64,000 nucleotides of DNA. Source: Phytoseiulus persimilis. Lineage: Eukaryota; Arthropoda; Arachnida; Mesostigmata; Phytoseiidae. A program made the position numbers and the translations under genes. Where the stretch lies: positions 40,978,745 to 41,042,744 of the forward strand of contig CM075102.1 of assembly GCA_037576195.1 (NCBI GenBank), read 5' to 3'. The notes beneath the pieces were generated by a model. The model saw only the letters and a program-made list of their open reading frames with translations, had not been told where the DNA came from and did not search any database. Of the stretch, positions 1 through 64,000 are shown in pieces. Numbering within the stretch: position 1 is the stretch's first letter; every line of letters begins with the position of its first letter.

Positions 1-2165
1 GTTGGACGGAGTAAAGCGCACCGTGCTTGCCAGCTCGGCGGAGCGAAGATGGACATCAGAAGTATTATGGGCAAAGAATGCGTGACAAGAAGTTGACAAA
101 TATAACGGATACAACCAAACCCAGAGAGTCCGTCCGACTCACAGCTCTAAGCATAGCAGACGAAGATGTGAGCCTGATTTGGGGAACGGAAGGAGGCAAT
201 ATACCTTTCGTGATGGGGGTGGGGGAAGCGCCTCGAAGACTGGTCGCCTGGGGCGCCCTTCACCCTAGAGCCGGTCTCGAGTAACGTACTCAGGAAATCA
301 GTGCTGCGGTTCATGCATTCCAACGTGCGGTATGTCCATTCCGCGTGGACAGACTCCGCAAAGCGCTGTCGGAAGAGCGAGAACTCTGGTGGAGCTCGAC
401 AAAACAACCGGGCTGGGAGATCCGTTCTGAGTGCTCTCAAACCGGTGGCACATCTCAAACGTTCGGGATTTACTGCAAGCGGAAGGATGGAAGCCCGCCG
501 CTGTGTTTTGGAAAAAAAAATGGTGAGAATCGAAAGCCTTGAAAGGAGGCGCCTCGTGAGACGTCGCATCGATGAGGTCCCCGGGAGACTTCATCCGGCA
601 CGTCCCGCCGCCCTGTCTGAGTGCGTGCTAGAAGAACAGGATCGAGGTCTCCCAGACCGAAGCCAAACAAACAGACTGAGGGAGCCGTACGGAGTCGCCG
701 ATGCCGTTGGTGATTCCGACTGGTGAGCTTCGAGTTCCGGCCTCACGGGGCACAGAGTTTCTCTCACACCCTAAAATGACGTGAACCGAAAAAGCTGAGT
801 TAGTTTCACCACATCGGTTCTAAACCTGAAGAAAGCGAGACTGGTTCAGAGCTAGAGCCATCTGTGGGAGGTTTGGGAGGCCTTCCTGCTTTTCCCCAGG
901 TGATAAACTGAGGAGTGGAATCGTCCAGTCCCTAAGGTCCAGCATCAATAATTTCAAACCATCTTTCCAGCGACTGGAGGGTCGAGCTTCAGAACATGAT
1001 GATCGAATCATAATCGGAAGAAGAATCACAGCTCGTTCGGACCTCCCAGGTTCTGATCAAGCTCGGAAAAGTTCGAGAGCTTCGGGCCCTAGCGGAACTA
1101 TTTTGCAAGAGCATCGGTACGGAACATTCCACCGTACAGACACATGATGTGTGGCAGTCTTCAGTGCTAAAGAGCAGGACGCATGCTTGCTTGGGTGGAA
1201 AACTTAGCTCGGATGAGTACCCCCGAGAAACTCCGTGGAATACCAGTGCGGGTCAGCTCGACTGAGGAAGGGATTTCCGGTAGATTTTCCACTTGGGTGA
1301 TTGAAGCTCTAACTGATCAGCGCTCGTGGCAAAAAGCCTAATCAATCGATCCCTGACCCCTCTATCCACAAATTCATGTATGCAGTGGGTGATCAATGAA
1401 TAATGCGCAGACCTCCGGCCAGCGGTGACATTCCATTTTGGGAATAAGTAGGGTCCCATCCATGCGCTGTGTGTTCTCTTGCGGTGGTGTAGAAACCAGA
1501 GAACTGTCAGACAGAACGGTGGCGGATGGAAGCGCGCGCTCTGTTCGTTGTCAAAGAGTTTCGCTCATCGATAATTCCTTGCTCGAACTGATCGAAAATC
1601 CCGCGAGGTTCCTGCTCGCTGCCTCAATCTCAACTTGAGACAACTGAGACACCTCTGAAGCGAAATTTTTGGTCGATTGCTACAAACTCGTCGAAATCGT
1701 TCTCCGAAGGTGAAACGGGAAACTGTGCTGTAGTTGAGCGGAATACCTTCACGATGGTTTCGGAATGAGCTCTTCCGTGAGGAGACTTCTGGTATAGCGT
1801 CAATCATGCGTCGGGGGAGGTTCCAGCTTCGCCGCTGGACCCGATTCCCCTCTTTCTTCAGCTCGACGCTCGCCGTTCTCTTTGTCAAGCCCGCCCGAAA
1901 AGCCGACGGGATCGCTGTCAGATCGTGTCGAGGGTTCCGCTGGAAATGATTTCCTCTGGTCCGTCAAAGAGAACCCCATTGAGGAATCGTCACGAACGAA
2001 AAAGTGCGCATCGCTTCCTAACCCTGGGAACGCTTCGACCGAAGGTCCCGAGAGACATCGTGTCCTGTCGCTGTGTACGAGGTTACGTCTTAATCCGAGT
2101 GGTTCAAGTTACCATGACTCTTCGTCACGGAATCCCACGAGATGGCTGGATGGTTAGCCGGGTGC
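1..2165. other. Gene-free stretch, no supported feature
   Basis: Open frames here are short, overlap on both strands and show no recognisable domain, signal peptide or paired splice signals. I see nothing that can be annotated. A 5' or 3' untranslated region of a gene lying left of the window cannot be excluded. Confidence 0.4.
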
Positions 2166-2171
2166 TGATTC

Positions 2172-2218
2172 GAGAGAGAGAGAGAAAGAGAGAGAGAGGG
2201 AGAAAGAGAGAGAGAGAG
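2172..2218. repeat. (GA)n microsatellite
   Basis: An interrupted purine run of GA dinucleotides with occasional AA and GG breaks, about 47 bp. It produces spurious Arg/Glu-rich open frames, which are not genes. Confidence 0.9.
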
Positions 2219-3969
2219 GTCGGATCGTAACTAGCGGATTCGATCCTGGCAGCCTGCCACTAACGCCTCTGCTTCAAGAATATTTTCCGTGGCCCTTGAG
2301 CGTCTTCGGACGAGCGGCGGATCCGATTCGAGAACGACCCAGCTCATCTGAATAATGCCTGTGAGTTCTGACATTATTCATCAATCATCATCCATCAATC
2401 CATGATGCATCGGCAGATCGATGAATGAAGCCTCCTCACCGCGAGAATTTAGAAGATGGTCCGTCAATCTCTCATTTGTCCGGGCTTGAATTGCATGATG
2501 CCCGAGGTCCAAGGCTACACCGATCATGGGACAGATCACTTCTTAGAGCCATCGGTCTGGGTCGAGACTGGGAGCCATGAACGTCTCGAATCGGAACTGC
2601 AAATGAACGCCGCTGAGCTCTAAGGCCCGAACTCGGAGAAGTGATTTCCAGGCGGAATCCTTCCCGTAGGTAACACGGCTGATCTCCTCAGGATCGTAGA
2701 CTCCACGCGACGTCGGATCCAGAAATTCGCAGGAGTAATGATGTGCTGTGAAAAGTTTCTCGATTAGTCACCGTGGTCAAAAGTTTTATTCGTTAGTGAG
2801 TTCTCCATGCGGAGCCGGGAGAGAAAGGTTGAACGTTTAACGCGGAATGGAACGTCAGCTCGCTCGCTCGTTTGTTTGTTGGTTGGTTTGTCGGTTAGTT
2901 GCGTGGCTGTGTGCAGAGAGGGACGGGGGAGCGAAGGGCGGTGGAGGGGGAGTTGGTCGTCGCTCCCGAAAGTGGGAAATTCGGAGGGCTCGTCGGCTGG
3001 CTACTTCGCCGCTCGCCTGCCTGCTCAGACGGCTGTCCGTAGGTAGGTGGCCGAAGGGCGGATGCTTGCGCGGACGGGTGGCCCGATGTCTGTCGGATGG
3101 CCGTCGGTGATATTTCCGGTAATTAATAAGGCCAAGCGAGAACACCAGGCACGGGCTCAAACAACGAGTGAACGATGCGTTGTTCTCTGACTCCGCCACA
3201 GCACAACAGATGGATGTATGGATGCGGGACACAGTAATGAGTATAACGTTCCGCAGCTCAGCGGGTGATTGGAACTTTTTCAGTGTGTTTGTGTGTTCGC
3301 GGAGTCGTGGACGGCCGGGTCATGCCTCTGCTTCTCGCCGGTTCCGCACTGTGGGCCGGAATGACTTCTCGGGAGGGAAAGTTCGAGCTCGGGCAGACGT
3401 GCATGAGGGTGAGCTCGCGTAGGGTAGCGATGGACTTCGGCGTAGCTCGTCGAGTTCTTCATCCGGCTGTGATTGCGAAACACTCATCCGACTCACGCGT
3501 GATCACCACCGCGTGATGAAACCAGACTACGCCGAGAAGTTGCGGTCGACGTCGAATCATTGGGTCCTGATCCAAATCGGATCGGAACTTCAATCCCGTG
3601 AGACCTCTATTGATTCCGCGTCGAAATTCCGCGCGTTCCCAGCCACGTCTTCCGCAGGTCTGGCTCACTCTGGGAGTCGTTCCCTCGTTTGTGGCTGACT
3701 GACAGTGCTCGGGGAGGTATTTTCAAAATGATGTCCGTGTCCTCCACCTCAAGGTCCACTGCACTCCCGAGGACGATTCAGCCAGAGGAGACAAAAAAAT
3801 AATTTTCTTTTCCCAAGGAGTGAGTTGAGTCGAGTTTGAGCATATCAGTGGTTTCCGTCGGTCGGCGGAAACGGTTGGAGAGCAGAAAAGACACCACGGT
3901 ACAAGCATATGTCATACGTAAGGGATGAGGAAATCCGGGGAAAAGATATGACTGTCGGGCTGAGCTTAG

Positions 3970-4000
3970 CGAGCGGGCGGGCGGGCGAGCGAGCGAGCGA
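3970..4000. repeat. GCGA/GCGG simple repeat
   Basis: A run of GCGA and GCGG tetranucleotides (GAGCGGGCGGGCGGGCGAGC followed by further GAGC units). Simple-sequence repeat. Confidence 0.8.
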
Positions 4001-7000
4001 TGTTGCCGTCGACGGTAGGAGCCCAACCGCTTTCCATACGACTGATTCTCAGTAGTTCCTCAACGCTGTTTGGAGCCGCCTCCGCGCATTCGTTGCTGTT
4101 TGCTCTGAGGGCCACGAGGCGGGCTCCGGCCGGGGGCCAAGTGAGTGAGCCGCGGCGGCTCAGTCCGTGAGTCATTCGGTGCGTAAGTCGTAGATCCATA
4201 TCACAAGCTGACGCTTATCGGGTGCGGCATTGTGCGCCTCAAAGGCAGCAGCCGCATCTGCAGCCGAAAGCCTGTAAAGGAAACGTGCTTGTTCCTTTTT
4301 TCTCCAAAGCCTACACCGGCCGCGGCCTTCGGTGAGGATTCTATGAAGCGAACGCTTCCCAACGTGAGATTGTTTGAACTGAGCAAAGAGTCTTGCGAGA
4401 GAAAAGCTTCTCCCAAATCAAGTGAAGTGTACAGATTCCACCTCTGGGAGTGGTCTGACGAGTCACTCGAACCAAGCCGGAACGCAACGCGTTCTGTGAG
4501 AGTTCAACAGGGAAGTGTATTGAGAGGAGTCTCAGCCCCTCTCGACACCCCCTTGACCTCAAAAGAAATGTCTTAGAGCCCCTTAGATTCTTGGCTCCAT
4601 GTATTCGAAGCTTCCCGACCTGAGACTCGTTCTCCTGCAATGTGCGAACCCTCTGTATAGGAACTGTCGAGTGTGCTCGCGTATTCTGCACTAAGAATAA
4701 TCGATCTGGGGCCCGCGTGGAATCACAAGGAAATCCTGAGCCGCTCGGGCGGGGAAAACCCAGAGGGGGGATGCCTTTAGGTTCACTGAAACACCGCGCG
4801 CCATGAATCCGACGACATCCGACGACTATGGAATTCGGAACATGATTCTGAATGATTCTCCCCGGGAGGAGCATCCTGCTCATTCCGGCGGGTAGCCCTC
4901 TCGTCGAGACCCAGTGCCGATGAGTTGACCTTCCCGGATTTTTGATCGAATATTCCGCAAAATCGAGCAGTCGCAGGTCTGAACAGTCTGATTTCAGTAC
5001 GGAGAAGTCCCTCAACTCCTGATCCTCTACTCTTTCGGGGGACCGCGACGTATTTCTGAACCCTGGTGTCCAGGGGAGACTCTATCGCTCCCTCCTTCAG
5101 TCCACCTCTGGAGTCAGCAGCTGCTCAAATCGTCACCAGCTCAGCGTCGCCGCACAGGTCTCAGCTCGGGGAGCCGAATCTTGTTGAGCGACAAAAAACG
5201 AACTCCGACATTCGCCCACGTCGTCTCCGGAGCTGCTGTTGTTGGCGTCGTCTCACTGCTTGGTTGACTCCTCTCGTCCGCAGCCAACCGGGAGCCGTTT
5301 TGGAGCCCGGATAATAAATCCGCACTTTTCTGACTTTTGACGTTCGCTCCACTCCTCCGTCCTCTTCTCATGGTTCCGTACCCCCTCTACTTTTCAGTGT
5401 TTTGCTTCCCTGGCGAGGCAAACGTTTGCCCTCCCGACTCGGAAGAGCGTCGGTGAGGTCCTCGCGAAGCCGACTCGCGTCGAGACTCAAATTCAGCCCG
5501 CGCCTCTGAGCCGTCTCGTCCCGTTCATCCGTTTTCGGTTTTGTTCTGCGACGGTCAAAACGTCGGTCTTTCAGCTGACAGTCCTCCTGAAAACGTGTTC
5601 CGTCGGCGACGTCTCTTTCCCTCCGCTGACTTTGGAGGGAGCAAGACGTTTGCTGCCCGCCCATACTGCATGGAGCTGATGAGAATCACAGTCAGTCGCG
5701 TTCGTCTCCGTGGGTCTCATTCCCTCTATCTCCGGGCTACAGCGCGAGGAACATTCGTTTTTCCTCAGTTCTCGACTCCCATCTCTATTCCCCGCCGTTA
5801 GTACTATTAAGGTGTCGTGTGATTGCGCACGGCTCGAAATTGCGCCGGGCGTTCTTCCCGAGTGCAGAACAGCTTCCAGAACTCGTTGTGTAGTCATCCC
5901 CGTCTACTTTCGCACATCAGAATACTGCGGCGACGAGTTCGCGTCCCCCTTTGAGCGGGTCGCTTCCCGCCTTCGTCGCACAAGGCTCGGAGTCATGGAA
6001 GAACTTCCAAGCCGCCCGGAAGCCCAGCCACCGAATGCCTGGCTCCCCGGCCCGTTGTCCGCTTGCCACAATTTCAAATTCGCTGCCATGATAAATGGCT
6101 CCAGACCGAGCGGCGTGTTCTAATTACTAAATAGTCGCGTGCTCCCGGACGGACGGCAGCCAGGCGGGCACGGCGAGGAACGATACGGGGCACGTGATAC
6201 GGACGGCTGCCGACCGGAGCGGCGCGCCGCGGGTCCTGCGACCGCCGCGCTGGTTCGTTTCAGCGTCCAGGAACGATTTCACGCCATTTCTCAGGATTTC
6301 AAATAAACTACGAACCCTGAATAACTCGACGGTGAACAGCTGCGGACGAGCTCTCTGAAAAATGAAGTGAAAAGAGCCGACGACGAGCGGGGCATGAAAG
6401 AAACGAAAGAAGCTATCCTGTCTGCCACCGTCTCGCTGCGCTTTGCGCAAGTCAGTCAGGTGGTCGTGGTGGTCCAACTTTTCCACGATGCTAAGGCTGA
6501 ATAGCGCGGCTGAGGAACGCGCTCTCGACCCGGCGGCCATTCAGAACCGGGAGATGGGGGCGAACGAGGAGGAAGAATCCGTTGACCGTGGCCAACGTCG
6601 GTGTCAACGTCGTCATCATTTTCATCGCGGCGACGCACTCGTTGAGCGAGTCTTGGATAGAGGGGACTTCATGGACAGCTTCAGGAAGACGGCGCTGATG
6701 ACGCTTGGAGCCGACTTCAAAAGCCGTGCACTTCAGACGCAACCGTGAAATCTAATTGAGTCGAACGTCGAGGAGTTCGCGGCAGTGGTTCTTTGCTGTG
6801 CGCAATACTCCTATCCGTCGACGGCGTCAGCCGGGCCGCCTGCGGGGCGACCATCCGACGAACCCATCAGCGACCCGGGCATTCACTCACTCTTCCGTAC
6901 CCTCGTGATTAATGTTGACTTAAGTTGCTGTTTATCTTCCTGGCGCTGCAGCAGCTGCTGCGCCAACCGCCCAAATGAGCGAGCGGGTAGCGAGGCAAAG

Positions 7001-8996
7001 CTTCAAACAAGTTTATGTCGCGCCGATGTTCTATCGAGTTTGCGAAGTCTTTATGAAAAAAACCTTCGATTCGATGTGCCCGCTTCTTGTCGGGTAGTTG
7101 TAGTTCCGGCACATCTCCAGCCTGTCTCGCCCATTCCCACAGTTCATGATAGCGCGAGTTCGTGGAAATCCGGGATCATCGCCGACAGGTCGCCTACGCG
7201 AGAACAATTAGTTCTTGCATTTTGTTTCTCAAGTCATTCGAGTCGAAGTAGCGCCGGTTCACCATGGTGACGGGAGGGCTTTTCCGGGGGAGAGAGGGGG
7301 GCGGAGGGGATCACCAGAAGAAGTTCTCATTTGGTTCTCCAGAAGGATCTCTCGTGTTCGTACTCCAAGCCGAGAATCTTCCGAAATTCTCGAGTCTCGC
7401 TCCAGAGTGGGGTTCTGACCTCAACTTCGACAAGGGACCCTGTTCAGCGGAAGATGCCCGGAACGGCAGAGGGAACCTCCACTCGCCAGTAATCCGCAAA
7501 CAGCGAATTGTGAGTTGATGAATGAGTCAACCGCTTGGATGTACGATCATCAGGTGTTGCCGCTCGGCACGGCGCCGCCGGTAGGTGTCCGTGATTCAGA
7601 GACGTTCCCACCGCACGCAATCGGACTAATGTGCTCATCGTAGCTGGTGGTGTCGTTGTCCGAACATCAAGTATGCCGTGCTTGGTCGGCAACAGAGACT
7701 CACGGCGGAGATATCGTAGTAATGACTCCAGGAAGGAAAGAAGACGGAAAGGAGAAGTCGTCCCTCGCTGCGACCACCGACCAAAACCTAGCCTAATCGG
7801 AAGTAATGACCAAAAGACGAAGAACCGCCTCTGCAACCACAATGAATACCGGGGCCATCCCACGGAAACGGTGGCGGGCCGTCGTCGTTTCCGCGCGCTT
7901 TTCGGAACCTTTCAACACTCGGAGCGAGGGCTCACGGCGATTGTGCTGCGTGTTCCAGGTTTCACCAGAGTCATCACGCCTTCCGAGGCCGGTGGGACGA
8001 CCGCGGACTCACAGAAACAATCTTCGAGTGTTCCACCTCTTCCATTAGGCGCAGGAACAATTCCAAATTTAATCAGAAACTCTTGTGAATTGAAAACCGA
8101 GATAGTTCGTCCCCACATCACCCGGCTGAGCCGCTTGGAAACCTCTGAAGTGAGTTCCGCGAGCCTTGCAGCGAAAAAATCTCCCGAGTAGAGGAGAAAC
8201 GCCAGATTGGCTGAGAAAAACCCATCGGATTGATGTCGGCTCCTTGTTCTCAACCTTATCGTTGTTCCCTCTCTATAGTCTGAGAGAGCTTTTCGCGTGG
8301 TTTTTGTGCGTTCCTCTCCGTTCGCCATCGGCGTCACCCATCGCCCGGGTCCTTGGACCCGAGCTCTGTGTTGCGCGCGTTCCCCGGGAAAAAGCACCCG
8401 CCAGTCGTACCCGCATGTCTTTCTCTATCTCGTTCCCCACCTTTTTGCCGGGCGACACTTTCCTGCCAACGCTCACATGCCTAAAATAATTTCGTTACCG
8501 CCGAACAAAATTCGCAAAAGTCGGGGAGGAAATATGCGAGGCGCAGACCTCGAGCACGTTATTCCATCTCGGCCGCGGAGCGTAACGGAGCGAGGCGAAT
8601 GAAAAGAAAATTCACAAATTGGTTACGCAAATACAAATCATCGTTCCGCCGGCCCGTTCGTGCAGAGAACGCACAGAACGATAACAAGACTTTTCACTGT
8701 GTTCGCGGAAGAGCGTTTTCGAGAGAGGAAACTCGTTCTCGTCAAATGTAGGCTCTCGCGAACAACTGGCTGGGTTTGTTTCGAGGCGTTCCGTGAGCCC
8801 CGAGAGAGGATCACGGTCAGGGTACGCTCCCGATTTCAGCGGGCCTCGCATTGACACTCGCATCGCAGACAGCGACGGAGTCGTGTGCCCTTGCCAATGA
8901 TAAGTGGTCGATAAATCTAGCGAGGAATTCGGATGAATATTTTGTCCCTAAGGGCCCTATATTTTATGTTCGCCATAAATCACAACGCTCCCTTGC

Positions 8997-9040
8997 CGAT
9001 CGACCGACCGACCAAGCGACCGACCGATCGGCCGGCCAGC
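8997..9040. repeat. GACC/GATC tetranucleotide repeat
   Basis: Degenerate CGAC/CGAT tetranucleotide run ending in GGCCGGCC. Simple-sequence repeat within the CpG-rich block. Confidence 0.75.
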
Positions 9041-9200
9041 AAGGCAGCTGGCGGAACGGGAGGATGGCGGGCTCATTGGTTTCTGTGATGGTTTCACAGA
9101 TTCGACGTGGCCTCAGAAGCTATTCCCCAGCTCCGCAAGCGTTATCGGAACTCCATTGATGGAGAGCGCCCCGGACGAAATTCAGCGTGGGGGCGACGAC

Positions 9201-11600
9201 AATACTTTCCAGTCCACAGCACACAAACAAAGATTCCTAATTGTTACAGCTGTTTGGTTTCGCGCGCACAGCCGGAGCAGCCTCGAGAATGGAAAAAGAG
9301 TCGATGGGAACCGGTCTGCGAAGAATGGAACGGAACAATGAAACGAAACAGCGCAAACACACCTCGACACGGGTCATTGCCGTGTGAGCGAATCGAGATC
9401 CCGTGGCGTTGCTGTCGAAGGTTTGTACTAGCCTTTGTATTGAAAAAGAAAGATCGATGGGAGATTCAACGGCTTCCACAGAGCTGAAACGAGCGTTAAT
9501 TTTCCTACATCGCGATGGATATGAACAAGGCAGATGATCTAGGTCAATCCGTCATGGCACAACTTTCAGGTGCCCAGACGCGACGCTCAAAATCAGAGAG
9601 GGGCAAAGGTCAACGAATCCGGTGGACAGAACAACGCAGCTGCAAGAGCGGACGGTTTGGAGTGAAAGTGCTCCAGAGAGTTTTTGCTGACTGTAACAAG
9701 AAATGGCGCTTGAATCGAATCCCAAGTTCGGAAAAATAACGTTTTCGGATTCGGCTCCGAACAACTTTATTGGGAATCGAGGCCGTTTTTGCCCGCGGCT
9801 CTGCCCGAGTCAGCCTGAGCTGCTGTCCCCGTCATTAGGATTGCGTTCAATAAAAATCTGTCCAGCACCCGACCAGATTGGTGTTGGTCTGAGCATCGGG
9901 GACAGCGTTTATGAGTTTTTCGATAACGTGTTGCACCGATGCGCCCACATAAAGTTGTCCAGCATTGTTAACGAGCCTGGCGATTGCCATCAATACTGGT
10001 GGAGAGGGACGGTATGTTCTCAGCCCTCTCGAGGAGAAATCCGATGAGGATCTGCCGGAAAAACAGCGGTCAATGCTTTTTAGCCAAAGCACGAAGATCT
10101 TGGGATTTGATTTGGCGTTTTGATGGAGAATTCGCAGAATAGGAAGGAGCCAGATGAAGGAGACTGACCGTTGCTGATGGTTTCATGAAAAATCAACGAG
10201 AATCAATCAGCGAGGCTCCAGTCCAGAATCGTCGTCAATGGTTTCTCGGTTCATTGTTGGTCTCACTGGTCATCTGGGACAGAGACGAATGCTCGAAACG
10301 CTTTAGAAAAGGTTGAGAAAATCGTGGTCCAGCGGCATGTTTGAGTTACGATGAAGCAGAGCTCCGTTCCGTTGACTCGTTGGAAGCCGTGACTAATCTC
10401 GGAATGGCATTCCCTTTAGCGGCTCACTCCTTATCTCTGTGAAGCCCACTCCAAACAAACCAGTCCAGTAACCGCCAGTGTCAACAGCGGGAAATACTCG
10501 CTCCTTAATGGGACTTTGAATCGATTTCTCCAGAGTCTAGCCTGTCGAGGGCAGCGCGAACACATTCGTCTTCCATGGACAATGAAAAAACCATGGTGAG
10601 ATTTGCCCGAAATCTGAATGATCCCAACTTGAAGTTTCCTCTCCTCTTTCGCCGTCGTAATCGATTGAAATGGGATCCCAGCAGGGAGCCTCATGGAAAA
10701 CGTTCTCTCGTAGAAGACAGATCTCTCCCAACCAGATTTCTGTGTCCGATGCAACCCTATTTCACAGGGTATGATGTCATAGTTTGAAGTCAGCTAGGTG
10801 ATAAATCTTGAATGATCGCGAACAGTTCCGTCACAAGACCCCCTGTGTGCATACAGCGTTTCCGTTTCCCCTCTCCGGTCTTTCTTGATCGTTAAAGCTC
10901 CATGGATTGTGCCCATGCACACGTCCAGAAGACGAGTGCTGGCTAGGAAGAACGTTTTTCAAAGGAGCGCTCTCGAGCTTCCTGGAGTTTCCATCGGTTC
11001 TCGTCTCTCCTCGCCCCTCCCAGAATTCATTCATAACGGGTAAGATCCGTGATCTCTCTGAAAGTCCGCCTTTCGGTGTCAATCTTGGTAGACATGGGTA
11101 GAATTCTCGTATCCCGAGCGCTCGTGGAGTCGGATGTAGAGCCTTGCACAAACCCTCTGGAATGGTTCTCATAGGTGCAGCTCTCTAAATCTGGCCAGCT
11201 ATCAGCCTGAGATCCCGCGGATAACAAACCCTCTGTTTCCAACTTCTTCTCAAAGGGAAGATGTCAGACAACGGAATCCCCAGACCGAGAACCTCGGAAA
11301 ATGGGATGGGGATGGGTCAGGGGGAGGGAAAAGAACGGGGGCTCGCGGCTGGGGAAGTTCGTTATTCGCTAAGTTCGTTATCCGGCACGCCCTTGAACTG
11401 ACGAGTCATTTGTCTCCGGGATCGCAGGATACTTGGAGAGCATTCCATACTCCAGCATTTTCATTCAGTGCAGTCTTCCTCGAGTGTGACGATCATCTCC
11501 CGACCATCATTCTGGTCGTTCCGCCGATCAGTTCAACTAACGGCTCGCTCGAGGTTTTAGTTTCAAAGCACGATGATCAAAACTTTGTTATGAATAATTT
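9201..11600. other. Gene-free stretch before the group-7-like gene
   Basis: No gene supported. An AATAAA at 9849-9854 follows a 74-codon frame at 9515-9739, but that frame has no recognisable domain, signal peptide or splice partner. The last few hundred bases probably include the promoter and any 5' UTR exon of the downstream gene, because the sequence just before its ATG (ATAATTTCAG) resembles a splice acceptor. Confidence 0.3.
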
Positions 11601-11608
11601 CAGCGACA

Positions 11609-12713
11609 ATGTTTCTGTTCATGGCGCTCAGTGTGCTCCTCTGCTCCGCCCCTTGTCTCGCAAGTTCGAACCAGGCAAAAATCGACGCATACGTCGACGC
11701 CATAACCGAAGATGTTTACAAACAAATCACCGAGGCGAAACTGGAACACTACCCTCTGCAGGCTTTCGGCTTCAAAATCTCGAGCACAGGTGAGAATTTG
11801 CAGCTGCTGATCTGTGAATCTGTTTTTCAGTCATTCGATTTCCGCTCCGCCCGGTTGTAGTTTCGAGCTTCTTCTCAGGAATAATCGTGTGCTTTTCCTG
11901 CAGGGATATCAAACCGTGATGTGAAGGTCAACGTGACTCGAGGGCATTTCGAGGCCCTGAGGAACATTGGTCGACGCACTCCTTGCAAAGTGACAGTTCC
12001 GCCACCACCCAAGGGAAGAACGGACTTAGCCCCTCCTTGTGAGTCTTAAGTTGCCTTGATCGAATCATGCCCTCGATTCAGAGAAGCCTAATGAGAATTC
12101 ATTTTTACTTGCTCAGTCGTCTTTGAAGGATCCAGGCGTAAGTGTCCGCTGCGTCTGAGTCCTCTTGAGGTGTAGTGCCTCGTGATGAATAAGCTCGCTC
12201 GTTAGCAGGAACAAAGTAAATTCTCTTCCAGCGAATATTACCATAAGTTGCAACGTCACGCTAGCTGGCGTGAAAGCCATGATCTTCAACGGGACATTCA
12301 AAGGAGATACCCTATCCGGAACTGCCAAAAACTTCACCACGTCGACGGTCATTGACACCGCGAACATGAACGTGACGTTCGTTGGTCGACCGGGTGAGTT
12401 CGAACAACGAGCCCCTGACCTATCACTTGGAGCTCGCACGCCGCTCTGACTTTTCCAGCTCTGAAACTTAGCCGCGATCGATTCCACAGGCCTCAAAGGA
12501 CACTTGACCCTCACCGTGCTGAACAAAATCGTCCTTTCAACGACTTTCCAAGACCCCAAGCAGAAACCTGACCTCAACAAAGAACGCTTCATGCATTTCA
12601 TTGAAGAGCTCAACAAAAAGTTAGCGAGCCAACTTTTTGCTTTTGCTGAAGGATCCTACAAGAAGTATCTCAACGTCGCAACGGCGCGTAAAGTTCTCCC
12701 GTATCTCGTGTGA
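11609..12713 (+). CDS. Secreted group 7 mite-allergen-like (JHBP/BPI-fold) protein, 4 exons
   Basis: Exons 11609-11789, 11904-12038, 12232-12393 and 12490-12713 join in phase (1,1,1) to 233 codons plus a stop. Donors are GTGAGA, GTGAGT and GTGAGT; acceptors are TGCAG, TCCAG and CACAG. Residues 1-20 are a signal peptide (MFLFMALSVLLCSAPCLASS). An N-terminal amphipathic segment (IDAYVDAITEDVYKQITEAK) and a later stretch (RDVKVNVTRGHFEALRNIGR) align by eye with the Der p 7 pattern of an N-terminal helix followed by a beta strand carrying a conserved Gly-Leu motif. A long C-terminal helix precedes the end. Family members fold like half of a BPI/TULIP lipid-binding protein and are secreted; the ligand is unknown. 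Several N-glycosylation sequons (NVT, NIT, NVT, NGT, NFT) support secretion. The GC-rich 5' flank may hide an untranslated first exon. The exon model is strong; the family call is moderate. Confidence 0.62.
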
Positions 12714-12740
12714 TCATTGTGCGCAACGACAGATATCCTC

Positions 12741-12746
12741 AATAAA
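12741..12746 (+). other. Polyadenylation signal AATAAA
   Basis: A canonical AATAAA 28 bp after the stop codon of the group-7-allergen-like gene. It fixes the 3' end and supports the terminal exon. Confidence 0.75.
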
Positions 12747-12759
12747 AGCGCGATGCAAG

Positions 12760-15180
12760 CAAGTTCTCGACGGTTTCATTTATGTTCAGCTGCCGATATG
12801 CAAGACTTGCACTGGATTTCAGCTGGGATACGTTCCACGGGCCAAAAGCTTTTCGGTATGTTTGCGGAGAACGATTCGCTCGAATGCCCAGTCATAAAAC
12901 GGCGAGAACGGGAACACGTGCAAGTCTTCGAAACGGAGGAGCCTCTCCTTCCCTGTCCTCCACGAAGCCTGAAAACCCCCGAAAATTCAAAGATTCTCAA
13001 TCCATTCGGGTTGCTCGCAGCGATTCCGCTGTAGTTCGAGTGCTTTCCCATCTCTCAATTCCGGTTCCCGGAAATGGGCCGAAACGAAGCTTTGAGATTG
13101 GGAAACATGCCTGGAAGAAAATATTCGTGACCGAGGGTCACGAACCGGGGATTATTCCACGACTCGAATCCAGACGGGAGTGCGATTCAAGGACACAGAG
13201 TGAGACGACCGCAATATGGAACTCGTCAACAGGCTAATGCGTTAAAGGGGGAGCGAAGAACTATCCACTGGCGTCGTCATCATTTTCCCTCACTGATCAT
13301 GGGATTCTTTCTCAGCTGGCCGCCGTCGGCCTTGCGCCTGAGATTTCTGCTATCTGGCGTGCTGAAACTCCGCCGAAGGTCAGCCGGTCCCAGACACCAC
13401 CCAGACTCGGAGAATCTATCCCGGCTTCCATCCGTCGGTAACGCGAGGGATTAACCTACCTCTCACGCTTTGCCCTGCAACACAAAACATCGCCAATGCA
13501 AATCTTCGCCTGCGAGGGAGACCGCTCTGTTTATCCGGCCATCCCGCCGGTGACTCCGAGTTCTTCATGTGGACGATTCGGCCGTCCCGGGGAGAGAGAG
13601 GTCTCAATTTCGAGCTGACATCGGCAGCTTGTTGAGTAATGTTCAGGCGCACGCAATTGCTTCCATCCGCTCTCCTAACAGATTTCCCAATGTCAAAGTC
13701 TCTTGGAAGAGACTCACACAGCGGGGGAACTGTCTGCGACGGGCTTCCCGCCCGCCCGCCACTTGTTGCGATCAGTTACAGAAATGTCGGATTCGCTCTA
13801 ATCCCGAGTTTCGTCGCGGGCGTCCATCGGACCAGAGCGCTACTCGCCAACGCGCTTCGCCGGGCGTCTTTGCATAATTATTCGTAGCACCCGTCCCGTA
13901 GCCCAGATCGGGTGCTCCAGCCGCGGTGGATTGCTGTGTTCGATTAGGAGGATTAGCCGGCATTAGAGCAGCGAAGCGCCTTGTTCAAAACTTCGCTGCG
14001 AGTAAAACGGACTTTTTCCGCGAGAGACTCCCAACCAGCCACGAACAGCTGGAAATGACCTCGAGATTCCCACAGACTAACTTGAGATTCTTCGATCAAT
14101 CCACCTCAATTCGTTGTCAGGGTGGTTCGGGTGGGAGTGTGAGTAAAACACCAAACCGGTTGGACTGCTCCGTGGAAACTGTGGAAGGGGAACTTATACC
14201 GGCCGTTCGTGGAGCCACACTCGGCTGCTGGGCCAATTTACCTCGGGATCGAGTCTGGGAAGTTTGCCAATCAGGGCTGCACGAGCGGAGCTTCTAGCCA
14301 TGTTCCCTCGAACGAGGCCCCTGACAGGTGAGGTTCACATCTGACAGCACCTGAATAAGCTCCGACTTCGACTCAGTTTGGCTCTTCCTGCAAGAATATG
14401 GAAATGGGGCCATGTTTTGGGAATATAAAAAGAGCGCAGCTTCGTTTTTAGCTCCACTGGGATAGCGCGACCGCCACGGAACGGAAGTTGATTCGGCACT
14501 AACTTAGTCGCTGGAGCCGTGTGCAGAGACTTATTTCCTTCCGTACGTACTCGGAACCTCCCCAAGATAAGAACGAAACTAAGCAGAAAACAGTCAGAAA
14601 ACGGATGCTGCTTTCGGCTCTTCATTCGGTCGGAAAGGAGAGCTCCTCGCAAACGAGCTGAACCCCCAACGTATATGAATTTTGGTTCTCTCATCCCAAA
14701 CTATGCGCTTGAGCATGTGCCAAGATAAGCCACATCCAATCTGAAGAATTTGTCGGGGAAAGATCTCGCATCGGTCGAGAGAGAATGTTTGTCCATTCAA
14801 GCATTTAATTTAGGCTAGAAGACTGTGGGATTCGTCCACGACGAAGGTCTGGTGCGTGATCAGCAGGTGCGGTCGAAAGATCTCAGTGGATTGGAATATG
14901 AGATTTCCCGGACAAACGTCTTGCTGTTATCGCGGGGAACATCAAAAATTTAACAGTCCAGGAGAGGGTCCTGGAGCCTTCTCCAGATTCCGAGACCCTC
15001 CAAGTAGGTGAGGTCTCTGTGCGGAGCACGGAGCCCGAGGAAGCGGACTTCAAGGGGAGGGAGTCATGTTGACGATTTGCCCCTGAGCTATCTGATGGAT
15101 TCCGCGTGGAGGACTACAGTGGCAAAGCCCGCTAACCCTCAATCCAGAATCAATCATTTTAGATTCGCTCAATATGACAA
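12760..15180. other. Gene-free stretch
   Basis: Only short overlapping open frames. The frame at 13926-14297 on the plus strand is 123 codons long but has no domain, signal peptide or splice signals that I can pair. Nothing is annotated here. Confidence 0.35.
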
Positions 15181-15190
15181 TAGCTCACAT

Positions 15191-15945
15191 CAGGGGTCGG
15201 AAACTTGGTGCGGCCCAAGGGCCGCAAAATCTGGTTCGTGGGCCGCGGTGCAAAGAACCATCTCGGCCGTTCAAACTTACGGGCCGCTACAGAGAACCTA
15301 TCTCAGCGAAGTGTTCATGGGCCTTGTGACAAGATGGGGTTTCGAAGTCAGGAATTGTTTTCGTGGCGAGAATAAGAGATCTGAGCTCCACAACTATCAC
15401 AACACGTCTAAGTGACGAACGAAAAGTGAACACTCGATTCACTCGTCCACTGTTTCTCGTGCGTCCTCAATAGCCGTGTCGGGTATCGCGTCGAAGCGAA
15501 CAATCGGTGACGAGAATAGGGAGCTTCCACCCTGAATGGGAAGAGAAGTGTCCCTTGGTTGAATTTGGAGAAAAACCAACGTGCATGATTTGTGAGGAAA
15601 GCTTGTCCGTCTACAAGGAACACGATCTGCGTCGGCACTACGGAAGCGCCCTCCATGCTGGGATGTCCCTCAGGTCCTCTCAGGGTTGGAAAGATTAGCC
15701 AGAATTCAGGCACAGGGAATGCCCGCCACAAGTCATTTCTGACGAAGCATCAAAGCAAGCTATCGAATTGCTCAAGAAGTTGCGTCCGCTGGCCGCCCTC
15801 TCACGTGAGGCGATTTCATCAAAGAGTTCCAACTAAGTGTGCCCTGAATCTCCCGAAAAGATTACCGATTTTAGCTTTGCAGAAACTTTGCATCACTAGG
15901 AAAATCGGTGAAATCGCGACGAACATCACGGAGCAGTGAGTGCGT
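15191..15945 (+). mobile_element. Decayed hAT-type DNA transposon
   Basis: The left end at 15191 starts CAGGGGTCGGAAACTTGGTG, followed by a GCGGCCCAAGGGCCGC palindrome. CAGGGGTCGGCAAACT-type ends with internal GCGGCCC/GGGCCGC palindromes are typical of hAT elements. About 300 bp inside lies the remnant of a BED-finger transposase. No matching right end (a reverse CCGACCCCTG) was found by eye, so the element is truncated or its right end has decayed; the right coordinate is only the last recognisable coding remnant. Confidence 0.6.
15507..15940 (+). pseudogene. hAT transposase remnant with BED-type zinc finger (ZBED5/GTF2IRD2-like)
   Basis: At 15507-15698 the frame encodes a BED-type finger: the segment PTCMICEESLSVYKEHDLRR is followed by HYGSALHA, giving C-x2-C...H-x5-H spacing, as at the N-terminus of hAT transposases related to GTF2IRD2, ZBED5 and FAM200. 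After a stop the similarity continues in another frame as LALQKLCITRKIGEIATNIT, matching the conserved segment with a Thr-x-x-Arg-Arg/Lys-Ile-x-x-Ile core and a NI(T/E) end downstream of the finger in that family. At least two frame changes and several stops show that it is dead. No catalytic DDE region or dimerisation domain remains. Confidence 0.6.
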
Positions 15946-18900
15946 TAGCGTCTATGGTCGGCCGACCTCGCATTTGTTCCCCATTTCGCAGCGTTATTTG
16001 TCTCGACTCCGCGCTCTACATAAAAGCCCCTTTCGTTAGGACGGTCTCAGAATCAGGAGAGGGTTTCTGGTCGCATGGCTGGGGGAAACGGGTCCGAGTG
16101 AACGGTTTCGGAAAACGGGATCGGGGGAACGGGCTGTCACCACTGTAACTGTAGTTATTGTTAGGTCTCGACTGCGGATATATCAAACCATCAACCGGCC
16201 TGCATGTCAAGTTAGCCAGGGATCCACCCCCCCCCTTGACGAAGGCTTTAAGGCGACGACCTGTTCAACCCCTGTTCCACTCGATCCACACTCGAACGGA
16301 TAGTTCGCTTCATTTCCGCGTTAACGATCTGCATACCCATGCGTCATTTTAGCCTTAGCATCGAATTTCTAATTCTCTTTAATCTGCATTCAGAGCTGAG
16401 CTAACCTCCTAATCCCATTCAAGCTCCCCTCTACGACACCCGCGCGCTTCGGAGTATCTCTGCCGTGAGACTCTCGCCTGTCAGCTCCGTGTGTTCCTCC
16501 TCCTTGATGGGAATAGCCGATGCCCTTGTTTAATAGTGTTGGGCGGAGAGTTCGAACTGCTGAAATTATTGAGCCAAGACGCTTGTCCTCATAGTTTGGA
16601 GCAGCGGTTTGGAGGGAAAGGTTCCGGAGTCGCTCGTAACTAGAGCCACTACTTCGAAAGATGCGGACTGCCTCTGGAGTTCTCTGTGCAGCTCTCATGA
16701 ATATCATCCTCACGCTTCACTAAACGCATTAGAGAGAGAGAGAGTCCTTCCTAATCGCGGTCAACCGTCGACCGTTCGCTGTACATCGACGCAACTCTGT
16801 GCACTTTCGTGTTCACGCTCAGTCTGATCGAAGAACATGGAAATCAGGCACCGCACGAACGATCATCGAAACCGAGCGGCTGACTAACCAAATATGATCG
16901 CACCCACAAAGTAACTCACAAACCTGCAGTCCCGAAACCCGCTATCGGAGACGACCCTACCACACTGGTACAGAATCGATGCTTCATAATATGGGTCCGA
17001 CTGGGTAGCGAGTAGATCCAGCATATGTTATATGGCGAGGAAGCACAAGTAATAGTGGAACGACGTGATCACTCCAATCCCCGGTCTCTACGAAAAACAT
17101 TTTCGCCGAGAATGATCGGGCCATGGCTGTGAACTGCTTAGTTCTCCGTGAAACCGAAGGTTTCGTCTTCGTCTATGATTTCGTTTCGCGTCTCCAAAGC
17201 CCCAATGTGACAAAAAATGGAACTATGCCACTCGACGAAACGTTCAGTCCAAAGGCAAATGGGTTCCAGCAAATTCGAAGCAAATCCTGCCGATGAGAAT
17301 AACGATTCGCGGAAACGATCTGCTGAACGTCTTTGACATTGCCCTTCGCGATTTCGTGTGGAGCGCATCTCAAATTCTGAGATGAACGAGCTTTGCTTGA
17401 GGAGTCCATCGACAAATGGACATATCAATAAACTCCGTCAAGTCGATCGCTGCAGGGCTGATCATACGTTTGTGCTATTGCGCGTGGGGTGAGTGATAAT
17501 AATTATCGGGATGCTCCTGGAATGACCTGTATGATGCGTTAACCGCCGTGATTCCCGTCTGTCTCCCATAGAGCCAGCTCCTCCCAGGAGGAATGCGAGT
17601 TCTCGGATGGAGAGAGCATATCTGACTGACATGAGAGTCGGCGGTTGGTCTTAGTGGTCTTCGAAAACCCGTTGTATCGGACGACTGCTTTAGCCCAGGC
17701 GGTTTTTTCCGATTCTCATTGATCTCCGATCACCCTTTATTTTCGCAAATCTCGCAATGATTCCTACACCGCAACGCTGATATATACAGGGTTGTCTACG
17801 TGAGCCAAGGATCCTTTTTCCTTCCTCCTTCTGCCTTTTTTCTTAGGATCGATGGCTTGGCTAACGCGCATTTCTCACTTCATTTCCGTCAATCGCCAGA
17901 GAATTGAATATCCCAGAAAGGCTTGAAAAATGCCTTATTTTTTCTCGACCGTTGGAAAAATCTGTCCGAGAAACTCCTCAAGTCAACCGATAGAGTTGGT
18001 ATTGGATTTATGATGCAGGAAACGATACGATGAATCCGCTGAAGAAATGGCGCGGATCAATCTCGAGCTCGAAACCGGCGACCGACTTCATCAGGCTCAT
18101 AAATATCACCAATATTTTGACAAAATCTCGTTCTTGATTCGATATTTTCGTATCTTCTCAGAAGAGCCGAATCCGAATCTCTTTCCGATGGCAAGAGGTT
18201 CTTAGATTGCTCCAGGCCACCTGATTATGTGCGTCACGGGCTGATCCGACGACTTTCTCTACGCCCGAAAGTTGAGCTTTCCCAATTCTGCGTCCTGGAA
18301 GGAAGAAATCCACAGTCAAACCATTTTTACTGAAAGATGAACGAAAGAACGAATGGGGAGAAAATACTCGACTTACGTTGACATACCTTCTCCCTGTTCG
18401 GGAGCCTACGAAGGAAGCCACAAATTCATCGTGGATCAGCTGCAAAATCCCGACATCCACAAACAGACATCATCCACCGTCAAAAACCCGCCAAGACCAG
18501 ATGAATATTTGAAAGCGATCTGCGCAACGCCGACATCGTTGACGTTTGCGATGAAGGATCCTAATATGTCGACGAAATATCCTGTGGTTGTACGAATCGA
18601 GGATGGCTGGCAGGGTGACGGTTTTTTCCCAACAGAACACGATTCCTTTTGGCAACAGCCATCAACGATTTCGCCGTCACGGAGGCAGATTCCATCGTAT
18701 ATCAATGCTAGACGATTCATTGTTCAAGGGAGCGTTCTGACGAAGTCTGGCGGATTGTGGATCAGGTCATCTCGTGTTTGATCGAAGGACTAGGTGGAAG
18801 CTATGGAAAGTTCCACCATCCTTCAAGTATGGCAGGATTCGTTCGAGGCGGCCTCTCCAGTCGTGAGCCAGGCCCGTGAAGCTCGATTCAACACTTGATC

Positions 18901-21900
18901 GGCTGCATCCTCTGAAGATAATCTCGACGATATAAACTTGTTCGCCGGTCAAGCTGCAGCTTCGTCCCTTATTGTTGCGGCGGTTTAATTTGCGAGCACC
19001 TGGATGTTTTCTATCGGTTCAATCATGTCGATTAGTGATGTGTCAACGTTCAGCCGTTATTCTCATTCAGGCCGGGTCAATGGAGCTCCGCGTTCTCAAC
19101 GCGCGTTCAAACCTCGCCCTCAACACTACACGCGGACGGAAAACAAATTTCAAGAGACTACTCGGGCTGTCTCGTTGGTAGCACAGCAAGCTTCGCGCGT
19201 CGAATCTTCTCCCTCGACCTCGGAAAAAAAATTTAAACCATTTTTCGACCGCAATTTCCATCATTTCCATTCGAATTCCAAACTCAAATGAGCGCCTCGA
19301 TATGCTCTATCGATCACTGCATCGATCTTGATTTTTGAAAATGTTCTAACAACAGTGAAAGTTTTGGCCAAAACAAGATCGGGCTCGGAAATTCCCGATT
19401 AAAAAAAAGCCAACCTGTACACAATTGGTGTTGGAAAACCTTCGAGCACAACCACCATTTCCGGGTTGTACTTGACCTTCATCATCTAGCAAGCATATCG
19501 AACATATATTCAAAACCGTTCTGGACCACCGCTTGGGACTTAACAGGCGACCCTGTGATTGAAGCGAGCGCCACTCCAGGACAAGAGTTTCGTTCGTGTT
19601 CTCCGAGGCGCAGAACAGGACTCGAGCTTAACGAAACGTCGGTCGTTGAACCACTGAATTGCGATATCTACGGCGTCGTGCTCCCATTTTGCGGAAATTA
19701 CGGAACGCATGCGAGAAAATTGGAAAATAGTCTCGAAGCAAGCCGTCAGACAGAGGGAGAGAGAGACACTCACGCACACAGAAAGGGAGATAGAGAGAGA
19801 GAGGGAGTCATCAGTGACACTTGATATCCGAATGGACCAGTTTTCGTCCTCGCCAAGCTCGGGGAGATTCTCGGAAGTTCTTCCCTCTGCTTAGCGGCGA
19901 TTTCTCCTCCCTAGCTAATCCGAACCCCGTGCACCTAAAATTGCTGACAAAGTTTCTGACACGTATCTGGAGCCTGTCGTGATATCCGATCTCCGTAATC
20001 TCAGGGGATCTGCGCTGTTTGCTGATCTATTGCATTTTGGTGATCTGAACTTTTATGGTTGAAACATCGAGCTTGGGAGTTCCAACGTCCTACCGAGGAA
20101 CTCGGGTGCTCAGTCAGATCTCTGGGGTCCGTCGAGAAGCTTGAAAGAATTGCACTTTTCAGGGCAGGTCAAGCGACTAACGTCCTCCATGTGTCATTCT
20201 TCACCGGTTAAACGAGAGAACATATTCCATAACTACTGAGGATCCTCGATCAGTGAACTTGATGACATCACATTCCCTCAGCTGAGGTCCTCAACGCCGG
20301 TCAACCAGGATAAGGTACAAAGCCGCCCCGGATAGTTTCGTGTCTTATTCAACAAGGATGTGCCATGTCTCGTTACAAGGAACATCTTAAGTCGATTCTC
20401 CGTGCCCAACATGGCACAAGGTAATGACCGCTAGGTTGGTCAGCGAGTCATTGGAGCTTCCTGGATTGTCGTCTAGAGGAATATCAGAGATCGCTTATAG
20501 AGTTCCCATGCAAGCCGCGGCTGTCCCGAACGACCATCGTGGAGAGTGTTCTACGCCTCTAGTTCACAGTATTCTGATGGCCGGGTCATTTATCTTCATT
20601 GGGAGCAACAGCTGTGATTTAAAATTCCCGATCTATCGGGCGACGGAGATAACCAGCGGGGAATCCTCAGAATATCTGCTTCAACTGAGGTTTCGAGAGT
20701 AAGTCGAGCTCCCCGGCGAGGAAGACTCGACTCGAAAGTCCCCGGTTCCAACTGCTCGGAATCAGCTGTTCTGCGGAACGAATCACGCCTGACAACCCTG
20801 GAGAGGGCCCATGTTGTTTGCTCTGCTTCGAGGAAGGTTTATTCTAGGTGCGATTTTGTTTGCCGTCCTCGATGTATCCTATCGCTCTGACAACAGCAGA
20901 CCACGCCGCCGGCTTCCTCGTCTGCAAAACAATTTGAAGACGTTACTCTGTTTACTGCCTCACAGAACGGGTAGCCGTATAATCGTCTGAGCAAGTTGGG
21001 CACGCAAGAATTCCCTTTACGAAGAAGAGAGGCATGTCTGGTGGCTTTGAGTCGTCTTGGAAAGATTTATCCGGAAAGGTATCAATATCACCTCATGGCA
21101 ATTGAATCTCGGATCACATCTAACTTCCCTCAAGTCAGATCGAGGGAGGCTCCGCTCAACTGTGTGCATTTCCTCCAGATGCCCATTCCGGAATTCAGAA
21201 TCCGGCTGGTGCTCTTGCTTTAAAGGAGTACAGCCTCACCTTTTCGGGAAATATGGAAGGGAGGATGCTCCATGAATCGCTCCGATTTCTCTGAAAGGCA
21301 GAAGGGGAGTAAAAGTTGGGGTGGATTCTTGTAGGTGACTTTCTCCGTCCAGCAAGTCAGACTGCTATGCGCTCATTCGAGATTTGATGTTTCCCGCTCC
21401 CACGGAGCCAGGAGAGGGAGCTGTGTTCCACATCGTTTCCGAAGTCAGAGACCTTCGCATTAAAGGCATTGGATGAAGTCTGTCAAGAAGAATCAAATTC
21501 AACGTCAGTGACGGCTCTAGGAATTCACGCAACAAACTAACAGGGGTCGGGTGTCTGCCGAAATAATCGTCACATCGTTCTCGAAGCCCCAATGAGTCAC
21601 AGCATGGGATTTGATGATAATCCCCCACGGGAAGGTTCCTCAAAAGTTTGTGGGTGACGGAGCTCGCTAGCGAGTAGAACAGTTTCGTTCACTGCCCCGA
21701 TCAGGATTCGTTCGGATTTACTTTGCTGTCAAGGGCTCAGAGCATCCATGAGGCGAGGTAGGCTGACGATGGTTCGCGTCACGTTGCTTGACTGATCGCT
21801 GAGAGCGCATCCGACTCAGGAACAAACGAGTCTGACAACTCCAACGTATGGCGCGATGCTTGCGATCATACGAGCTCCACGTGCTCGCTTTTGACCGAAT

Positions 21901-24630
21901 GACGGCTAACATGCCAGGTGACGGCTCGCTCCGATCTGACAAACACGGTGCACTAGACACCAAGACATTACGCAATTTCCATGTTTCCGTCAGTGGAGCG
22001 CGTAGCTTGCTCCGAGAGCGTGGGTCAACGCCATAACTTGACACTTGAATCGTTCCGCGCCTAGCAACTCATCGATTGTCAGTTTGTGGGAACATCGATG
22101 ATTTCGATTCAACGCCCGGAGCATGGTGTGAAGACTTATGAGTTCTGGAATCGCCAAATAACAATATCCAGGGTCGCACACTGGTCGATTTGCTCTACAG
22201 CGAGCCAAGCCGGTCTTATCGTAGGAGCTGCAGCACCGTAGGTGAACGCGTGCTGCATCATCCCGATCGAATATGTCGACGACGATCTTAGAATTGGCTC
22301 TCGAGAGCCGCATGAGTAACAACTTGTGGAAATAACAGTAAATTTTCCTGTCAGGGAGAATCTACTCCAAACTGAAATAAGCCCTGTCACGATCAGACAA
22401 CATTCAACAGCAGATGATGATCGGCGTAGCCAACCTAATCCGTCACCGATGTTCCAGGATGCACTAGGCCGATTTTCCACGCCTAAGGCCTTGAAATGCC
22501 GAGTGGAAAAGGCAGTGCGCGGTCGTTGGCTCATGAAAGACTCGAGCAGAGATAGAAGTGAAGCTCGTTCTGCTCTTCGATATCCAGTCACGAGTTGGTT
22601 TTGCCTCCGACGTTGGGGTTGCTTTTGAGTGTTCGCGGAGTGACTGTATTGGACGACGCACCAGCTTTTGATGGTATGTTCTGGTTTGACTCCTGATGCA
22701 CTTTCAACCGGTACAGACAAACTATTTCCCTTCAAAGTCTCGAGTCTTGGATTTCAAATTCAAAGAGTCCGGATGGCGGAACGGCTGATTGAAATGCCGA
22801 TCGCCGATCTGATTTCCCCAGAACGCTCGCGCACAGCATAGGATTTAAATCAGGTTTGATGAAAAACTCGATTCATATTTGGGTACGGGCATGCTGCGGG
22901 ATCAAGGATTTCGATTGGAACTCGCTGGATCAAACTGTATGGTCTGAAAGGCAATCAGAACTCCGCCCGAATTCTCGTCAAACCTCGTGAACTAGCCAGT
23001 TTGTTGCTCCATGACGCCAGATATTATACCCGCTGCATCAGGAGCCCAATGTAAACGAACTGCGCTTCGAAAATCGGCCTCGGGATGTAAACTACGAGGA
23101 GCTGAGGAATTCGATGAAATGGCTAACTACCCAGAAAAGCGATGACCATGCACCTTCTTACCGAGAAGCGAAGCAGTTTCAATAACAACATATGGCACCT
23201 TTCCCTCGAACTCTGGTCAGCACGTTGTCCACAGTTGGCATGGAGCAGCGGCAGCCACTCAAGCTCGGATGGTGGGTGTCGATATGGGTTTATTGATCTC
23301 GATCGAAATCGGAATATGTAGTCAGTTTAGAGTTTGGTAGGGTCGGCCTTTCATGTCAGCCGCTATTGCAGATCGTCTGGCCTCCTTCCCCAGTTTCCCA
23401 GGGTTCTGTCTCGTATACCAGCGTGGGGTCATGTATCTCCCACAGGACGCTTAGTGCGTGATTTATTTTTAACATGGAAAATGGATCGAAATCATCTCTA
23501 TGATTGAAGACCATAGAGAGACTTGCTCCGTTTTCTGGGTTCGATTCAGCATGAGTTCAACCCTTCGCAATCAGAATCGCTTGTGAAGACGTGGAGTCAT
23601 GCTCATAATCCAAAGCAATCCTTCCGGTCCGGGAATGGTGTTGGCGAATTTTCGGGAGACACTCGTATCAATCTCTCAAATAAGCAAAACAACGAAGGAT
23701 CTTTTCATGGCTAGCAGCGTCAGTGTTGATGTGCATTCACGCTCCGACGTTTGAATGTATCCAAATCTCGCAGTGTGAATTTCCGCTCGTGGACGGCCCT
23801 CCAGCCTCCGGAAATTCTCTGTGAATCGCGGAGGTGCAAGGTGCCGACGAGAGCCTGGACGCTCCCATAGACAGATACGGAGACCTCTGCCCACCAGCCT
23901 TGAACTCTGGAGCAGTCGCTGACTCTTCCTCCCGTGGCGATTCGTGTTCTGAGGCTATCACCCAGATTTGTTCAGGTCGCAGTTTTGAAACTGATCATCC
24001 TCCATAGCGAAGGCAGCTATTTCAGAAGCGACTGCCTGATGAACGATTCTGACCTGGCGAGTTGGATTCACAATCGGATGAGCGATCCCTCGCGGCGGCG
24101 AACACACTTTCACAAATTTCGCACTTGTTCCGTGAGACAAAGCCGCTGGGTAGAATCACAGTTTCCGAAAGGTTCTTTTGTGATCGGGGCTTAGCTGGCT
24201 ATAAATTGTTGCCAGAGCCAGATTTTGAAAATTGATAGGCCAATATAGAGGCCGCCACGACTCGACCTCCGACAAACGCTTGCCACGCACTAGATGGTGA
24301 GTAGGTGGTTCCTCAACTGGGATTTCACACGCAGGAACGAACACGTGCGTCGAGAGGCGCCGGAAACATGTGAGAGGAATCGAGAGATCTCCTAGCCGAA
24401 ATTCACGTCACAATGCTTCGGCGAGTAGTGCGGTCGTTTACGATACTTGGAGAGCTCAAAGTTCGAAAGACTCTTTGCTACCGCGGCTTCCATTATACCC
24501 ACGGCAGGGAATGATCTCGATCCCGCAGAATCCAAGTGACAGCTATCCGCTGGATTGTGTTTGTACGGAGTGTTCAGCTTTCTGCGCGGCCCGGCTCCTG
24601 CAAGCCCAAGGGGAATCAACAAACCACAGA
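15946..24630. other. Long stretch without a supported gene
   Basis: About 8.7 kb of unique-looking sequence with scattered short frames on both strands. Weak exon-like hints exist on the minus strand near 18375-18460 (acceptor TTTTGCAG and donor AACGTAAGTC) and on the plus strand at 19004-19291 (95-codon frame), but none links to neighbours in phase. A single CAGGGTTG motif after TATATA near 17785 resembles a transposon end but has no partner. Microsatellites occur at 16730-16742 and 19750-19806. Confidence 0.3.
19750..19806. repeat. GA-rich microsatellite
   Basis: Interrupted GAGA tract with short CACA and GGGA breaks, about 57 bp. Simple-sequence repeat. Confidence 0.8.
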
Positions 24631-24637
24631 CGCCACA

Positions 24638-26575
24638 ATGAAATATTATCCAGCTCACGGAGTGACTGCCTTGGTTCGTCGACCGTCGATGCTCCCGATC
24701 TTCATCCTAGGTGGGTCTTGGATGTTGTTCGCATGGCATTTTTGACAAGCTGAACCATGTGATTGTGGAACTAGATGTTAGCTGGAGCAGTTGTAAACGA
24801 GCTACGATTAATTCGGAGTCGGGGCTGCAGTGGGTTTTCCCCTGGAAGCCGACAAAATGGAATATCACAAGGAAGTGAGTGTTTGCATTTCGTATGGTTT
24901 GCAGGTTTGGTCATCGGCGTTTCGCTTAGCATCCTTGCCCACAGTTCGCTTAGTTTTCTCTACACCACGTCCGAGCCGATGGGTTATCCATGCGCCAGGA
25001 ACATGCCCCACGTGCGCAGGTTGCCTGACGGGCCCCACAAAAAAGATGACGAGGATGATGACGATTGGCCGTTCGCGCCTTTCGATGTCGACGAGAAAAC
25101 GAAACACGACCATGCCGTCGAGTGTGAGTTGGGAACGATATCAGTGTCCATAAATTTCTGAACGGTGGATTCCAGAGCATCGGGAGTCTCAGCTTTCTCC
25201 CAACTCTGTCTTTCCAACTGCGACAAGAATCATAAGCTTCGGCTCAGTTCCACCGGGAACCTCAACCCTGCAACTCCGGGCCTTGCCTCACTCGACGTCC
25301 AACCTCCTGAGGTTCCTCACAAGCTCTCGTCAAGAAGTATTAACGTGTCTGCAAACTTCTCCGCAGATAGCCATAGTCTCGCAGACAGAGTCCGTGTACT
25401 TTGCTGGGTCATGACAAGTCCTGCTTCTCATCAAAAGAAAGCTCAACACGTCAAGGCGACGTGGGGTCGACGTTGTAATGTCCTCCTGTTCATGTCCAGC
25501 GCCAGTGATCCGTCCTTACCTTCAGTGAAGCTCAAAATAGACAAGGAGGACCGAGGTCATCTATGGCAGAAAACCAAACTCGCCTTCGAGTATGTGAGTG
25601 CCAATGAGTCCGTCTTAGCGAGGCTCCGATCTCGGAATCAGCAATCCCGATTTCTTCAATTCTACCCCAGATCTATCCCGTACTCAATTTGCAGCTCTTG
25701 GACAGGTACATGAGCACTACCGGGACAGAGCGGACTGGTTCGTGAAAGCTGACGATGACACTTACATGGTGATCGAGAACCTGCGTTACATGCTCGCTCC
25801 GTACAACACCTCGAATCCAATCTATTTTGGACACAGATTTCGGCCTTATGTCAAGCAAGGCTACATGAGCGGCGGATCAGGTTATGTTCTGTCCAAAGAA
25901 GCACTCGACAGGCACGTAACGGTCCTGCAGGCTCCCTTGGAGTGCACGATAATATCTCACGATTCGGTTCTATCTGACATTTTGATTTGTCATCCCCAGA
26001 TTTGTCGAGAGAAATGCCACAATGTGCCGTGCGGACGGGGGTGGAGCTGAAGATCTCGAGATGGGAAAATGTTTGGAGCAGCTTGGAGTTGTTGCTGGCA
26101 ATTCTCGGGACGACACGGGTGCTGAACGCTTCCTCCCGCTGAATCCGGAGTTCTTCCTGGCTAATGAGAAGGACCCGAAATTCTGGTTCTGGCAGTATAC
26201 ATTCTACGATCAGAAAGAGGTGAGTCTCGAACAGCGCGAACGTTGCTCATGGACAGCTGCTTATACATTGATACAAATGCTCGCTCCCTAGTGCTGTTTC
26301 ACATGTTGTCCATTGATTGACAAACGACAAAAAGCCCTCTCATTCAACCACGAATTCAAACAGGGATCAGCGATGAAAAATTGATTGTTTCACAGGGAGA
26401 GAGAGCTATCAGCGACTCGTTCGTGTCGTTCCACTACGTGAACCCTGGTCTGATGCACGTCTTGGACTTCATGCTGTACCACGCGAGGCCATATGGTTTG
26501 GTTGCCTGGTACCAACAAAATGGCTCTACTGACACGAGAATGAACACTCCGAACCCAACTGTTGTCGGTCGTTGA
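24638..26575 (+). CDS. Core-1 beta-1,3-galactosyltransferase (C1GALT1 family), 6 exons
   Basis: Family members transfer galactose from UDP-Gal to GalNAc-Ser/Thr, making core-1 O-glycan in the Golgi. Exons 24638-24710, 24905-25123, 25178-25593, 25706-25911, 26000-26219 and 26396-26575 join in phase to 437 codons plus a stop. The first exon ([20 protein letters not shown]...) was chosen because its phase-1 donor rebuilds an uninterrupted type II membrane anchor (residues about 18-40). A Ser-rich acidic stem follows, longer than in the human enzyme (363 aa). The catalytic core shows [17 protein letters not shown], the metal-binding [40 protein letters not shown] and SFHYV...HARPYG. Oddities: intron 4 starts with GC, and the family's Cys-Cys pair just before SFHYV is missing (GERAISDSF instead). 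The second intron allows two donor/acceptor pairs that differ by one codon. No AATAAA was seen close to the stop. The paralogous chaperone COSMC is less likely because the DDD motif is intact. Confidence 0.85.
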
Positions 26576-26579
26576 GTCG

Positions 26580-26890
26580 ATTTCTACACACCGATTCTGG
26601 TCGATTTTCCGTTGCGACCTCTTCGTGAATCCGGGAGTCAAGCGTCAACAGCTGGATGATTCCGTACCATCCACTGATGAGATTGCCGCTGAGGAATCCT
26701 AACATTATCGAACTTTTCCGCGTTCCTCGGCGGGAAAACCACTCGGGTCTTGTTCTCTTTCTTAGCTCAGATAACTAGAGAATCATCATCCTTTGGATGA
26801 GGTTTGAGTTCATACAGTCCATCTTTCCGATTTGTGGCAGTGCTACGGTGAAGGAGTGCACCCCTGAGCGGCTTGTGATACCGCGCTGAC
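26580..26890. other. Gene-free stretch after the galactosyltransferase
   Basis: The 3' UTR of the galactosyltransferase is probably here, but no polyadenylation signal can be identified. Nothing else is supported. Confidence 0.3.
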
Positions 26891-26898
26891 ATAGGAGC

Positions 26899-27330
26899 GA
26901 CGTGTTGTCCACGATGAGTTTTGTCCGATGGCATTTCAGATGATCTCTGCGGACATGCTTTGCAACGCCCGTGCAATGACTGACGCTAGCCTAAGTATTA
27001 TCGAGCACTGGTTCTGGAGAAAATTGATGTGATGTAACACTGTGATCGGCTATGAGGAGAGATTCGTTCAGTGCCTAGAGGTCTGGCTGATAACGATCAT
27101 TTCCTGTTTTTTTTTGACGGTGCTCACGATAAGCTTTGTTTGATGACATTGTGTATGATCTCTACGGAGATGCTCGGCAACGACTGAGCATTGACGAGCG
27201 CTAGCCCAAATATTAACGAGCATTAATTTCGAAGGACAAGGGTGTGACGGATGGCACACGTTGTGCTGGAATTCGAGGGAATACATTAGTGCCCAGAAGT
27301 ATCGCTGATAGGGAATCTTCCGTTTTTGTT
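26899..27330. repeat. Diverged tandem duplication, about 217-bp unit
   Basis: Two copies lie head to tail (about 26899-27115 and 27116-27330). Matching landmarks recur 217 bp apart: GACGTGTTGTCCACGATGAG with GACGGTGCTCACGATAAG, TGATCTCTGCGGACATGCT with TGATCTCTACGGAGATGCT, GACGCTAGCCTAAGTATTA with GAGCGCTAGCCCAAATATTA, and a terminal T-rich run. The copies look roughly 70% identical by eye. Open frames over this block are a by-product of the repeat and are not supported as genes. Confidence 0.6.
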
Positions 27331-30300
27331 TTCCCTCCGAAAACCCAAAACCTATAACGAACCCATCAGACGGCGAGCTCCTAAAAAGATGGACCTCTGA
27401 AAGAGTCTTCAACGTAGCTAGGAGACGAAGGTAAAATGATGGATCCGCTATCTGAGAAGTTCGTTGTTTTTCGAGTTCGTTGACGGGAAATCCAGTCATC
27501 CGATAAGCTATCAAGCTTCGAGATTTCGGGGCGAGTTGCACGCGTGCGTCTAGACGCGTTCCAGAAGTAACGCTTGATGACCCCGACGGAGAATTAAGTT
27601 CAGGTCAAGAGCAATAAATATCCGAGATCGAAACGAATAGACAACTCATGTCTCCAAGGTAAGGCGGAGAGAAATATGACGTTCCCGGCTGACAACTTGT
27701 CTCACGAAGTCCACGATCGTGTAATCCCCTCCTATTGTAGAGAGTCAGCAGAACGTGTTCGCGAGACTGAAAGTTATCTATAATAGATGGTGTTCTTTGC
27801 TCGGCATTTACATTCTGAATTAGGTTTACACGCGAATCATGGAAGAGGGCATTCTGTGTTCGTAGCTGATAATTCCGACGTGAGATGCCTGATCCCTCGT
27901 TCAATGGTGAAACAATTAGTAACTCTTTGCCGAGAGAACAGGATTGACTGCGCATATTCTCCAGGAACTTCCCTTGAAACCCCTCCTCTCCTGCTTCCAT
28001 GGGATTGGTCAGCTAGATTACTCCAATAATCCTCTGCTCCGACTGATTCTGTCCTCCACAAGCAGTAGGTCTTCGAATGATTGCTTTTCGGCATTCCAGA
28101 ATTTTGGCGTCCGGGGTATTCGAAATCACGTGAAATCAGTAATCATGCGAGATAAAATCGCCGCTCCCCTCAGTCCCGTGGTGTCCAGTATTCTCTGTAG
28201 TCCGGTATGTCCATGTATTCTCGACAAGAGCTTCAATTACTTCGAGCGGGCCTTCGAATGAGGCGAAAGCTTTCCCGGCTCGGAGTTTTTAACCTGTGCG
28301 TTTTAACATTCTGTGCCTTAATGGTTAGAGACGACCATCGGTATCGACGACAGAACGGTCATACTCGTTTCGAATCAGAATGGTGGTACAGAATCCAAAA
28401 GCGAGGTCGCGAGCTCACTCGGTGGTGCAGCCAGAGGTATCCAGAGAAAATCTTGCGTACGCCCCCGAAGCCGTCCGGTCTTCGACCGGGTGTACGGTCA
28501 CGCCAACAAGAGTCCAGGTCGACCCCAGACGATGAGTCAGCGCGACGGAAAGCTATTTTGAGAGCAGCTTGAGCTGCGCAATGGCGGGTGAAGATATCTT
28601 CAAGCAGTCGACTCACTCAAAAGGACAAACCCCGTTGCGAATCATCTCTGATAATTAGGCTCGGATCTGTTACACTTCCATTCAAAATTCCAAAGGGTCC
28701 GATCTTGATGGTATGGATGAATATTTGCACTTCCTCCGCGACGTGAGAGATGAACGAGTGCAGCTCGCTCGAAGTCAATCGGGTTGTACCCGTATTAGCT
28801 GAAACCTATTCGGCAGTGGTGGGAAGTGTCGTGGCCTACAAATAAAAGTCCTCGAGAATCAACTAGCGCTCTCCCCGATATGAATATCACTAAAAGTGTC
28901 TTGAGCAGTTTTTCTCGTGCAGCCTGTCGCTGAAGGGAGAAACACGGCGAATTGAGGGCGTTTGAGCGGCCATCGGCAGCCAAATGGGGCAGTTTGGTCC
29001 GAAACGGACTCGTATGGGAGTTAAGCAGTATGGCTGGTGCTCTAGAAGTCAGAGGAGCTCGGCGAAGCATTAAAAGTAGAGAATCCTGGAAACATAGGTG
29101 AGAGATGCCCTCATGGTGTGGGCGAATTTTTTTCCGGAAATATCCGAGTATGCTACCACTAGCTTCCTGAAAAGGAAGAAACCTGACTCGAAGCTCGCTA
29201 TAGAAAATGGGAAATCATGGGTGAAGTCTCTTCGTGGTTGGATAGTCACCATGTATCGACCTCATTGTGGTGTTCACTCGCGTTCAACTATCGGATGGAT
29301 AGATGATGGGTTCGAACCGATTCTACCATACACAGAGCACCGAATATGTATCATGTTCAGTTCGATTCGTGAGAGAACATTTCACCAAAGGCTCACTGGA
29401 CTTTTCGCGATCGGTGGTGTTTGATGTGCTCAAGAGAGCTCCATATGGATCTCCTGATGTTTCGAAGAATTCCAAACGTTGCCGACCAAAGAACACAATC
29501 AAGGGAAAACTATAGAACTCGGCTATGAGACGCAATACGCCCAATGAGAGCGCAACCGGGTAGGCCTCTCTCCGATTCCCTCTTAGTCAGACTACTTCAT
29601 AGAGGCTGGGGAAATCGATTCCTTGATGATCGGATTATGACACCGTTCAATTGTTAGGATGAACGTTTTGCATCGGCGAGGGACTTGACTCCACGAAGAT
29701 GGTTCCGCATCCCCAGAGAGCTGGAGGGCGCTGGTCTCCGCAGCTGCCCCGATCCGTTCGCAATGGTTGTACCGGGATGGGTGGACGATTTCTGGGCGGA
29801 TGCCATAAGGTCACTACGCGGAACACCCGTGACAGAACTTGAAAATTGGAGTTCTCTTGCTTAAACCCGTCCGGGTAACCATGCCTGCAACCGTGCGGAA
29901 ACCATGCGAATGTATGGTAGTGATAGAGTCTCAGAACCCTGTGATGCCCCAGATCAGGAAGAGTATATGATGTTCCTCGACGATCTCCCAGAGCTTGAGG
30001 AAACGCACTGAATCGATCAAACCCGAGCTCTGGGGCTCGATAGCGATCCTGGAGGTGATAACCGTCGTTGGCAGCCGCCAAGGTAGACCGAGTCCGGAGA
30101 GGACATCCAAAGTGTTTTTCCCGAGCTTATAGCCGACCGCCATGTTACCCAGTTCCGAAAATCGATCATGTTGACAGTGAGCTTTGCGGCATGGCCTGTG
30201 TGGAGAACCGGGATGGGCGTGTTACGAGAATGGAGAAGGTTAGGGCGAAATTCCAAACTTCACCAGGCCGAGGCCAGCGCCTAGCCATGTATGGCCGAAA

Positions 30301-30910
30301 GCCATTCTACGTGCAAGGAAAACCTGAATTATCTTCAATGCGGTGTACAAGAGGATGGTACAACTCAGCAGGCCGCACGAATCGCTCGAAAAAGGGGTTG
30401 GCGTCGGGGGGATCTTCCGCAGAGGTGCGCACAGTCACCGATAGTGGTTGGGGATTTGGAATAGAAAATCCGTCCGGTGGGCAGAAATACAAAGAACACA
30501 GAGAGCATAGAGGTCCTGTCCATTAAAATGACATCACCAGGAGAACAGCATTGCTGACATGAGCTCGAGAAGGCTCTCCCGGCACGAACTCTTCGGGAGA
30601 GAAATTCGAATGTGATGTGTGTGAATATCACAAAGAAACTCTGAAAGTATGAACATGGATCGCAGCTGAGAAGAGAGCAGCCAGTCAGCGATCCGCGGAA
30701 CGTTAGGTCTGCATGGAAATTCAACGAGGGAGATAGTAGAGCGCAATATTGGGGCGTGCGAAACAACGTCGGAAGGTACATCCCCCGCGCCCGCTGGGTC
30801 GACAGTCAAAGAAGATAAGCAGCTGAAAATAGCGGAAACAGTTTCTTGCACACGACGGATCGTGAAGCTATACCTGTATATAGAAAAATCCAGGGTCTGG
30901 TTGTTTGTTA
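27331..30910. other. Stretch without a supported gene; some coding-like fragments
   Basis: Several frames have coding-like composition but cannot be joined. One on the plus strand (28258-28572) begins with Met and a hydrophobic segment (LGVFNLCVLTFCALMV) like a type II membrane anchor. Minus-strand frames at about 29930-30145 and 30530-30850 contain hydrophobic stretches. No splice-linked model, domain or polyadenylation signal was found, so they are not called as genes. They could be exons of a fast-evolving membrane protein or decayed copies. Confidence 0.25.
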
Positions 30911-30917
30911 GTCCTCA

Positions 30918-31145
30918 ATGAACTACTGCGGGATTGATCGGATCGACGCGGAACCAACGGCATGTTGTGGAGCGGTTCAAAAGAATGGACGAAGATATTT
31001 TGGGGACTATGAAGGTGCTTCCGGGATCAATCTGATACTTTCAGGAATCCAAGGATGTGATTCCGGAATAGATCTCACCACACTTCTCGGAGTCTACGGA
31101 GGTGATTGCGAGGTCGATCTGACTATACGTTTGAGGGACAACAAG
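30918..31145 (+). repeat. Dispersed repeat: 95-bp head plus 45-48-bp tandem units
   Basis: The head (GGGATTGATCGGATCGACGC ... GGGGACTATGAAGGTGCTTC) matches the reverse complement of a block near 55600-55700. It is followed by degenerate copies of a unit of about 45-48 bp resembling GTGATTCCGGGATCGATCTG then ACCATACTT-TCGGAGTC. The same unit forms the inner part of the foldback element at 53.8-54.9 kb. Frames across it are not genes. Confidence 0.6.
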
Positions 31146-31448
31146 CTCTGATTCGCAGAACTAGAAGATGGTTTTGGGATGGTGCTGAGCCAATGATGAG
31201 GGAGGGAGAAAAGTACCGCCCTGCCAGAAACTGCAAGATTGTGTTTGCTCACATGTAGGATCGGATACGAATCTCAACCATGAGGCGCGCCGCCCTGTGA
31301 TGCTAGCGAGAGTCCGGGGCCAATCCTCAAGGTCTCATGACACTACATAGGAGGCAATGTCTGTCTGTCAGCAGTGAACTTCCGAAGCAAGAGACGGGCC
31401 GGCCAGCGTGGTCGGCTGAAGGCCGGCTGGTGATTATTAAATGATGTA

Positions 31449-32309
31449 CAGGGTCGTCGAATTAGGTATATAGTTTTTTTTCTGCCATTTCTCCTTGGGC
31501 TGTTATTTCAAGCTCGGTGGACGGTTTTCATCTCCGACTGTAACTCATATATTTGACTTTAACTTTGCGCAGGTCTACGTAATCTGGGGACTTCTCCCCC
31601 CTCTAATTCAGAGGGCTGGCCAATTCTCTACACGCGGCGTAGCTGAGCTCGCTAGGTGTGATGAAGAGGGGTGTCCATCTCACAAAAAGTGCCCGGCGTT
31701 TACAAGATCCTGCTCTCATTCCGCGAGCCGAAAGAACAAAACTTCGCCATGAAAAATCGCTCGTGATTGGTTACATGGTTCGAATCTAATCATGCTTCAG
31801 CCAGGGAAATCTTCCGATCCCGCGCGGGGGTCGAGTTTTGACGCAAAAAAAAGCGGAAAATATCTAATCGGTTGAACGGCAGAGAGATACGAAATTTCAG
31901 TACGAGATTTGTGACCGGAAAATAGATTTCGGAAAGTTACAGAGCCCTCTTCGGTCAAGTTCCATGGGTTCCGTGGCAACTGCCCTTGAGCCGACATTTT
32001 TATTGATCCTACTTGAGAGCGAGATGCTGGTAATATCGAGCACTTTTTGTCAGATGGACACACCTCCTCATCACACCGAGCGCACTCCGCTGCGCCTGTG
32101 GGAATTTGGCGATCCCTCTGTATTTGAGGCAAAAAATCGTCATTCTCAAATCTGCTCGCCAAAGAACGATTGGGGCTATTGGCTGGCGCAATGCTGGAGC
32201 CGAAAAAATGACTCACATCGAAGTGAAAAGAATCCAAATCCGTCCAGTGGGCTCGGAATAACAGCCGAAAAATGGCAAACAAAAATCCCGATTAAATTCA
32301 TGAACCCTG
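31449..32309. mobile_element. Inverted-repeat (foldback/MITE-like) element, old
   Basis: The ends are CAGGGTCGTCGAATTA on the left and, on the opposite strand, CAGGGTTCATGAATTTAATC. About 290-310 bp inward from each end align as inverted copies: both contain TGCCATTT, GGCTGTTATT, TGGACGG and, deeper, GTGTGATGA(A/G)GAGG followed by GTGTCCATCT(C/G)ACAAAAAGTG. Arm identity looks moderate (about 65-70% by eye), so the element is old. It is about 861 bp with no transposase. Flanking dinucleotides are TA and TT, which may be a decayed TA target duplication of a Tc1/mariner-type insertion. Confidence 0.55.
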
Positions 32310-33050
32310 TTCATGGACAATGATTTAATCATTCATTCATCCAACCTGTTCAAGCATGTGAAAGTACATGCTGCAAGAAGAACGGTGACTACGGAGTGGA
32401 TCCCAGTTCCTCGTTCCTCTATCGTTGCCCTGGTCCCCGATTCGCGAGCATTCAGGAGGGGGATGGATTTCTTGACGATTGTATCGCACTCATGAGATCC
32501 TCGGTCTCGGATCGCTTAAATCGCTACCCGAAGAATAGATGGTCAGTGGGGAGAACTTCCCACATCCACGATGAACTCGGGTTGATGCAGAACCGGAATC
32601 GGCTGTCGGGAGCGTAAGAACCACCACTCTGATACACGTACCTCCGGAAGTCCACAATAGGTCACGATCACGACACCCTCGAGAAACTGAAGGAATGTTC
32701 CCCCATGAGTATCGAAAGTCCTAATGTTGGTTTGGAAAACTTTCGCTAATCTCGTGAGATCTCATCTGACGGCTGACTCTTCATTCGCCAAAATCGGCTT
32801 CAGTAGACATTCATCGAGTGCACTTATGTACCAACGCGTTTTCAAGACCATGCCCGCTTCAATGGTCGCGAGTTCGCACTGAAGCTCTGATTCCAGATGA
32901 CGAAAACAGAAGCCCGATCGGCTCCACAACACCAGATTTGAGCCCGCCCTAGTCTTACCCCTTCAGAACCGGGATCTTGAATTTTCCGCCATGGGAGAAT
33001 TCGTGAGCGAATCGTATACGAAGTGTCATAGAACTATTTCAATCAGGATG
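32310..33050. other. Gene-free stretch
   Basis: Nothing supported. It lies between the inverted-repeat element and the 3' end of the first cuticle gene. Confidence 0.35.
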
Positions 33051-33054
33051 AGTG

Positions 33055-33060
33055 TTTATT
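33055..33060 (-). other. Polyadenylation signal of the first cuticle gene
   Basis: TTTATT on the plus strand reads AATAAA on the minus strand, 35 bp beyond the stop codon of the cuticle gene. Confidence 0.75.
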
Positions 33061-33094
33061 AACAAGTGACGAGTGATGGATGATGCGAGATAAT

Positions 33095-33523
33095 TTACCA
33101 AGCCTGACCGTAAGCGACGGGAGCGGCACCGTAGGCGATGGGGGCCTTAGCGATAACTGGGGCAGCAGCGTAAGCGGGAGCGGCAACGGCGATCGGAGCC
33201 TTCGCGATCACGGGAGCGGCGTAAGATCGGCTCTCATATCGAACCGAAGTGGCGATGGGGGCCTTGGCGATCACAGGCGCAGCAGCATAGGCGACGGGGG
33301 CCTTGGCGATCACGGGTGCAGCAGCGTAGGCGACGGGAGCCTTAGCGATAACGGGCGCAGCAGCATAGGCGACGGGAGCGGCAGCGTACGCCGGGGCACC
33401 ATAGGCGACAGGAGCGGCAGCGTACGCCGGGGCACCGTAGGCGACGGGGGCGGCGGCGTATCCTCCGTAGAGGTTTCCAGCCTGAGCGGCAGCGGCGAGA
33501 GCGAGAACAAAGAAGGCGATCAT
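33095..33523 (-). CDS. Cuticle protein, Ala/Pro/Val low-complexity type with AKAP repeats
   Basis: A single-exon frame of 142 codons. The start is fixed by the signal peptide MIAFFVLALAAAAQA and a CAACA leader immediately before the ATG. The mature chain is built from AAPVAY and AAPVIAKAP repeats (five AKAP copies) with one charged island (SVRYESRSY) in the middle, and ends in GQAW. This low-complexity architecture is typical of secreted arthropod cuticle structural proteins; there is no Rebers-Riddiford chitin-binding consensus. A TATA box and polyadenylation signal are at the expected places. A paralogue with the same signal peptide lies about 7.4 kb downstream on the same strand. Long frames on the plus strand over this gene are shadows of its repetitive GC-rich sequence. 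Confidence 0.88.
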   Translation of the reverse strand: MIAFFVLALAAAAQAGNLYGGYAAAPVAYGAPAYAAAPVAYGAPAYAAAPVAYAAAPVIAKAPVAYAAAPVIAKAPVAYAAAPVIAKAPIATSVRYESRSYAAPVIAKAPIAVAAPAYAAAPVIAKAPIAYGAAPVAYGQAW

Positions 33524-33580
33524 TGTTGGTTGTTTATTGCTGTCCGTTGTGGAACTGTGATACTGCAGCTCACGGGCTCG

Positions 33581-33588
33581 CTTTTATA
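33581..33588 (-). promoter_or_regulatory. TATA box of the first cuticle gene
   Basis: On the minus strand this reads TATAAAAG, followed by GCGAGCC. It lies about 58 bp before the ATG, with a GCAGTATCA initiator-like motif about 20-25 bp downstream. The position predicts a short 5' UTR. Confidence 0.75.
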
Positions 33589-33599
33589 GGAGACTTCGT

Positions 33600-36500
33600 G
33601 AAGAAAGGGCCTAGTCGAGCGCTGACTGTTTCCTTCCAGAAAAGCGTGGAGGAGGATTGTGAAGAGAAGTACCGAATAGCGAAAGGCTTATTCTGTGACA
33701 GCGCTCGCCGTTCAGCTCCATAATTGAGCCGGAATAACCGGCGACTAATGAGCGAAATTAATTATTCTACCGTTTAGCGGACCACAGAGTTGGATCTGCT
33801 CTCATACTTCCGGCCCTTCGCGGAGCATCATGCTAGACGTACATATGTAGAGGATCCTCTCCCTGCCGTTTACGCGCTTCATTTTGAGAGTTTCTTTGCA
33901 CAGCCATATATTCTTCCCCTAATGCCTCGGTGTCCTGGACGAGCCCACCGGAGCACGCTCCTTTGGCATGCGATGTCGTATTCTGTTACGTCCGCTACTG
34001 TGCGGGAGGGGCTCAGCGGATGAGGGTATAGAGACAATGAGGGTAATAGCTCGCAAGAGCGGATTTTCTGAGCATCTGGAGTTGGTTTGAATGAGCGCTC
34101 CGAACCGATTATTCATTTTGCGGAATCACGAACAGGGTGAAATGTTTCAATGACTTTCGGAAGAAATGATTCATCTGCCGATTCCAAGTGCTCCTGCGTC
34201 GATCTCTTTCCCAGAGGAAAACTCGCCGATTTTACTTTGCTGATTAGCGTATCGACAGTTCCTCCATTCACGTCAGGGCACGGCAAGAAGAACGAAACCT
34301 GATACGAAACGTCGTAACTGATCCCGTTGGAGGAATTCTACCGAGTGTTCCGAGTTCTTCATTCGGGGTTTCGATGTCCGTCAAACGGGCTCAGATCCGA
34401 TAACCTCCGCGGGATGTTGGAGAGTTTCCTCAACTGGGATCCTGCTATTCAAGCCTCGACGCAACTTCTGACGGAGATGCTGAAAATGGAAACCATATGC
34501 CCGGATGATGATTGCAGGTGTGTGTCAAGCCAAGCCTGAATCTCATCGCTCAGCTGCATGTCTCGGAATCCGAGGGCTGCAGCAGAGTGCGAAGTTGTGA
34601 GAGTGATTGACATAGGAGAACAAGAGGAATCTTGCATGGACCCTAGAATAACAGAAACTGCTGCACGGCAAAGCACGACAGCTTCAACAACGTGCTCAGA
34701 TCGGTGTCGTTGGCGCCGTGGTTGTTGAAGCTGCCGCTGTTGTTGTTGTTGTTGTTGACGTTGTTGTCGTCAGAGAGCGTTGACGGGCCTGGTGGTGAAC
34801 GAGATCCGGCAGCGGAAGAAGCGACTGCAACCACTAGGGCAGCCGACCTAAAGAGCCGGCTTAATAAAGCAGGCGAGCGAGCAAGCGAGCAGAATGTCAC
34901 ATTCGGAGCCAGGGAACAAATTTAATACGTTGGAAGTCGCTCGTTTCCAGCGTTGAGAGATCAGCGAGCTGCGGCCAGCGGAACCGCCGGCTCGTATGCG
35001 TGCTAATGCACATTATGCCTCTCGGAACCAACAGTGTTAGGGAAACAATAACACGAACTGCCAGGCAACAGGCGGAGCCAGTGGACGTCAAAAAGTACGA
35101 GAGAAGAAGGGCTTTCACTGATGCAGTTCTTGAGCTGAATGCCCGAAGAACCATTTGCTCCATTAGGCGAGGTTGCCACAGAGCTCTTCACATTAAAGGA
35201 AGAATGGATCACCATCGGACCAGAAAGGCGTTTATGCTGCTGCGTTTTTGAGAAGACTCTCCCATGCTCCGTATATATTTCACTCGGAGTCCTGCACAGG
35301 AGACCACGCTGGAGACGAACTCGGAAATGCCGACAGATGAGAGGTCCACGAGCTCTTGGAAGACCAGGGGGGCGGGGAGTAGGCTTTACTTACGTCGCAG
35401 TAATGTACCATCTTAGGGAGCTCCTTTCTCTCTGATGTTTCTTCCTGATGGGGAATCGGCGAGACACTCGCTTTTTCGGACTTCGACGAGGGGATTATCT
35501 GATGGGACAGATAACATGTGATCCTCTTCGTAGACGCAGAAAAAAGTGCCTCCTAGTCTGACAATGACAGCATGAGGATGCTGTGTCAAAGTATCATCGC
35601 AGAACGTACCGCTTGAGGGGCACAAGATTCCTCAGGTCTCCAACTTATCGTAGTCCCAAACTCAAACAATGCTTGGTGCTGCTCCAGCGAGAAGTCACTA
35701 TCTATAGATTCGAAGTGTCATCGATGCTGGAGCAAGCTCTAGTGCTTCAGAGGACGGGTCGAGACACTTTGAGCTGAGCGATCTGAAATCTTTCCTCAAT
35801 TGGAGATGTGGATAGAACAATTGCTGATGCATCGATAATAATTGGTCCCAAGAATTCCATCCTACGGGAAATCTTTCGGAAGGTTTCAGGTTCATAATTC
35901 CTATGGATTTTCCGGTTCTTCCGCTTTGCGTTTGTCTGAATATGGTTCGCGAAACCTGCGAGAGATAGCGCCTGCTCAATGCAATTCCCAACGGGAGCAC
36001 ATGAGCTCATCGCTTTCGATGTCTGAGCTGTTCTCAGCTGAGCTGGGAATGATATTCCCACCACGGTCAATCGATGAAAGTATATCGGAAAGGTTCTCTA
36101 GAACACATAATAGATTTTTCGCGGTCCCTCATGTAAGTCGCGTGATAGCATGAGAAAACTGGCAAACGGTTCTCCAAGGCGTCCATTCAATCCGGAACAT
36201 TGTGGTGAGCCAATATGGTGAATCCCTGAAGTCCACCTATTTATGCGTTGAAGTCCCTCCTTTCATAATACCCTATGTTTACCAAATCACGGGACCTTGG
36301 TGAGATATTTTCGTCTACTTTCAATGCTCGTTTTGCTGCATCCGCATGCATATATATGAAATCTTCAGGAATTTTGGATTTCTCTCCCGTAGATTGATCA
36401 GCAGTGGCTGCTCCCGTGCATTCGGTATAGAATTTGCTCGAGGTCGTTTCCCCGTCTAGATGCAGCACTGTGCGCAGCCTGGTTCTTTTGTTAGAAAGAG

Positions 36501-39500
36501 CCGCATGTCGTAACGAGCACGGAGGATGTGACTTTTTCTCAAGTTTACAGCCGCATGGAGCAGCCTTTCAGGCTTTTGGTGTCGGCAGCAGTATCCTGGT
36601 CCACCGTAAAAGTTCCTTTATGTACCGAAAAGATAAAATAAAAAGTTATTGCCCCTGAACTCTCGATCGAGATTCACGGTGCTCGCTTCATCATACAGAG
36701 TCGGTACACAGCGACTTCAGACACTTGATGCCGAGGCTTGGGAAGGAATGAGAGACGGAGGTCCTTCTTGAAGGTCGTGCTGAAAATGGGAAAGAACCGT
36801 GCGAGGACATCTCGTCACGCCGGAGGTCTTTACGTGGACCGACAGCAAGCCTTACAGCGACGATACTGCGTGCATGAGTATTCTGATGTTATCTCAAGCA
36901 TGGAAGAACAAAACAACAAGAATAATACTCCCGTGCCATCGCTTATTGCACTCGTTATGCTTCTACAGACGTGGCCGTCGGCTTGACACGAGAACCTTTC
37001 TCGCTGCGAGTGGTGACCTGCTTGTCCGCTCCTCGGACGGGCGCTCCGGAAATGAAGGCGCGCCTAGAAAGAGCACGCCCTACGGCCGGGATCGAAGAAC
37101 GGTACACGCGCGAAGGGTCTGATCGAAACTGATCTCTAATTACACCCAAGCCCCATCCTCTATTCGTGTTGCTGTCGCTCGGATCCGATCAGATGTACGG
37201 TGCGAATGAGCCCGGGAAGCGCTGTACGATTCTGGGGGAGCGAAGGTGCAAAAACGAATCGAGCAAGGTCGACAAGGTCTAACAGCGACGAGACCCTCCC
37301 GGTGGAGGGAAAACTCGATGTCGGTGCCAACCTCGAAGCGACTCGAAATCCTATCAAGTTCTGAGTAGTAAATATTTCCTCGGCGGGAGCTCCAAGCCGG
37401 CAGCTGCAGCACCTGCACTCAACGTCAACTCAACACAGCTGATGGGAACGAGAAGTAATTAGCAGCGACAGGTTGAGTTTCTGTACGTTTGCCTATTCCG
37501 GAGATTCCACGCTTTCAATACACGTCACCGAAGTAGCAGCAGGAGCGACATAGAGCTGATCGCGGAAGAAAGCCGACGGCATCGGACGCTCTCCGTTCGG
37601 TCGTGAGCCGACGCCGTTCGAGAATTCAATCAATATCTCGGTTCGTAATCGGATTGGATACGATTTCAGAATTACCCATGTACCTGCTTGATCAGTGCTT
37701 CCCGCGTCCCGGACCTGATGAAGTGATCCAAACTCCGGACCTGATTTCACTTTCGGAGCCGAATGAATTCTGATCAGAGTCACTATTACGATCCGAGCCA
37801 CATGGGAGAGAGGCCATGTCTCTTGGATAACGTGACATGCTCAGGGTCTCCGTCACCCATCTCCTTGGAACGCCTTCGTTCCCTGATTCGCGTGAATTCA
37901 ATAGAATGTTATGTCAGATAATATCGATACTGTGTTCAAAATCAATAGCTCGTTCGTTTGGACGCTGCCATCGACATTCCTCGGCTCCTGGAGGGAGCGG
38001 AGAAACTGCGGATAGTATGGTACATTGAAAATCTTGAGTTGCGCTGACTCGATAATCAATCCTGTAGGTCATAAATCCATCACCATATGGTTTGGAAGTG
38101 CGCTAGAGACATAATTCAGATTTTGAATGGAACGGCCGAGGCAGCACGCGATCTCGAGTAGTTGATGGCTCGGGAAAGATGGAGTTCTTCATGACCGGAT
38201 TGCGGAGGAGAAACTACGCGAAAACTGGAGCCGCGCCGGGATCGGTTTGAATAATATTTGGTGGTCACGGTGGATTACACAGGATTCGGGGACTTTCGAA
38301 TTGAAATCTTCGGAGATTTTCGAGACTTTCCCGCACAGGAAATGAGACAGAACTCATGAAAATGGAGCACAATTTGCTGGCGAGGAGGCGGAATCGATAA
38401 GTGAAAGAGAAGAACGTCGACGGAGGACTACAGGAAACATCGAGAGTTCGACGCGGTGACCAAGGTTGAAAGGGCAGCAATTGATGGAGTCCTCTTCGAG
38501 GATTTGAAAAGTTCATGGTGGTTGGAAATGTGTCTTACCATAGGAATCATAAGTGAATCATTGATTTTCACGAAAACAACGGTCACTACGGTAGCATCGA
38601 GTCAGAGGAGGTGGAGTATGGGAACCCGGATACTGTGTCGGTCGCACTACATGAAATTCGATTACCGGCGTCGAATCCGAGCATGGATGTGTTGGGATTC
38701 ATCGCTAAGTGGCATCGGAACACCATAGAGAGGGTAACCCCCTCTGCGAAGGGGGGTGTTTCGATAAGGGTAAGAGGGGAACGTTTTGTCTCCCGCCGCA
38801 TGAAAGACGCGGGAGAGTTCCCTAGCGACATCCTCCCATGGCGGGCAGAGAGAAACTGTGGGGATCAAATGCAACCTCACTGATTTTCTCGTCCGAATGC
38901 GAGTTCCTTTTTCGGAAAAAGTTGCTTGTGGATCGAGCGATCGCCCGGGGGTGCTTGTGGCACTCGACCCTTGTGCTTCGAAGTTGACACCAAACTTCGT
39001 AGATCCGAAATCCGCTATAGATCTTCGTTAATGAAGCCTTCCGAGCCCCAGAGTTGAGGTCGTGCTTTCCGAATCTCCCCTCAGCTCAAGTCAGCAGCTT
39101 TTGATTCTCGATTTCGAATAGCACCATTAGGACGACAGTTCGCGAAAAGTTTGATATCATACCTCATGAATGGTTTTGAGGGTTCAAGCTCGAGTTGACA
39201 TGTTGATGAGCCGGAGAGCTCACGTCTTTCAACTACAGGAAGAGATTATGGCTCGTCCAATATCAGGACATGTGCTGGAGCGACCGATCCGTGAAACTGT
39301 AGGCTTCCGAGTCTCTCAGGTAACCCTGGGTCCTGCCTCTCGCGCCTTGAAGTAGGCGGCTGAAACGATCCTCGCACCCAGCGTTTCGAACTCGCCCAGA
39401 GATCGAGGCAACTTCCTCGGAAGAGACAACGCTGGCTCTGGTTCGATTCTGGGAGCGTACCCGTTCCGCGGGGTTTTGTTAACATCTTCAGGTTCCCAAC

Positions 39501-40020
39501 AGACAGGCGGGGATGGTGACTCTTCTCAGTTTTCGGAGGGTGATGCCCACAGAGTTTTCATGAGGCTCGCGGCTCGGAGAGCGTCCATGTCGTGTGGTGG
39601 AGCGATCCTTGCAACCCTGAGAGTTATGCCCAACGTTGGGATGCTCGCGGAACCGCTTATGTAGCCAGCGATCTGGGGCGGTCGGAGGACATCATGTGCA
39701 GGGCCGTTATTGGAAAAGCATTAGCTCACTGTGTATCCGCCTCTCCGCTTGCTTGACTGCCTGCCCGGGAGGTTAGCTGACTGGCTACTCTTGTCGGTGG
39801 GGCCGAGCTCGTGGTGCAATTTGCTGACAACGTGCCTTCCCTTCTGCGTCACGTTTCCACGCGAACTCTGTTGCTGACCGCAATATAGTGAACGGGTCGG
39901 AGCGGAGCTGCTGGCTCGAAATGACGAAATGGTTGACTTGCGAGCTTGCTGGGAACAGAACAGATGAGCAAACCCACCGCGGATTCCTGATGTTTGTATG
40001 ATGTCGCGTTCGAGAAAAAT
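33600..40020. other. Stretch between the cuticle genes, no supported gene
   Basis: About 6.4 kb with no gene I can support. A (TTG)n microsatellite is at 34738-34766. A GC-rich hairpin CCCCCTCTGCGAAGGGGGG lies near 38739. Short frames throughout overlap one another and lack domains. Confidence 0.3.
34738..34766. repeat. (TTG)n microsatellite
   Basis: About nine TTG/GTT units with one ACG interruption. It creates poly-Leu and poly-Asn reading artefacts. Confidence 0.85.
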
Positions 40021-40025
40021 CCTGG

Positions 40026-40247
40026 TCACTCCGAACTGATTTCAATATGATTGTTCGACCCTGGCGGGTCGTGCCGATTCCATTTGTAGTTGCGATTCTG
40101 CAGAGGACGGAGCTCCGAATCGTAGAAAGCAAGAGCTTCCACAACCCCCGGGAATCGCTCTGCTAAGCAAATGCAAATCTGGTCCGACTCGCTCAAGTTC
40201 TGCTCGGAATAACCAGGGCCGATGTGCCGAATAACGAGCTTTTCCAT
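40026..40247 (-). CDS. Possible small ORF of unknown function (73 aa)
   Basis: An ATG-initiated frame with an in-frame stop shortly upstream. It encodes a soluble-looking chain beginning MEKLVIRHIGPGYSEQNLSE, with two closely spaced Cys (QICICLAE), an acidic/aromatic middle and a polar end. Composition is more protein-like than surrounding frames, but no domain is recognised, no polyadenylation signal follows and no splice partners were found. It could be a short gene, an exon or chance. Confidence 0.25.
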   Translation of the reverse strand: MEKLVIRHIGPGYSEQNLSESDQICICLAERFPGVVEALAFYDSELRPLQNRNYKWNRHDPPGSNNHIEISSE

Positions 40248-40259
40248 GCTCCAGATTTC

Positions 40260-40835
40260 ATCGAATTTTCAGTCGCCGCACAACGTTTAGGTCTCCCGGA
40301 TTGCTCTTCTTCGAAGCTCGAAGCGGAGCGTTCTTCATTGCCTCTCGCCTCTCTTCCTGGCAAGGTTTCTCGAAACCTGAGAGTGGACTCGAACGGCGCC
40401 GCTCCGTCGTTATTGCCACGGAACGAAATCTTCGAACCAGAGCGGCAGCGTTCTCTAGTGCGTTTCGGACGACAACTTATTTGGGTTCCGGGGCGGACAA
40501 GCTCAGTTCGCCGCCCTGGACCTCAGTGGAGCTCGTCTGCTCGCGATGCCTCATTCCAGGGAATGTCTGATGTATGCCATTTAAGTGATCAGAATTGCAG
40601 CGAGGGACTCTGATTCAAAACTCAGAACGAGTTCTAGAAAGCTCTTGGATGAATTATTCCCCGGAGAGGGCTGCTGAGAGTTCAGCTGCGTCAATGATCT
40701 TCCCGTGTCAGAGGAGGGATATCTCCATTCCCGGAATATTCTCTCTCGGAAAGATCTATGTGGAGAAGGCTCCGCGAGAGTACGTTGCAGAGGATGCAGA
40801 TGAGGAGTGAAACACAACGAATAAATTAGATGGTC
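40260..40835. other. Gene-free stretch before the second cuticle gene
   Basis: Overlapping frames on both strands without domains. Nothing supported. Confidence 0.3.
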
Positions 40836-40838
40836 AAA

Positions 40839-40844
40839 TTTATT
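40839..40844 (-). other. Polyadenylation signal of the second cuticle gene
   Basis: TTTATT on the plus strand, AATAAA on the minus strand, about 30 bp past the stop codon. A second AATTTATT-like context sits nearby. Confidence 0.7.
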
Positions 40845-40872
40845 CACATGTCTACATTTTCCGATCGTTGAG

Positions 40873-41241
40873 TTACCAGGCGGCACCGTAGGCAACGGGG
40901 GCAGCACCGTAGGCGATGGGAGCCTTTGCGATGACGGGAGCAGCAGCGTATGCGGGGGCAGCAGCGTAAGCGATGGGAGCCTTGGCGATGACGGGAGCGG
41001 CGTAGGCGCGGCTCTCGTAACGGACAGAGGTGGCGATGGGAGCCTTGGCGATCACGGGGGCAGCAGCATAGGCGACGGGGGCCTTAGCGATGACGGGGGC
41101 AGCGGCGTAAGCGGGAGCGGCATAGGCGACGGGAGCGGCGTATGCGGGAGCGGCATAGGCGACGGGAGCGGCGGCGTATCCTCCGTAGAGGTTTCCAGCC
41201 TGAGCGGCAGCGGCGAGAGCGAGAACGAAGAAGGCGATCAT
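40873..41241 (-). CDS. Cuticle protein, paralogue of the gene at 33095-33523
   Basis: A 122-codon frame. The ATG at 41241 was chosen over upstream in-frame codons because it begins the signal peptide MIAFFVLALAAAAQA, identical to its paralogue, and is preceded by the same CAACA leader type. The mature protein has AAPVAYA and AAPVIAKAP repeats (four AKAP copies), a charged island (SVRYESRAY) and the ending GAAW. It is a secreted structural cuticle protein by composition. It differs from the first copy mainly in repeat number, which fits slippage or unequal exchange in the GC-rich repeat. Confidence 0.88.
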   Translation of the reverse strand: MIAFFVLALAAAAQAGNLYGGYAAAPVAYAAPAYAAPVAYAAPAYAAAPVIAKAPVAYAAAPVIAKAPIATSVRYESRAYAAPVIAKAPIAYAAAPAYAAAPVIAKAPIAYGAAPVAYGAAW

Positions 41242-41293
41242 TGTTGTCTGCTGTTTCTGTTTGGAAACGGTGACTCCGGATTTCGGTTCGCTT

Positions 41294-41302
41294 GCTTTTA
41301 TT
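41294..41302 (-). promoter_or_regulatory. TATA-like box of the second cuticle gene
   Basis: On the minus strand this reads AATAAAAGCAAGCG, about 55 bp before the ATG. Position and flank (AAAAGC-AGCG) resemble the TATA box of the other cuticle gene, which suggests that the duplication included the core promoter. Confidence 0.6.
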
Positions 41303-41309
41303 GCTGGAC

Positions 41310-44300
41310 AGCGGAGAGAGGCGTCCCGGGTTGTGCACCGAGATTCTGCCAAATCGTGGTGTTGCGCAACAGAAAATGCTAAGATGGACACTGTTCCTTT
41401 GAGCTTCTGTGTCCGCCGATGAGAGAGCACGCCCCTTGATGAGTTTGCCTCATTCGCTCTCGCAACAAGTTGTCGTAGGATCCGCCGGCCAGTGATTCGC
41501 TTCAAAATCCCAAAGTGGGCGGCTCGTCGATGCCGGCTGGAAATTTTCTCTGAAGTGTTCCGTTGTTTTCTGTGCGTTGTCCGTGGTGTCGAACACGCGC
41601 TGCGAAGACGTACGACTAACGAACAACATGCCGACGCCTCTGCCGGCTTTCTGTGGTAAACCACAGCAAAGAAACGAATGGAAAATTTGCTTCCTCACGG
41701 AGTCATCACTCATTCTTGAGGAACGAGAAAACCGAGCGATTCTGTAGATGATTCCATTGAAACTTATCGAGCACTGGCCACTCAAAAGTGATGTAAGACC
41801 AATCCGACATCGTACTGTTCCACATCTTGTTCCGTCGAACAATACGACGGAAATCAGTGAGCCGTATCAACGACAATGCGGAACGGCAATCCTGGATTCA
41901 GAGCGATCCCAGCCGACGGTTGGGCTCCCCGTTCGGGGCAGCAGAAAATCATGAGTTCCGTCCAACGGATGCGGAGGCATTGAGGTTGTCCGTCGAGTGC
42001 GCTGGACTTTCCAGTGCTCCTGAAAAGAGAACTCGAAATTAAAACGAGGTGAGAACGAGCAACCTTTGTCTTCCGCCAAACATTAAGTTTGTTTCTCTTT
42101 CCTTTTCACTGTTTTTTCGTCAGCGGGAAAATGACCTGGAATAATGAGCTTCCGAGCCGGCCTCCAGCCAAATCATTGAACGAAATCTCCCTCGTGAGCC
42201 CGTCAGTCGAACACTGTCGAGGCGGAAAAAAGTCGAGCCCAGGCTCGGAGCTCTCGGAAAATGCTTCAAATGTTCCCCGAACCCCGCTCACGTCCTTTCG
42301 TTGCTAGCTCGAGCAAACTCTGAAATGCCGCTTTTCCTCAAAGCGCTCGCTCACTTCTCGTTCAGCCGCTTGCCGATGGGTTCGCTTGCTCTCCTATAGG
42401 AAATCAATCTTCTCTTCCTTTTTTTGTCTGATTAGCTCGCGATGTCAACTAACCGGATAAAAACGGCTGCAATCGGGAAAGAACAAACGCTGGAGCTATT
42501 TGCTCGGCTTCTTTTCGAAATTTCTGAAATGATATTTAGCGCGTAGACGGAACGTTTTCTTTAGATTAGGGTCACGCTAACCCGATGCCGTGATCGTCGG
42601 AAGGGTTCGCCGAGGCGGCTCTCGGAGTGCCGTTCGAACTCGCCACGTTCTCGATAGGAGGTAGAGAATCGCGGAACTTGGAAGCCGTTGATTTGGTTGG
42701 CGGTAGCGAAACTAAAGGAACCGCCAGGGGTTCTCTGTGCGAACAGGGGGAAGCGAGTCGAGCCATGACTTTTCCAGATGCAGGGACATATTCTCTCGAA
42801 AACTGAGTAGTTGAGGAATGACCACAACCAAAAGTATGATTCCAGGCTCCACGGCTTCTGAGCACGCTTGCGCCATAGCCGTGTGAAGGCGCTGCTCCTG
42901 GACATCAAATTCTGGAGAACGCGGGAATAATTGAACGATACAGAACACAGAGCGTTGTTGTCCGCAGTTCGGATAAATGACAGCATTCAATTATGACCCT
43001 GTTCGTTGACTTTCTGATTTCGTCCATCTTTCATGCTGGGCTGTCCGTGTTTCCGCAATCTTCATCAGGCCCCGGCCGGGTTACCCAACACCAGAAAATG
43101 GCGTTCACGCGCAATTTCTAATTTTCTCCACAATTACGCTCCACCAGTGTCTCGCAGAAGCTCCTCATTTTTCCTTCGCATGAAGGGTCAGTGTTTCGCA
43201 AGAGACGAAGTTTCCGTTGAGCTTGATTCGAGCGATAGAGCGCCGGACCGCCCCGGTCCGGGAGCAAACCGAATCTGTGGCTCTCCTGAGAATCTGATCT
43301 GCACCCCAACTCTCGCTGGGTCGAAACTGCCCGATAAGTTCGACGGGGAGTTCGGGGTGATGAGGGAGTCAATATGAGAGAGCGACTTCCAGTTGCGGCG
43401 AGCGGGGGAAGCGGATGGGGGGCGACAATAATCACGACTCACGGAACCATCCACCGCTTAGCGGTGGAATGAACGAAGAAAATGCAAAACCACCCGGTGG
43501 TTCACTTGACCTTCCGGCTGAACACAGTACCGTGGCACTTGCTGTCCCGACGAGCTGGATCTAATCTGAATATCGCTCGCTGAGCCGAGCTTCTCCGTAA
43601 CTCCCTTTGTTTGTAATCAGAGACTTGGAACGGGCTCGGCGTCCGAGTGTCCAGGATTCCAAGTCGATCCCGCTCATTCGAGGAGCCTGAATCGCGTTCA
43701 AACTGAGAGAGGTCAGAATCATGGCGGAACGGATCCAAGACACGGAAGTAACTCCAGCATTATGCAACCTGGAAGATTGAGCATCCAACAACAAATATCG
43801 GAAAATATCCAATTTCTGGCGTCCCGCGGTCATTCGGTTCAGACGCGCGTTCCTGTAGCCGAATGGGTGTTAACGGAACAAACAGCGAGCTGTGTTTTAT
43901 TTCTGCACAGAAGTTCGTTCACGAGTAACTAATTCGCGTGGAACGTTCAAGGAAGTCGCTGCAGCAAAGAATGATGCAATGCAAGCTCAGAAAAGTACAT
44001 ATCCTTCGAGGAGTATTCTAAAAGAGTATTCGAATACAGATATCTGTGAATGATGAGGAGAAAACGTCGAACGACCTCCAGATTGAGTACCGTAGCATGA
44101 AACTGATTGTCACCTGGAATCAATTGCAGGTGATCGATATTTATCGGGCTTAGCGGATCCTGATTGGGATTCCGATTTCCAGCTCAAAACTGGATTTGCC
44201 AGCATCTCATTCAAAGCTCCGAGAACCTTGGTCTCCCGCGGAACGTCAGCACAGCAGACGCAAACTCGAACGAGAACTCGGTAATGATTGGCATATTTAT

Positions 44301-44370
44301 CACAGAATCTGCTCGAATATAACAATGGGGTGGAATAATTATGATGATTAGCAAAACTTCCAGTGATGAT
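41310..44370. other. Stretch without a supported gene
   Basis: Minus-strand frames between 42561 and 42990 contain coding-like pieces (a segment ending GIILLVVVIPQLLSF, and a Pro/Ser-rich tail ending DDHGIGLA), with acceptor-like sites at TTCTCCAG and TTCGCACAG. No intron of credible length joins them, so no gene is called. The rest holds nothing recognisable. Confidence 0.25.
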
Positions 44371-44373
44371 GGC

Positions 44374-44379
44374 TTTATT
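44374..44379 (-). other. Polyadenylation signal of the CUB-like gene
   Basis: TTTATT on the plus strand reads AATAAA on the minus strand, immediately after the stop codon at 44385-44387. This supports a real gene end here. Confidence 0.65.
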
Positions 44380-44384
44380 CGTGA

Positions 44385-45180
44385 TCATTCTGTGAGTCGG
44401 GGGTTCTGTGGGTCGTCGACAACGATGTAGACATTGGATTTGCCGTCCCCCTGAGTTGGGCCTTCTATTTTCTTGGAGGAGAGGGTCGCGACGGGAGTAA
44501 TTTTTCCGCTTTTATGAACAGTGATGTGAATTTCGCCATTTTTCTCGCTAGGAACAATCTTCATTCCGGCAACCTCCCGGAAAGGGGTGGGCGTATAAGC
44601 TCCCCGTTTCAGGCAGTGGGCAGAGAGCAGGGGATTCCGCATTCGCCGACTTGCCATCTCCAAGCAACGGGAAAAGCCCCGACTAGGTTTCCTCGAATGA
44701 TGACGATTGATACAATTATCATGAGGCCCTCGCCTCTTATCGTGATTCGAAACATGATCATGCCCATCTTTGATCCATTCCGGACAAGTTGTCGCTTGAT
44801 TGTTCCGAAGACGTCATCCGAGAACCCATATGATGTGCGATCGTACGTTTCGACAGCTGTGACAACAACCTTGGTTGGCCCGGACAGAAATTCAGCGTAA
44901 CCATCGCTCATGGAACCACAGAATCCTTCACGGCGCCTGTTCATCCAGGAACAGATGTCCGTCCGTCCGATTCCGGGATCGGCGATCACTACGTCCGTGA
45001 AGCGGAACGAACACTTTGTGTGGCGTCTGAGTTTTCCGCCCGGTTTGTTGTACCAGACAGCGTATTGAATTAAACAATGGTCAGAACCTGACCTCAGCTT
45101 CTCGGTTGTAATCAGCTCTAATGCCTGCCCGGCTCCACGAACGGACAGCTCGAGCTTAGGTTGAGCCTCGCAACAGATAA
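44385..45180 (-). CDS. Putative secreted protein with CUB-like region, 5' end unresolved
   Basis: A coding-like frame (about 45180 down to 44714) has spaced cysteines (HCLIQYAVWYN, KCSFRFTDVV, DICSWMN, GFCGSMS), and then a stretch with the end pattern of a CUB domain: an F-C-G motif, a hydrophobic strand GMIMFRITIRGEGL and another strand. A different frame carries the C-terminus (VAGMKIVPSEKNGEIHITVH ... NPRLTE, stop at 44385). A 56-bp intron at 44658-44713 (donor GTATCA, acceptor TTGGAG) restores phase but its donor is weak. A strong acceptor at 46017-46018 (CGTTCCCAG) marks a candidate upstream exon 45880-46016 that may belong to the same gene. Signal peptide and start codon were not found. 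CUB is a tentative reading; function unknown. Confidence 0.4.
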
Positions 45181-48100
45181 TAAACCCGAGGGGCGGTGTG
45201 CCTCGGGCGGTGGGTGATTGCGCAGCCGGATGAGATCCGAGGGTAGTTTTCTCCACAGGATCTCAGGATTCCGTGTACGTGGCCCGGCTGCATTTCGGAG
45301 CGATCGCCCCGGGGCTACGATTCCGACACGAGGTTCGCCGTATCCTGAGCACGGCGATTTCTCATTGTCTCTAGTCGCGAGCGGATTCTTAGGCCGATTC
45401 ATAATTTTTGAATAAGTAGGAGCTTGAGCTCTGGATAGCGCACCTGCTCATAGAATCAAATGACCAGGTCTCAGCCCGGAATTTCCAACTCATTCTACGC
45501 CGACTTCGAGGTCGAAGTCATGCGAAACTTTGTTATCGAAATGCGGATTGTAGCGGTGATCCTTGAACTTCTCACAACGAGCACTATGAGAACAGAGCCC
45601 TCCAGTCGAGGGTCTTTCCACATTGATTCGGGCGGAAAGCTGGTTATTGTCTGTTGCAACGATATTCCTCTACGCGGCCTCTGGACCGCAAAACCGAACC
45701 GATGGCTTGTCCTCGAGCCTATCAGGATAACAAGACGAACTAAATCAATATTGTTAACTCCATGGAGAACGAGTTCTTCGAATCATCTCGGATCTTCGAA
45801 ATGGCCATGAGTCAACAATGTCTCAACTTGAAGAAGAATATAACGCTGAATACTGTGCGCTGCCTTCAGTGTCGGCTACCAGAAACGACCGTAATAGTCG
45901 TTCTGGTATTCAACAGCGGTGGAGAGAGGAATTGAGCAGTGATTCGCCCACCGTAGGGGACGCACACATGGACCAAACGCGATGGCTCCGAGGATAATCG
46001 AATCAACATAGTCAACCTGGGAACGAGAAACGAAGTGATCTGCGGAGACAAAACGATCCGCCTCTGGAGTTGGAAAGACCTCATTGCGCATATGGAAGAT
46101 CAATTCATGACCTATCCTATAATATGCGCCGATTCGTCCCAAGCGAGGCCCTCATCAGCATCACAGCCACCAAGAAGCTGTCTGGAGAGATGAGAGACCG
46201 AGTATCTTGTGTAAACCTGCGTGACTCAGCGTCTCCTCTCAGCAACAACCAGCAAATCGAAATTTGAATCAAACGAAGCCAAGAAAGCGCTGAGTGGTGC
46301 GAAAGTTCTCATCGGTTCCACAGTCGCAGGTCTTGCATCTTGGTGCCATGAATCGCGGATATATTCGGGAACGGGAGCCAAAATTTCTTGAAACGTCGAA
46401 ACCCCGAGAAAGCATAGCGTAGGGGTTGGAGATGCTTATCTCGTTTTCTGCCAGTCTCGAGGCTCGATCCCGGTGTCGTTCTCTTGCCTGCGGAGTTCGA
46501 ACGGTAACACTCGTGAAAGAACGAGCTTCCGATCTAGGATCGATATGTAGCCCACGTTACTGAGAAAATCATCGTGGAAGGAGTCATAATCTTCCTTCCT
46601 CTCTCTCTCTCTCTCTCTCGGGCGTCCTTTAGCACCGACACGCATGAAGTTGAGAAACTCGATTCCCTCCTGCGCCCACGAGACCTACCCAAGGAGCGCA
46701 GGAGAAAAGCCCCTCCCTCAGTCGGTACAATTACTGCATTCATAGAGTCAAAGGAACCATCGAGAATAACTACGTGGACATTGATCCACGTTACAGACAG
46801 TGGAACCGAGCTCGGTCCTTCAAGTGTTCGCTGATCTAACTATGAGTTCAGCAGTCTCAGCCAGAGAGCAAAGGTACCCATTGGTATCCTCAATGACACT
46901 CGACGTCCTCGATGCCGATTGTGGTATGCTTGAAAGCCCCACGACGTATTTCAGTTACCCACCCTCAAAACTTCATTCTCATTGCCGGGACAATCGGGTA
47001 CCGGACTCCGTGGCAACGGATATGCTATAGATTGAGCTACTAACTAGAGAGAACCTCCATAACCCCAAAGTCTCATTTCCGGAGTGAGCAAATCGAAGAA
47101 ACACCAGGAGATCTGAGATAATTGAAACGATTGAGCGGGAGCGAAAGATCTTGCCAAAATTGTCGGATTTCTAGCGAGGAAATAATAAGGAGGCATCAAT
47201 CGAAGGCTCGTTGCGGGCATCATGACGTCAAGTTACGCCGTTCCCCGGCATTCTGCTCTCGAATCTCGCTGTTCAGACATTTGAAGCGAACGAGCGATGA
47301 CCGATTCAGCGTTCCGTTGCAGTGAAATGGTAGATTACATGAAGTCGAGATCCTCTCAAGAGAGCGAGTTTCTCCGAACGCTTGCCGGCATTTAGCGATT
47401 TTCAGATGCATGCTAAATTCTAAACCTACAGCTCACTGGCAGCCGAATGCGTTGAGGTCCAACTCTGGAACCAAAGCGGCCGGGAGTACTTAGAGCTACA
47501 GTCGTCATCGCAAAATCAGTAGTCGCTTTGCGTCGAGAGGCGAATGTCGAGCTCAGGGTTTATGTACACTGCTGAAGATATTCTCTCCAGGTTTGACACA
47601 GCGCAAAACGTGGAGCTTTTCGGAGTCAGCAACGAGAATGGTTATGGTACGGTATCCCCCAACGACATCCTAACTGAAGCCAAAGCGCATATTACGGAAA
47701 ACATTGGGGGCTCAAGACCGACTGTTCTGTGATTGATGTCACTGTAGGCTCAATGTAAGAAAAATGACCTTGACAGGGAATTGGTGAGCATGGAAAGTGT
47801 GACCAGCTCCACTTGATGGTTTTGAGCCACCTCTGGGAATCCTGGTGCTTCAGGGGCATAATAGAACTAAGGTCAGCATGCAGATGTTCACAAGACAGAT
47901 GCGACGCATTCGCCCATCTCAGGAATCCCAATGATCCCCAAAGAGACCCGGATTGATCATCTGCTCGCTCGGCAAGGATGGAGAACCTCTCGCTCGGAGC
48001 TGCTCAGCGGAGCTCTCTGAGGTTCTTTTCGCGTATTCCACACACATTCCGAATCGGAAGAAACCTAGGGATCATAAAGCGTCTGTAGAGGGTGTTGGTG

Positions 48101-48330
48101 ACGACATCAAGCGCATAGATCATAAAAGCTTTACACTAGCGGAAGGGCCTTTCTCGCTGAATTCATGAAGCTCAGAACATCACTCTAGCGATGACCTTCG
48201 ACGAGTGTAGCTCGCAAACGAAACCATGTCCCCCGCTTTCCTAATGTTCGTTCATTGAATGCCCTTTCGAGCACATGATTGCGATCCTGTGCTGGAGGAA
48301 ATCTGTTTGAGCCACGTGTTTCCGTTCCAG
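45181..48330. other. Stretch with exon-like fragments, no complete gene
   Basis: This holds a possible upstream exon of the minus-strand CUB-like gene (45880-46016), a (CT)n microsatellite at 46598-46619 and a plus-strand frame at 47544-47732 whose composition is protein-like but unrecognised. Upstream exons of the large Ser/Thr-rich gene should lie here too, but none can be fixed. Confidence 0.3.
46598..46619. repeat. (CT)n microsatellite
   Basis: A run of about eleven CT dinucleotides. Confidence 0.85.
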
Positions 48331-51300
48331 ATTCCTTGTAGTGAGTTTTTCAAAGACAAACCAAGCTGCTTCATTTCATCGTCGACCGAAACCCCCCGGA
48401 AACGAAGCGGAATTCCGTGAGTGTGATGAACCTGCATATTGGATGCAAGCTCTGTCCTGTCAAGTCTTGGAGGCGTGGACAACTGTACCGCACACATGCA
48501 ATCGAATATTCTGCAAGCAGACACAAAAAGAGCTCTGCTCACCGAGGTGGAGGAAATCTGATGTTTGTACGCGCACGAGGTGGAGAAGTATTCGTGACGG
48601 ATCCAAGGGTGAGTAGATCAAACAAGTAAATGAGGATTGACTGATCGTAAAACTCTCGTTCCGCTGGCGGATTTGGTCGGCGGTGGAAACCTGCCACCGT
48701 AATTCGTAACCCGAGCACCTTGAACATTTGAAACAATATCTTCTTTCCGTTCTGCCCCTCGAAACCTCTTCCTCTGAATGCCGTCTTCGTTCCGATCTTA
48801 TCCGGGAATTAGAAACTCCGCGTTGAGCCAATCAGGGCTTGAGATTGCTCACATTCGCTACTCGGAAAATATCGCAACATTGAGTTTAGTGCGAGAAAGA
48901 GCGAGTTCGAAAGTGGAAATCGTCTCAAATATTGATTTCCACAGTTGCACGGAATGTGAAGCAGCCAGCTCCGACTTGGACGGAACATGTACCTGAGATG
49001 ATTCGGAAGAGATTTCACATCGGAGTCGCAACCCGTAAACCTATAAGTATACCATGTCCGGAGCCCCGTTGGGTGCTTCCTGCTGACAGTGTTGAGTTGG
49101 TTACCGAGCGTCATGGAAATGCCATCGATGACCAGTCGATTGGAAACACTCCGGATCCCGAACTTGACGACGCTAGTGCGAAGCGGACAACATCGCACGT
49201 TTCCGGAATATCGTTAAGGGTCGAGAGGATCGAACAAGTTGCTTCCAGTTCGGCGAACACAGTAGCCAGTCTAATCGCTCAGAATGAAGTAGGGGATCCG
49301 AGAGGACCTCGGTCAACAACGGATGTCTCTCGCGAGCCTCAAATAACCGCGAAACGTGCCTCAGAACCTACCGTTGCAGACACCCCACATCATGGGGCTT
49401 CCAGTCTGGCACTAAAAGATTCTGCTACCAGTGCTGGATCAACGTTGAATAACGGTTCCGAAGGAAAAACAGAACCGATGGTGAGCGATGACGTGGGTTC
49501 GTCGCGCAGATCAGGCTACGACCCAGATCATAGAATATCAACGAGCAATGAATCAACTATCAAGCCCGGAAGTGCCGGGACCCGGGGTTCGAGCCAAACC
49601 CTCGTGGATACGACGGAATTCGAGGGACAGAAAACCCCTGAGGGAGGGGAAATATCGCCTCCTCTGTCATCTGTATCAGATATCGTGGACACGAGTGGAG
49701 TCCTAGGCGGATCCGCTGGCGGCTCTGAAGCTCATGCAGACATCGCGCAAACGACGCCAACCTCCGAGTCGCAGGAATCGAAAGTTCGAGTGATGAGCAC
49801 TGAAAGGAACGATGATGCAATGGAAAGCTCCGTAGGACATCCGGAGCAGTCTTCGTCAATCGTGATCTTCGAAGCGAAAACAACCGGAACTAAGAATGAT
49901 TTCGGGAGCGATTCCGGCATGGAATCAACTCCCGGAAAATCAGCGAGCTCTGAAATACATGGAAGCATTGAAGAGGCTATTCAGGAAAATGTTGCGGACG
50001 CTGTTCAAAATAACACGGACAGCGAAATCGCGGCGCAGACCACAGCTTCCAACGTGGAAGTTGCATCGACTGCACCGTCGGCTGTATATCATGCCACGGC
50101 AGCCTACACGGAAACTTCAGAGACACTCGGAAAATATGAAAAAGTGATCGAAAGCACATCAGCCGTGATCTCGGGGGAACCTTCAGCGGAGGTGTGGTAT
50201 CCCGAACAGAAGAGCGAGAGCCCTACGAGCTCTGAGGAAGAGAAGAGTAGCAGCAGCCGACTCACAACGGATGTAATAAATGCCTCCCGGAGCCCGGCAG
50301 GCGATGCCTACGATGCTTCAGCCGACGAACTTCCTTCAACGGTCAGCACTCAAATCGCGAGAGCCTCTTCATTGTCTCAGTCGGATGAATCAGAGCCACT
50401 GATCGTGAGCAGGAGTACTACAAGAACATCAGAGTTCCACGCAGACCTCAGTACCACGACGGAAACTCTGATCGCTCTCACTGGAAGCTCTGCGACCGCT
50501 TCGGCAACAACTGGGGTTTCGTGGGTAGCCTCTGACTCGGTAGCAGCACGCGAGAATCCGATCGAGGTTCCGCAGGCTGTCGACAGAACTGTTCCATCAG
50601 CTTCCGCGGAGAACAGCCAGGATCGAAGTGACGCGGATCATCGAACTACGGGGATCGAGACAGTATCGATGGCGGAGCGATCGTCTGCTCAAGCAGCGAC
50701 AACCGAGGGGGCAGTTGACGTCCATGGAGGATACAAGGAGAACGATCTAGATGTGAAAGCAGTTCGCAAAAATGCGACCAGCTCTGATCCGAAGAGATCA
50801 TCAAGTGTTGCGGATGACTTCCGAAGCACCGCGCAAGGCGACAATGCTTCCGCGGTCTGGGCCGAGAGCTCCACCCGATCAATGGAGACCCCTGAAGAAT
50901 CGAGACCTGAGACCATGCGAACTCCGACAGTCTCGGAATCCGGAAACCAGCAAGCTGGAACAGAGGGAATAGAGAACAAGCTCGAACCCACACGAACCTC
51001 AATCGGTACACCAGAGGTCGAAATCACTGTGTTTTCCGGAGGAGACTCAGATTCACTACTTATGCCGTCGGAGGAAACTTCGAGAGCGTTGGAGGCCGCG
51101 GAAGCGAGTGGGAAAACCGTCCCGCAACTCTCAGACAACAACTCAAGTGAAGTGGATAGCCGGTTGGAGAACGAACCAGTAACGACCCCTATAGAAACAG
51201 CGGGGAACGAGCGTTCTGGAAAACCAGCAGCGGATTACGGCATCCCATCATCTCGATATGTGAGCTCAAGCCCGGATTTTGGCTCGAGTTTGGATCTCGA

Positions 51301-53239
51301 GGGCTCTGGTGCTGCATCGGGGGACTCGGTAGGGACATCGCCGCGGGGAGTAGTTGCTGGTTTGGATGTCCCTATGACACCAACGGCTCCACGAATTCAT
51401 GGAAGTTCTACAAGTCAAGACATAATCAACCGAGTCACGACGGTTGCCTATTTTTTCTCTCCAGAAGTCTCCGTATCTAACGTCGATTCCAGAAGTGCGA
51501 GAGGATCGGGAGGACTAGAGAATGATGAGATCACGACATCAACGGTCACGAGAGACGGAATCAAGGCTGGAGAGAAACTAGGCGCTGAAACAGGATCATT
51601 AACGGAATTCCCCGAGGATACAGCGAAGTTTTCCCAAAGTGCAGCCGGGGGAAGTTACACAGGGGACGCAGTTTTTCACGGGTCGGATATTCCAGCAGTT
51701 ACTCCAGGCCCGGATGCCATGACCAAGGACGACAGATCGATTTCAAGTATTGATGGTGGAACACCATCGCGCACAAAGAGTCAAAGTTCACCAAGCGGTG
51801 ACAATAGTATTGGGAAGCCAGACGAGGAAGCGGCAGAGCCAAACTCGGACAACGGGACAGCGCAGAATCCCAGAAACGCTGTGCGGGCTACAGAGCGCAC
51901 GACCTTCTCGGAGTCTGTGACAAGTGAAGATCGCAAGCGGTTCCGAGAAGAGGCAGATCTGGACGGGATCATATCCACCGAAATCGCAGGAGAGATGAAG
52001 GAGAACGGTGAGTCGACGGGATATCTCAACGACTTTGAACTGGCGGATACGCCTGATCGAAGCGAACCTTTGATCACAGAGCCAGTTCCGAACGTGATTG
52101 GAAGAACTCCAAGAACCACCGGCGTTGACCCAATCAACTCAAACGACGGAACTATAAGCAAGACGACAGAAATCCAGGTAGACGAGTTCACCCGATTGAG
52201 TACAGCGAGAGAGGAAAAATTGCCAGAAGTGACAAGAAGATCGACGGATTCTGAGCAGGAAACTTCCGAAGTACAACAGGATATGACAGAAAAATATCCC
52301 GGCGCCCTTGAGTTCCTGAACTCCACCGAACCTGTCGGTGCATTTGGATACACGGCGACGCAAGCGTCACGAACCATGAAACCGTTCAACCGTTTCGGCA
52401 ATTCGGTGCAGCACTCAGAAACCACAGGGTTCGATCTTCAGAGTGAATCAGATGATGCCACTTTGGGCGACGGAGGTTTCGATGGAAGAGTCGATGGGAG
52501 CACCGACAACCCCTCAGAGGTTATAACGATTCGGACAGAAAGCCTTCGCTCTGGGGAGAAAGTGGAGGAAAAGAAGAAGAAGAAGAGAAAAAGAACACAA
52601 AACAGGCCAACGAATAACAAGGACGATCCTAATGAGGACTCGGCACTCGTAGCTCGTCAGAGCACGTTCCAATCAACTACAACGTCGGTTGGCGGTTTGG
52701 ACAACATGCCAGGTTATGCTGTTGTCGCTTCCGACGCGGACATTCACACAGAGCTGAGCGAAAGACCATCGAGCACGATCCCCACAATTGAGTCAGGTAT
52801 GTTGAGCGAGAAGCTTTCGAAGCGATCTTGGAGCGGGAGTGACGTTGAGAGATTAATTCTGGCCGTTACAGTGCAACCAGGACTGGAATCCCTAACGTCG
52901 CGTCGAGACAAGGGGGGAATCATAGACATGTCGGGAAACGACGCGTTCCCATCCGGAGGAGCCTCGGAGCCGGAACATTTGAAGCTTGACCCCAGCCTTG
53001 GCGATTCATCAGATCAGAATTTCTTTGATTTTGACGTATCGGACTGGTGGAACGGGGGATCTAGCACACGGAATCGACTTTCCAACGGACAAGCCAACAA
53101 CAGACCCGCCAAGTCGGACCCCCAGAAATTCCCGGATGACGACTCCAGCCTAGCGGGTCGACTCCTCGTAACGGCAACAGCTCAACTCCTGCTGATTGCA
53201 TTGATATTATTTTCTCTCTTCTGGAGGCGACGAATCTAA
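48331..53239 (+). CDS. Large Ser/Thr/Glu-rich, mucin-like protein with C-terminal membrane anchor (5' end unresolved)
   Basis: The main exon runs from an acceptor (GATTTCCACAG) at 48945 to a stop at 53237-53239, about 1430 codons without an intron. The chain is dominated by Ser, Thr, Glu, Gly and Ala with many N-glycosylation sequons (NGS, NES, NAS, NAT, NSS) and almost no Cys. Near its C-terminus there is a Lys/Arg cluster (EEKKKKKRKRTQNR, about residue 1210), then a single hydrophobic segment (LLVTATAQLLLIALILFSLF) and the short tail WRRRI. This suggests a heavily O-glycosylated type I or tail-anchored membrane protein. An upstream exon 48331-48608 (acceptor TCCGTTCCAG, donor GGTGAGT) joins in phase 1 and adds a Cys/Trp-rich segment with six Cys between ECDE and DVCTR. 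A start codon and signal peptide were not identified. No family recognised. Confidence 0.7.
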
Positions 53240-53328
53240 TTCAGGTTACCAGGAGTTATATCAGTGAGGTAGACGAGCAGGATCAGCGCAGACATCGCCC
53301 AGAGAACGTCTTCCAAGGTGATGTTCAG

Positions 53329-53334
53329 AATAAA
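53329..53334 (+). other. Polyadenylation signal of the large Ser/Thr-rich gene
   Basis: AATAAA 90 bp after the stop codon, in the context GTTCAGAATAAAACG. Supports the gene end. Confidence 0.65.
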
Positions 53335-53339
53335 ACGTG

Positions 53340-53795
53340 GGAAACTTCTTATCTTTTTCCGTTAACAAGCAGAGCCAAGAAATTCAATTCGCAGCGCTCG
53401 GAGGGCGTGCTCGGAATCTCTGAATGTGTTCCTCATTGCAGAGAGGGAAGCACGGTAGGACCCCTGAGAGTCTCGGCATGCGTCCACATCTTATTTGCTT
53501 ACAGACGAGCTTGCCATTTCTCATATTCTTTCAGAAGATGTAACTACGAGACTGCAAGGATAGGAGTAATCTTTTGACCTGTGGTTTCGCATTCGTCACT
53601 CAGTTTTGAGCGTGACCGAGGGCAGAATATTCACATCTGCCCACTGCTGGAGGTCTCGGATGAATGCTTGGCATTGATCCGCGGTACGGATAACGGTGTC
53701 ATGACGAGCTCGCGTGGGGTTACAATCCGGCTCCGCATCGAACGGATGACTCTCTCTAGGATGCTGAGGGATCAGCGAACTCATTCGCGAGGTCG
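53340..53795. other. Gene-free stretch
   Basis: Nothing supported between the large gene and the foldback element. Confidence 0.35.
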
Positions 53796-53806
53796 AAGGT
53801 CTTAAC

Positions 53807-54870
53807 CAGTGGCAGAGATGGGCGGAATCATAATCATGATTATGACCATGATCGATAATCATAGTCAAAGTGTGATCACGAAAATAATCATACTTTGACT
53901 AGGATTATTAATCACATCTTGATTATGATTATGATTAAAAATCATAGTCAAAGTATGAATATGAATATTCTCATGATTGTGATGACTATATCCATGTATA
54001 TGATGAGTATTATTTTTATTATTGTGATTATTATTGTTTCTGGTATACTCAAGCACCCGGTGGAAGGATGACACGCACACGAGGTGCGTGCGGGACCGGG
54101 GTCCATGGACGAGATTCCGGGATCGATCTTGACCGTACTTTTTGGAGTCAAGGGAAGTGATTCCGAGATCGATCTGGCCATACTTTTCTGAGTATGGAGT
54201 AGTGATTCCGGGAGCCATCTGTGACAGCCAGTTGGATTCTGGAGGAAGGCTAGCTCGGTCAGATCGATCCCGAAATCACTCCTCCATACTCGGAAAAGTA
54301 TGGTCAGAACGACCTCGGAATCACTCCTCCATACTCGGAAAAGTATGGCCAGATCGATCTCGGAATCACTTCCCTTGACTCCAAAAAGTACGGTCAAGAT
54401 CGATCCCGGAATCTCGTCCATGGACCCCGGTCCCGCACGCACCTCGTGTGCGTGTCATCCTTCCATCGGGTGCTTGAATATACCAGAAACAATAATAATC
54501 ACAATAATAAAAATAAGAGTCATCATATACATGGATATAGTCATCACAATCATGAGAATATCCATAATCATACTTTGACTATGATTTTTAATCATAATAA
54601 AGATGTGATTAATAATCATAGTCATAATCATTATTATGATTACGCTCATATCTGACCAGCGGTTCTCAAAGTGGTGGATATCGACCCTCAGGGGGTCGAT
54701 GGCTGATCCCCGGTTTACAGAGGTGATGCCGGGGTGGATTTGACCATACTTCTTGGCGTCCACGTAGGTGGATCAAGGGTCGACGGTCGACACCTTGGGA
54801 GACGGCAGTCCACAAACTTCAACGAAGTCGCCTAGGGGATCGATGGGTCAGTGGAGTTTGAGAACCACTG
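53807..54870. mobile_element. Foldback element with hAT-like ends and target duplication
   Basis: The outer ends are CAGTGG at 53807 and CCACTG at 54870, flanked by GTCTTAAC and CTCTAAAC: 6 of 8 bases agree and fit the 8-bp NTCTNNAN-type target duplication of hAT elements. Inside, 53807-54210 and 54316-54662 are near-identical inverted arms around a loop of about 105 bp. The arms contain 45-48-bp GATCGATCTGGCCATAC units, a CACGAGGTGCGTGCGGGACC segment, and AT-rich ATCATAATCATGATTATGA tracts at the outer ends. The right arm lacks about 50 bp of the AT tract. A second hAT-like end (CAGCGGTTCTCAAAGTGG) sits at 54658, so the element may be nested or may have mobilised from either end. No transposase: non-autonomous. 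Confidence 0.65.
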
Positions 54871-54879
54871 CTCTAAACG

Positions 54880-55390
54880 ATCATAGGTTCAACCATCACT
54901 CCACAAAAGTCGGAGCTCATGTGATGTCTTGACTGAACTGTTCGAAGCAACTTAGTATTAACAGTTCGCATGAGATGCGTTTCAAATAAGTGTTTTCATC
55001 CATGTCGTGGGATGGAGCGACGATCCCCCTCCGAAGATACGGGCCCAACTTCATTCTGTAGAGAACTACTCCTTGGGCTCAGCCCTCAGAGTGGGAGACG
55101 AAGATCCTGAATCTAGCAACACGAGAATATGAATTAAGAATGAACGATGCCCGCTAGTCGGGAGCGAAGGACGCTGGCATCGGGATGATGAATTGGGATC
55201 CCGCAAACAACTTCGGAAATAGCCAAGCATCGGAAGTGGGACTTGTGGCACCGAATCCGGTACAGTCAAAGTACCCTGCGTACACGACCAGCGAGCGCTG
55301 CGGGGGATCTCGATCCCGGGCTCGGATCTCCGCTCTCGAAACGTCTCCGCAGTCTGACATTTCAATTCCGAAGCCTCCGAAGATCGAACC
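54880..55390. other. Gene-free stretch
   Basis: Nothing recognisable between the two related repeats. Confidence 0.35.
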
Positions 55391-55700
55391 CTGATTCCCT
55401 CCTTAGGCACCGAAAGGTATGGTCAGCTCGATCCCGGAATCACCTCCTCAGACTCCGAGATGTGTGCTGAGCCACAATGGATCCCGGTACCACCTCTTTA
55501 GCCGCCCAGGGGTACGGTTAGATCAGCCTCGGAATCACTCCCTCCCTCAGGTTCCCGAGAGTTTGGCCAGGCCGATTTCGGAAGCCCCTTCATAGTCCCT
55601 AGGAAGCCTACGTCCATCCTCCGTCCAACCGCCCCACAACATGCCGCCAGTTCCATGTCAATCCGATCAATCCAGTGGAAGTCCATCGAGGACAACTGGA
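55391..55700 (-). repeat. Dispersed repeat, second copy (head plus 45-48-bp units)
   Basis: Read on the minus strand, a head at about 55595-55690 (TTGATCGGATTGACATGGAA ... GGGACTATGAAGG) matches the head of the copy at 30918. It is followed by about five degenerate units of the type GTGATTCCGGGATCGAGCTG / ACCATACCTTTCGG. The unit is shared with the foldback element 0.6 kb away. Confidence 0.6.
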
Positions 55701-57975
55701 TTTTTAAGATCGACGGCACCGTGGCGGCTATGAAATTCCAGTTCAACTCGACGAGAACTGGAGCAGCGATGTCTCTCAACCCAAAGCGAATGAGAAATCG
55801 TAGAGACCTATACTTGGAATCTGAGCCGAACTACACGGAGTCGCAGCGACCCGAGTTTGTTCTCGACGCACAGTGGTTAAAAATGAGGTTCCACCTGGAC
55901 AAAAATATTTGAGACACTTTTCCGACTATTTGGAGCTCCCGGACTCATTTCCGACCGTCAAAAATTAAGTTTGAGTGCTTCTTTCGCGCACGTAGAAAAT
56001 TTCCGACCCTCCGTCGGAATCAGTTATCTCAACCAGTGTCAGCAAACATGGATATGGCCTCCAACTTTGCGGGGGAAAGAATAAATTTCCGCAAACCGAG
56101 TGCCGGTGGGGTTGGAAGCCGGACGATACGGGGTGAAACATGATACCGACCCCGTGCCCTACAAATGACGGCAAAAACGTCCCTGCCGTCCGTCAAGATG
56201 AACGATTTCCGATCGTATTTCACTGATCTCCATCGGGCTTGTACGAACGCCAGCGCCCAACAACCGCCCGGCTGAGCGACTTGGGATCTTGTCTCAGATC
56301 TCAAGAGAAGTATCGAGTCGATATCCCATCGAAACTCCTTCGTTTGTGCAAACTATGGGGTTCAAGGGGTGCCGATTTTCTCATTTCGCGGGTAGCAAGG
56401 GAAGCGGGAAGACGATGTCGGATTTGGAATGAAGGCGGCGTCCGACTTCTCTTAACCTCAGGCATCCAGAGAGGACTCTTTTCCACCTGTCAGGCCACAG
56501 TGCGACGTCAACCGGCAATAGTTCACTGGAATCGACGGGGGTGGTGAGCCATCCGGGTTGGTAAGGTCTCCAGAATACCGACGATCTATAGGAGTCGAAG
56601 CCCACTATGAGCCATCCAGGAGAAAACTCCCAATCAACATCAAGGCTCCGGCAGCTCATCTGAATAATGTTTATACGATTTCTGAGTTTCTTCGAATTCA
56701 TTTCGCAAATCTGGTCGAGAGCGGGAATAGACAAAATTAAAATACGGAACCACTGTGCTTAAGAGCCGGAAGAATGTGCCCAATAAGCTGTATCACGTTT
56801 CTTATTCAGAACGTCAACAACAGCAAATAATTCATCCGACGGGGCTATTCATTCTGAATGCAGTCCCACAATATTCCGGGTGAATGATCGAGGACTAGAA
56901 CAACTCCAATGATGATCCGAATGAGATTTTTCTCCGGCTGCAAATCAGAGTTTTCCCTCAAACACGAGCACCCGACTCGGATTCTGTCCCGAAGCGACCC
57001 ATCTTCGGGACTGCCGGGATCAAGCGTCTGAGCAAAGAGCGAGCAAGGCAAACCCGGTGGTCGTAAGGAGGGTATCTTCCCCCTTGAACAACCCAAGGGA
57101 ATCCAAAACCCGTAGGGGATTATCCTCGTCTATTATTCCGAGGTTGTGAAACTGAAACAGGCCACACACGGCCCTCCTGCTTCTGCACGGGGTGGCGGGA
57201 GCCAACGATAGGGCTCGTGACCGTTCTGTTCGAAGCCTTCACCGAGACCTCAAAGATTGATTTCCGAAGCGAACAGACCATATCCGACACAGCAGATGTG
57301 TCAAGGATGAATATCCCAACAACAAACTCCAACGGTGGCGATGATCCGGAGCACTCCTCCTTCGTTGGTGGTCCTGCTTCGCAGCGACTTCTCCCGGACG
57401 AACGTCAGCGCTGGTTGTTTGATATTTCTCCCCAACATCAACGCAGGACTGAGAGCTCCTTCCAGCGCCACCGCGTAGAGGACTTAGGAGCTTCGATCTG
57501 CTGTTCCGTAGCTGACCCTTGATGCAGCTTCTGCCGCCTCACATGGAGATTATCCAAGACAGAGGTAGCAGAAGAAGCCGATATCGCCTCGCTGGCTTCT
57601 TGAAGATTTGACTCCATTCAGAATATTCGAGAGAATCTGACCATGTAACAACTTACAAGCGAGGCTAGCCACTGCGACAGCTACACTTCGCGTGAGTTCT
57701 GCTCTTGAGGCGAAACAGATATTCAATGATCCGCAAGTAACGAAACGTAGCTCACAGACGTGCTTGTGTCGATGCAAATGAGGAACAGACGAGAAGCCAA
57801 AACGCGGCCAGCCGGCTTCACATTGGCTAAGACCGTATCGCAAGTTCCCTGCAAGGGAGCTCGTTTCAATATCGCTTACACGACGGTCAACATTGACTAT
57901 ATTCGTGGCAACAACAAAAACAACATTGCACAGCATGCGATTGGAGCTTCTCTCAGCCCTGCCTCTTACAGTTTT
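55700..57975. other. Stretch with unassigned coding-like frames
   Basis: Frames with protein-like composition occur on the plus strand (56239-56547, 56558-56740, 57217-57522) and minus strand (56029-56304, 57550-57936, 57120-57332). Neighbouring frames disagree on strand, and no chain of splice sites joins them. They might include a decayed transposon or fast-evolving receptor exons. I do not call a gene. Confidence 0.25.
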
Positions 57976-57981
57976 ACCCCT

Positions 57982-58016
57982 TATATAATCGACTAGGATT
58001 CAGATATATCAGTTGT
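57982..58016 (+). promoter_or_regulatory. TATA box and TCAGT initiator of the Gly-rich gene
   Basis: TATATAA at 57982-57988 is followed 28 bp later by TCAGTTG (58010-58016), the arthropod initiator consensus. The spacing is as expected for a focused RNA polymerase II promoter, so transcription should start at about 58012. Confidence 0.75.
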
Positions 58017-58078
58017 GGTGGTGTTCGTGAGCGGAACACTATTCTCGTGATTTGTTAATCTTAGGGAGCTCCAACGCG

Positions 58079-58199
58079 GTGAGATTTTTCGTTTGTTTTG
58101 CTGCCAACGCCGATGCTCAACTCGTTCTCCGACTGAGTGCGTTGTTTGTATTTGTTGACCATGTGACACGGGAGCTCAGAGCAAAGTTGGTTTTTGCAG
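58079..58199 (+). other. Predicted 5'-UTR intron of the Gly-rich gene
   Basis: Donor GCGGTGAGAT at 58079 and acceptor GTTTTTGCAG ending at 58199. Removing it deletes the upstream ATG codons between promoter and start codon and leaves a short 5' UTR, so the ATG at 58211 becomes the first one. Confidence 0.6.
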
Positions 58200-58210
58200 G
58201 CCCAGTGGAG

Positions 58211-58510
58211 ATGAAAAAATGTCTGTTGCTCATGTGCGCCATACTTCTGCTGGATTCTAGTGACTGTATGATGAAAATGATGATGATGAAGAAAATGGGC
58301 GGAGGACACGGCTTAGGAGGATACGGGGGCCAGGGAGGCTTCGGTGGTTATGGCGGTTACGGAGGTTACGGAGGCTACGGCGGCTACGGTGGATATGGGG
58401 CTTACGGAATGACTCCTTTCCTGGGCATGGGCTATCCTTATCAGTCACATCCCTATATGCCCATGATGCAGCCCATGCAGCCGATGCCGTATTATCCCAT
58501 GTATGGCTAA
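58211..58510 (+). CDS. Small secreted Gly/Tyr-rich protein with Met-rich segments
   Basis: A 99-residue chain. Residues 1-19 are a signal peptide (MKKCLLLMCAILLLDSSDC). Next comes a Met/Lys block (MMKMMMMKKM, residues 20-29), then a glycine-rich domain of GGY/GGF/GGQ triplets (about residues 30-66, six consecutive GGY units), then a Met/Pro/Tyr tail with PMQPM repeats ending YYPMYG. GGY-repeat proteins of this size in arthropods and nematodes serve as cuticle, silk or glue components or as antimicrobial peptides; the sequence cannot tell which. The poly-Met block is unusual. The start was chosen as the first ATG after the predicted 5'-UTR intron and because it opens the signal peptide. No AATAAA is visible soon after the stop. 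Confidence 0.8.
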   Translation: MKKCLLLMCAILLLDSSDCMMKMMMMKKMGGGHGLGGYGGQGGFGGYGGYGGYGGYGGYGGYGAYGMTPFLGMGYPYQSHPYMPMMQPMQPMPYYPMYG

Positions 58511-58514
58511 CTTC

Positions 58515-59620
58515 CCCAACCGCAAAACGTGTCATGAGGGATCAATTCGTTTGTCGCCATTCATCATCAACTGTAGTGATGGACTCAACTTGTGATACTG
58601 AGTCCCGGAATCGATCATACTTGAGGAAGAGGTCGCACAGTTCCATCAGCATCGGGTTACTCGCGGCAGGCTGGCTCGCCGAAAATCGCCGGAGCTCTGC
58701 GGAAGTCGGAGCGCCTGAAGGGGAACGTCCAGATCACTGCATGGCTGTCGCATGGAGTCCTGGAGCATTATGATGATGCGGTTCCGGTTTGTTGTTGCCG
58801 AGGAGGGGGGTTTGGGGGAGTTCGACGACTCTGCGGGAACAAACCCCAACTCTGATTAACATCCGAAATATCAACGTAGCGCCTGATTTCATTGACGGCT
58901 GAAGTCTGATAAAAAGGTTGTGATCGTCTCTCGCATGTACTAGTGGACATAAAGGGTTCGGTGGAGCATTTCGTGTTTTTACTAATTGAAAGATTGAAAT
59001 CGATCTGTGACTTATTCGCGTTCCGAGGGAGGGCTTGGCGGGGTCTGGCCAAAAGGGAGGTCGACGGAGTCTCGCGACAGTGAAGCTGATGCCCGAATTC
59101 TCGACTGCGCCTCTGGCGAGGGTCTAGCTGTAATGCATTATCATTGAGTTTCATTTCGCGTCTTGTTTGGCTCTTGGTTCAGTGGCTGTGAGGCCATTCC
59201 CCTTCATGAGGGTGAGTCGATCACCGTGTCGCCGTGACGTCGTCGTTGAATTGGAAATCTGTGCTGTTTAGTAACATAGAACGTTCCAACCGTAGATTCC
59301 AAACCTAATCTAGGATTAGACACTCAGCTCTTGATTCTCTCTCTCTCTCCCTCAAGAGAGTCACTCGCGCAAGCGTCCCTACTGGTTGCATTCGAAATCA
59401 CGGTGAAAACAGTCAGCATCAGAATGTCTGCTTTGCGCTGAACTCTGTCCAAATTCTAGCGGTCCCGAAACCGTCTCTGTCCGCATGCAATGGTTTGTGT
59501 TATATTGCTATGAAATCAATGAATCCTCCCTCGGATTAGACATCCCATCGCTACATCAGTGCTCATTCCCTCACCAGACCGATCCATCCAAAGATGCTGG
59601 TTTCCAATGGTGGCACCAGC
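58515..59620. other. Gene-free stretch upstream of the CD39-family gene
   Basis: Nothing supported. A 128-codon minus-strand frame (58768-59154) lacks a domain or signal. A CT microsatellite lies at 59334-59350. The promoter of the CD39-family gene should be at the right end, but no TATA/initiator pair stands out. Confidence 0.3.
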
Positions 59621-59625
59621 CACGC

Positions 59626-61512
59626 ATGTCTTGGTTTGTGTATAGATTTATCGTCTTTCTTTGCGTCGTCTCCATAATTCTGCTGCTCATGAGGGCTCGG
59701 GAGGAGTCTCGGTGAGTCCATGGCTCGAATTCCCCTTTTTTCTCGCGACTTCGTTGGTTACCTTCATAAACTGTCATTGCTTTTGATTCTAGATATAGCG
59801 TTGTATTTGAAGTTAAGGAGAACACTACTCGAGTACACCTTTTCCGTTTGCTGTGGAGAGAGGGTTTCTGGACTCTATCGACCCAGGAGTACGAATCGAT
59901 TGCACCGGGTCTACTTGACTATTTGGACCGCCCACGTGATGGCGTTCATAGCTTACTGTAAGAAAAGTCGTTACAAGCATGAGCTTACAAGAATCGCAGC
60001 GGATGTTCCGAAAGGACGCATCTTGAAAGTCACGAGTCCTCGTTCTGAACATTTTGAACTTTATTCGAGGCCTCAAGGAACACTGCGTAGATAAAATTTC
60101 TGAGAAAATTCTGTTCGATCAGTCCGTTGTTCGCGCGGGCGAGAAACGCAATTCCTGAGTCCCACCAAGGAGTCGCGACGGTGTCACTTGGAGTCACCGA
60201 AACATTCCATCGGCAACTAGCAAACGACGACAACAGGGTCCAGGATCTGTTCGCGAGAATCAACCGAACCCTCCGCTCGTCTTCCTTCCATAACGCGTTC
60301 GTAGTTTCCATCAATGCAACCGACGAAGGTACCGCGTCCCGAGGCCGAATTGGAAATGCGACATCGAGTTCCGGCGGGGTATCTCTAAGACATCGACCCA
60401 TTCCTTCCAGCTGCCTACACCTGGTCCGCGATTTCATTGCTGAAGAAGACCTCGGGAGCCAGAGTGGCTGTCCTGAACCTCGGACGTTATCGATGCCAAA
60501 TCTGCTTTGTCCCCAACATGACGGATCCGAACATGAGTTTCGTCCGGTTCCAAAAGAATGTGGGACTTTACGTGAAGGACTATAACCGCCTTGGGATTGA
60601 TCACACGCGTGCGGGAGTAACAAGTGAGGGGGGGGTCTCGGATGACCGCTTTGAGAAAAGAGCCCACGACATTTTTAGACCTATCTTCATGATAATGAGC
60701 CTTTGATACTACAATGGCGCGCAGTTTTCCACAGGAGAAGCAGGGGCACATGTCTGCGATTCCAAAATCGCCCATGAGTGAGCATCCTTTCTGCTTGCGA
60801 ATTATATCAATGAGAAAGAATCCTTCCCATGGAACGTTCGTAGAGGCGTACTAGCATGCGTAGAGCCCAGTAGTCCCTTCATCACTCTGCGGGAATGATC
60901 GAGGGCAAAACCTGAAGAGGATCATAACTTTGATTGCTTCGCCCACAAGCCACAGGTTCCGGCTCTGCCAGAATGCCATACGGGAATACCTGATCGGAGT
61001 CGGCGTGGATCCGATGCCTGATCTGCAAACGAAGGAAATTTACGTCCGAGGTTTCTTCTTTGAGTTTGCTGTGTACGGGGGCCTCATCCAGGAACACGAA
61101 AACCGACAAACGATCAAGGTCGAGTACATCGGGTCGCAGGCGGAAGCAGGTAAGATTCCCGTAGGAGGGTTTTTTCCAACTTGACGTTGGCGAGAATGAC
61201 GCGAAGTTATGAGATGCTCTCTACTAATGTTAAGCAAATGCTCCTCATATTCAGCTTGCAAGGATCGCAGATATCGGACTCCCAGTATCTGCTTTGAGCT
61301 GACTTACATGTACACGCTTTTCACCCAGAGTTATCGGATTGGCGACGAAAGAGAACTTCGTGTGAGTCCCCGTGCTTTACCATGTTCGATTTATTTCCGT
61401 GCTTTCTCTGAAGTATTTCTCATCTCGTAGTCTATTGCAGTTCGTGAGACGGATAGAGAACGGGTCCGCGAGTTGGACACTGGGCTTGGCAATAGCTCAC
61501 GTCTACGACTGA
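59626..61512 (+). CDS. GDA1/CD39 (NTPDase) family membrane protein with degenerate catalytic motifs, 8 exons
   Basis: Exons 59626-59711, 59793-59957, 60123-60328, 60411-60623, 60735-60777, 60956-61149, 61255-61361 and 61441-61512 join in phase to 361 codons plus a stop. The N-terminus (MSWFVYRFIVFLCVVSIILL) is a membrane anchor; an in-frame ATG at 59485 could add 47 residues. ENTPD5/6-like landmarks follow in order: APGLLDYLDRP and NAIPESH between ACR1 and ACR2, DLFARINRTLRSSSF before ACR3, DYNRLG after ACR4, YVRGFFFEFAVYGGLI where the family has FYAFSYYYDRA, PSICFELTYMYTLF where it has SP-LC-DLSYITALL, and SWTLG where it has GWALG. Active NTPDases hydrolyse nucleoside di/triphosphates using ACR1 DAGSTGTR, ACR2 ATAGLR, ACR3 DEG and ACR4 DLGGASTQ. 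Here they read EVKENTTR (35-42), GVTETF, TDEA (150-153) and NLGRYRCQ (175-182). The putative catalytic Glu (E152) stays, but the phosphate-binding Gly/Ser/Asp residues are gone. Likely an intact pseudoenzyme of the secretory pathway or cell surface. Confidence 0.82.
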
Positions 61513-61627
61513 TAGTTGTCCTCACCGAGCCGGCGGCGCTAATGCCAGCTCGTTGCGAATGAGGACGACTGATTGATTCCACAACGTGACAGAATCGCTC
61601 CGAGTGGCGAAGCACGATTCGGCTCGA

Positions 61628-61633
61628 AATAAA
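61628..61633 (+). other. Polyadenylation signal of the CD39-family gene
   Basis: AATAAA 116 bp after the stop codon, in the context GGCTCGAAATAAATC. It supports the terminal exon and suggests that the gene is expressed rather than decayed. Confidence 0.65.
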
Positions 61634-61783
61634 TCTCCCACTGTTTCAACAAACTCCCATTTGCCATCACCGATCGGAGGACTTCATTCCCATCTCTGAC
61701 CGGTGCCGCGTCCCCGATTACCCCTATGTCAACAGAGACACTCAGCGAACGACACCTCCTCGTACTAACTTAATCCGTCGTCT

Positions 61784-61789
61784 TTTATT
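61784..61789 (-). other. Polyadenylation signal of the convergent minus-strand gene
   Basis: TTTATT on the plus strand (AATAAA on the minus strand), about 100 bp beyond the stop codon at 61890. The two gene ends face each other about 150 bp apart. Confidence 0.65.
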
Positions 61790-61889
61790 GTAATGCATAG
61801 TGATAAAGTATTTACACAAGAATCCTGGAATCTACGAAACGAACTGAGTCCGGTTGAGCTGATCCGTTTTCGGTCAGGCCAACCACGCG

Positions 61890-64000
61890 TCATAAAACTT
61901 TCTGAAACCCATTTTCGAAGCGAATGTTGAATATGTTCTCCTCTTTGCCACTTCCCGCAGCTCCAATACCCAACCGATCAGGAAAAAACCAACGTCGGTC
62001 AGAGCGGGACCGCAATGTGATCTCTTTCGTTTCCCCCCGTGTTACAGATCCCGCAGCATTGCACGATCCCACATTGCTTCCATCCACGTGATCGAGTTTC
62101 TTTCGTTTTTCAGCTATTTTACATTACATACAACGCTTTGAAGCGGGTCCAACTTCATAACCCTCTTGACTTCTGACACAAAGAGCGCAGTGCCCTAACA
62201 AAGACGATCATTCCGAGTCCGGAGTTCCGGAGTCCCCAACCTGACGTCTGTTATTTTCAAAACCCTATTCATAGCCTGCCTATTGTTCGATTTCCATGGT
62301 GAGGCTTCGCAGCGTTTTGGGAAATACTTTCGTAAATTCCATCTTGCATTCCATCAACCGCTTGCTTTCCGCTTCCTGCGAACAGCAGCGAATGACAATT
62401 GTCCTGACTCGTTAGTCAACTTGGTTTTAGGATCGCAAGAACTCTAAATAACTTATGATTTTTTTGTGAGCTGGTTTCTTCTCGTCGAGTGGCTGTCCAC
62501 TCCAGGTTCCTGTTAGACACCTTGATTCGGTCCTAACCGTTCCATGTGTTCCGTCGCGGGAATACATCGAGATATATGTTATCTGTATTGTCTTGAGAAA
62601 TAGTCAACTTGACCTGTGAGCGAGAGTCGTGCGGCAGCTTCCAGCACGACTTCCACATCCCAAGTCGGTGGAAGGAAAAAGTTTTGATTGTTGATCTACA
62701 CTTTCTACATCATAACGGTATCAGGTTTGAGAGCGAACTACTACCGCTGATAATTCCTTGCTTATTAGGTATTTCGACGGAATTTTCCTGGCTATGCCTG
62801 GCGAACTGCTATGGATGGAAATGTTCTCGATAAGGTAGCTCGAAATGCTGACGCTCGGGGCTTGAAACGCGCCATACTCCTGGATTTCCTCCTCCTCACC
62901 CTCAAATTCAACCGATTCGGGACGCAGCGTCCTCGAACTTGAACTCAAACTTAGATCTTCCGAGTGTCTGCCTTTGTGGCTTTCAGATCTCATTCCACGA
63001 TGAGATAGTCGCCAAACTATTTCGATATGAATACAAGTCAGCCTAGATCAACGACTTCTGGAATTATCTATGAGACAGAACTAGTCTCCTGAAAGCTCCC
63101 CTTGAGTGAACTCAGCGAATGTCTCCAACGACGCTGTTAACATCTACGACAACAGATCTGAAATGGACGAAATACAGAATTTAGAGAGTTGATTCGACCG
63201 CAGACGGAGGAAACAGAACCCGGCCAGAACCCAGAGATCAGGCGATTCCAGAGCACTCGAAGAATCACCGATCCCACGAGGTGATCAGAACGTGCCGGAG
63301 GAATGAGAGCAACTAAAAAACCGTGAGAGCTGAGGAGCTGCAGGAACTTACAGAGGAATGGAAAGAAGACAAGCGGTATGGATACTTCCAAAATGACCCA
63401 GAAGCAAACACCGAGTGAGCGATGTGCACGGCTCAGGCTTGTTTGGTTGGCTGACTCTCCGGAGCGGCGTAGATCCGCGAACGTGCAGAATGTGCAAGGC
63501 AATTGAACACTAAGTGGCTAACCTTGAATCAGAGGAGCCTCTTGAGTTACGAGGCTCGCTTCATTCGGGGCTCCCTGAAGAGGCATCTGACTTGTGGTGG
63601 TGGAGGTGGTATGGGTGGTCGTCGTCGTCAGATTATTGTTGGCCGTATTACTGTGCTGAGTGCTGTTGGAATTGAAATCGGCCGAACCCGTACCCGAATC
63701 CGTGGACGAGGGCCCGTTGTTCGAATTATCGATCGAAATCAGCTCGTCGGCCTTCTTCTCGGATACCTCGGTTCTCTTCTCAGTTATCACATTTACGTTG
63801 CCTTCCTTTCCACCGGGCATCTGACCAGCACTGACCGCCTGAGCTGCAAAACTGTTGGCATTGTGACTGAAAAGGGGAGAACCTCTCGAAGTTAGACACT
63901 CTCGCGTCACTTGGCGAGGACCGGGGGACCAGACCGTCACTCCCTCTATGAAAAATTAACTCACCCGTTCGACAAGCCATTCTGATGTTTCTGCTGAGGA
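61890..64000 (-). CDS. 3' part of an unrecognised Ser/Thr/Asn-rich protein gene (runs off the right edge)
   Basis: Minus-strand exons 64000-63965 (partial), 63866-63523, 63016-62900 and 62113-61890 join in phase (2,1,1) and end at a stop with a downstream AATAAA. Donors are GTGAGT, GTTAGC and GTGAGG; acceptors are TTTTCAG, AAATAG and AAATAG. The visible 239 residues begin Gln-rich (QQKHQNGLSNG), continue with a charged stretch (TEVSEKKADELIS), then Asn/Ser/Thr low complexity including a Thr run (NNNLTTTTTHTTSTTT). A basic/acidic segment follows (RSESHKGRHSEDLSLSSSSR, then FEAEKRKKLDH) and the tail ends NIRFENGFQKVL. No membrane segment or known domain is visible. It looks like a disordered cytoplasmic or nuclear tail. 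The third exon could instead read on to a stop at 62721, giving an alternative acidic C-terminus (EEEEIQEYGAF...). Confidence 0.5.

Follow-up and report, generated by a model that had tools for sequence, protein, structure and literature searches.

Can a member of the GDA1/CD39 family lose the motifs with which its relatives handle nucleotides and still be kept as a gene, and if so, what might its product do? The question is raised by a gene on the forward strand, at positions 59626-61512 of the window, by which we mean the whole 64,000-nucleotide stretch of Phytoseiulus persimilis DNA analysed here.

An intact gene of eight exons

The preliminary description had called this an intact eight-exon gene with agreeing splice phases, and the gene model bears that out. 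The exons join to 1086 nt encoding 361 residues plus the stop codon, with no stop within the 361 codons, all seven introns being GT-AG, with phases consistent up to the stop codon, and AATAAA following at 61628. Its features are as follows, L021 and L022 being two paralogues in the same genome.

59626..59711, + strand: exon 1, a short N-terminus and a hydrophobic stretch (putative signal anchor), followed by a phase 2 intron
59647..59691, + strand: hydrophobic run, residues 8-22, read directly from the sequence
59793..59957, + strand: exon 2, containing the ACR1 position
59809..59832, + strand: ACR1 position, EVKENTTR (DAGSTGSR in L021 and L022), with the sequon N39-T-T inside it
60123..60328, + strand: exon 3, containing the ACR2 position and the greater part of ACR3
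60193..60210, + strand: ACR2 position by alignment, VTETFH replacing ATAGLR
60313..60412, + strand: ACR3 position, NATDEA, spanning the exon 3/4 junction (DGTHEG in L021); Glu152 retained; sequon at N148
60411..60623, + strand: exon 4, containing Trp157 and the ACR4 position
60476..60499, + strand: ACR4 position, NLGRYRCQ (DLGGGSTQ in L021)
60735..60777, + strand: exon 5, 43 nt, with Cys231; both flanking introns are missing from the L021 and L022 models
60956..61149, + strand: exon 6, with Cys242 and the aromatic stretch RGFFFEFAVYGGLI (61047-61088) at the place that we take to be ACR5
61255..61361, + strand: exon 7, with Cys304, Cys315 and the block PSICFELTY
61441..61512, + strand: exon 8, with the C-terminal block SWTLG and the stop TGA
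61628..61633, + strand: AATAAA, a possible polyadenylation signal about 115 nt past the stop

A further ATG lies upstream in the same frame, at the head of MQWFVLY, and may be an alternative start. We rejected the idea of a splicing artefact that masks normal motifs: ACR1, ACR2 and ACR4 run uninterrupted within exons 2, 3 and 4, respectively, and because each rewritten motif sits inside a single exon, no alternative splice site was seen to restore it.

Elsewhere in the window, an open frame at 58031-58510 (+ strand) has a signal-peptide-like start, Gly-Tyr repeats and then a Met/Pro/Tyr-rich tail, which suggests a small secreted protein rich in Gly and Tyr. Tandem repeats at 33251-33460 and 40935-41173, translated by eye, are Ala/Pro/Val/Tyr-rich on the reverse strand and presumably resemble the repeats of arthropod cuticle proteins, in keeping with an arthropod host. 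At 54113-54413 two 45-bp tandem arrays adjoin; their units are related and run in opposite directions.

A family member by descent with rewritten motifs

The lack of a GDA1_CD39 match had been named beforehand as a result that would speak against the proposed identity. The joined protein does match this Pfam family (PF01150; hmmscan, E=1.2e-21), at 77.4 bits against a curated cut-off of 24.9 bits, about three times that threshold. The match falls in two stretches, the better of them at residues 24-211. A phmmer search of the PDB returned four distinct family sequences (best 5u7x, E=6.4e-15).

Judged by its motifs the protein looks quite different. The preliminary readings of ACR1 as EVKENTTR and of ACR4 as NLGRYRCQ are correct by alignment; that ACR2 is rewritten also stands, but the quoted letters GVTETF have to be shifted, as those facing ATAGLR lie one place on. 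All four conserved positions of ACR1 and four of the five in ACR2 are replaced. ACR3 is half retained: Glu152 and the following Trp157 are kept, and both glycines have become alanines.

How unusual this is can be gauged from an alignment of the window protein with eight family members that have intact or nearly intact motifs, four from the host genome and four PDB chains (two from plants and two from rat, as we understand them). Counting a column as conserved when it is the same in at least 7 of these 8 gave 41 columns, 18 in ACR1-4 and 23 elsewhere, of which the window protein retains 5 and 12, respectively. With so few ACR positions kept, we regard it as a relative by descent and not as an enzyme by motif. 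Scored in the same way by leave-one-out, the eight members had ACR counts of 18/18, 18/18, 17/18, 17/18, 18/18, 18/18, 18/19 and 18/19 and retained 61-100% of the remaining columns, so that the ACRs are the better-kept part in seven of the eight (the exception being rat NTPDase2, with 18/19 against 23/23). In the window protein this is reversed, and the ACRs are the worse-kept part. Taken alone the internal contrast is weak, because the entire protein has diverged: with four reference sets the one-sided p was 0.10, 0.086, 0.030 and 0.15, below 0.05 with one set only.

An old duplicate within the ENTPD5/6 clade

A six-frame Pfam scan of the genome (181 Mb, 127 contigs) found five further GDA1_CD39 loci; this number is a minimum, and the scan missed the window gene itself. 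L021 and L022 (C3:21656000-21676300), about 17 kb apart, are of ENTPD5/6 type with intact motifs; three loci on C1 are of CD39 type. To judge by their motifs, L021 to L024 are presumably active. All paralogue models are without their first (anchor) exons; for L024 the junction near ACR2-ACR3 is weak, the L025 model is missing some middle exons, and that of L022 has neither the domain II insert nor the first cysteine pair. The L022 model also contains a likely spurious 6-nt exon, which was present in the neutral-decay simulation and removed for the codon-bias, codon-position and intron comparisons.

With its paralogues the window protein shares 25-26% identity. In a tree of 10 rows, in which it sits on a long branch, it groups with L021 and L022 (support 98/94), and the five ENTPD5/6-type rows separate from the five CD39-type rows with support of 100/100, the subtype labels being assigned in this analysis. 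Its end branch measures 2.59 against 0.59 and 0.62 for L021 and L022, roughly a fourfold difference. Placing it as sister to L022 alone gave a p-AU of 0.183 in this tree, which neither establishes nor rejects that grouping.

The introns tell of the same kinship. Each of the four modelled for L022 has a counterpart in the window gene with identical alignment column and phase (86/2, 159/1, 387/1 and 437/0), and so have three of the four in L021, whose fourth is modelled at 401/2 and is possibly misplaced. Since introns are shared in both column and phase, the gene stems from an old duplication, and a retrocopy is ruled out. Compared with the L021 and L022 models it carries two additional introns in its second half. 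Its first intron finds no counterpart in the paralogue models, whose first exon is missing; the acceptors preceding the ACR1 exon in L021 and L022, read by eye, are also compatible with phase 2. A search for a recent twin copy elsewhere in the genome, in which 7 candidates were scored, revealed none: of 11 protein matches at E<=10, eight were the gene itself and three fell at L021/L022 on C3.

A live gene or a recently silenced one

The preliminary description had also held that this is not a decayed copy. Identity to L022 at codon positions 1, 2 and 3 is 0.44, 0.53 and 0.30 (about 0.26 when permuted), and to L021 it is 41, 53 and 29%. Silent sites are thus close to random although the protein can still be recognised, and it follows that constraint acted on it through most of its past. 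In sets of 300 runs of neutral substitution simulated on a copy of L022, the frame stayed free of stops in 58 at 0.05 changes per site, in 13 at 0.1 and in none at 0.2, a point at which protein identity was still 66%. The intact frame, the early breakage of simulated frames and the near-saturation of third positions relative to the first two exclude an old decayed copy, and the Pfam match agrees with this. The window gene has had a long life as a coding gene and is no old pseudogene.

A different matter is whether a gene with a long, divergent coding life fell out of use too recently to have gained a stop or a broken splice site. Its synonymous codon bias, scored leave-one-out across six genes, is the weakest of the six (0.014 +- 0.030 bits per codon, the other values being 0.062-0.113), which may fit either a low level of expression or a recent relaxation of constraint, and its very long branch also speaks for silencing. 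Against silencing stand the open frame and the seven unbroken introns, together with the rarity of stop-free copies in the simulation even at the lowest level of change. On balance we think recent silencing unlikely.

Scaffold, predicted membrane topology and putative glycosylation sites

While most conserved letters of the motifs have gone, several markers of the scaffold persist: Cys231, Cys242, Cys304, Cys315, Trp157, Trp350, the ACR3 glutamate, the aromatic stretch of exon 6 and the SWTLG end. Cys242, Cys304 and Cys315 fall in the cysteine columns of other members and Cys231 matches by spacing only; L021 for its part lacks a cysteine at the column of Cys304 in the present model. Four conserved cysteines are mentioned for the corresponding part of ENTPD5 in one study (PMC3829800). 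The hydrophobic residues 8-22 would be a type II signal anchor or an uncleaved signal, and the N-terminus looks more like an anchor than like a cleaved signal.

The protein has six sequons where shuffling gives a mean of 1.8, a 3.3-fold excess (shuffle P 0.004), and two of the six lie at the ACR1 loop (N39) and ACR3 (N148). The models of L021 to L025 have 3, 1, 4, 6 and 4, and as L024 also reaches six the number by itself is not special. One could imagine from these sites a secreted or surface protein, lectin-like or a decoy, that meets host, prey or microbial ligands and whose own glycans cap the active site. The placing of two sequons at former motifs, the fast evolution and the fact that one GDA1_CD39 protein is titled a lectin (5u7x) all lend this idea something, while the anchor-like N-terminus and the equal count in L024 speak against it; we consider it very improbable.

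A probable dead enzyme with a proposed binding role

In active members of the family, phosphates are gripped by the ACRs, above all by ACR1 and ACR4. As most of the conserved phosphate-gripping letters of ACR1, ACR2 and ACR4 are gone, the window protein is predicted not to hydrolyse nucleoside diphosphates, and loss of nucleotide hydrolysis is the natural reading of its sequence. Mutational work on ENTPD5 indicates how this prediction should be weighed, in that W177A abolishes activity and G201A leaves it intact (PMC3829800). By position, W177 would correspond to Trp157 of the window protein and G201 would be a glycine of ACR4. On that reading the G201A result means that a single change in a loop need not be fatal, and the case for inactivity rests on the number of changes and not on any single one.

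The same residues allow for a protein that is still an enzyme with altered chemistry, its ACR3 glutamate, Trp157 and the aromatics at the ACR5 place acting on another substrate or binding nucleotide weakly. Retention of Glu152, of the aromatic stretch and of a tryptophan whose presumed counterpart is needed for activity in ENTPD5 (W177A; PMC3829800) favours such a protein, but the replacement of all but one of the conserved positions in ACR1 and ACR2 and the sequon within ACR1 do not, and we find altered chemistry distinctly unlikely.

We favour, with fair though far from full confidence, an old duplicate of the ENTPD5/6 clade that turned pseudoenzyme: a signal-anchored luminal or extracellular protein that would perform no hydrolysis and would act by binding. 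In this scheme a DNA-level duplication took place long ago within the host's clade of ENTPD5/6-type nucleoside diphosphatases, and one copy would have become a pseudoenzyme and evolved fast. Its product would be two-lobed, signal-anchored, luminal or extracellular and probably glycosylated, and the loss of most of the conserved letters in three motifs would leave it unable to hydrolyse nucleoside diphosphates. Its mode of action would most likely be binding: it might serve L021 or L022, whose motifs are intact, as an inactive partner or as a regulator, or it might be a surface protein that binds a ligand. ENTPD5 and ENTPD6 are described as facing the ER/Golgi lumen, with UDP and GDP as their preferred substrates and a presumed role in glycosylation (PMC12890697). 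A dead relative in that lumen would most simply be a binding partner, a regulator or a ligand-binding surface. In short, the window protein is probably a fast-evolving dead enzyme with a non-enzymatic job in the secretory pathway.

A second altered member

A CD39-type gene, L025/L026 (C1, about 24,433,650-24,440,850, - strand), is also altered. Its recovered exons match Pfam GDA1_CD39 with E=1e-51. As in the window gene, ACR1 (EVGTSHTE), ACR2 (ATEGMR) and ACR4 (DLSEASSH) are changed, with D-A becoming E-V at the same two places of ACR1. Unlike the window gene it belongs to the CD39-type clade (100/100), keeps ACR3 intact, has a C-terminal hydrophobic stretch and sits on an end branch of ordinary length (0.95). 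It retains 11 of the 18 ACR columns and 20 of the 23 others, a weak contrast (p 0.061, 0.14, 0.35 and 0.97 with the four reference sets). Its changes are milder, and it may still be active. If both genes are inactive, their placement in different clades would make the two losses independent. It is conceivable, although we would not expect it, that this lineage made pseudo-apyrases at least twice, the glycosylation sites at ACR1 and ACR3 of the window protein sealing the cleft and turning the scaffold into a regulator or receptor; if true, pseudo-apyrases would recur as a class of secretory-pathway proteins.

Comparison with known systems

Pseudoenzymes are known in many enzyme families. Among the open-access matches listed, no title concerned a pseudo-member of GDA1/CD39 that a genome encodes at full length, and none concerned the window gene or its genome; the single inactive member among them is an oncoprotein truncation. 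Two motif-losing members from two clades of a single genome would make the family suitable for asking what the apyrase scaffold does without hydrolysis, one possible role being to regulate the diphosphatases of the ER and Golgi that presumably supply glycosylation.

The nearest systems are the ENTPD5/6-type NDPases, represented by L021 and L022 and by the PDB chains 5u7p and 5u7x, the latter two presumably from plants. The window gene shares with all of these the GDA1_CD39 match and the SWxLG end, and with L021 and L022 also the clade and the positions and phases of introns. It differs in its rewritten ACR1, ACR2 and ACR4, its two extra introns and its roughly fourfold branch; its shortened domain II insert likewise sets it apart from the ENTPD5/6 type and is common to L022.

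The precedent for an inactive ENTPD5 product with cellular effects is mt-PCPH, an ENTPD5-derived oncoprotein that is reported to have no detectable NTPDase activity and still to affect cells (PMC3829800). It arises by a frameshift, a single-base deletion (PMC4090452), that truncates the protein, keeping most of ACR I-IV and losing nearly all of the second domain (PMC3829800). The window gene differs in being full-length and in having kept the second domain and lost the ACRs.
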